From the IMG/VR virus record IMGVR_UViG_3300008267_000185, positions 1 through 33,447 of that record: 33,447 nucleotides of DNA, one strand, 5' to 3'. The notes below the pieces were generated by a model. It worked only from the letters and a program-made list of their open reading frames with translations, ran no database searches and was not told where the DNA came from. Of this stretch, positions 1-33,447 are shown piece after piece (the stretch's first letter is position 1; each line of letters begins with the position of its first letter). This DNA is from a virus. Both the position numbers and the translations under genes were made by a program.

Positions 1-67
1 GCCTTGATCGGTAGGCCAGAAAGCTGGACGCAAACACCGCGACGGTGGCGATCAGATACCAGATCAT
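1..67 (-). CDS. Small membrane protein, partial (runs off the left edge)
   Basis: The first 22 codons of a leftward gene are visible. Its ATG overlaps the TGA of the 80-aa gene upstream (ATGA), which fixes the start. The visible residues form one hydrophobic segment (WYLIATVAVFASSFLAY) followed by RSR, so this is an N-terminal membrane anchor. Its place at the distal end of the late operon, after the tail fibres, is where podoviruses often keep holin or spanin genes. A lysis role is inference from position only, because the rest of the protein is outside the window. Confidence 0.55.
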   Translation of the reverse strand, partial: MIWYLIATVAVFASSFLAYRSR

Positions 68-309
68 CACGGCTTGATCGGGCCGTCAGGGTCATCAACC
101 GGAGGCTTGTCGTTTCCTCCCGAGAAGGCCACCACGTTGCCGTCATTAGCCGTGTCAGCGATGTAAGCGGCCTCCGCAGCGCCTAAAGCGTCGTGCAGAG
201 CGCGGGTCTTTTGCAGGACAACCCGAGCGGCTTGCTTGGCTTCCTTGGCCGCGTTTTCCAACTCCGTAACGGCTTGGCCGATAGCGTCGATATGCGTCTG
301 AGCGGTCAT
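67..309 (-). CDS. Small helical protein of unknown function, distal late operon
   Basis: This is an 80-aa protein. The first ~50 residues are rich in Ala, Gln, Lys and Glu and look like a long amphipathic helix or coiled coil (IDAIGQAVTELENAAKEAK). The tail is short, acidic and Pro-rich (KPPVDDPDGPIKP). The start is ATG with GGAGA about 8 nt upstream. It follows the tail fibre gene by 39 nt and overlaps the next gene by 4 nt. I see no signal peptide or catalytic motif. It could be a virion accessory or a lysis-cassette protein; neither is supported beyond location. Confidence 0.7.
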   Translation of the reverse strand: MTAQTHIDAIGQAVTELENAAKEAKQAARVVLQKTRALHDALGAAEAAYIADTANDGNVVAFSGGNDKPPVDDPDGPIKP

Positions 310-348
310 AGGTCAGTCTCCAGTCTGGTCTGTGAGGGTATGCTGATT

Positions 349-2217
349 TTAGGCCGGAGCCAACGTCGTGACGGTGCCGGAACTGCCGCGATACTTGAGC
401 GCCCCGGCCTCGACATAGATAACGCCCCCGTTGGTCGGGTTAGTGGTCGGAGCCGTGGTTGCGTTGGCAAGGCCGATCACCACAGCGCCGGAGCCGAACT
501 GATTTGCGGTGCCAAGACCGAAGTTTCCACTCAGATCAAACGATGCCGTTGTGGTCGTTGGATTGCCGGTGCTGGTCGTGCTGCGGAGAATGTCGAGGTT
601 GCCGGTGGCCGCGTAGTTGGTAGAGATTTGCCACGTCCGGGCGTTAGCTGCGGCTCCCGATGAGCGTGCCCACAAGGTAATACCTGCGTTGTCCGCCGTG
701 CTGGCCGATTGGATACGCACCAAGCCGCTTGTGTCGTTCGGGACGCCGACGACGTTGAGGGCGGTCGTGGTGCTGGTAGTGCCAAAGCTGCCTTTGCCAA
801 AGGCGTACAGGTTGCCTGTCACGTCCACTGAGAACTGAGCAACCGTGTTCACCGCCGCTCGCAGCAGCGTAGAAGTCGCTGCCGAGGCCGTGTTGGTAAT
901 GGCAATGTTAAAGGCGCGCGGCGCACCCGTGGTGTTCCACGTCCCTGCAAGGTCTACCAGGGTTTGTGCGTTTGAGCCGGTGAGCGAATAGCCGGTAGAG
1001 GCAAAGCCTCCGGTGTTGGCAGGTACGGTTTGCGTGATCTTTCCGCCAACCGCGACCGCGCCACCAAACGACGACGGGGTAGAGCCAGCCGAATAGAAGG
1101 CGTAGTTGGTGCCGCCCGTCGTCAGGGCTTCCGCGTAGTAGGCATACTGGTTGGTGACGACAGCGCCGCTTTGCAGGTTAGGCGCAGCGACGTACGCCCC
1201 GTAACGGTTCGTCACCGTTCCCGTGTCAATCGTCGGGAGGGTAAAGTACCCGTACATATTCGTCATCGTCTGGCCAGCAGACGCGGCCTGATACGACGGA
1301 CGGTCCTGGAACCCGGCCCAATGGTCGTAGGGGTTGCCCGCCATCGTAGTGTAGGCGTCGAACGCTGCGAAGGCCGAAGCGCCGCCGCGACGGAAGTAGG
1401 TCGCCTCTACGAAACCGTGACCGCTGACGGTGCTGCCGTCGTTGAGGTCGCGAGAGATAACCACGCCCGGCTCAGTCGAGGACGCGCCGTACTGGCCGAC
1501 GATGACCTTGTTCCCGAGCTGGGAGGTCATGGTGCCCGGCGTGTAGATCAGCCAGTTGTTCGTGCCGCCCGTGAGGGCTTCCGAATAGAAGGCGTATTGA
1601 TTGGTGATAGCCCCGCCATTCGTCAGGGTCGGCGCAGCGACATAGGCCCCGAAGCGGTCAACGACGGTGCCGGTGTCAATCGAGGGCAGCGTGAAGAAGC
1701 CGTACATATCGGCCATAGTCTGCGCGCCAGAGCCTGCCTGATAGGCCGGGCGGTCTTGGAAGCCAGCCCAGTGATCGAAGCTCTCGCCTTGCATCGAAGT
1801 CCACGCATCGAACGCGGCGAACGCGAGGCTTCCCGGACGGCGGAACAAGCTTTTTTCGACGAAGCCATGACCGTTATCCACGCCCGCATCGTTCATGTTG
1901 CGGGAGATGACGATGCCGGAATCAGTCGAGGTGTCGCCCTGCGTTCCAACCCGCAGCGGAGCAAGCCCAACCGTGGAGTTGGTCGAGATAGTCAGGGCAG
2001 TTAGTCCCGTTGCGGAACCACCCGTGATGGCCACGGCGTTAGCGTCCTGATCGGCCATCGTGCCGAGGTCGAGCGCGGTTTCGACGTAGCTCGCGAGAAC
2101 CGAACCCGTGACCGTCTTAAGCGGGCCGGTAGAGCGCCACGTCGCAATCAGGTCCGTGCCGACAACATCGGCTTCGGTCGCGAGTTCAGCGTATGTCTTG
2201 CGAGGAGGCGTCGTCAT
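349..2217 (-). CDS. Tail fibre / tail spike-like protein with a 150-aa internal duplication
   Basis: This 622-aa protein is rich in Gly, Thr, Ser and Ala, as is usual for trimeric beta-structured fibres. Residues ~1-60 form a head domain with [20 protein letters not shown]. Two near-identical blocks follow at ~101-225 and ~251-376, offset by exactly 150 residues; both carry [25 protein letters not shown](F/Y)FTLP and FGAYVAAP-like strings. The C-terminal half resembles repeats of lambda-like side fibres, including [19 protein letters not shown]. The start ATG has AGGG 7 nt upstream, overlapping the stop of the preceding gene. The likely role is receptor binding at the short tail. The receptor is unknown and no glycosidase motif is recognisable. 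Confidence 0.75.
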
Positions 2218-2225
2218 TTCGTGCC

Positions 2226-3380
2226 CTAGAACTTGATGATGAACAGCAGCGCGATGTTGCGCGGACGGGTTTCGGTGCCACCAGTCGAGGCAGTGTCATA
2301 AGCCGTGATCGACTCGCCAGCCGTGTTGCCAGTCGTGGTCAGGCCCTGCGACGTGTCATTGGTAGAAGCGGGAGGCGTGACCGAGTGGACGTGCGCCTCG
2401 AACTCATCCGCCTGCGCCGAACCGAACACCCGCCCAGAATCAACGCCGCGTCCGTTATCCCAGCCGCGCGGAAACTCAGCGCGCATTTGTGGAAGATTGA
2501 ATGTCGTGGACCCGTCGCCAGTGCCGAACGTCGTCCCGATAGCCGTGAACAGGTCAGCATACGTCGTGCGAGACACTGCCGCGCCGCTACACTCCAAATA
2601 CCCTGCGGGGGCTGTGTTTGCCCCATGCATGATTATGCCGCCGACAGGAACCGCCGCAGCCCATGTTCCCGCCGCGCTAAGGAACTTCGCCGCAGCCGTA
2701 TCGCCAGCAGCCGGAGCGGGTACCAGGCCCTTCGTTCCGCCCGATCCGCTATCCCCCACCACCGCGTTAAGGATGGTCGTGGCCTGCGTAGCCGTCAGGT
2801 CTTCAGGAACACCCGTCCCAGCCGTGACCCGACCCTTGATCGTCAGCGTAGCCATGTTGGCCAGCTTGGCGTTGGCAAAGGACGCATCGGGAACCGTGAC
2901 GGTATCCGTGAACGTCGCGGGGTCATTGAAGGTCGCAGGGCTGGCAAACGTGCTGGTAGCCGTCACCGTCAGCGTATCGCCCGCAGCATCGCCCAGCGAC
3001 GTGTTGCCCGTGACAGTCAGACCGGTCAGCGTCTGAGTGCCGACAATCGACAGGCCCGATGCGTTCCACGTCGCCGCAACCACCCCGCCACCAACCAGAG
3101 CGCCGGTGTTTGCCGAGGGGAAGTAGATGCCGGTATCCGTGTCACCGATCACGCCAAATGACGGCGTACCGAGCGAGCCGCCGCTAACCCGCACCCCTTG
3201 GGCAAACGGGATTGCAAGCGTCGTGGTCGTCTGGCCATCCGATGCAATGGACTGCGTGATAGCCGTCGAAAGGTCCGACAGCAGCGCGTTCCAGTCGTCA
3301 GACAGGATGGTTTGACCCGGAATAGCGGGGTTCCAAGTGCTTGCCGGTGCAGAATATGAACCGCTGCCATTTCTCGACAT
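2226..3380 (-). CDS. Tail collar-domain fibre protein
   Basis: This 384-aa protein has an N-terminal region with [19 protein letters not shown] and a long Thr/Gly/Ala repeat-like shaft ([14 protein letters not shown]). From about residue 253 it has a classic phage Tail Collar domain: [23 protein letters not shown], then [32 protein letters not shown], a His-containing EFEAHVHS and the terminal signature [15 protein letters not shown]. This family forms short tail fibres or collar proteins at the distal tail. Its start codon abuts the stop of the 791-aa gene with no gap. It is confidently a fibre by domain; its exact position in the virion is inferred. Confidence 0.85.
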
Positions 3381-5756
3381 TTAGTCTTCCTGTCCTGCAC
3401 TAAGGGTGACGCCCGCACGGATGCGGTTAGCGCCACGCGGGCGATTGATTGCGCGGGTCAGCCGGGCGCTAAACTCGTCGGAGTTGGCCATGAGAAGGTC
3501 CGCAAGCGTTTCGGCGTTGCGACGGGCAATCATGTCATCGAAGCCCTTGGCGAGTTGGCCGGGTATGCCGGGAATGTTCATCCCGCCGCGCACGACATTG
3601 CTTCCGACGTTGCCGCCACGAAGCTGCTGCTGAAACTCCTGATTAAACGCCGTCTCCGACCCAGCCCGCGCCCGTTGTCCCGTCGCTTGCAAAACCTCAA
3701 CCAGGTTGGCCATTGGGTCCGAACCGCGAGCGCCCGGCGCGTTGGCATTAAGCGGAGGGAACGCCATGTTAGGGTCAGGACGATTCACAACGTCCAGCGC
3801 GCCCATGACGGTACGGCGCTGTTCTGGATTGCCAAAAGCGCGGGCGGCAAAGTTAGCGCCGCCGAACTGGTTATCGCCCGTCGCAAGCTGCTGTTGTGCT
3901 TCCATCGCTTGGCGCGCCAGATGCTGACGAACAAGCGGACCACCGACGCTAGGGTCAATCTCGCCCATCAACTCAAGAGCGCGGGCGGTTTCCGCCGCTT
4001 GGCCTTCGAAGGGCTGTGCGGGGAACAAGCGCGCGTCCGTTGCAACCAGATCGGGGCTTAGTTCCGGCTGCGACGCGATAGACCCAATAGGCCCGCGCTG
4101 GATTGGCGCTAGCTCGTTCTGGCGTCCAGCCGCTCCGATAGCCCTCGCTTGCGCGTAATCTGGCGAGGCCATATCAACGAGGCCTTTGGCCAGACCAGTG
4201 GCCTGCTCACGCGTTGATGCAAGCGTCCGGTTGCCCGCCGCGTTCATTTGACCGGGGTCGGCTTGCCGCGCCAACTCATCCATTTGCTGGATGATGCGGT
4301 TTATGGCTTCGATGGACTGCGGCCCACCCGCTCCTGCCGACAACTCGGGACTGCTGTAGAAAAGTTCTTCCGCCGCGCGATACGTCGGCAACTCTTGAAG
4401 CGCCGCATATTCCTCTGCGGACACCACTTGTTGGTCCGCAGCGCCGTAAAACGGACGGGCTTCGGCGTTGATGCGAGCGCGGGTCCGCTCCAATACGCTA
4501 TTGGCCGTCGTGCGCGCTTGTGACGCTAGCTGGCTAGGCTCTACGCTAGGCCCGATACGGTCCAACTCGCCACCGATAGCCCGCTCAACCTGTCCGGGGC
4601 GTTGCGCGAAGAACGGGGCCATGCGGTTTGTCTGCCCTTCCACGACACGCTGCAAACGGCCAAGGCCGGTGCCGCCGCGCGTGGCCTGTTGCAAAGCTTC
4701 CGCGTTCGTCAGGTCAACGCCAAGCAATCCGCCCCGCTGGCGAAGGGCTGCAGCCATCTGCAACTGCTGAGGCGTGACACCCTCTGCCGCGCTGCGAAGC
4801 GCAACGTCTCCACCGCCACGCAAGGCGCTCGCGCCTCCGACGCCAAGCCCCGCAAGAAGCCCCGTTCCCATACGAGCGTAGTTTTCCGCGTCCGTTCCGC
4901 GTTGACCTCGGTTCATACCCCGCGCGATCTGGCCTGCCGTTTCACTCGCAAATGCCGGGACGACAACAGACGCGCCGCGCGTCAACGCAGAACCCGGAGC
5001 AAGCGCGCCGGGCAGAAACTCCCCTAATGTGCGCGAGTACTCACCCGCCACCGTCTGAGGCTGATAGTAGTCGTATCCGATCTGGTCGCGGATGCCCTCG
5101 TTAATCTGCGCGCCGGTAGGCAGCGCGTTCAAAAAGCCAAGCGGCCCGATATTGCCTTCCGGCGCAATAACGTCGCGCGCGCCTTCCGGGAGCATATTGT
5201 AAAGCGAGCCGGGCGCGCCATAGAGGCCAGTAAGCCCCTCAACCACGCCGGTCGGAAGCGACTTGGCTATATCGGTGCCAAGGTCCGCGTTTTCCTCAAT
5301 GAACAGGCCGGGGCGGACTTCCTGCGTGCCAGGTCCGCCCGCACCGGGACGAGCGTCAGCCATCATGCGCCGCACTTCGCCGTTGCCCAAACGGACGTAC
5401 ATTCCCGCGTTAAGGTAAGCGCGGTCCTCGACAGGAAGTGTGCCAAGGTCGATAGGGTCGAGCTGCGTTCCCTGAGCGCCAAATGCCGCCGCGTTAGCCG
5501 TAGCCTTAGCCGGGTCGATTTCGTGCTGCGGCGTTCCTACCGGAGCCTGATTAGGACGCATGGTCGGATAGATGCCGTTATCGCCCGGCAACCGCTCAGG
5601 CTGAAACGCTCCAACATTGTTTTGTTCCGCAAGCGCCATAAGCGCCTCATCGGAAAGCCCTTCTAAGCCTTCAGGCGGCGCGGTGCGAACCGGCGTCTGC
5701 CGAGCGTAAAGCGCCCGCAGTTCGTCGTCCGTAAGGCGCGTAACATCTTGCGGCAT
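3381..5756 (-). CDS. Large internal virion (DNA ejection) protein, putative
   Basis: This 791-aa protein begins with two copies of a short motif, LTDDELRALYA and LSDEALMALAE, of a kind I associate with podovirus internal proteins. A segment at ~225-300 (YDYYQPQTVAGEYSRTLGEF, LAPGSALTRG, FASETAGQIARG) matches my recollection of injection proteins in alphaproteobacterial phages and prophages. The rest is Gln/Ala/Arg-rich and helical, with Gly-Ala stretches (GLLAGLGVGGASALRGG) that could cross membranes during ejection. No lysozyme or transglycosylase motif is evident. It is the third of three consecutive putative ejection genes, which recalls the T7 gp14-16 or P22 gp7/16/20 order. Function is inferred from context and composition. 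Confidence 0.65.
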   Translation of the reverse strand: MPQDVTRLTDDELRALYARQTPVRTAPPEGLEGLSDEALMALAEQNNVGAFQPERLPGDNGIYPTMRPNQAPVGTPQHEIDPAKATANAAAFGAQGTQLDPIDLGTLPVEDRAYLNAGMYVRLGNGEVRRMMADARPGAGGPGTQEVRPGLFIEENADLGTDIAKSLPTGVVEGLTGLYGAPGSLYNMLPEGARDVIAPEGNIGPLGFLNALPTGAQINEGIRDQIGYDYYQPQTVAGEYSRTLGEFLPGALAPGSALTRGASVVVPAFASETAGQIARGMNRGQRGTDAENYARMGTGLLAGLGVGGASALRGGGDVALRSAAEGVTPQQLQMAAALRQRGGLLGVDLTNAEALQQATRGGTGLGRLQRVVEGQTNRMAPFFAQRPGQVERAIGGELDRIGPSVEPSQLASQARTTANSVLERTRARINAEARPFYGAADQQVVSAEEYAALQELPTYRAAEELFYSSPELSAGAGGPQSIEAINRIIQQMDELARQADPGQMNAAGNRTLASTREQATGLAKGLVDMASPDYAQARAIGAAGRQNELAPIQRGPIGSIASQPELSPDLVATDARLFPAQPFEGQAAETARALELMGEIDPSVGGPLVRQHLARQAMEAQQQLATGDNQFGGANFAARAFGNPEQRRTVMGALDVVNRPDPNMAFPPLNANAPGARGSDPMANLVEVLQATGQRARAGSETAFNQEFQQQLRGGNVGSNVVRGGMNIPGIPGQLAKGFDDMIARRNAETLADLLMANSDEFSARLTRAINRPRGANRIRAGVTLSAGQED

Positions 5757-7174
5757 TAGAGAAGCCCTCTGCGGCGCATCTCAGCCTCAATGGCCGCTTG
5801 ATTAGGTGCCGGAGCGCGGGGCGCGGGCGCAGCCGGGCGCGGGCGGGGGCGGGGGCGCGGGCCTTCCGGAGCGGGAGACTCGTCCGTTCCCACCACATTG
5901 CGCGGGTCAATGCCGTAGTCTTCCGCCATGCGCGTGAAGTCAGTGACGCGGTTTTGATAGCCTTGTTCGTAGGTGCCGAACTGCGCCCGACCAACTGCGA
6001 TGATTTCCGCTCGCTGTTGAGGCGTCAGCCGCTCGCCAGTCACTACGCGGTTGTAAAGACCACGGATGCTTTCCGGCACACCGCCAGAGTTTTGCACCGT
6101 TGCGGCTTCACCCTCACGCACGGTCGAGCCGGGGTCAAAGACCTTCATCACGCCGAAGATGCCGCCGACGTCACCAATGCCGGTGCCTTGGGCGAGCGAC
6201 GCCTCAACCTTCTGGAAGGCCGTCCGCACGGTGCGATATTCCTGCGTTGCGTTCTGATATTCGCGGCGAAGGTCGCGCTCGTTCGTAATGCGGTTTCCGC
6301 CCGCCGCAGGGTCTTGCGGGCCTCCCCGGATTGGTTGCAGCCTTCCGCCCGCTGCCTCGAAACCTTCAGGCGGCTCGTCCAGAATGTTGAGCCTGCCGAG
6401 CGGGTCGCGTTGGCCAAGCGTTCCGGGGCGAGTGCCACGCGGATTAAACTCGTCTTGCGTCAGCGCCTCTTGCGGAATCCCGTCCGGGAACGCCTCGCGC
6501 ATATTGCCGAACTGATCGCGAAGATACGGAACGCCGTTGACAGACACGTCTTTCCATTCGGGCGGCGCGGACATCCGGCCTTCAATCTCGCCAAGGACGC
6601 CTTGCGCCCATGCGATTTGCCCAGCGTCGCCACTCGACAACGCGCGGCGCACAAGGTCAGCCTCACCCGGCGTGATGCCTAGCGCGTTGCGCGGAGCCGT
6701 TGCCGGTTGCGGAGCCGCTTGTGGTGCGGGCTGCATCGGCGGAACGTCAGCCATCGGCATAGGCGCGGCAGGAACGCCAGCCGGCGCGGCAGCAGGCATG
6801 GCCGATCCCGCCACAGGCGCTACAGGCGCAATCTGAGCCTCAACCGGCTCTTGCGTGTTGGTAATAGGCGGGGCCATCGGAGCCGCGTCGGGTGCGGGAG
6901 GCTCACCACCCAGCAGACGGGCTAGCGCCAGGTTTGCGGCTTCCGTTTGCCCTGCAAGGCGCTGCTGGCCTTCCTCTTGCGCAGCCCGCTCAGCACGGTT
7001 CGCACCCCATTGCGTGATGCCTTGGGCAAGCAAACGAGCGCCAAGCTCGCCATAGCCGCCACGAATATCGACCGGACGGCGTTGTTCCTCTAGCAGTTTG
7101 GCCAGCATTGCCGAACGGCGAACCGCAGGGCTTTCCAGCAACTGAGGGGCAGGCATGGGGGGGCGAGCGGGCAT
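5756..7174 (-). CDS. Proline-rich internal virion protein, putative ejection protein
   Basis: This is a 472-aa protein. The N-terminus is MPARPPMPAPQLLESPAVR, followed by a helical region (QGITQWGANRAERAAQEE). Residues ~90-165 form a long Pro/Ala/Met-rich linker, and the C-terminal tail is Pro-Arg repetitive (GPRPRPRPRPAAPAPRAP). A globular helical part at ~295-430 includes DPGSTVREGEAATVQNSGG and LTPQQRAEIIAVGRAQFG, resembling a domain seen in phage DNA-injection and host-like structural proteins. The stop overlaps the next start by 1 nt (TAATG). Role by position: internal core or ejection protein. No enzymatic motif is seen. Confidence 0.65.
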   Translation of the reverse strand: MPARPPMPAPQLLESPAVRRSAMLAKLLEEQRRPVDIRGGYGELGARLLAQGITQWGANRAERAAQEEGQQRLAGQTEAANLALARLLGGEPPAPDAAPMAPPITNTQEPVEAQIAPVAPVAGSAMPAAAPAGVPAAPMPMADVPPMQPAPQAAPQPATAPRNALGITPGEADLVRRALSSGDAGQIAWAQGVLGEIEGRMSAPPEWKDVSVNGVPYLRDQFGNMREAFPDGIPQEALTQDEFNPRGTRPGTLGQRDPLGRLNILDEPPEGFEAAGGRLQPIRGGPQDPAAGGNRITNERDLRREYQNATQEYRTVRTAFQKVEASLAQGTGIGDVGGIFGVMKVFDPGSTVREGEAATVQNSGGVPESIRGLYNRVVTGERLTPQQRAEIIAVGRAQFGTYEQGYQNRVTDFTRMAEDYGIDPRNVVGTDESPAPEGPRPRPRPRPAAPAPRAPAPNQAAIEAEMRRRGLL

Positions 7175-7176
7175 TC

Positions 7177-8145
7177 CTAAAGCTTCCCGTAATCGACCAT
7201 GAGGAAGCCCGTCCAGTGACGGACAACCGCGTCAATCCCAGCCTTCAGCACGTCTTGAGCCATCACCCCAACACGGCGCTTGCGGCCCCAAACGTAGCGA
7301 TACTCATAGACCGGCAGGCCGTTAGCCATTGTGCCAACGCGCTTAATGTCGCGCTTCAGCCGCCGATCAGAGGCACCAATCGCGGCGCCGCCAAGTTGGA
7401 ACAGGCCGCTCATCAAGGCTTGCTGTTGCGCCGCGCGCTGCTGATAGTTCTGGTTCTGCTGATTGAGACTCATCTGGTTAGCCCCCAGCACGTCCGTCTG
7501 GCCTACGCTGGAGGGCGTGTATTGGATGCCTTGAGGCATTCCGACCGTGCCGGTTCCCAACAAAGCTTGAAGCTGCTGAAGCGGCTGATTCTGGACGTAA
7601 GCCCGCTCTTGCAGGCCCTGCGTCCGCGCCTGATTACCGAATGTCCCGCCCGCAATGGCTTGCTGAATCGCGCGAGATTGCTCATCACCACCGGCCTGAA
7701 TGGCACGGTTAGCGGCTTCTCCGTAAGCGTCGGTTCGATCTCTTGCAAAATCCTGACGAAGATTACGCGTAGCCTCGCTGTTTGCGCCCAAACCCTGAGC
7801 GGCAAGGCGCGCATCCTGACTGCGCTCCATCCGGTCAAACTGCGGGTCAAGGCGACGTGTTTGGCTCGCATAAACCGAATCCTCAAACCGTTGGCGGTCA
7901 AAGTTAGGCGCGTCGAAACCCTGCAGCTCCGGCAGGCCTTCGGTGTTCAGCGGGCGGCCAAGTGCATCGTTCACGCGGCCAATCTGCTGGCCAGCCGTAT
8001 CTAGCGCACCGCCATAGACCGACGTGGAGCGGTCGTAGTTCTGCTGCTCACCGGGCGAGAGCGTCGTTTCTTGACGGTAGCCACCAGGTTGAGTGGGGTC
8101 GGCAACATATCGCGTCGTGCCTTGCGGGCCAGACGTTCCGATCAT
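7177..8145 (-). CDS. Internal virion protein with a short S74/chaperone-like C-terminus
   Basis: From the internal ATG this gives 322 aa: a Gln/Arg/Ala-rich helical body (residues ~45-255), then a compact C-terminus starting SDRRLKRDIKRVG, with YEYRYVWG and VGVMAQDVL and ending FLMVDYGKL. That pattern is the conserved core of the intramolecular-chaperone/peptidase S74 domain, but only ~65 aa long here against the usual 100 or more. The same reading frame stays open for 34 more codons upstream and encodes what looks like the family's normal N-terminus, so the true protein is probably ~356 aa (see the 8146-8247 entry). It lies 2 nt before the 472-aa gene. Ejection function is inferred from its neighbours. 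Confidence 0.7.
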   Translation of the reverse strand: MIGTSGPQGTTRYVADPTQPGGYRQETTLSPGEQQNYDRSTSVYGGALDTAGQQIGRVNDALGRPLNTEGLPELQGFDAPNFDRQRFEDSVYASQTRRLDPQFDRMERSQDARLAAQGLGANSEATRNLRQDFARDRTDAYGEAANRAIQAGGDEQSRAIQQAIAGGTFGNQARTQGLQERAYVQNQPLQQLQALLGTGTVGMPQGIQYTPSSVGQTDVLGANQMSLNQQNQNYQQRAAQQQALMSGLFQLGGAAIGASDRRLKRDIKRVGTMANGLPVYEYRYVWGRKRRVGVMAQDVLKAGIDAVVRHWTGFLMVDYGKL

Positions 8146-8247
8146 GTTTAGCCGCTGTTGCTCACGCGCCGTCGCGGTATTAGCCGCGCCTTGAGCGTTG
8201 GCTAGCTGGACGGGATCGGGTGCTGCGGGGGGACGGGGCTTAGAGAT
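8146..8247 (-). other. In-frame N-terminal extension of the internal protein, without ATG/GTG/TTG
   Basis: Upstream of the ATG at 8145 the frame remains open to a TAG near 8274. The 34 codons from 8247 encode SKPRPPAAPDPVQLANAQGA followed by NTATAREQQRLN. This is the Pro-rich opening plus 'NAQGAAN' helix that I recall at the N-terminus of related phage proteins. No ATG, GTG or TTG occurs in this frame. The codon where Met would be expected is ATC (8247-8245), and GGGAG lies 8 nt before it. Initiation on ATC, a -1 frameshift from the overlapping GNAT frame at a C-run near 8230, or a sequence change at the start codon are all possible. Confidence 0.5.
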
Positions 8248-8690
8248 GGGGAACGCTCCCGAGACACGTTGAATCTATGTTGCGACCACTCAGAGGCCAG
8301 CAAACCGGATATGATTGCGTCGTCATCACCATAACCGAGCCTTACAGTCCCTTCGTGCTTAAAGCCGAACTTCTGTAGGAACTGGCGAGCGCGACGATTC
8401 CGCTTGGGCGTGGCGCTGGTGATCCGGGCGCACTTCAACTGATTGAAGGCGTACCCCATGATGCCCGTAACGAGCTTAGGCGTCAACCAGTTGGCCCGCG
8501 TGGCAGCAAAACTGACCTCAATGTTTCGGTATTGCGGTTGATATTGATTGAACACGACACCGCCGATGAGATTATCGTGCTTATCGACAACCCCAATGGC
8601 CTCGCATGGCCCCCAGTCCAGTCCATGCCCAATCTGGTCCGCTACCCATTGAGCGACGAGAGGGGAGAACGGGCCGGAGACTAGCCTCAA
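8202..8690 (-). CDS. GNAT-fold N-acetyltransferase-like protein
   Basis: This 162-aa protein has GNAT features: an N-terminal strand-helix, the strand GVVDKHDNLIGGVVFNQY, a beta-4/alpha-3 region with NWLTPKLVTGIMGYAFNQL, and a final TPKRNRRARQFLQKFGFKHEG that matches the acetyl-CoA-binding C-terminal part (N..A..FL.K.GF..EG). The start is TTG in a TTGA overlap with the preceding gene. Single GNAT genes are often found among podovirus structural genes; the substrate is unknown (a virion protein or a host target). Its 3' end overlaps the extended N-terminus of the internal protein in another frame. Confidence 0.8.
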   Translation of the reverse strand: MRLVSGPFSPLVAQWVADQIGHGLDWGPCEAIGVVDKHDNLIGGVVFNQYQPQYRNIEVSFAATRANWLTPKLVTGIMGYAFNQLKCARITSATPKRNRRARQFLQKFGFKHEGTVRLGYGDDDAIISGLLASEWSQHRFNVSRERSPSLSPVPPQHPIPSS

Positions 8691-10378
8691 AGCTGCCCGC
8701 CCGTCTGGTTCTGGAACTTCAGGTTAAAGGCCACAATCTCAACGGTCGAGTTCGTGGCGCGGGAGGGTTCCTGAATAGCCACGATGCCGTCACCGTCATA
8801 CGAAACCACCGTGTCAGCATCAACGGCAAGGTCGAGGAACAACAGCGGGTCCGGCTCAACCCTCAACCGCACCGCTCCGCAATAGCCAATCCCCGTAACG
8901 CTCGTCCAGCTATCGCGCGTCTCAGTCGCGGATGCCCACACGCTGGAATCCCAAACGCCAAAGTCCCACGTTGCGCCCGTCGTCCTGATCGTTGTCGGTA
9001 CCGCAGTCGGGATGCTTTCCTTGAAGTCCGTAACCACCTCAACGGCAGGCGAGATGTTGTTGGCTATCCGATAGACCGGCTGGAGCATCTCAAACTTCTT
9101 CAGGTCGCCGCGCGAGCCGAAATAGTTAAACGCCGTCTTCATATCCGCGACGATGCCCGTCTCGTCATCCGCGTATCCCGTATCCCAAAGGCACACCGCG
9201 TCCGTCGTGCCAAAGTACATCTGGTCATTGGCCACAGCCCAGCAGAACGCGTTGATGCCCGTGAACCGGCACCAGGCTCCCGTCTGGACGTTCTGCACGA
9301 ACTGCACCGACCTCGACAACGGGGCTTCCGGCACGTTGAAGATGGCCAGTGTACCCTTTTGGTAAAGCGTCCCTTCCCACCCAAAGTTAGACCGATACGC
9401 CTGCGAGGCTTTCTGAAATGCGTTCTGAATACGCTGCGTCAGGGCGACAAGGTTCTCTTGCGCGCGGTCCAGCTTGAGGGCCTGCGAGAGAGGCACAACG
9501 CCGTCCGTGGTCAGCAGAACAAGGTCGGAGCCGTACTTGATTAGCCCGCGACGCGAGAGAGGGAAGCCAAGGTCATACACCCCGACCAATGCCCAGTTGT
9601 TCGCGTCCGAAGGGTCAAGGCCCTGATACACCGCGACCTGACCCTGCGTGGTCACCCACACGGCCAAATCGTCCGCACCTGACCCGCTATCCAGCGTCCA
9701 AGTGGCTTGGCAAAGGATAGACCCGCCCTTGTCGAAGATAGGGCCTAGATCCAGCAGATTGGCCGTGCCTTGGATGGCAAACGGCTCAAGAAACCACACA
9801 CGCAGGCTGTCCTCTTGCACGAAGAACAAGCGCCCCTTGTGGTCCATCACGTCGATCAGGGTGCGCGGGTCCAGCGTAATCGCACCGGCAGAACCCGTGA
9901 TGACCGTATCCGTGAACGTCGTGCCTTCGTAGTAAATCGGGTCGTTCGCCCCGTTGGCCGCAATCAGAAACGTCCCCGCATCGTTGGCGAAGTTAATCCA
10001 CTGCCACTGAGCGTTGCCCGCACCGTTATAGACCTCTACCGGCGCGTCACCCTGGTTTGACACGTCAAAGATCGAGCCGCCGCAAGCTGCGAAAATGTCA
10101 TCCGCGACCGACGCAAAGCCACCGCGCCAGACAAGAATCGTCTCCACGGGAAGCGACAGGCCCTCTTGCCACGGCACATAACCCTTACGCAGCTCAACAT
10201 AGCCCGCGCGAGGAATGAAGTTGTCGAGGATGACCGCATTCTCAGCAGGCATATTGGCCAGCGGAGATTGTGCATCCCACCCGCCGACCGGAGCCGGAAT
10301 AGCCTTGCCGATGGTCACCCGTTGCTGAGAACTGGACCGGATGGGCTGGCGACCGTAACGCTGCATTGCCTGCCTCAT
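8687..10378 (-). CDS. Neck/tail structural protein, repeat-rich (propeller-like)
   Basis: This ~563-aa protein is rich in Trp and Asp beta-strand repeats (ETILVWRGGF, FDVSNQGDAPVEVYNG, AQWQWINFANDAGTFL, GRLFFVQEDSLRVWF, LAVWVTTQGQVAVYQG), which suggests a propeller. The opening VTIGKAIPAPVGGWDAQSPLANMP is typical of a conserved podovirus virion protein located between adaptor and ejection genes. I chose the ATG at 10378 because it overlaps the preceding TGA (ATGA); a GTG four codons upstream (10390) is possible. It is a candidate tail or stopper component comparable in position to P22 gp10. That equivalence is inference. Confidence 0.7.
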   Translation of the reverse strand: MRQAMQRYGRQPIRSSSQQRVTIGKAIPAPVGGWDAQSPLANMPAENAVILDNFIPRAGYVELRKGYVPWQEGLSLPVETILVWRGGFASVADDIFAACGGSIFDVSNQGDAPVEVYNGAGNAQWQWINFANDAGTFLIAANGANDPIYYEGTTFTDTVITGSAGAITLDPRTLIDVMDHKGRLFFVQEDSLRVWFLEPFAIQGTANLLDLGPIFDKGGSILCQATWTLDSGSGADDLAVWVTTQGQVAVYQGLDPSDANNWALVGVYDLGFPLSRRGLIKYGSDLVLLTTDGVVPLSQALKLDRAQENLVALTQRIQNAFQKASQAYRSNFGWEGTLYQKGTLAIFNVPEAPLSRSVQFVQNVQTGAWCRFTGINAFCWAVANDQMYFGTTDAVCLWDTGYADDETGIVADMKTAFNYFGSRGDLKKFEMLQPVYRIANNISPAVEVVTDFKESIPTAVPTTIRTTGATWDFGVWDSSVWASATETRDSWTSVTGIGYCGAVRLRVEPDPLLFLDLAVDADTVVSYDGDGIVAIQEPSRATNSTVEIVAFNLKFQNQTGGQL

Positions 10379-10569
10379 AGCGCCACCCACGTCCCTGATC
10401 GGTTCTGATAGCCTTGCGAGCCGATGTAGAACAACCGACCTTCGGGACTGTCCGCAACATCAGGCAGCGTTGAGCCGTAGCCCGGCACATAGGCTTCAAA
10501 CAGCGCGTTGATCTTCTTGCGCTGCGTCTCCTGATTTTTGGTGTCAGCGATGGTCAGAAACAGAATCAT
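10375..10569 (-). CDS. Small conserved head/neck-region protein
   Basis: This 64-aa protein contains TKNQETQRKKINALFEAY in the N-terminal half and GRLFYIGSQGYQNRSGTW at the C-terminus. It is 4-nt coupled on both sides (ATGA), between the adaptor-like gene and the propeller-like protein. I do not recognise a named domain. The conserved location suggests a small connector or chaperone, but that is inference. Confidence 0.7.
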   Translation of the reverse strand: MILFLTIADTKNQETQRKKINALFEAYVPGYGSTLPDVADSPEGRLFYIGSQGYQNRSGTWVAL

Positions 10570-11270
10570 CCGGGGAAGCCGCCCATTTGGATGTTTGTCG
10601 CCCAGCCGTAGTAGTTGCCGCCCGTGCTATCAATGATGGTGTTGCCGCCGTCGCGGGCCATTCGTTGATTGAGTTCGCGCTGATAGGTCGCGAAATCTTC
10701 TCCGTACTCCAGCCCCTTGGACTTGAGGAAGCGCCAGCGGAGGCCAAGCGGGAACAGCTTGTCATCCAGATAGGTCAGGTCCGTGTCCGCGAGGAAGGAC
10801 GATTGCGCCGACCCAGCCGCCGACTTGGCCCAGTTGACCGTGATGTACTCGTAAGCAATCTCTTGCCCAGCACCCGGCGTAGGCGTCACCAGGAACTGCC
10901 CGTCACGCTCCACAAAGGCCAGAAACACGCGATTGAGCTGCGGTTGAGCCTGAATCGCCTGCCATTCCTGCGGCGTGATTGGACCGTACATGTACCGCAT
11001 GGTCGTCCGGTTGAAGAACGAGTTAGCGATGAAATGGTCAAGGTCAGACGGGATTGCGCTGGCCTGAACCGCGCTCGCCACCGTATCAAACAGGTGTTGC
11101 CGTCGCATGACTTGCCAATCATACGCCCCTGCTAGTTCGTCGCCCTCTTCATTCGCCAGCGCATACAGTTGCTGGACCTGAGCGTCAGTCGAGTTGACGA
11201 CTTCGGTAGGAACCGGAATGGACAGCAGGCGACACGCCCGCTGGACAATCGCAAGTAAGTCCATAGCCAT
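10566..11270 (-). CDS. Phage head-tail adaptor protein
   Basis: This is a 234-aa protein. The N-terminus MAMDLLAIVQRACRLLSIPV, followed by STDAQVQQLYALANEEGDEL and YDWQVMRRQHLF, is characteristic of the podovirus adaptor family (P22 gp4-like position). The centre carries MYGPITPQEWQAI and the C-terminal half has LTYLDDKLFPLGLRWRFLKSKG. It would bind the portal ring and form the first neck layer. ATG starts 3 nt after the upstream stop; a second ATG two codons in is also possible. Family assignment is from recalled sequence patterns. Confidence 0.75.
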   Translation of the reverse strand: MAMDLLAIVQRACRLLSIPVPTEVVNSTDAQVQQLYALANEEGDELAGAYDWQVMRRQHLFDTVASAVQASAIPSDLDHFIANSFFNRTTMRYMYGPITPQEWQAIQAQPQLNRVFLAFVERDGQFLVTPTPGAGQEIAYEYITVNWAKSAAGSAQSSFLADTDLTYLDDKLFPLGLRWRFLKSKGLEYGEDFATYQRELNQRMARDGGNTIIDSTGGNYYGWATNIQMGGFPG

Positions 11271-11273
11271 CGC

Positions 11274-11612
11274 TTAAACCTTCGGAGGGCGTCCGCGCTT
11301 CTTGGGCAGCGGAGGGGCTTCGTAATCGGCTGGGACGTGCTGGTGCTCGTCACTCACCGGGCGGATCGGAGCGGCCCCTCCAGGCTCCCCGTTGTCGTCA
11401 TGGTCAAAGGCTTCAAGCGGCGCATCGTTGAACGCATCCGCAAGGTAACGCTCGTACTCGAAAGCATGGGCCTTCTTGTCTGCATCAGTGGCCACACGCG
11501 GGCCAATGACGGAAGACGAATCCGCCTGATAGCGGAACATCAGGAACTTGCCTTGCTTGAAGAAGGTAGCGCCCGGTTTGTACATTACGTCTCGTTCCAG
11601 ACCGCTAGTCAT
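11274..11612 (-). CDS. Hypothetical late protein with a basic GRP tail
   Basis: This is a 112-aa protein. Residues 1-60 contain YKPGATFFKQGKFLMFRYQ and ATDADKKAHAFEYERYLAD. The C-terminal half is disordered and charged and ends in KKRGRPPKV, which resembles an AT-hook. In a virion operon this may only be a basic tail contacting packaged DNA or protein. Start and stop overlap or abut the neighbours (ATGA upstream). Function unknown. Confidence 0.7.
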   Translation of the reverse strand: MTSGLERDVMYKPGATFFKQGKFLMFRYQADSSSVIGPRVATDADKKAHAFEYERYLADAFNDAPLEAFDHDDNGEPGGAAPIRPVSDEHQHVPADYEAPPLPKKRGRPPKV

Positions 11613-12130
11613 GCCGTCACCTTCTCTGCGTTTTGAGCGCGAACCTGCGCAAGCTCTTCCTGAAGCTGCCGGATTTGCTGTGCCATGTCAGCCAACGGCT
11701 TCTCATTCTCGGTCTGCTCAAGGAACCGCTGAGCCTTCGCGCGGAGGGCTTGACCACCCATCGGGACGCATTTGGCAAGCTGACTGTCAGACAGGCCCGC
11801 CAGAGCCTCCACGGTGCGGATATGGACGCTGTTAAGCTCAATCACCTGCGAGCGCCCCACGCCTGCCCACTCATCCAGCGGCGTACCGCTTTCCGGGGCT
11901 TCCATGTTGGCTTTGAACGCGGCGTACTTCGTCGGCCAGCGGTCGCGGTGTTCGTCCTTCACCGCCACGTCAACGATGTTCTTGTTGTCGCCCGGAACGA
12001 TCAGCTCGACATACTCAACGTCGGTCCAGACCTCGCGGCCTTGCTTCTCCGATTGGAAGTTGTCCCGAACCGGCTTGATATGGAAGCGCGGGATAATCCG
12101 GTCCCGTCCGTCTGGCGCTACATAATCCAT
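11609..12130 (-). CDS. Conserved head-associated protein with a C-terminal coiled coil
   Basis: This 173-aa protein has a core with EYVELIVPGDNKNIVDVAVK and DRWPTKYAAFKANME, then GTPLDEWAGVGRSQVIELNS and a helix-hairpin-like 'TVEALAGLSDSQL'. It ends with a coiled coil at ~145-170 (MAQQIRQLQEELAQVRAQNA). I recall this arrangement as a widespread podovirus late-operon family of unknown role. The HhH-like 'sxxQVxELxxxxIxTVExLAxLsD' part could bind DNA or proteins. It begins directly where the methyltransferase stops (no gap). Confidence 0.7.
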   Translation of the reverse strand: MDYVAPDGRDRIIPRFHIKPVRDNFQSEKQGREVWTDVEYVELIVPGDNKNIVDVAVKDEHRDRWPTKYAAFKANMEAPESGTPLDEWAGVGRSQVIELNSVHIRTVEALAGLSDSQLAKCVPMGGQALRAKAQRFLEQTENEKPLADMAQQIRQLQEELAQVRAQNAEKVTA

Positions 12131-12709
12131 CTATGTCCTCCGATACACAGTGTCATTTCCAATCCGCATCAGGCGAGAATAGCCGGGCAAGTCGGCTTTA
12201 GCGCCAAGCCCTTTCTCTTCAAGCACTATGATAGGCGAAAACTTCTCGATTGTCGCCCTCGCGCCGTTAATCGCATCCGCCTCCGCTCCCTCTATGTCCA
12301 GCCAAATCAAATCGCACTGATCGAGGTTGAGGCCGTCGATGGTCAGGACCGGCACAGCCGTACCCGGAAGCGTCTTGTGCGAGCCACAGTTGTCGGTGTC
12401 GATGCGGAGGATGCCACACGTTCCAACCTCAGCGCCAAGCGCGGCGTAGTAGGTCGTGACGTTCTCAGCCGTGACGTTGGCCACCAGACAATCCAAGTTG
12501 TCGCTATCCGGCTCAAACGTGATGACCCGATCAAACACCTTGGCCAGCGCGAGGGGATAGACGCCGACGTTTCCGCCAGCCTGCACACAGACCCGCTTTT
12601 CCTTCACCAACGGCAGAACGACGGGCATTGCAGCGGCGCACTCAGTCACCACCGCGTTACGGCAGCGAACGTCAAAGTCGGGCCACCAGAGGCCATCTAT
12701 CTGTTTCAC
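12131..12709 (-). CDS. FkbM-family methyltransferase
   Basis: This 192-aa protein has a SAM-dependent Rossmann core. The motif I region is VCVQAGGNVGVYPLALA (~40-56), followed by the post-I acidic strand VITFEPDSDNLDCLVANV. Motif IV-like CDLIWLDIEGAEADAINGA and a late strand IIVLEEKG complete the fold. FkbM enzymes O-methylate sugars and natural products, which fits the adjacent glycosyltransferase-DUF115 gene. The start is GTG in a GTGA overlap with the 60-aa gene. An acceptor sugar on the virion or on phage-made glycan is inferred. Confidence 0.85.
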   Translation of the reverse strand: MKQIDGLWWPDFDVRCRNAVVTECAAAMPVVLPLVKEKRVCVQAGGNVGVYPLALAKVFDRVITFEPDSDNLDCLVANVTAENVTTYYAALGAEVGTCGILRIDTDNCGSHKTLPGTAVPVLTIDGLNLDQCDLIWLDIEGAEADAINGARATIEKFSPIIVLEEKGLGAKADLPGYSRLMRIGNDTVYRRT

Positions 12710-12888
12710 TTTGCAAAGCCCCGCTCGTCATACAGATGCCGGTTGGCGTCCACGGGATGATAAAAGTCCGGTTCATCCAAAAGCAGCAGCGCCCGATCAG
12801 CGTCCGTCAGCCGCTCAGGATACCACTTGAGCGTTGCCCACGCCTTGCGCCGGTCGTTGCCGTTCCGTTCATGGTATTGGCTGCTCAT
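12706..12888 (-). CDS. Small protein of unknown function (60 aa)
   Basis: I chose ATG at 12888, which overlaps the TGA of the 26-aa gene (ATGA). The product is hydrophilic: SSQYHERNGNDRRKAWATLK, then LTDADRALLLLDEPDFYHP and a C-terminal HLYDERGFAK. A longer reading from 13032 exists, but its extra residues lie over two other coupled small genes and look random. The gene sits between the glycosyltransferase and FkbM genes, so a role in the same sugar-modification step is possible but unsupported. Confidence 0.55.
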   Translation of the reverse strand: MSSQYHERNGNDRRKAWATLKWYPERLTDADRALLLLDEPDFYHPVDANRHLYDERGFAK

Positions 12889-12965
12889 CGGCGCGCGTTC
12901 GTAAAGACGCTGACCGCAGCAAGCCAAAGCAGCCAGACGGCAAGAAGGCCAAGAGCAAGGGTCAT
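12885..12965 (-). CDS. 26-aa single-pass membrane micropeptide
   Basis: A 27-codon frame starts with ATG overlapping the TGA of the 55-aa gene and ends with TGA overlapping the next ATG, so it is tied on both sides by 4-nt overlaps. The sequence is almost entirely hydrophobic (LALGLLAVWLLWLAAVSVF), ending TNARR with positive charges, as expected for one membrane helix with the tail on the cytoplasmic side. It is too small for standard gene callers. Its reality rests on the coupling pattern and composition. Confidence 0.5.
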   Translation of the reverse strand: MTLALGLLAVWLLWLAAVSVFTNARR

Positions 12966-13129
12966 TGGCCACGCTCCGCGAGAACATCCGCAAACGGTCG
13001 CGGGTCGCTCGCCTCTTGCTCGTTTGCGCCAACCTTCAGCCGCCAATACTCGCGCGTGGTCGGCACTGCGCTATCGACCATCTGCCGGACCATGCGGCCC
13101 AAGTGGTTCTGAAGAATGTTGACCGTCAT
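12962..13129 (-). CDS. Small protein of unknown function (55 aa)
   Basis: The ATG at 13129 overlaps the stop of the glycosyltransferase-DUF115 gene (ATGA), and the TGA overlaps the next ATG. The protein contains NILQNHLGRMVRQMVDSAV, then PTTREYWRLKVGANEQEASD, and ends FADVLAERGQ. It has normal amino-acid composition with Trp, Tyr and mixed charge. No domain is recognised. It fills a stretch that would otherwise be an unusual hole in a tightly packed operon. Confidence 0.6.
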   Translation of the reverse strand: MTVNILQNHLGRMVRQMVDSAVPTTREYWRLKVGANEQEASDPRPFADVLAERGQ

Positions 13130-14556
13130 GAAAGCAATCTCCCCATTGCCGGAATCAAACCGGAACCGTGCGCTATGACCTTCACGCCTCTATCGCGAAG
13201 GTAAAGCACTTGCTGTTGCCATTCCATAGCCTGCCTAATCATCCACCGGGCGCAAGTGTACGTCTTGTCGGCCAACACGACTTCTTGCGTAGGCTCGCCG
13301 TCGTTAAGGCTCTGCGAATAGGCGTGATGCTTGCCCTCCGCATACGAGCTGTCAAAGCCGTACAGATGGATTTTGCGATAGCCGGAGAGCCATGCCAGAT
13401 TGATAGCCCTCAGCCCTACAGTGCCCCCGCCCGGCACCAGAACACACGCGCGTTGGTCGGGGCCTTCGTCAAACCACGGCTTGATAATCTCCATCAGTTC
13501 CTCACCGGAACCCATCGCGTTATGCCACAGCACAACATCATGCCCCGAAAGCGCATCAAACACGCACGGATGAACCTGCGAGGCGAGGAAGTAGCGCACG
13601 GATTTTGGCGCGTTCTCCACCATGTGCAGGTTTTCTTCCCGCGCATCCAACATGACGTGAGCGTCTGGCGTAATACCTTTGTCCGTCAGGAACCGCAGGG
13701 CGTTGTTGACCGTGATAATCTTGAGGCCGCGTCTGCGATGGTCCTTAATCGCCTTCACGCTGTCCGAAAGCGAGGGACCACCACCGACAATGACGCAGCC
13801 CTTGTCCTGCTCACCAAAGCCCGTAAACCACGGCAAGTCCCTAAGCACGTTCGCCCGCACATTCCCGTAAGCAAACTCATGCGTGACGTTCATGCCCTTT
13901 AGCTCAGGCATGGCCGTATAGCCGCCAACTTTCCAGACTCCCGGCACCCATCCTTCAGTGATTTCATCCGGCTTGGGCTTGCCGTGGAAGATGACCGCCT
14001 TGGCCGTCTCCGGAGGCCATGCGACCGCATCACGGTAGGATACGAACATTTCAGGCGGGAACGTCTCCCACGCGCTGACTTGGCTAATCCATTCCTGGTC
14101 CCCGCCGTTGATCTGGCCAGCGGGAAGAAGGCCTTGCAGGCTTTCCGTAGGCCGGTCGATTACGTCTGGCGTGAAAAGTCCCCAAACGTCCGCGTGTTCG
14201 CCATGACGCCATCGCATCACAGACGAGTTGTAGCAGGGCCAGTGCCAGTCTTTGATGATGCCATGCGGTAGGCCCTCAAGCCTGCCCGTCACGCAAACGT
14301 CCAAATCCATGTAAAGGATTTCGTCGCCATCATCCCAAGGCATATCGGGCGAGAACAGGTCAATCTTCTGCCACCACCCCGGCAGACCGGAATTGTGCGG
14401 AATAGGAACGATGCCCTCGGGCAGCTCCTCCGGCTTGTCAGTCAGACACCAATGGCAAGCCTCTTCCGCCAGATGACGGGCGATGCCGTCGTGAAGGCGG
14501 GTGACGTACTCAATGGGGTACTTGTCCCCGACGCGGACGCTGACGACGTTAATCAT
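13126..14556 (-). CDS. Glycosyltransferase fused to a DUF115/MptE-like domain
   Basis: This is a 476-aa two-domain protein. Residues ~1-200 look like a GT-A-type nucleotide-sugar transferase: GWWQKIDLFSP, the metal-binding DxD-like EILYMDLDVCV (83-89 core), INGGDQEWIS and FHGKPKP. Residues ~250-470 resemble DUF115/6-hydroxymethylpterin pyrophosphokinase MptE-like proteins: GCVIVGGGPSLSDS (~253-266), TVNNALRFL, PDAHVMLDAR, VPGGGTVGLRAINLA and KIHLYGFDSSY. DUF115 proteins occur with flagellin and other surface glycosylation. The ATG overlaps the TGA of the 50-aa gene. The likely role is synthesis or attachment of a sugar to virion or host surface. Domain calls are from motif recognition. Confidence 0.8.
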   Translation of the reverse strand: MINVVSVRVGDKYPIEYVTRLHDGIARHLAEEACHWCLTDKPEELPEGIVPIPHNSGLPGWWQKIDLFSPDMPWDDGDEILYMDLDVCVTGRLEGLPHGIIKDWHWPCYNSSVMRWRHGEHADVWGLFTPDVIDRPTESLQGLLPAGQINGGDQEWISQVSAWETFPPEMFVSYRDAVAWPPETAKAVIFHGKPKPDEITEGWVPGVWKVGGYTAMPELKGMNVTHEFAYGNVRANVLRDLPWFTGFGEQDKGCVIVGGGPSLSDSVKAIKDHRRRGLKIITVNNALRFLTDKGITPDAHVMLDAREENLHMVENAPKSVRYFLASQVHPCVFDALSGHDVVLWHNAMGSGEELMEIIKPWFDEGPDQRACVLVPGGGTVGLRAINLAWLSGYRKIHLYGFDSSYAEGKHHAYSQSLNDGEPTQEVVLADKTYTCARWMIRQAMEWQQQVLYLRDRGVKVIAHGSGLIPAMGRLLS

Positions 14557-14705
14557 GTGGTCACAGCCGCCTTAAGCGCCGCAAATGAGGGATAAGGGCC
14601 AATCCGAACGGTTTTGTACCCTTGCGACGACGGAATGTCCGCGAAACCCGTTGCCCACTCTATCGCCCAATAGTAGCCCTTTGGGCTTATCCTCAACTTC
14701 CACAT
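14553..14705 (-). CDS. Small protein of unknown function (50 aa)
   Basis: ATG at 14705 has a perfect GGAGG 5 nt upstream, and the TGA overlaps the start of the glycosyltransferase gene (ATGA). The sequence opens MWKLRISPKGYYWAIEWATG and contains YKTVRIGPYPSFAALKAAV, a compact alpha/beta composition with several aromatics. It is the first gene after the hairpin terminator, so it opens the downstream part of the late operon. No family is recognised. Confidence 0.65.
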   Translation of the reverse strand: MWKLRISPKGYYWAIEWATGFADIPSSQGYKTVRIGPYPSFAALKAAVTT

Positions 14706-14721
14706 CGTATCCTCCAATACG

Positions 14722-14754
14722 CAAAACGGCCCCCGACCGAAGCCGAGAGCCGTT
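14722..14754 (-). terminator. Rho-independent terminator/attenuator with UUCG tetraloop
   Basis: On the minus strand a 12-bp stem (arms 14742-14753 and 14726-14737, with three G-T wobbles plus C-G closing) is capped by TTCG closed by C-G and followed by TTTT. This is the best terminator in the window. It lies after the capsid/decoration genes and before the glycosyltransferase genes, so it would lower expression of the downstream genes relative to capsid. Confidence 0.8.
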
Positions 14755-14799
14755 AAGCTATCACCTAACCCCAGTGGAGGCTAGGATAAGGGACAGGCG

Positions 14800-15087
14800 T
14801 TAGAGGGCGGTCTTTTTGGCCCAAAAGTATTGGCCAGTGGCGACGCCACCCGTGGTGTTGACCGTCCAGCCAGCCGAACCAGAATCCGACGACGCAGAGC
14901 CGCTGGTGCCGATCAGGATGGTTTGCGTCGAAGACAGAGCCTCCGAAGCGCGGGCGTAGAGGTGCGAGCGGCCATCATTCGCGAAAACGCGAGTGTTAGC
15001 GGCAAACGCCGGGGTGGACGACTTCGAGTCGAGATCAACGCCCGAAGTCGGAGTGGTCGAGAAGACCGTTGCGGCAGTCGATGCCAT
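14800..15087 (-). CDS. Small capsid-associated (decoration-like) protein
   Basis: This 95-aa Ser/Thr/Ala/Gly-rich beta-type protein contains STTPTSGVDLDSKSSTPAFA, RVFANDGRSHLYARAS and GQYFWAKKTAL. It lies immediately downstream of the major capsid gene with a good Shine-Dalgarno (AAGGAG, 8 nt). The terminator follows it, so it is transcribed at capsid level. Small beta proteins at this position are often head decoration or head-completion proteins. The assignment is positional. Confidence 0.65.
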   Translation of the reverse strand: MASTAATVFSTTPTSGVDLDSKSSTPAFAANTRVFANDGRSHLYARASEALSSTQTILIGTSGSASSDSGSAGWTVNTTGGVATGQYFWAKKTAL

Positions 15088-15109
15088 GTCAGTTGCTCCT
15101 TTCGGGGGC

Positions 15110-16081
15110 TTAGGACTGGAAGAGGACGCCCTGAAGGAAGGCGTTAGAGAGCGTCATGTTGCCAGCCCAAACGATGGGCTTGACCATCGCATCCTGGTTG
15201 ATCGAACGGACTTCCTCCAGCGGGACCATGTTGCGGTCCTTGTGAGGACGCCAGTGGATATAGCCGGTGTTCAGCATGTACATGTGATTGGCCGGGCAAG
15301 CCCCGCCGTAACCACCGTCGAACACCACGTCCGTTCCCTTGTACTTCAGCGAGACATAGCCCGCGTCCGCTTCGTTGGGATTGGTGACGCGCTGAATGTC
15401 CTGCAACGCCGACTCATAGAAGCCGAAATAGTTGTCATCGCACAGGATCAGGTCAGGCTTGTCCGTACCGCGCGAACAGTTGCGATACAGGGTGTTCATG
15501 AACCGGACGATGTTGGCCGCCGAAGCCGCCGAACCGCCGTCAGACGTGGCTTGGAACTTCTGGTTTTGCCAGAAGGACCACGTTGCACGGTTGATGCCAC
15601 CGACAGTGCCGGTGGTGGGGTCGTCAGCGACGAGAAGCTGAAGGCCACCAATCTGCTTGCCGCCCGAAGCCGTACCGTTGGAGTACAGGTCTTCAGCCAC
15701 ACCGTTCTGCATGGTTTTTTCGGCGTTCTTGATGCGCGAGGCCAGCAGGTCAATGATAGCGTCAACGCCGGAGTTTTGCAGTTGCTCCAGACCGCTCATG
15801 GTCACGTTGACGGCGATTTGCTTCCAGTCGAACTCAGCAGCCGTGAACACGTCGCTGGGCGAGATGTTCAGGACTTCATAGCCCGAGTAGCGCTGGTAAG
15901 TGACGTTTTCGGCGTACTCCAGCTCTTGCAGGATGGTGCGACCGCCAGACACCGGCTTGATGGTGCCACGACGCTGCATACGCGACAGAATCGCGTTGTT
16001 GTTGGTGACGTTATCCGCCAGCTTGCCCGTGCGGTTACGCAGGGTAGTGGTGGCGATTTCCGAAACATTCGGGGATGCCAT
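15110..16081 (-). CDS. Major capsid protein
   Basis: This 323-aa protein has the opening ASPNVSEIATTTLRNRTGKLADNV, a charged helix then GRTILQELEYAENVTYQRYSGYE, WKQIAVNVTMSGLEQLQNSG, an 'KTMQNGVAEDLYSNG' helix and GGLQLLVADDPTTGTVGGIN. These strings match a widely distributed podovirus coat-protein family (HK97-fold expected). The scaffold gene precedes it, separated by 10 nt that share a Shine-Dalgarno with the scaffold stop. It is the structural unit of the head and is probably the most abundant late product. Confidence 0.9.
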   Translation of the reverse strand: MASPNVSEIATTTLRNRTGKLADNVTNNNAILSRMQRRGTIKPVSGGRTILQELEYAENVTYQRYSGYEVLNISPSDVFTAAEFDWKQIAVNVTMSGLEQLQNSGVDAIIDLLASRIKNAEKTMQNGVAEDLYSNGTASGGKQIGGLQLLVADDPTTGTVGGINRATWSFWQNQKFQATSDGGSAASAANIVRFMNTLYRNCSRGTDKPDLILCDDNYFGFYESALQDIQRVTNPNEADAGYVSLKYKGTDVVFDGGYGGACPANHMYMLNTGYIHWRPHKDRNMVPLEEVRSINQDAMVKPIVWAGNMTLSNAFLQGVLFQS

Positions 16082-16091
16082 TTATGTTCTC

Positions 16092-17120
16092 CTAGGCCGA
16101 ACCGGCGACTTCCTCAAAAGCCGCTCGAATATCGTCCTCAATGGTGCCGTTGGACTTGGGAATCCGGGCTTGACCCGGTGACCCGGTGACGCTGACAGCC
16201 GCCCGTCGCGCTTGCGCCGCCTTGTCCTGCACTGGAGCCGCCGGGGCCTGCGAGGGAAGCAGGAACGGGCGAATGTCCGGCCTCATCCAGCAAGCCATCT
16301 CGTAAGCTTCCTTCAGGTCCGATGCCTTCCCGTTATGCAAGAGGACCGCCATATCATCGCGGACGTTCTCGAAATACAGGTTGGCCGGATCGTTCTGGAA
16401 CGCCTCAATCTGACTGACGATAGGCGCGCTTTGCGCCGTCTGGACTTGGCTTTGCAGGACTTGGAGTTGCTGCTTTAGGGCCGCAATCTCGGGGTGGCTG
16501 TCCGGTGCGGGCTGGGCCTGTTGCGGCTGTCCCTGCGGCTGGGCCGATAGATTCGCGATGTTGACGCCATACGAACGGGCCAAGAACTCCAGACCCTGCC
16601 TAGGGTCACGCTCCAGCAAATCCTGCGCCGCAAGCAGCGTCTTGATTGCCGAAGCCTCATCCATCCCCTGAGCCGCCCAAAGAGCGCGACGCGGGGCAAT
16701 GAGTTGTTCCAACGGTTCGTACCGCTTCACTTCCTCAGACTTGCGCCTTAGTCCGTGATCGATCTCTTGCTCTCGCTTTGCAACAGCCTGTTGCACTTCG
16801 GGAGGAAGCTTATCGAACGTGGCCTTAGCCGCAGGTGACCACGAAGCCGGGGCGCGGATGGCGAGCTTTGCAGCAGGGTCCGCGACTGCCTCTGAGGGCT
16901 GGTCGGGAGTATCTTGCACCGTTTCCGGATGCTTGGCAATAAACTTGCCGTCAGGGCCGCGCTCACGTCCGTCCGACGCCGGTTCAGCCTCAGCAGGGGG
17001 CGTTTCCGCCTCAATCACCGCTTCCGGCGCAACCACAACCTCTTCAGCGGGCGCAGGTTCCGGCGCGTTGCCGCTAACCTCAGCCATCGCCGCACGGATG
17101 TCGTCTTCCATATCGCTCAT
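16092..17120 (-). CDS. Capsid scaffold protein
   Basis: This 342-aa acidic Ala/Pro/Gln/Glu-rich helical protein is placed directly before the coat gene, as expected for a scaffold. The N-terminal 80 residues are disordered and acidic. The middle (WSPAAKATFDKLPPEVQQAV, HGLRRKSEEVKRYEPLEQLI) is a recurrent phage scaffold motif, and the C-terminal part is coiled coil (QQLQVLQSQVQTAQ). The two ends carry almost the same motif: EDDIRAAMAEVSGNA near residue 5 and EDDIRAAFEEVAGSA at the extreme C-terminus. Scaffold C-termini usually bind coat, so the repeat is notable. ATGA overlap upstream. Confidence 0.85.
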   Translation of the reverse strand: MSDMEDDIRAAMAEVSGNAPEPAPAEEVVVAPEAVIEAETPPAEAEPASDGRERGPDGKFIAKHPETVQDTPDQPSEAVADPAAKLAIRAPASWSPAAKATFDKLPPEVQQAVAKREQEIDHGLRRKSEEVKRYEPLEQLIAPRRALWAAQGMDEASAIKTLLAAQDLLERDPRQGLEFLARSYGVNIANLSAQPQGQPQQAQPAPDSHPEIAALKQQLQVLQSQVQTAQSAPIVSQIEAFQNDPANLYFENVRDDMAVLLHNGKASDLKEAYEMACWMRPDIRPFLLPSQAPAAPVQDKAAQARRAAVSVTGSPGQARIPKSNGTIEDDIRAAFEEVAGSA

Positions 17121-17446
17121 AGTCTGGCCTCCACCTGGTCTATAGCCGTCTTGATGTCTTGCTTAAGCTCACGGTCCGACAGCACCGCCCGTGGCTTGGG
17201 TGTCAGCTTCTCATTGCCGACAATCTCACAGCCCGCATCCTTCACGCCGCGCTCGTAGGCTGACCGGCTGTCGTACATCAGGCCATTGGCGTGGTTTAGA
17301 ATCGGGTCCATGCCGTCCGACCGGATAGCGGGCATAGGCAAGTCAGACCGCTTCTTGCGGAACTGCTCTAGGCACGGTCCCGGCCACGCGGCCACGTCGT
17401 GCATATCTCCGCAGGACTTGCAGATGCGATAGGTTGCGCGGCTCAA
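17117..17446 (-). CDS. Small protein with an N-terminal Cys cluster, portal-capsid region
   Basis: The TTG at 17446 overlaps the TGA of the 84-aa gene (TTGA) and gives 109 aa; a TTG at 17473 would add nine residues. Near the N-terminus, YRICKSCGDMHDVAAWPGPC provides Cys-x2-Cys, a His and a third Cys, a possible partial zinc site. A C-terminal helix (LSDRELKQDIKTAIDQVEA) follows. It sits between portal and scaffold genes. Function unknown; small Cys-rich proteins occur at this position in related podoviruses. Confidence 0.65.
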   Translation of the reverse strand: MSRATYRICKSCGDMHDVAAWPGPCLEQFRKKRSDLPMPAIRSDGMDPILNHANGLMYDSRSAYERGVKDAGCEIVGNEKLTPKPRAVLSDRELKQDIKTAIDQVEARL

Positions 17447-17697
17447 GTGTCGAGCGTCCCTAGGCTGGACCAATTGTCGAAGCTCTTGCTATCCGCAAAG
17501 GCTTGCATGGCCTCATTGAGATTGGTGTAGTTGGCAGTCAGACGCGAGTTGATGAACCGCAGTTGCCGCTCATTGAACGTGCCCGCCGGAACGCCCTCAG
17601 CATCGAACAAGCGCATCAGGTCTTCATTGTAGTTCGAGTCGGTCGGGAACAGGCTCAAGTCCCGCGCACTGGCCTGCCTAAGCCCCTGCTGCGTCAT
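17443..17697 (-). CDS. Small conserved protein next to portal
   Basis: This 84-aa protein starts at ATG 17697 (TGATG with the portal stop; GGGAG 6 nt upstream). A GTG one codon earlier is also possible. It contains NEDLMRLFDAEGVPAGTFNE and RLTANYTNLNEAMQAFADS, both helical, with a flexible end. No motif is recognised. Coupled translation with portal suggests a virion-assembly role, but this is only positional. Confidence 0.65.
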   Translation of the reverse strand: MTQQGLRQASARDLSLFPTDSNYNEDLMRLFDAEGVPAGTFNERQLRFINSRLTANYTNLNEAMQAFADSKSFDNWSSLGTLDT

Positions 17698-19832
17698 CAC
17701 GCGCTCCCTTGTGGCGTCGGGTCCCGGGCGAGGGCCGCAGCCTTCACTTGAAGCTCTTGGCCCTTCAGTTGCAACTCAGCCGCGCCAAGCTGGCCTTCCA
17801 TCTGCGTCCGCTGTTGCTCGATTTGAGCCTGCATCTGAGCCGTCTGCGACTTCATCTGCTCAACGGCAATGGCGGTTTCATCAGGCGGGGGAGGCGTCGG
17901 CGGACCTGGTGGCGCAGCGGGCGGCTGTTCACCGGCAGTCTCAAATACCTTGTCGATCACGTCTTCCATCGACCGGCTAACATTGAAGGTTCGTGCGCCC
18001 TGCTTCAGAATCTCAGCGAACAGCGGAGCCGTGTAGGGGGCGGTCGGGACGATCCCCGCCGCAGCGGTCAGCAGACCAACCGTGGCCGTGGTGAACTCGG
18101 TAAACGCCATCTTGGCCGCGTTCTCATCCGGCTCAACCGTGCTGTCCGTCTCCACGTCGATACGGAACGAACGCAGCGCGTCGTTCTTGAGCAAGGCCAT
18201 AACGTCGTCCCACGTCGGCTCTTGCATCAGCTCCAGCATCTCCGGCGCAGGCTCGATGCCGGGCGGAATAGGCATTCCCGCCTGCTTGGCCTGCTCAATC
18301 ATCGGCATGATCTGCTCAATCTGAGCCTTCTCAGCCGCCGTCAGGAGCTTCACATTCGTCATCACCTTCAGCGTCTCAATGCTGAAATGCTCGGCAATGA
18401 CCTCCGCCTTCAGCCGGATAGCGTCACGGCAGAACCGCTGCAAATCACGCTGGCGGTCGCGGACACGAAGCGAACCCCACTGGCCCTTCAGCCGTTGAGC
18501 CGTCGCCGTCTCGTTGGGGTTACTCTCACCCCGGATGATGTCCGACAGGCCGGTGATCTGGTAAATGTCGTTCAGGATTTGCGCGCGCGTCTCAAAGCAC
18601 CCACGCAGCACCTCAATCACCATATCAATCGGCACCCAGTCGATCAGGCCGCGAACGCCGCCCTTCTCTTTCCAGATGTCGTAGGTGTCGATGGGAATGA
18701 GCTTGTTCTCATTGCCCGGCGAGAACACCAACTGAAGCTCGCGGTTCGCCTCGCCCGCGTACACACCCACCATCCGCAGGGCTTCTTGCAGCTTTCCGAT
18801 GCGGGCCGTCAGGTCGTCAAGCTCCTCGGCCTGGTCCTGATACATCACGTAATCCGCAACCGGAATCGTGCTGTCGTTGGCCGTCGTGGCGTTGAGCGGG
18901 GCTGGGCAGGGGAAGAATCCCTTAAGCCCTAGCGGGTCTTCACGCTCATCCAGCACACCACCCGTGTAGCCCTTGCACAGCCAATAGGCCTTCTTGCTGG
19001 GCTTGTCCCAAATCTCATAGACCTCGCCCGTATGATTGGCGCGGCGTTGTGCATCCTCAGCCTGATCGTTGCCCGCACCCGTTACCGTCGTGGTCAGCGG
19101 AACCTGTTTGGCCTTCTCCGCACCGAAACGCTCGGTAAGTTCAGCCTTCGTCATATAGACGCGCCGTCCAACCCAACGGACTTCCGACCACTCACGGCTT
19201 GGATTGGTCAGCCAGTCTTTCCACGCAACGTGGTCGCACTGGACTTCCTCGTAAACGACTTCCTCAGTCGCTTCGTGCATCGGGGTATCATCCGGCCCGA
19301 CGCCTTCATCCTCCGATTCCGCTATCTTGGCGTCAACGCCGTCCGCGTCCTCTTCGCCCTCGCCAAGCTCAGGATCAGCCTCCGCATTGACCTTGCGCAT
19401 GTGCGGAATGTAGCGCACCCAAACCTGGCCCCTGCCCGGCAGCAGATAGTCCAGAACGCAGAGCTTCACCCGCCCATCGAAGTCGTACTGATCGAGGCTA
19501 TAGCCCAACGCGCGCTCAAGCACGTCAGACGCGACCTTGCCCACTGGGTCCTCGTCACGATACCGGCGCGACACCATCGGCACCGGCTGCTTTGCGTAGA
19601 TGGCAGGCTGAAGCGTCTGGACATTGGACCACAGCACGGCAAAGCGCCTGCGGTTCTCAGCTATCGAGGGACGCCCGCCTGCCCGATTGCGGTTCTCGTT
19701 CTTGAACCGGCGAATGATGATGTCGCCAGCCTTCCACCACGGCTGAAGCTCTTGCTCAGCGACGTTAATCTCGTCAATCCACTTGGTGACGAGGTTGACG
19801 GCTTCTTGATTGTCGGGTTCGGTGGGAAGCAT
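17697..19832 (-). CDS. Portal protein (P22 gp1-like)
   Basis: This ~711-aa protein is recognisable by AVLWSNVQTLQPAIYAKQPVP, VLERALGYSLDQYDFDGRVK, YLLPGRGQVWVRY, the central ADYVMYQDQAEELDDLTARIG and RLKGQWGSLRVRDRQRDLQRF. These are typical of P22-type portals of 700 or more residues. The C-terminus has a Pro stretch and a Gln-rich coiled coil (QMQAQIEQQRTQMEGQL) like the P22 barrel. I chose ATG 19832, which has GAGGGG just upstream; a TTG at 19844 is the alternative. It forms the DNA-entry ring and docks terminase. Confidence 0.9.
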   Translation of the reverse strand: MLPTEPDNQEAVNLVTKWIDEINVAEQELQPWWKAGDIIIRRFKNENRNRAGGRPSIAENRRRFAVLWSNVQTLQPAIYAKQPVPMVSRRYRDEDPVGKVASDVLERALGYSLDQYDFDGRVKLCVLDYLLPGRGQVWVRYIPHMRKVNAEADPELGEGEEDADGVDAKIAESEDEGVGPDDTPMHEATEEVVYEEVQCDHVAWKDWLTNPSREWSEVRWVGRRVYMTKAELTERFGAEKAKQVPLTTTVTGAGNDQAEDAQRRANHTGEVYEIWDKPSKKAYWLCKGYTGGVLDEREDPLGLKGFFPCPAPLNATTANDSTIPVADYVMYQDQAEELDDLTARIGKLQEALRMVGVYAGEANRELQLVFSPGNENKLIPIDTYDIWKEKGGVRGLIDWVPIDMVIEVLRGCFETRAQILNDIYQITGLSDIIRGESNPNETATAQRLKGQWGSLRVRDRQRDLQRFCRDAIRLKAEVIAEHFSIETLKVMTNVKLLTAAEKAQIEQIMPMIEQAKQAGMPIPPGIEPAPEMLELMQEPTWDDVMALLKNDALRSFRIDVETDSTVEPDENAAKMAFTEFTTATVGLLTAAAGIVPTAPYTAPLFAEILKQGARTFNVSRSMEDVIDKVFETAGEQPPAAPPGPPTPPPPDETAIAVEQMKSQTAQMQAQIEQQRTQMEGQLGAAELQLKGQELQVKAAALARDPTPQGSA

Positions 19833-19897
19833 GGCCCCTCGCAAGCGTTAGGGGGACAATAACTTGCGCGGTTCCGCTTGTCGATAGAACGTCTATG
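19833..19897 (-). promoter_or_regulatory. Short leader before portal with a possible SD-masking hairpin
   Basis: Between the 57-aa gene and portal, the minus strand carries CCCCT and AGGGG arms separated by 10 nt. The second arm contains the portal's GAGGGG ribosome site next to ATG. Pairing would cover the site and could lower portal translation relative to terminase. The stem is only five pairs, so this is a weak prediction. Confidence 0.3.
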
Positions 19898-20071
19898 CTA
19901 GAACCCAAGCCCAAGCGCAGACCAACACGCCCACGCCCTAAGCCTTGCCTCTTGTGCGGTTAGAGGCGTAGTCGTCCACCAACCGTGCTCCGGACCGTTG
20001 CGTTCAATGCGGGCCGCATCGCGCTCATAGGCTCTAGCGGCGTGTAGGTGCATTTGGTTAGCAGCGGTCAT
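19898..20071 (-). CDS. Small protein of unknown function (57 aa), between terminase and portal
   Basis: The ATG overlaps the terminase stop (TGATG, 1 nt) and the frame ends in TAG at 19898. The product has normal protein character: an Ala/Arg/Glu helix (HLHAARAYERDAARIERN), then GWWTTTPLTAQEARLRAWA with several Trp. No family is recognised. Without it, terminase and portal would be separated by ~240 nt of unexplained DNA in an otherwise gapless operon. Confidence 0.6.
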   Translation of the reverse strand: MTAANQMHLHAARAYERDAARIERNGPEHGWWTTTPLTAQEARLRAWACWSALGLGF

Positions 20072-21390
20072 CAAGCCCTCTCATACGGCACGGCTTTCGG
20101 CTGATTGGACAGCAAATCGTCCCACGTCATATCACGGATGCCTCTGATCGGCTGCTCAACCGCTTTGGCCTCCGGCTTAATCTCCCGATAGGCCATAGCG
20201 AGATACCGGAACGCATCGGCTGCGTGGCTGGTCCAATCGTGCTTAGGCCCGTCACGGAACACGCGGGCTTTCTCATCATAGTCCGCGCGGTACTGGCGCA
20301 GGCACTCCAGCCCCTCCTTGCACTTGTCACGATCAAACCAGATGCGCGGGAACAGCACCCGGCCCGCGTTGATGCCGTCGAGTATCTTGTGGTTAGGCAC
20401 CAGCTTGGGTTTGAGCTTCAGCCCCACCATCGTCTCAATCCTGGTCCTGCCCGTGCCTAGCTCCCTGACCCGTGCATCATGCGGAACCCAGTCAGCCTCG
20501 TATCGGTACGGCTTGGCCTGCAAGACCTTGGCATAGTGCTCAATGCTCTCGCCGCTGGCCTCGTAGAAGTCGATAACCCGTATCTCAGGCCCGTGAGCCT
20601 GCCAGAACCAAATGGCCGTGCTGTCGCCTATGCCCAAATCCCATGTGGTATAGACCGACAGGCTAGCGTCATGCGGCACGTCTGTGATCCGGCCTGCCCG
20701 CTCGCTCTCAGCCATGTCCTTACCGTAGTAAGCGCCGATGATTGCGGCCTCAAACGAGCACTCGAACTCCTGTTCGTATTGCTCCGGCGTCATCTCACGG
20801 GCAGCAGCGGATAGCTCATCCTGGGGCAGGATGCCGGTTTCACTCGCTGGCAGGAAGAACGGAAACCAATCAGGGTCCGTCTTGGCTCTCTCAAACAGAT
20901 CGAAGAACGCATTGCGGCCCTTGGGCGTACCGATGAACGTCGCTGTCCCCTGACGGTCAGCCAGCATGGGGCGGATGATTGAGCCGAAGATGCCGGGGTA
21001 CATGTCGGCGTACTCATCAAGCGTGGCGTCGTCCAGATAACCACCGCGAAGGGCGTCCGGGTTGTCAGCGCCGTAAATCTTGATCCGCTTGCCGCCGATC
21101 AGTTCAACGTACAGCTCGCTCTCATTCGGAGGCTTGGCCCAGACAGGCTGGCTGTAGCGCTTGAGATAGTCCCATGCCACGTCCTTGGCTTGCTTCAGGT
21201 ACGGGGCGAGGTAGGCAGCGCGGTAGTTGGGCTTGTCGCTCTCAATGGCGCGTTTGATCTTGTCATTGATGCAGGCCACGGTCTTACCGCAGCGTCGGTG
21301 CGCCACACCGATGGCAAAGCGTTGCGTCCGGTTATGGAACGGCATGAACACCCGGCGAGGGGCGTAGGGGATTACTCTGGTTTCAGCCAT
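20071..21390 (-). CDS. terL: Terminase large subunit (packaging ATPase-nuclease)
   Basis: This 439-aa protein has an N-terminal ATPase with a variant Walker A AHRRCGKTVA (~30-39), an acidic Walker B-like YLDDATLDEYADM (~119-131) and FIGTPKGRN (motif III-like). The C-terminal RNase H-like nuclease begins TTWDLGIGDSTAIWF, with the catalytic Asp, and a late HDWTSHAADAFRYLA provides the final Asp. It powers DNA translocation into the prohead through the portal and cuts the concatemer. ATG lies inside the small terminase gene (19-nt overlap). Confidence 0.93.
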   Translation of the reverse strand: MAETRVIPYAPRRVFMPFHNRTQRFAIGVAHRRCGKTVACINDKIKRAIESDKPNYRAAYLAPYLKQAKDVAWDYLKRYSQPVWAKPPNESELYVELIGGKRIKIYGADNPDALRGGYLDDATLDEYADMYPGIFGSIIRPMLADRQGTATFIGTPKGRNAFFDLFERAKTDPDWFPFFLPASETGILPQDELSAAAREMTPEQYEQEFECSFEAAIIGAYYGKDMAESERAGRITDVPHDASLSVYTTWDLGIGDSTAIWFWQAHGPEIRVIDFYEASGESIEHYAKVLQAKPYRYEADWVPHDARVRELGTGRTRIETMVGLKLKPKLVPNHKILDGINAGRVLFPRIWFDRDKCKEGLECLRQYRADYDEKARVFRDGPKHDWTSHAADAFRYLAMAYREIKPEAKAVEQPIRGIRDMTWDDLLSNQPKAVPYERA

Positions 21391-21758
21391 GTGACCGCAA
21401 TAGCGCCACCGTCAGGGCCTCCGAGTTCGGCCTGTATCTTGTCGCCATAAGCCTTGGCGTTCCACTTGCCGATCAGGCGCAACCGGGTATCAATCATCAG
21501 CTTGGCGCGCTGCGTGTCGATTGACTCATCATCCGCAATGCGGAGCGTGTCGTCAGCCAGAAAATGAGTTCCGTTCTGTTTCGCGCGGGCGGAAAGCTCA
21601 CGAAACTCGGCGTTCTCATTCTCCCAACGCCAAATGGTGTTGTAGCTGGGCATATCGTCGTCGTCACAGATGCGAGCCATTGGCTCACCCTTACCGAGAC
21701 GGCGGCAAATCTCTTCGGCAAGCTGGTCACTGTACTTGGAGGGGCGACCGCCTGCCAT
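21372..21758 (-). CDS. terS: Terminase small subunit
   Basis: This 128-aa protein begins AGGRPSKYSDQLAEEICRRL, followed by 'MARICDDDDMPSYNTIWRWE', a helix-turn-helix segment characteristic of phage small terminases. The helix LMIDTRLRLIGKWNAKAYGD would drive oligomerisation. It recognises the packaging site and recruits TerL. ATG has GAGG 6 nt upstream, and a promoter-like sequence precedes it. It is the first gene of the late leftward operon. Confidence 0.88.
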   Translation of the reverse strand: MAGGRPSKYSDQLAEEICRRLGKGEPMARICDDDDMPSYNTIWRWENENAEFRELSARAKQNGTHFLADDTLRIADDESIDTQRAKLMIDTRLRLIGKWNAKAYGDKIQAELGGPDGGAIAVTWLKPE

Positions 21759-21819
21759 GTGTCCTCAGTCTGGTTTGCGTCTAGGCTTATTGCCTTGGCG
21801 CGGGCCTAGAACAGGGCGG

Positions 21820-21848
21820 ATGATGCCTTAAGGGTCTTGGCGGGTCAA
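21820..21848 (-). promoter_or_regulatory. Putative late leftward promoter
   Basis: On the minus strand TTGACC (21848-21843) and CATCAT (21825-21820) are separated by exactly 17 nt, and terS starts ~60 nt downstream. The -35 box matches five of six sigma-70 consensus bases and the -10 four of six. It would drive the whole packaging and structural operon. No phage sigma or RNA polymerase gene was seen, so host polymerase use is inferred. Confidence 0.55.
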
Positions 21849-21857
21849 GTGATTGGC

Positions 21858-21871
21858 GGGGCCGAAGCCCC
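21858..21871 (-). terminator. GGGGC-UUCG-GCCCC hairpin at the end of the early left operon
   Basis: A perfect 5-bp GC stem closes a UUCG loop on the minus strand, just after the stop of the 65-aa gene at 21879. No T-run follows on that strand, so it may be a weak or Rho-assisted terminator or a 3'-end stabiliser. It separates the early operon from the late promoter. Confidence 0.4.
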
Positions 21872-21878
21872 TACCGTT

Positions 21879-22076
21879 TTAGAGCCAGTCCAAGCCGCTT
21901 TGGCCGTAAGGGGCGGGACGCTGGCCCGGCGCCTCATTAGCGGGGAACACCATATACTCGCCGTCGCGGTTAGCAGCTTGAAGTTCCATCGAGCGAAGAT
22001 TCGCGGCGACAAAGCCTTCAACCGTTTCAACGGTGGTGTAGTTGCTGAAGGCGCGGCGGGCGATTTGGAAGGTCAT
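21879..22076 (-). CDS. Small protein of unknown function (65 aa), last gene of early left operon
   Basis: I start at ATG 22076 because the upstream ~80 nt closely match the leader of the 59-aa gene at 22539, including the bases directly before ATG-ACC. The product contains TFQIARRAFSNYTTVETVE, then FVAANLRSMELQAAN and a flexible PANEAPGQRPAPYG tail. No domain is recognised. The paired leader suggests common regulation with the 59-aa gene. Confidence 0.6.
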   Translation of the reverse strand: MTFQIARRAFSNYTTVETVEGFVAANLRSMELQAANRDGEYMVFPANEAPGQRPAPYGQSGLDWL

Positions 22077-22160
22077 CTGCTTGGTTCCGTCCGGGTGCTG
22101 CTTGATTGCCGCGCCCCGTTGATTTGTTATCCCACATAGGCATAATGTACGCAATAGGGA
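22077..22160 (-). repeat. Duplicated leader, copy A
   Basis: On the minus strand this segment runs from TATTGCGTACATTATGCC and CTATGTGGGATAACAAAT through GGCAATCAAGCA and ACGGAACCAAGCAG to the ATG at 22076. It aligns over its whole length with copy B (22540-22621), with only scattered changes and small gaps. TTGCGT and GATAAC are 17 nt apart, a possible promoter. The conserved block may be an operator plus ribosome-binding region. Confidence 0.6.
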
Positions 22161-22192
22161 AAATGCAGGACGGACGAAAAAAGATTCCGCCC

Positions 22193-22363
22193 CTATTCCA
22201 AGCCGTGCTTAAGGGCCATCAGAATAGCGCGTTGGGCTGGACCGCTAGGGCCTTTGGTGGCGTAGTTCTGCGCGGTCTTGGGGCTTACCATAAGCCAACG
22301 ACCCGCCGCGAGTTGCGACAGGCCGAGGGTTGAAAGGGCAGCGCGGTATTCAGCGGGGGTCAT
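22193..22363 (-). CDS. Small helix-turn-helix DNA-binding protein
   Basis: This 56-aa protein starts at ATG 22363, which overlaps the previous TGA (ATGA) and has a near-perfect AGGAGGT ribosome site. The sequence TPAEYRAALSTLGLSQLAAG followed by WLMVSPKTAQNYATKG is a Cro/XRE-type helix-turn-helix as found in many small alphaproteobacterial regulators: LSQLAAGRWLMVSPKTAQNY covers helices 2 and 3. It is probably a transcriptional regulator of the early region. It lies between the two duplicated leaders, which are candidate binding sites. Confidence 0.7.
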   Translation of the reverse strand: MTPAEYRAALSTLGLSQLAAGRWLMVSPKTAQNYATKGPSGPAQRAILMALKHGLE

Positions 22364-22539
22364 GCCACCTCCTCGTAAGAGAACGAGGGGTAGCCAGCAC
22401 CGCCGATACGCTCGCGAACGATGACGCTCAGAAACTCCAGGTCGGCTTCCTTGCATTCAATGGTTATGTCCGCAGCCATTCCGAGGAAGCGGCCCGTAAC
22501 GTCGCGGCGCTGAATGTTGGTGATCGAGAACTTGGTCAT
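22360..22539 (-). CDS. Small protein of unknown function (59 aa)
   Basis: The start ATG 22539 follows leader copy B. The protein has KFSITNIQRRDVTGRFLGMA, then ADITIECKEADLEFLSVIV and GGAGYPSFSYEEVA: an alternating beta/alpha pattern with an acidic centre. The TGA overlaps the helix-turn-helix gene start, so the two are co-translated. No family is recognised; an anti-host or regulatory role is possible but unsupported. Confidence 0.6.
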   Translation of the reverse strand: MTKFSITNIQRRDVTGRFLGMAADITIECKEADLEFLSVIVRERIGGAGYPSFSYEEVA

Positions 22540-22621
22540 CTGTTTGTTTCCGTTCCGGCTAGTGCTTAATTGCCCTGCGCCGATGAACCCTTGTCCCACA
22601 TAGGCCGATGTTACGCAATAC
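22540..22621 (-). repeat. Duplicated leader, copy B
   Basis: Minus-strand TATTGCGTAACATCGGCC, TATGTGGGACAAGGG, GGGCAATTAAGCA and CGGAACGGAAACAAACAG lead into the ATG at 22539. The match to copy A extends ~85 nt. The shared GCCTATGTGGGA core also resembles GCCTATGATG in the rightward promoter and GGCTATATGTG in the leftward one, so it may hold promoter or operator signals. Confidence 0.6.
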
Positions 22622-22657
22622 CCCTTGAGCGTTTTTTACGCATTTTCTTTTTTCCCG

Positions 22658-22855
22658 TCACAAGCCCAACGCGGCCAGCTCATCCGCAATCGACGGGCGC
22701 TCGCTCATAGGCGCACGGTGCCAGTCAGCGGCTTTTAGCGCGGCCTCACGGCTTTTGTAGTTGGCCATGCGGGTGTGCAGGACGCCATTCTGCGTCAACG
22801 TGAAGCTCCAGCGGTTGCCGTCCTGCGTTAGCTCGGTGTGCCAGTGGTCAGTCAT
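22658..22855 (-). CDS. Hypothetical early protein (65 aa)
   Basis: ATG overlaps the preceding TGA (ATGA). The N-terminal half looks like a small beta sheet (WHTELTQDGNRWSFTLTQNG), followed by a helix YKSREAALKAADWHRAP. I recall similar short 'W-f-l-...-A-kAAdWh' proteins in phages, but cannot name a family. Downstream, 22622-22657 is A/T-rich with a small GCGT/ACGC hairpin. Confidence 0.65.
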   Translation of the reverse strand: MTDHWHTELTQDGNRWSFTLTQNGVLHTRMANYKSREAALKAADWHRAPMSERPSIADELAALGL

Positions 22856-23025
22856 TTGCGAGCCTTCTCAAACTGCCGCATGAACGCGCCGGGCGGGTCA
22901 TCATGCTTACCGCTGATTTGATGGACGGGCATACGCTGGCTTTCGCGGAAGGCTAACCATTTGTCTCTGGCTGCACGGCTTTTAGGGCAGTCGTATGAGC
23001 GGACGGAATAGAGCGGGTCAGCCAT
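22852..23025 (-). CDS. Hypothetical early protein (57 aa)
   Basis: I start at ATG 23025, eight bases inside the end of the 66-aa gene; an upstream start at 23070 would add 15 residues but overlaps the neighbour more. The protein is basic with DPLYSVRSYDCPKSRAARDK, then HQISGKHDDPPGAFMRQFEK. No motif is recognised. It is coupled to the next gene by ATGA. Confidence 0.55.
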   Translation of the reverse strand: MADPLYSVRSYDCPKSRAARDKWLAFRESQRMPVHQISGKHDDPPGAFMRQFEKARK

Positions 23026-23218
23026 CGAAGCTGAACTTTCTAATCGTGATTTTGCCGCCTTTTTTTGCATTCATTCGCTCGCACCGATCTTTGTTGTTCT
23101 GTCTTGCAAACCGTTCCTCTTGCCGCGCTCGATAGACTACTTGCGATTCTCCCGATTCCTTACTGACGGAAAGCCTTTTGTCCCTGACAGCTATTTTAAA
23201 ATACACTGTTGCGGTCAT
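23018..23218 (-). CDS. Basic hypothetical early protein (66 aa)
   Basis: The ATG at 23218 overlaps the ninB-like gene stop (ATGA). The product has an N-terminal strand TATVYFKIAVRDKRLSVS, then a strongly basic and polar stretch (RARQEERFARQNNKDR) and KITIRKFSFDG. The high charge is compatible with nucleic-acid binding, but there is no recognisable fold. Confidence 0.6.
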   Translation of the reverse strand: MTATVYFKIAVRDKRLSVSKESGESQVVYRARQEERFARQNNKDRCERMNAKKGGKITIRKFSFDG

Positions 23219-23604
23219 GGCGCGTCGCTCCACACAATGCCATTACGGTTGCCCCATTCGTAAACCAAACTGAGCAAGCCGGTAAACTCCTCAACGCTCA
23301 GGCTGGACGAAGATCGGCCTAGTCCAACCATTCCGGTGCCGTCCAGGTTCGGGACCATGCGCGTTTCACGGTCCATGGCGTCCATAAACAGCAGCTTGAA
23401 ATCCTCCGGGGACAGCTTGAGGCCGTGATAATCTCTCTGTCGGGCAATGTCCCCGAGAGCGGCCCATAGCGCGCTGTTCTGGTCGATGCTTCGTTGCGGG
23501 CCATGAAACACCACCTTAGAACCTAGAGCCACGCCCTGACACCACCTAGCCGCCTTGTCGCGGTCAGACTGGTTTCGGAGCGTGACTATAGCGCGGTCAG
23601 ACAT
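23215..23604 (-). CDS. ninB: NinB-family recombination protein
   Basis: This 129-aa protein shows the NinB pattern: RSIDQNSALWAALGDIARQ, HGLKLSPEDFKLLFMDAM, ETRMVPNLDGTGMVGLG, SSLSVEEFTGLLSLVYEWG and a terminal GIVWSD. In lambda, NinB (Orf) binds single-stranded DNA and helps RecF-pathway-like recombination in place of RecFOR. It lies with ERF in one operon, giving a complete single-strand-annealing module. The family fit is strong and the length is normal. Confidence 0.88.
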   Translation of the reverse strand: MSDRAIVTLRNQSDRDKAARWCQGVALGSKVVFHGPQRSIDQNSALWAALGDIARQRDYHGLKLSPEDFKLLFMDAMDRETRMVPNLDGTGMVGLGRSSSSLSVEEFTGLLSLVYEWGNRNGIVWSDAP

Positions 23605-23607
23605 TGG

Positions 23608-23895
23608 CTACCAAGGCGTATCGTCAAACGCGTCCGCACGGCCAGCGGGGCCGGTGAAATCGCGATTGTTAATCGGTGCCTCAATCTGGCGAGCCGGACT
23701 GATCTTGCCGCCAAGCATCGTGCCGTACTGGCCCTTCGCCCAAACGGCCACGTCCATCTTGACCACATCGCCGGGCTTTGCGCCGTCTGGAATGACGACA
23801 AGCGCCGACCCTTTCCAGTCCGGACCCTTCTCGTTTTTCTTCTCGCGCTCTTTGTAGATCGTGAGGTCGCCCGGTCGGGCTTCATATCCGGCCAT
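23608..23895 (-). CDS. Hypothetical protein between ERF and NinB (95 aa)
   Basis: This protein looks beta-rich: GDLTIYKEREKKNEKGPDWK, then GSALVVIPDGAKPGDVVKMD and VAVWAKGQYGTMLGGKISP, with a Pro/Gly/Asp-rich acidic tail ending DAFDDTPW. A small beta barrel followed by a flexible acidic tip recalls single-stranded DNA-binding proteins, whose acidic C-termini recruit partners. That resemblance is inference. Start overlaps the ERF stop (TAATG). Confidence 0.65.
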   Translation of the reverse strand: MAGYEARPGDLTIYKEREKKNEKGPDWKGSALVVIPDGAKPGDVVKMDVAVWAKGQYGTMLGGKISPARQIEAPINNRDFTGPAGRADAFDDTPW

Positions 23896-24578
23896 TAAAG
23901 TTCTTTCTTTCGGGTTTCGAGTTCGTCACGAAGCTGGATACGCCAGCCCCTCGGGAGTTTCTTCACGTCCTCATCGTGGTCACGGCACCACGTCTGCCAA
24001 GCCTCGACATTGGGAATGATCGGGATAGCGCCAAGCCACCCGTCCAGCGTTTCGCCCCATCCTTCAGCCTTGGCTTTCGCGGCGGACATTCCCGGACCAT
24101 CCGCACCCCACCAATCTGGACCTTCCGGATGAACGCTGATTGACGGGTTTTTCTCGACCTTGAGGCCAGACGCAGCGTTGCCGTCGTCATCCTCAACCGG
24201 CGCAAGGCCAAGCATGGCCATGAGCGCAAAGCGCCGACCGTAGGTGGTAGCGGACCCGGCCTCATGCGGGGACCACTTGGTCAGTGGCATATCGAAGTCT
24301 GTCTCTATCCACTCGCCGCTTTCGTGGACAATGCGGGTAGTGATGCACAGGGTTTTGGCTTCGGTGTTAGTCGCACCAGGCCCTTGGATGACGCACAGCC
24401 CGTTAGCGGACAGCGCGGCTCGGCTGGCCTCGATACAGTCCGCGAGCGTGGCGTATTTGGACGCCTTGCCGTTTTTTTTGAACCCGTCGTTTTCGGTGGT
24501 CTTTGCCACGCCTTCCATCGCATTGACGGCAAGCACCAGCGCGGGGCTGATTTTGGCTAGTGTGTCGCTGCTTCGCAT
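23895..24578 (-). CDS. ERF-family single-strand annealing protein
   Basis: This 227-aa protein has diagnostic ERF motifs: SKYATLADCIEASRAALSAN (~40-59), NGLCVIQGPG, then TKWSPHEAGSATTYGRRFAL and MAMLGLAPVEDDDGNA. ERF proteins form rings that anneal complementary single strands during phage recombination and genome circularisation. The C-terminal third, rich in Trp and charge, is variable as usual. The Shine-Dalgarno GGAGGA lies 7 nt before ATG. It is coupled to the preceding gene by 22 nt overlap. Confidence 0.9.
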   Translation of the reverse strand: MRSSDTLAKISPALVLAVNAMEGVAKTTENDGFKKNGKASKYATLADCIEASRAALSANGLCVIQGPGATNTEAKTLCITTRIVHESGEWIETDFDMPLTKWSPHEAGSATTYGRRFALMAMLGLAPVEDDDGNAASGLKVEKNPSISVHPEGPDWWGADGPGMSAAKAKAEGWGETLDGWLGAIPIIPNVEAWQTWCRDHDEDVKKLPRGWRIQLRDELETRKKEL

Positions 24579-24778
24579 TTGGCTTCCTCCATTGCCTTAT
24601 CGTATTGTTGCAGGGCGGTACGACAATCGCGGACGTATCGTGTTGCGAGCGGATCGCGACGGGTTTCAAACACTTCCGCCGTCATCAAAACGTGAAACCG
24701 CGTTGTGGGGTAATAGACGCCGCCAATGTCTTTCCACAGACGGCCATCCTCAAACTTGGCAAGCGGACGCTCAGTCAT
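24557..24778 (-). CDS. Hypothetical early protein (73 aa)
   Basis: ATG 24778 lies just inside the previous gene's end; extra residues upstream would be out of character. The product contains FEDGRLWKDIGGVYYPTTRF, then a helix with RDPLATRYVRDCRTALQQYD. It lies directly before ERF. No named domain. It might be a recombination accessory because of its position only. Confidence 0.6.
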   Translation of the reverse strand: MTERPLAKFEDGRLWKDIGGVYYPTTRFHVLMTAEVFETRRDPLATRYVRDCRTALQQYDKAMEEAKCEAATH

Positions 24779-24962
24779 CTGCTTTAGCCGCCGCTGCGTT
24801 ACCGAGACGGGCCACGGCTTTCCAAAGCCGCTCCATCTGATCGGGCTGCAAATCAGACAGCCGCTCCACGTTACCGATTGCAACGGTCAAATCTGACATT
24901 GCAGATTCAAACGTAATCGTGTGGTTGCGGAGGCCGCGCATGGATTCGATGATGTCAGTCAT
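24771..24962 (-). CDS. Small helical early protein (63 aa)
   Basis: The ATG at 24962 overlaps the preceding TGA and has GGAGG about 8 nt upstream. The protein is mainly helical: TDIIESMRGLRNHTITFESA, then LTVAIGNVERLSDLQPDQM and an Ala-rich C-terminal tail. No function is recognised. Confidence 0.6.
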   Translation of the reverse strand: MTDIIESMRGLRNHTITFESAMSDLTVAIGNVERLSDLQPDQMERLWKAVARLGNAAAAKADD

Positions 24963-25153
24963 TGCATCGCCTCCAGAATGTGCGTCCTGCCGTCGTCCTC
25001 GAAAAGCTGGAGCGCGCAATCCTGGCACATGACCTCGCCGTAAACCTCAAACGCCTCGACAGACGGGGACGCTTCCGGCTCGCCGCACTCAGGGCAGAAG
25101 CTGGCGTCCGTGTCATGGTCGCGCGGGAAGCAAAGGGGGTGCTTGTCCTCCAT
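24959..25153 (-). CDS. Small zinc-ribbon-like protein
   Basis: This 64-aa protein contains two Cys-x2-Cys knuckles, CPECGEP (~20) and MCQDCALQLF (~42), spaced as in a zinc ribbon. ATG 25153 forms TGATG with the preceding stop (GTG at 25156 is possible), with GGGAG 7 nt upstream. Zinc-ribbon proteins of this size often bind nucleic acid or act as adaptors. The specific role is unknown. Confidence 0.65.
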   Translation of the reverse strand: MEDKHPLCFPRDHDTDASFCPECGEPEASPSVEAFEVYGEVMCQDCALQLFEDDGRTHILEAMQ

Positions 25154-25464
25154 CACACCGCTCCCGTAATGTCAGCAGCAATGGCCAGCCAATCCGTCTT
25201 GGCGGGCTGGGCGGGGCACAGTTCCGACAGGCGATAGTCAGCAGCCCACGCTACCAGATAGCGAGCGGAGGCCGGGAACATATACACCTGATCGTCAATC
25301 CAATCAGCGCGGTCCTCTTCGGGCATATCCGCCGCTTGTTCGGCCAGCGAATAGCCTTCAGCGCGATAATCCGACGCGCCAACGTAATCATACTGGCCGA
25401 AACCGTCGCCGCCTTCGCGAGCGTAGGCTTCAAAAGCGTCCTGCATCCGGTCATATTTGGTCAT
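25153..25464 (-). CDS. Acidic early leftward protein (103 aa), first gene of operon
   Basis: ATG 25464 has GGGAG 7-8 nt upstream and follows the leftward promoter; upstream residues in the same frame lie in the promoter and are excluded. The protein is acidic and aromatic: YDRMQDAFEAYAREGGDGFG, then EQAADMPEEDRADWIDDQVY and WAADYRLSELCPAQPAKT. As the first gene of an early operon it is a candidate host-takeover or DNA-mimic protein, but only its position and net charge support this. Confidence 0.65.
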   Translation of the reverse strand: MTKYDRMQDAFEAYAREGGDGFGQYDYVGASDYRAEGYSLAEQAADMPEEDRADWIDDQVYMFPASARYLVAWAADYRLSELCPAQPAKTDWLAIAADITGAV

Positions 25465-25486
25465 GTCGTCTCTCCCTTGTTGGGCA

Positions 25487-25517
25487 CATATAGCCACGGG
25501 ACCGGATAGGGCGTCAA
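25487..25517 (-). promoter_or_regulatory. Putative early leftward promoter
   Basis: On the minus strand TTGACG (25517-25512) is followed by TATATG (25492-25487) with a 19-nt spacer, 20-odd nt before the first early gene's ribosome site. The -35 is near consensus and the spacer slightly long. It faces away from the rightward promoter, making 25465-25577 the divergent control region. Confidence 0.5.
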
Positions 25518-25541
25518 GCCGTTTTCTTATGTTTTTTGCGA

Positions 25542-25571
25542 TAGACATAGCGTTTTCGGTGTGCCTATGAT
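25542..25571 (+). promoter_or_regulatory. Putative rightward promoter predicting a leaderless mRNA
   Basis: TAGACA (25542-25547) and TATGAT (25566-25571) each match five of six consensus bases and are 18 nt apart. Transcription would start about 7 nt after the -10, which is the A of the ATG at 25578. No Shine-Dalgarno precedes that ATG, consistent with leaderless initiation, which is known to be common in Alphaproteobacteria. Confidence 0.5.
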
Positions 25572-25577
25572 GCGGCC

Positions 25578-25745
25578 ATGACCAAACAGCTTACCGACTA
25601 TCTTCGTGATGGCGAGCCGCAGCAACTCGCGGAAGCCCAAGAAATGCGGCGCAAAAGCCGACTGGATGCCGTCTATTACGGGGCCGTCATCAAGCAAATC
25701 ATGGACCGGGCCAGAGCGCGCCGGAAAGCCAAGGGAGAAGCCTAG
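25578..25745 (+). CDS. Small basic helical protein (55 aa), first gene of rightward operon
   Basis: The ATG at 25578 gives a protein with TKQLTDYLRDGEPQQLAEAQ, then RRKSRLDAVYYGAVIKQIM and a strongly basic end (DRARARRKAKGEA). It is probably two helices; the basic tail could contact nucleic acid. There is no ribosome site upstream; see the promoter entry. The stop and the next GTG share one base (TAGTG). Function unknown. Confidence 0.65.
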   Translation: MTKQLTDYLRDGEPQQLAEAQEMRRKSRLDAVYYGAVIKQIMDRARARRKAKGEA

Positions 25746-25843
25746 TGTTTGAGCAACTGCACTTTCCGCCCGCATGGGCAAAGGCCGCTAACGTGATCGG
25801 CCTGGTTCTGGCTGTCGTCATCCTCGCTGCGTGGGGGGTGTGA
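25745..25843 (+). CDS. 32-aa single-pass membrane micropeptide
   Basis: The GTG start shares one base with the previous stop, and the TGA shares one base with the next ATG (TGATG). The sequence is FEQLHFPPAWAKAANVIGLV followed by more hydrophobic residues (AVVILAAWGV), i.e. a short polar head and one transmembrane helix. Coupled spacing on both sides supports it. Its product would be an early membrane peptide; the role is unknown. Confidence 0.5.
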   Translation: MFEQLHFPPAWAKAANVIGLVLAVVILAAWGV

Positions 25844-26112
25844 TGTTCGCTTTCCTCAAACGCCTTGTGAAGCGGTACGGGTTCTTTCATCGCCCCGTTC
25901 AGGTCTATGCGCCAACCGCGCAATGGCAAGAGCATCCGTTCTTTTCCGACGCCGCTAACAGGAACCGACGCCTTGCGCTGATCGTGCAGGAACGGAACGC
26001 GCTCAAGGACGAGCTTGATAAGGCTATCAAGCAGAAGAAAAAGCGTTCTGGCATCTATGCCAAGCTTCGCGCTTTGAGCGTTGAGGAGCTTAACGTCGTG
26101 GCTGGCCGGTGA
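25843..26112 (+). CDS. Basic early protein (89 aa)
   Basis: This runs from ATG 25843. The N-terminal amphipathic helix FAFLKRLVKRYGFF could lie on a membrane. A middle with APTAQWQEHPFFSDAANRNR and a coiled, Lys-rich helix (KDELDKAIKQKKKRSG) follows, ending LSVEELNVVAGR. The tail resembles short phage proteins I cannot name. It overlaps the RusA gene start by 4 nt (GTGA). Confidence 0.65.
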   Translation: MFAFLKRLVKRYGFFHRPVQVYAPTAQWQEHPFFSDAANRNRRLALIVQERNALKDELDKAIKQKKKRSGIYAKLRALSVEELNVVAGR

Positions 26113-26450
26113 TTGAGTTGCCGTTCCCCGCTAAGGACTTGTGGCCTAACTCCCGACCCCACTGGGCTGCAAAGGCCAGAGCCACCAAAAAGCATCGCGC
26201 ATGGGCTTACGCGGCAACCCTCGCAGCCAAGGTTCCAAAGCCTGAAGGCCGCGTGAACTTCATCGTGACCGTTCACCCTCGCGCTACCCGTAAGATCGAC
26301 GCAGACAACGCCATAGCGGCAATGAAGGGATATTTTGACGGCATCGCTGACGCTCTTGGCGTGAATGATAGCACGTTCAATGCGCCGATGGTTTTGTTTG
26401 GCCTTCCGCGTCCTGGTGGTCTGGTCAGGATTGAGGTTCTGGCGGGATGA
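26109..26450 (+). CDS. rusA: RusA-family Holliday junction resolvase
   Basis: This 113-aa protein shows the RusA pattern: an N-terminal strand with LPFPAKDLWPNSRPHWAAK, a central FIVTVHPRATRKIDADNAI and KGYFDGIADALGVNDSTF, containing the conserved Asp residues (DADN...D...DD-like) that bind metal. RusA dimers cut four-way junctions during recombination and resolve branched DNA before packaging. It complements ERF and NinB. The start is GTG, coupled to the preceding gene. Confidence 0.88.
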   Translation: MIELPFPAKDLWPNSRPHWAAKARATKKHRAWAYAATLAAKVPKPEGRVNFIVTVHPRATRKIDADNAIAAMKGYFDGIADALGVNDSTFNAPMVLFGLPRPGGLVRIEVLAG

Positions 26451-27187
26451 CCGAAAAGCTAAAAGCTTTGGACTTGTTCAGCGGCATTGGCGGCTTTGCG
26501 CTTGGGTTTGAGCGGGCCGGAATCGAAACTGTCGCCTTCTGTGAAATCGAAAAATACCCCCGCCAGGTTCTGGCTGAAAGGTGGCCTGATGTTGTTTCCT
26601 ATGAAGACGTGCGAACCCTCACCGCCGCACAAATCCACGCAGACGGATTGCGACCTAACGTCATCTGCGGAGGGTTCCCCTGCCAAGATTTGTCTGTCTC
26701 CGGCAGGCTGGCGGGAATGGACGGAACCCGCTCAGGATTATGGTCGGAAATCGCCCGCCTTATTGGCGAACTTCGACCCGAATACGCGGTCATGGAAAAC
26801 GTCACAAACCTGCTTAGTGGCCCTGCTAACAACCCCGGAGGATGGTTCAGGCTCGTTCTCGGAGACCTGGCCGCGCTCGGGTATGATGCGGAGTGGCATT
26901 GCATACCGGCTGGAAACCTTGGCGCGCCCCACGAGCGAGACCGTATCTGGATTGTTGCCTACCCCCACAGCGCACAACGCGAAGGAGGGGGCATATCCCG
27001 CCGAATACACCAGGAATACACCAACGCTCGCCGCCGTTCTTGGTGGGAGGATAAACCCATCATTCAGCGAACAGCTAATGGGGTTCCCGCACAATCACAC
27101 CGCCTTAAGGCCCTAGGAAACGCGGTGGTGCCGATGATTCCTGAACTGATCGGACGGGCCATCATGGCTGATTGGGCGTCACTATGA
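26447..27187 (+). CDS. dcm: C5 cytosine DNA methyltransferase
   Basis: This 246-aa protein carries the C5-methyltransferase motifs in order: I LDLFSGIGGFALG (~9-20), IV GGFPCQDLS with catalytic Cys79, VI MENV (~116-119), VIII APHERDRIW (~160-168) and X ALGNAVVP (~222-229). At 246 aa the target-recognition region between VIII and X is only ~50 aa, so specificity is unclear. It could protect phage DNA from restriction. ATGA overlap on both ends. A second frame inside it also looks protein-like (see 26589-27116). Confidence 0.9.
   Translation: MTEKLKALDLFSGIGGFALGFERAGIETVAFCEIEKYPRQVLAERWPDVVSYEDVRTLTAAQIHADGLRPNVICGGFPCQDLSVSGRLAGMDGTRSGLWSEIARLIGELRPEYAVMENVTNLLSGPANNPGGWFRLVLGDLAALGYDAEWHCIPAGNLGAPHERDRIWIVAYPHSAQREGGGISRRIHQEYTNARRRSWWEDKPIIQRTANGVPAQSHRLKALGNAVVPMIPELIGRAIMADWASL
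26589..27116 (+). CDS. Putative overprinted protein inside the methyltransferase gene
   Basis: In the +1 frame relative to the methyltransferase, ATG 26589 (AAGGTGG 5 nt upstream) opens 175 codons. The translation includes AEGSPAKICLSPAGWREWTE, YDPN-like ANFDPNTRSWKTSQTCLVAL, SFSETWPRSGMMRSGIAYRL, VSGLLPTPTAHNAKEGAYP, RNTPTLAAVLGGRINPSF and LMGFPHNHTALRP. These strings closely resemble a protein family I recall from many phages, next to or inside C5-methyltransferase genes. Either the overlap is truly dual-coding or those family members are themselves shadow translations. Translation is unproven. Confidence 0.4.
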   Translation: MLFPMKTCEPSPPHKSTQTDCDLTSSAEGSPAKICLSPAGWREWTEPAQDYGRKSPALLANFDPNTRSWKTSQTCLVALLTTPEDGSGSFSETWPRSGMMRSGIAYRLETLARPTSETVSGLLPTPTAHNAKEGAYPAEYTRNTPTLAAVLGGRINPSFSEQLMGFPHNHTALRP

Positions 27188-27552
27188 CGCGCAAATCCTT
27201 CAGCGCCAAAGACCGGCTCCGCATCTTCACGGCTCACAACGGCGTTTGCGGCCTTTCCGGCGTCAAAATCAAGCCGGGTGACGCATGGCACATAGAACAC
27301 CGCGTTCCCGTCGCTCTAGGCGGGTCTAACGACGATGAGAACCTTTACCCGGCTCTTGTTGAGCCTCACGCCTTGAAGACGAAAGACGACGTTAAGGTCA
27401 TCCGCAAGGCTGATCGTCAGGCTGGCAATAAGGGCCAGTGGGCCAGACGACAAAAGCGAGGCTTTGGCCTTATCCAGTCTCGAAACGAATGGCCGAAGGG
27501 CCAGAAACTGCAATCACGCGGCTTCCAGAAGAAGCCCAAGGGGGACCAATGA
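27184..27552 (+). CDS. HNH endonuclease-like protein
   Basis: ATG 27184 overlaps the methyltransferase TGA. This 122-aa protein contains CGLSGVKIKPGDAWHIEHRV, PVALGGSNDDENLYPALVEP and HALKTKDD, which is an HNH beta-beta-alpha-metal core (H-E-H, N, H). The structural CxxC pairs seen in many HNH proteins are absent. The C-terminus is basic with Arg/Lys/Gln. Small HNH proteins in phages often nick DNA during packaging or recombination; which applies here is unknown. Confidence 0.75.
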   Translation: MTRKSFSAKDRLRIFTAHNGVCGLSGVKIKPGDAWHIEHRVPVALGGSNDDENLYPALVEPHALKTKDDVKVIRKADRQAGNKGQWARRQKRGFGLIQSRNEWPKGQKLQSRGFQKKPKGDQ

Positions 27553-27896
27553 GAACTTCAGTTGCTGACATTGTGCGGGAGGTCGCTGCAAAGCATGGGC
27601 TTTCCGTGGCCAGTCTTTTGGACCCGTGCCGACAGAGGGCCTACGCTTGGCCCCGTCAGGAGGCCATGTACCGCATCTTCACCGAATGCCCGCACATTTC
27701 ATATCCTGATGCTGGACGACGGCTAGGCGGGCGGGATCATACCACGGTTCTGCACGGCGTTAAGGCGTATTGTCAGCGCAACGGGATCAGGTACGCGGAC
27801 GCGGTTCGCTTGCGGTCAATGGACCGTGAGATTCCCTACTTTCACCGGATGATGAACGCATACGCTCAATCGATGGAGGCCGCGCGTGTCCAATAG
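27549..27896 (+). CDS. DnaA domain IV-like DNA-binding protein
   Basis: This 115-aa protein starts at ATG 27549 (ATGA, ribosome site GGGGGACC). Its core matches bacterial DnaA domain IV: VADIVREVAAKHGLSVASLL, then RQEAMYRIFTECPHISYPDA and GRRLGGRDHTTVLHGVKAYC, including the DnaA signature R-D-H-T-T-V. The AAA+ ATPase domain is missing. It could bind DnaA boxes at the phage origin or compete with host DnaA. DNA-binding fold assignment is firm; role is inference. Confidence 0.85.
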   Translation: MRTSVADIVREVAAKHGLSVASLLDPCRQRAYAWPRQEAMYRIFTECPHISYPDAGRRLGGRDHTTVLHGVKAYCQRNGIRYADAVRLRSMDREIPYFHRMMNAYAQSMEAARVQ

Positions 27897-28089
27897 CACC
27901 CACTACTTCCGCCCTTTGAAGCCCGCTGTGCTGGCCAGATCGACACCACCAGGTTTCGACAAGGAACGCGAGGCAGAGAACCGCCAGCGGGAGGGAGACG
28001 CAAAGCTGGTACGCGCTCTTGCGGAGGCTATTGCTAGGGGTGACAACCTTCCGGCAGGAACCCCGATACCGCTTAGGCTGATCGGCTAA
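27886..28089 (+). CDS. Small hypothetical protein (67 aa)
   Basis: GTG 27886 with GGAGG 6 nt upstream overlaps the DnaA-like gene end by 11 nt. The product contains HYFRPLKPAVLARSTPPGFD, then a charged helix (KEREAENRQREGDAKLVRAL) and ends LPAGTPIPLRLIG. No family is recognised. It may be co-expressed with the DnaA-like protein because of the overlap. Confidence 0.6.
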   Translation: MSNSTHYFRPLKPAVLARSTPPGFDKEREAENRQREGDAKLVRALAEAIARGDNLPAGTPIPLRLIG

Positions 28090-28113
28090 CAAAAATCACA
28101 AGGGGAAAACGTG

Positions 28114-28797
28114 ATGTTATCAAAAGCTGCAAAAAAGCATTTAGCCGCGATTATGGCGGAATACGGCGCGCTGGACCTGTCAGGCAAAGTCGATTGGCTT
28201 AACGCTATCCGCACCGAACTTCACAACGCTTCGCCGTTCTCCACCGAGCCGGTTGACCTTGTTTTGTGGGAACGGTCAGAGGGCGTGACTGCCAATGACT
28301 ACAACCCGAACAGCGTTGCGCCCCCTGAAATGGAGCTGCTGCGCCTCTCGATCATGGCAGACGGGTACACGCAGCCCGTGGTGACGCACCTTGATGATGA
28401 CGGGCGCGTTGTCGTTGACGGCTTTCACCGGACGCGGGTCTGTAAGGAAAGTCCGGACGTCGCAGCGCGGGTCAATGGTTACCTGCCCGTGGTGACAATC
28501 CGCGATCAGCAGTCCGACCGAAGCGACCGCATGGCGGCGACCATCCGGCACAACCGAGCGCGCGGAAAGCACAAGGTTGACGCCATGAGTGACATTGTTC
28601 TGGAGCTTAAGCGCCGGAACTGGTCGGATGAAAAGATTGGGAAAAACCTTGGCATGGACCCGGATGAGGTTCTGCGCCTTTGCCAAATCTCCGGGCTTGC
28701 AGAGATGTTTGCTGACCGCGCTTTTAGCGAGGCGTGGGAACCTGGCACCATCAATGAAGACGATAACCTTACGGTCGAGCTGGAGGAAATATCGTGA
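28114..28797 (+). CDS. ParB/Srx-fold protein, IbrB-like
   Basis: This ~227-aa protein starts at ATG 28114 with AAGGGG upstream (GTG 28111 is an alternative). The N-terminal third is variable. A ParB-like core has 'NPNSVAPPEMELLRLSIMA', GYTQPVVTHLDDDGRVVVDG and GFHRTRVCKESPD, where GFHRTR is the conserved ParB/Srx box. A C-terminal helix-turn-helix-like segment includes RNWSDEKIGKNLGMDPDEVL. ParB-fold proteins next to a PAPS-reductase-like gene are the IbrB/IbrA pairing seen in E. coli and phages. The biochemical role is not established. Confidence 0.8.
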   Translation: MLSKAAKKHLAAIMAEYGALDLSGKVDWLNAIRTELHNASPFSTEPVDLVLWERSEGVTANDYNPNSVAPPEMELLRLSIMADGYTQPVVTHLDDDGRVVVDGFHRTRVCKESPDVAARVNGYLPVVTIRDQQSDRSDRMAATIRHNRARGKHKVDAMSDIVLELKRRNWSDEKIGKNLGMDPDEVLRLCQISGLAEMFADRAFSEAWEPGTINEDDNLTVELEEIS

Positions 28798-29189
28798 GCC
28801 GCGTTTATCATCATCACGACAAGCTGGAGGAATATCACTGCGGCTTGTGGCGCATCACAACCGGCGAAGAGCGGCGTTCATATGTCGCGCAAAGCCTGCT
28901 GCTAATGCGAGACACGCCGCGCTTTCGACGCGCAATGGAGGATGTGGTCGAGCAATGGCCGTTTGCCAGCGAACACAATCTTAGCGCCCAAAACATTAAC
29001 CGGCTGGCATGGCTTGGCCACGCTGGGTGTTGCTTGGCGGTTTCCTCTCCAGAAGATTGCACCCGCGCGGCTTGGCATTGGTTGTCCCGTGCGGAGCAAG
29101 ACGCCGCGAACGCAGCGGCAGCAGAGGTCATCGCGCTATGGGATGACGCTTCTCACCCGACGCTTTTTCCGATGGGGCCGAAATGCTGA
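28794..29189 (+). CDS. Conserved unknown protein between IbrB- and IbrA-like genes (131 aa)
   Basis: GTG 28794 forms a GTGA overlap with the ParB-like stop and has GGAGGA 7-8 nt upstream. The product includes YHHHDKLEEYHCGLWRI, ERRSYVAQSLLLMRDTPRF, ASEHNLSAQNINRLAWLGHA and CTRAAWHWLSRAEQDAANAA. Conserved His, Trp and Cys residues suggest a defined fold. I recall similar proteins in phages in the same place, but no function. Probably a third component of the cassette. Confidence 0.75.
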   Translation: MSRVYHHHDKLEEYHCGLWRITTGEERRSYVAQSLLLMRDTPRFRRAMEDVVEQWPFASEHNLSAQNINRLAWLGHAGCCLAVSSPEDCTRAAWHWLSRAEQDAANAAAAEVIALWDDASHPTLFPMGPKC

Positions 29190-30427
29190 AAGAACCGATT
29201 GGCCTCAATGTCCTTGAGGCAGCGCGTGAGCGCATTGCGTGGACCTTCGACACCTTTCCCCGTGTCTATGTTTCGTTTTCAGCGGGCAAAGACAGTACGG
29301 TGATGCTTCACCTTGTGGCAGACGAAGCACGAAAGCGGGGCCGCAAGTTCGGCCTGCTACTGATCGACCTGGAAGGGCAGTACAAGCTGACTATCGACCA
29401 CGCGCATCGCTGCGTGGAGATGTATGCCGACCTGATCGACCTTCATTGGGTGTGTTTGCCTATCCACCTTCGCAACGCGGTCAGTGTCTATGAGCCGTTC
29501 TGGAAATGTTGGGACGCGGATGCAAAGGACGCATGGATAAGGCCGATGCCTGATTGCGCGGTCAGCGATCCGACCGCTTATCCGTTCTTCTTTGACGGCA
29601 TGGAGTTTGAGGAGTTTGTGGAGCTTTTCGGCGAGTGGTATGCCAACGGAGAGGAAACCGCCTGCTTTGTTGGCATCCGCACAGATGAAAGCCTGAATCG
29701 CTTTAGAACCATCGTTCAAAGCAAGAAGGTCACCAAGGACGGCAAGCGGTACACGTCGCAAGTCACCGACCACGTTTTTAACGCCTATCCCATCTACGAT
29801 TGGCACTCTGCGGACTTGTGGACCTATCACGCTCAGAACCCGGACAAGCCCCACAACAGGCTTTACGACTTGATGCTTAAAGCAGGCGTCCCGCTTGGGC
29901 ATATGCGGATTTGCCAGCCGTATGGCGACGATCAGCGGCGGGGCCTCTGGTTGTTTCACCTGATCGAGCCTGAAACCTGGTCGCGCGTTGTGGCCCGCGT
30001 TAACGGGGCTAACGGCGGCGCTCTTTACGTTCAAGAGTGGGGCAATATCAACGGCTATCGCGGCATCACGAAGCCCGCTGGCCATACGTGGAAGTCCTTT
30101 GCCGACCTTCTCGTTATGTCCATGCCTCCTAAGACGCAGGAGCATTACCAGAACAAGATTGTTCTGTTTCAACGGTGGTGGATGCAGCGCGGCTATTCAG
30201 ACGGCATCCCCGATGAAAGCCCTCACGAGCTTGAAGCCGCTCGCCGTGCGCCAAGCTGGCGGCGCGTTTGCAAAAGCCTGCTGCGGAATGACTATTGGGG
30301 CAAAGGCATGGGCTTTAGTCAGCACAAGTCGGACGCCTATAAGAAGTATCTGGACCTAATGCGCCGTCGTAAGGACGCATGGGGCGTCAAAGGCCTGCAA
30401 ATGGATTTGCTTGAGCAAGTTGGATGA
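29183..30427 (+). CDS. PAPS reductase-like ATP-pyrophosphatase, IbrA-like
   Basis: This 414-aa protein has the PP-loop YVSFSAGKDSTVMLHLV (~29-45), an SGGKDS-type ATP-binding motif, then the KFGLLLIDLEGQYKLT strand. The middle holds FPYDWHSADLWTYHAQNPDKP-like YDWHSADLWTYHAQ and PLGHMRICQPYGDDQRRGLW; the C-terminus resembles DUF3440-type extensions (MPPKTQEHYQNKI). PP-loop enzymes adenylate and often thiolate nucleic acids, as in tRNA 2-thiolation or DNA phosphorothioation by DndC. The substrate here is unknown. It begins inside the preceding gene's last codons. Confidence 0.82.
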   Translation: MLKEPIGLNVLEAARERIAWTFDTFPRVYVSFSAGKDSTVMLHLVADEARKRGRKFGLLLIDLEGQYKLTIDHAHRCVEMYADLIDLHWVCLPIHLRNAVSVYEPFWKCWDADAKDAWIRPMPDCAVSDPTAYPFFFDGMEFEEFVELFGEWYANGEETACFVGIRTDESLNRFRTIVQSKKVTKDGKRYTSQVTDHVFNAYPIYDWHSADLWTYHAQNPDKPHNRLYDLMLKAGVPLGHMRICQPYGDDQRRGLWLFHLIEPETWSRVVARVNGANGGALYVQEWGNINGYRGITKPAGHTWKSFADLLVMSMPPKTQEHYQNKIVLFQRWWMQRGYSDGIPDESPHELEAARRAPSWRRVCKSLLRNDYWGKGMGFSQHKSDAYKKYLDLMRRRKDAWGVKGLQMDLLEQVG

Positions 30428-30432
30428 CAAAA

Positions 30433-30464
30433 GGCCCGGCGCGGATAGTTCAACGCGCCGGGCC
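30433..30464 (+). terminator. Strong GC hairpin after the IbrA-like gene
   Basis: A perfect 11-bp stem, GGCCCGGCGCG (30433-30443) and CGCGCCGGGCC (30454-30464), with a 10-nt loop lies 5 nt after the stop. Only TCTT follows, so it is more likely a partial or Rho-assisted terminator or mRNA 3' protector than a classic intrinsic terminator. The next gene has its own ribosome site. Confidence 0.55.
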
Positions 30465-30493
30465 AGTCTTGCCGCCAAAACAAGGGGAGGAGC

Positions 30494-30982
30494 ATGGCAG
30501 CAGCGAACATCATACCGTTTCCCATGCGTGACGCAAACACGTTTGCGGAAGCATGGGCTTGCCGGGCTGGCCAGATGCGGAAACGCGGCGACGGCTCCGA
30601 AAAAACCCGCAAGCTATGGAACAAAGCCGCTGCGAAAGTGGGCCACGCGAGGCTGCTGGACGCGCTCAAGCGGTATCTGCGGGAGGAGAAAGAGCCAACG
30701 TGCGGCTACCCAGGTTTGTCTGTCTGGCTCAACGGTGAGCGTTACGACCATTGGCTTCCCGATGAGGCGGCTGTGGCGAAGATCGAACGCCCGCCATATC
30801 CGCAACGTCCGACGTTGATAGCGGCCCTCGGTGAGCCGTTTGTGGTTAGCTACATAGACCCAGCTACGGTGCATCCGGACGGCTGGATTACGCCCGCGAC
30901 TGAGTATGCAAAGGGGAAGCTGCGCGAGCGTGGCCGTGACCTCAAGGCAGCCGGAATAATGGGCCTTCGCGCAAAATCTTGA
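30494..30982 (+). CDS. Replication-associated protein, putative
   Basis: This 162-aa protein starts at ATG 30494 with an AGGGGAGGAG ribosome site. Its middle contains TRKLWNKAAAKVGHARLLDA, then LREEKEPTCGYPGLSVWLNG, ERYDHWLPDEAA. The 'LL.AL.rY...PgLSvWLnG.ry..W' pattern recurs at the C-termini of phage replication initiators and helicase loaders. The C-terminal part (PDGWITPATEYAKGKLRERG) is not recognised. Replication accessory function is inferred. Confidence 0.6.
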   Translation: MAAANIIPFPMRDANTFAEAWACRAGQMRKRGDGSEKTRKLWNKAAAKVGHARLLDALKRYLREEKEPTCGYPGLSVWLNGERYDHWLPDEAAVAKIERPPYPQRPTLIAALGEPFVVSYIDPATVHPDGWITPATEYAKGKLRERGRDLKAAGIMGLRAKS

Positions 30983-31014
30983 CCGCGACAAAATTTTAGG
31001 TCTAGATACGCAAA

Positions 31015-31066
31015 CAGGCCCGTCTCTGGGGAGAGTCCGGGCCTGCCGAGGTGGTATCAGCACCTC
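31015..31066 (+). terminator. Tandem hairpins downstream of the replication-associated gene
   Basis: Hairpin 1 pairs CAGGCCCG (31015-31022) with CGGGCCTG (31038-31045) and has an inner CTCT/AGAG stem with a GGGG loop. Hairpin 2 pairs GAGGTG (31048-31053) with CACCTC (31061-31066). No T-run follows either stem, so intrinsic termination is uncertain. They may instead be part of a structured RNA. Confidence 0.4.
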
Positions 31067-31277
31067 TAATGTCTGCGCGACCGCTATTATTTAGCAACAC
31101 GCGGGCAATAGAGCAAGCGAGACGATTTCGGACGATGTGTCCCCCCCGGTTCGCTTGGCTCCCGTCCCCAAAGCCTCGAAACAAAATCGACCGCTCTGCG
31201 CGCCCTGCAACGGTCGGCCCATACGGTGTCCGGCAACCCCGGGAAACGGTACGGCCCTTTACGGTGAGTGAGCTGGA

Positions 31278-31379
31278 ATGACCCCCAGCCCGAGCCGTTT
31301 AGGCGTAAGCGCCGAAGAATGCTTACAGGCGACGGAGTGGCGACAACGCTCCGGCCCCATTTTGGGGGAAAGGCACTGA
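31278..31379 (+). CDS. Possible small protein (33 aa)
   Basis: ATG 31278 overlaps the TGA (31279-31281) of a possible upstream short frame that could begin at ATG 31135. The sequence TPSPSRLGVSAEECLQATEW followed by RQRSGPILGERH has balanced composition. It lies in a region that could equally be structured RNA, and it has no clear Shine-Dalgarno. Kept as low confidence. Confidence 0.25.
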   Translation: MTPSPSRLGVSAEECLQATEWRQRSGPILGERH

Positions 31380-31497
31380 GTACGCGGGGTTCACGCCCTC
31401 TCCTTGGTCAGGAGCCGCAAAGGTCGGGGTTCTCCCCCATACCGGCGGGCGGAAAGGGCGCGAGCTATGGCTGATCGACTAAAACCCGGACGCCAGC

Positions 31498-31737
31498 ATG
31501 AGTAAAACACCGTGGCGAGCCGATAAAATATCAGTTGACTACGCCAGCAAGGAGCCTAAGTTAACGGTCATGAAGCAGCCAAACCCGATTGCAGTTCGCC
31601 CCCGCCAAGGCTCCAAGCTTGAGAAGGTATGGGAGCAAAACGAGCGTTCCAACCGGGCTATGGGCGACATCATACATTCATGGGCAGAAACCTTCGCTGA
31701 AATGGCCAAGGCTTCTGAGAGGGAGGAAGAGAAATGA
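31498..31737 (+). CDS. Small hypothetical protein (79 aa)
   Basis: ATG 31498 is used; an internal ATG at 31570 would give 55 aa starting KQPNPIAVRPRQGSKLEKVW. The C-terminal half is a charged helix (NRAMGDIIHSWAETFAEMAK) ending SEREEEK. It overlaps the next ATG by 4 nt. No recognisable domain; the start is uncertain because the ribosome site is poor. Confidence 0.55.
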   Translation: MSKTPWRADKISVDYASKEPKLTVMKQPNPIAVRPRQGSKLEKVWEQNERSNRAMGDIIHSWAETFAEMAKASEREEEK

Positions 31738-31934
31738 ACGACCGTCACAGCTACACCGATCACCGCATGGCCGCAGCTCAGGCCACCAACCAATCCAATC
31801 GCGGATGGAACTTCGACCGTTCCGTTGACGAAAGCCCGCTTTGGATTCGTGCGCTGGCTGAGGTCTTGCGGCCTCGCTCTATCATCCTGCTGGCTGTTAT
31901 GGCTGGCGTTCTCTCGCTCTTCTGGATTGGCTGA
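31734..31934 (+). CDS. Small C-tail-anchored membrane protein (66 aa)
   Basis: ATG 31734 overlaps the preceding TGA and has GGGAGGA upstream. The N-terminal ~45 residues are polar (NDRHSYTDHRMAAAQATNQS), then VLRPRSIILLAVMAGVLSLF forms one transmembrane helix ending the protein. The arrangement places the polar domain in the cytoplasm. Function unknown; possibly superinfection exclusion or lysis-related, without evidence. Confidence 0.65.
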   Translation: MNDRHSYTDHRMAAAQATNQSNRGWNFDRSVDESPLWIRALAEVLRPRSIILLAVMAGVLSLFWIG

Positions 31935-31937
31935 CCA

Positions 31938-32804
31938 ATGACCAATAGAGACGTTAAGCCAGAGACCTACGAGCCGGGCGTTTGGCACGACTGGAGCGGA
32001 GGGGAGAACCCGGTGCCGGGGCGGCGTGTCGAGGTCCAGTTTGGCGGCGATCAACACGTAGGTGCCAGCCAAGATTGGGAGTGGGGCTGGTATTCTGACG
32101 GCTGCGCCATGTCTGGCGACATCATCGCCTTCCGCCTTGTCGAAGCCCCCGCAGATAAGGGTTCACTCCCGGCTTCGCCGTCCGTCCCCGGCGAGGGTCA
32201 CGGAACGGGTGTTGTAGCTCGGCTGGAAAAAGCGGAGGCCGAGCTTAAGCGACTTCGCGATGCTGAGTGGTCTGACCAGTCTGACGAAGAGTTGGGCCGC
32301 TGCTTCAAGGCATTTGCCGAACAGGTCGAGAGGCAGTCCGGGAAGCAATGGTCTGGCGACTCGGAGATGCGCCTCGGGCTGATGAACATGGGGCTTCAGC
32401 AGGCGATCAAGATGGCCGCTGAGAGCAACGCCGAGACCTTCACTTACACCGCCGAGGGCTTCCACAGCGCAGGCGTCAAGCTTGGCGACTGGCGCGTCGT
32501 CATCGAACGTGTCCCACCCCCACCCGCAGCCTCAGTCTCGATGGGTACGAGCCGCAAGGCGAGTGAAACAAAAGCGGCTGTAGAGGCGGTGAATGCTGAA
32601 CTGCTGGAGGCGTTGGAGCCGTTTGCGAAGGTCGGAGCGCAGATGATGCTTACGCCAGACCATCGCCCCCTGACGCTTTCAGGAAAGGCCGTTGAGCACG
32701 ACGGGGCCTTGTCAAACGGCACATGGACCAGCCTGACAGCGGGGGCTTTCCGGCGCGCGACCGCCGCCATCGCCAAAGCTACTGCTCTGGAGGGGGGAAA
32801 ATGA
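31938..32804 (+). CDS. Modular phage accessory protein (288 aa)
   Basis: The N-terminal ~65 residues have WHDWSGGENPVPGRRVEVQF, DWEWGWYSDGCAMSGDIIAF and RLVE. This matches the small 'W.GG..PV...V.V...DI.Ay' domain common in phage hypothetical proteins. A central helical part has EKAEAELKRLRDAEWSDQSD and a helix-rich GLQQAIKMAAESNAETF. The C-terminus (NAELLEALEPFAKV, AFRRATAAIAKATALEGG) is another frequent phage tail motif. Its function is unknown; it looks like a mosaic of common phage modules. It starts 3 nt after the membrane protein. Confidence 0.65.
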   Translation: MTNRDVKPETYEPGVWHDWSGGENPVPGRRVEVQFGGDQHVGASQDWEWGWYSDGCAMSGDIIAFRLVEAPADKGSLPASPSVPGEGHGTGVVARLEKAEAELKRLRDAEWSDQSDEELGRCFKAFAEQVERQSGKQWSGDSEMRLGLMNMGLQQAIKMAAESNAETFTYTAEGFHSAGVKLGDWRVVIERVPPPPAASVSMGTSRKASETKAAVEAVNAELLEALEPFAKVGAQMMLTPDHRPLTLSGKAVEHDGALSNGTWTSLTAGAFRRATAAIAKATALEGGK

Positions 32805-33181
32805 GCGGGCTCGAAGTTCGGAACGCTGTCATCAAGAGCGCCCGCATCGACATGGGCGACCGTGGGCTTCTCACCGCGTGGCTTGACCTTGACTACGGCG
32901 GTTCCGGCCAAGGGTTCGGCGGATACTCGCTCTACCTGCCAAAATCGTACAGCCACCATCGGCTTGAGTCTGTGGCCGGGCACTTCATCTTTCGGGTGAT
33001 GGAGGTCGCGGGCGTGGAGCGGTGGGACCAAGTCCCCGGCAAAACGGTTCGTGTTCGCGCTGAACATTGCGGCGTCGAAGCGATCGGACACATCGTCAAG
33101 GACGACTGGTTCTGTCCGGCAGATGACTTCGCCGCCATCTCCAAAGCCACCGCCACCAGGAATAGTGGAGATGAGGGATGA
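32801..33181 (+). CDS. Conserved phage protein of unknown function (126 aa)
   Basis: ATG 32801 overlaps the previous TGA with GGAGGGGGG upstream. The protein contains LEVRNAVIKSARIDMGDRGL, LTAWLDLDYGGSGQGFGGYS, VAGHFIFRVMEVAGVERWDQ and VRVRAEHCGVEAIGHIVKDD. I recognise this as a widespread phage family with the 'DYGGSGQGFGGY' signature, of unknown function, usually in early accessory regions. Full length compared with recalled relatives. Confidence 0.75.
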   Translation: MSGLEVRNAVIKSARIDMGDRGLLTAWLDLDYGGSGQGFGGYSLYLPKSYSHHRLESVAGHFIFRVMEVAGVERWDQVPGKTVRVRAEHCGVEAIGHIVKDDWFCPADDFAAISKATATRNSGDEG

Positions 33182-33381
33182 GGGCGGACAGATGGGCTGA
33201 ACTGGAATGCGTGACGGTCACTCGCGATCAAGCCGACTTCGTTCGCAACCGGGTTAGGCCGCTTGTGGCGCAGCACCTCGACAGGCCGCTGATCGACTTG
33301 CTCGCGGACGCCTATTGCCAAGGGCTGACAGACGCCGCCGCTGCCCGCCAACAATCTCCCGAGAAGGAACCAGGGACGTGA
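33178..33381 (+). CDS. Small hypothetical protein (67 aa)
   Basis: ATG 33178 overlaps the preceding TGA, with GGAGATGAGG upstream. The product contains RADRWAELECVTVTRDQADF, VRNRVRPLVAQHLDRPLIDL and LADAYCQGLTDAAAARQQ, all helical. No family is recognised. Coupled to the next gene by GTGA. Confidence 0.6.
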   Translation: MRADRWAELECVTVTRDQADFVRNRVRPLVAQHLDRPLIDLLADAYCQGLTDAAAARQQSPEKEPGT

Positions 33382-33447
33382 TCGCGGGCGCTGTTCTCCT
33401 CGCGCTGCTGACCTTGGCCTTCGTGGGGGCCTTCATCCAATACCTGA
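33378..33447 (+). CDS. Small membrane protein, partial (runs off the right edge)
   Basis: GTG 33378 overlaps the stop of the 67-aa gene (GTGA). The 23 visible codons encode IAGAVLLALLTLAFVGAFI followed by QYL, a single hydrophobic helix from the first residue. The rest lies outside the window. Likely a short membrane peptide like others in this genome; role unknown. Confidence 0.5.
   Translation, partial: MIAGAVLLALLTLAFVGAFIQYL

Follow-up and report, generated by a model that had tools for sequence, protein, structure and literature searches.

Introduction

The small subunit of M.EcoHK31I, an enzyme of a bacterial restriction-modification system, is 176 aa long and is read from an alternative frame inside the gene of the large subunit. 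M.EcoHK31I (YGGCCR) is a two-polypeptide C5-methyltransferase. Its large subunit contains motifs I-VIII and X along with the predicted recognition domain, and its small subunit contains motif IX (PMC3404938). M.AquI (CYCGRG) also consists of two polypeptides, divided within the variable region that follows motif VIII, with motifs IX and X in the small one (PMC3404938). In the phage ShiLan element, an HNH endonuclease is encoded out of frame in a phage methylase, as part of an inserted homing element (PMC11855218).

We analyzed a methyltransferase gene that contains a second, predicted protein in its +1 frame. The gene lies in a viral sequence of 33,447 bases (positions 1-33,447 of IMG/VR virus record IMGVR_UViG_3300008267_000185), referred to here as the window. 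We call the frame 0 product alpha and the +1 product beta. Beta is nearly the size of the M.EcoHK31I small subunit and, as in that enzyme, lies in another frame inside the gene of the large chain. Compared by published description only, the motif division is also the same: alpha has I-VIII and X, and beta has IX. Unlike M.EcoHK31I, the recognition module of the window appears to be in the small chain, as indicated by selection in the beta frame, exchange of modules, and a disordered segment in alpha. The window gene is also in a phage without a recognized partner nuclease. The split of M.AquI is similar to that in the phages Samy, Heather and Jumbo, where IX and X are both in the small chain. 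In contrast to M.AquI, the window keeps motif X in alpha, and beta begins far inside alpha. In both the window and the ShiLan element, a phage methylase gene conceals a second protein in a different frame. However, the overlap in the window involves the enzyme's own catalytic core. We rejected a ShiLan-type insertion, as the overlap is in conserved catalytic DNA and there is no insert. The +1 protein has already been collected as an ORF in phrog_1008, but the label of that family is silent on an out-of-frame partnership, and beta has no catalytic motifs.

Results

The methyltransferase locus

No stop interrupts the +1 frame between motif I and position 27116. The frame contains 217 codons from stop to stop, 175 of them after the ATG at 26589. 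A preliminary description of this DNA had reported the methyltransferase ORF and the 175 open +1 codons, and direct reading bears out both; every peptide that it quoted is present in the sequence. Features are listed in Table 1. Profile matches among the scanned neighboring genes were to RusA, HNH, and ParB-like proteins, the last encoded downstream of the methyltransferase at 28111-28797 (phrog_2159, 2.9e-67).

Table 1. Features of the methyltransferase locus, in window positions.
Feature	Position	Strand	Basis
RusA-like resolvase; overlaps alpha start by ATGA	26109..26450	+	phrog_34, 3.3e-16
Alpha: C5-cytosine methyltransferase, 246 aa, motifs I-VIII and X	26447..27187	+	profile and structure matches
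AAGGTGG, candidate ribosome-binding site of beta, 4 bases upstream of ATG 26589	26578..26584	+	direct reading
Beta: +1 frame protein, 175 aa	26589..27116	+	phrog_1008, 8.8e-21; +1 stop depletion; synonymous constraint
Alpha motif IV (GFPCQ, catalytic cysteine); same DNA read one base on by beta	26672..26686	+	
Doubly constrained core: alpha motifs IV-VIII and conserved beta segment	26735..26948	+	third-base identity; beta consensus
Beta variable module LLPTPTAHNAKEGAYPAEYTRNTPTLAAVLGG, putative target-recognition module	26949..27047	+	sharing with enzymes of distant alpha; beta-frame selection
Alpha residues 177-223: linker, shadow of beta module and motif IX	26975..27115	+	AlphaFold pLDDT
Beta motif IX-like segment RINPSFSEQLMGFPHNHTALR	27048..27110	+	hhalign; next to motif X on a single chain in actinophages
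Alpha motif X (ALGNAVVP)	27110..27133	+	
HNH endonuclease; overlaps alpha stop by ATGA	27184..27552	+	phrog_333, 2.4e-10

Alpha lacks the recognition region and motif IX

We found that alpha is missing parts of a C5-cytosine methyltransferase. Alpha matches phrog_363 (2e-74), and its residues 6-190 match Pfam DNA_methylase (1.7e-43). Motifs I, IV (PCQ), VI (ENV), VIII, and X are all present. However, of M.HhaI, only residues 10-180 (motifs I-VIII) and 292-319 (motif X) were covered by the HMM alignment with alpha, and its recognition region and motif IX were not. Foldseek gave a TM score of 0.62 between alpha and M.HhaI over only ~170 columns, with coverage ending after motif VIII. The AlphaFold model of alpha was confident through motif VIII, had pLDDT <50 at residues 177-186 and 192-223, and reached ~96 at the motif X helix. 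Motifs VIII and X are ~45 residues apart, the gap between them is disordered in the model, and the recognition region and motif IX are absent from the alpha chain. The motif IX pattern was found in alpha in only one of 164 surveyed genes and, in addition, in Gordonia phage Rabbitrun and one further relative (L319). The preliminary description had stated that the methyltransferase frame has all of the C5-methyltransferase motifs. This is not so: motif IX and the putative recognition region sit in the +1 frame.

Stop codons are depleted from the +1 frame

We found that the +1 frame is open in relatives of the window gene. A tblastn search with beta matched 48 phage records, and wherever alpha could be located (175 sequences), the beta match was exactly in its +1 frame. 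So as not to favor genes with beta, we collected a set of 65 distinct genes with the alpha protein alone and counted stops between motifs IV and X. Expected numbers were obtained by synonymous shuffling of each gene's own codons. Approximately 89% (58/65) of these genes had no +1 stop, compared to 1.9 genes expected. The mean number of +1 stops per gene was 0.11 (4.35 expected), and that in frame +2 was 9.7 (8.2 expected). In a second set, found with an alpha profile, 38 of 52 genes were free of +1 stops (1.6 expected), and 53 of 56 +1 ORFs matched the beta profile. In contrast, a control family of ordinary C5-methyltransferases had 17.1 +1 stops per gene (17.2 expected) and no block of raised constraint, although this control is looser than a composition-matched one, its expected stop count being higher than that of the family under study. 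The overlap is real and beyond chance.

In three relatives (L311, L312, and L319), stops interrupt the first third of beta. In each, the frame is open from later starts on and the rest of beta is kept, indicating that the first third of beta may be dispensable. One of the three, L319, is the relative with motif IX in alpha.

Both frames are under selection

We found that synonymous sites of alpha are constrained where beta overlaps. Third-base identity at four-fold degenerate sites was 0.313 before beta, 0.555 in the overlap, and 0.311 after it (0.257 expected). In bins over codons 97-176 it was mostly 0.41-0.74, compared to 0.31 outside, and it was up to 90% at motif IX. In 57 independent pairs of genes, sharing no sequence, third-position change was 0.492 in codons 1-46, 0.257 in codons 97-176, and 0.49 after beta. 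It was lower inside the overlap in 53 of the 57 pairs (sign test, p 6e-12). Between the window and its nearest relative (L016), third-position change along the gene was 0.50, then 0.075 (codons 97-176), 0.022 (codons 177-222), and 0.32.

Mean identity of beta to its relatives was 0.44, compared to 0.25 for a simulated shadow of alpha, and all 136 pairs were above their own simulations; pair statistics other than those of the 57-pair set, these included, are not independent of relatedness. At motif IX, changes fell at the silent position of beta in 42 pairs of the 57-pair set versus 4. In the set found with alpha, identity of the motif IX segment was 59% in the beta frame, 44% in the alpha frame, and 43% in the third frame. 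Judged by these comparisons, both proteins are constrained in codons 97-176, and selection follows the beta frame in codons 177-222 (module and motif IX).

The preliminary description had proposed a dual-coding locus, provided that relatives conserve both readings, and named two checks: +1 stops in close relatives, which are nearly absent, and synonymous-site constraint in the methyltransferase frame, which is strong and confined to the overlap. Stop depletion and synonymous constraint support the proposal.

Beta has a motif IX-like segment and a variable module

All 61 aligned beta proteins matched phrog_1008 ("DNA methyltransferase"). Their conserved segment has the consensus YGxxxPxLLA..SWKTSQ..FSETWPRSGMMRNGxAYxL. 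The C-terminal end of beta, NPSFSEQLMGFP, is motif IX-like and is preceded by the variable module. When the beta profile was compared by hhalign to ordinary C5-methyltransferases, the sole aligned stretch was INPSFSEQLMGFPHNHT of beta, opposite their motif IX (E 0.05, weak alone). Sequence searches of Pfam, NCBIfam, PADLOC, and the PDB with beta gave nothing useful; no Pfam or NCBIfam model and no solved structure matched. AlphaFold predicted beta alone poorly overall (pLDDT 59), with the best blocks (64-84) over residues 121-175, and because of this low confidence the model was not used for a fold search. Its most confident part falls opposite the low-confidence gap of alpha.

We found that the variable module is shared with enzymes that have distant alpha chains. 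The module of the window, LPTPTAHNAKEGAYPAEYTRNTPTL, was found again in ten other sequences. Among them, L055, L034, and L015 have alpha chains only 34%, 38%, and 37% identical to that of the window, despite a nearly intact common module, TAHNAKEGAYPAEY. Outside L016, identity among the copies was 94% when read in the beta frame, compared to 50% and 47% in the alpha and third frames. Because the copies were selected with a pattern in the beta frame, the 94% is inflated, but the contrast with the distant alpha chains and the pile-up of changes at silent positions are still informative. Differences among copies at the first, second, and third positions of beta codons numbered 15, 6, and 113. We infer that the variable modules are target-recognition modules. 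The preliminary description had guessed that the +1 product is a helper or specificity partner of the enzyme, and a motif IX-like segment together with an exchangeable, recognition-like module fits this guess.

Several LPTPT modules are present in some betas, with up to four by pattern in Samy and ReT1v. These tandem modules (L011:2522-3637 and L014:2228-3157) may represent several recognition domains carried by a single out-of-frame subunit.

Motifs IX and X move between the chains

We found that motifs IX and X are in different chains in different phages. Both motifs belong to alpha in Gordonia phage Rabbitrun and Rhodococcus phage ReT1v, whose beta ends with the recognition modules. The reverse holds for Streptomyces phages Samy and Heather and for Gordonia phage Jumbo: motif VIII is the last one in alpha, and beta has both IX and X. 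The alpha-borne and beta-borne IX-X segments are homologous (E 7e-8 to 6e-21, with the search space set to 3e7). The IX-X tail of Samy had no match among PDB sequences. A sequencing error might explain such a shift in a single genome but is an improbable explanation for five phages of two types. This natural transfer is the strongest evidence on what each chain carries. Since the IX-X segments are found in either chain, alpha and beta most likely belong to the same enzyme as its subunits, and the parts of this enzyme seem to work together whichever chain bears them. The actinophage difference (e.g., L239:1730-2593 and L235:1838-2891) apparently arose via frame changes at module borders.

Discussion

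A probable two-subunit enzyme from overlapping frames

We suggest, with considerable confidence, that the two overlapping frames of the locus each encode one subunit of a single C5-cytosine DNA methyltransferase. Alpha would provide the cofactor-binding and catalytic domain and the C-terminal motif X helix. Beta would be made from the internal ATG with its own ribosome-binding site and would provide the small domain, comprising the recognition module and motif IX. Each chain would be incomplete, and the heterodimer would methylate phage DNA. It is probably an orphan enzyme guarding that DNA against host restriction, a role suggested by the phage context. Internal initiation, heterodimer formation, methylation activity, and a target sequence are predictions. 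With regard to initiation, 37% of relatives had Shine-Dalgarno-like stretches of 5-6 bases before +1 starts, compared to 11% of shuffled genes, and the starts so preceded were mostly ATGs formed by YDD or YED codons of alpha.

The +1 frame might be untranslated and open only by chance, as the shadow of a conserved methyltransferase. In line with this, most tblastn matches of beta sit in genes annotated only as methyltransferase, and beta has no model in Pfam or NCBIfam. However, stop depletion, synonymous constraint limited to the overlap, the beta-frame codon signature at motif IX, the shadow simulation, and the negative control all speak against a shadow. Stop depletion, the simulation, and the 57-pair test already refute it in effect, and we consider it scarcely credible.

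A programmed ribosomal frameshift might fuse the frames into one long methyltransferase, with no separate beta. This would suit Samy, Heather, and Jumbo, in which alpha stops just past motif VIII, the remainder is in +1, and one shift would give a complete enzyme. However, a single shift in the window would lose motif X, which is in alpha, with motif IX in beta, and Rabbitrun and ReT1v would require two shifts. In addition, +1 conservation reaches far upstream of any useful shift site, across motifs IV-VIII, and internal starts with ribosome-binding sites are enriched. We regard a frameshift as unlikely. Less likely still is that beta is a separate protein with another job, such as a regulator or an inhibitor of a host enzyme, overprinted on the methyltransferase by chance. 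No relative of beta was detected outside its family, and part of beta has no assigned role; both points favor this reading. However, the parts that beta resembles are exactly those missing from alpha, and the IX-X segments change chains.

Occurrence, annotation, and implications

The preliminary description had called the locus possibly widespread but undescribed. The first part stands, as the arrangement is present in hundreds of phage sequences, where the usual annotation is a single gene. The second part stands only in part, since M.EcoHK31I has the same motif division (PMC3404938). We found no earlier account of a dual-frame phage methyltransferase in open-licence papers. How widely the arrangement occurs in phages, the location of the recognition module in beta, the exchange of this module between enzymes, and the alternative partitions all seem to be undescribed in that literature.

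With more than 150 codons selected in both frames across hundreds of phage sequences, this locus would stand out markedly among same-strand overlaps for its length and wide distribution. The transfer of motifs IX and X between chains would make it a natural system for the study of split-enzyme evolution and of overlapping-gene origin. A broader proposal, which we judge about as likely to be right as wrong, is that a class of methyltransferases found throughout phages has its specificity encoded by a second, out-of-frame gene. The recognition modules, in some cases as tandem series, would be swapped between distant enzymes within the beta frame, with alpha tolerating the resulting linker, and methylation specificity could change without touching the catalytic frame.

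Because annotation pipelines retain only one frame, alpha is recorded as if it were a whole enzyme, and beta is either missed or mislabeled. Alpha cloned alone would probably give an inactive protein. In Stenotrophomonas phage SOVA965 (L003:2600-3100), the beta frame bears the annotation "DNA-cytosine methyltransferase", and no annotation is given for the real catalytic frame. A "hypothetical protein" of Microcystis phage Mwe-JY08 (L004:392-652) is a piece of beta. The prophage copy in E. coli PCP07014 (L238:2501-3262) is annotated as a pseudogene and has an internal stop in alpha, with a stop in beta at nearly the same place.
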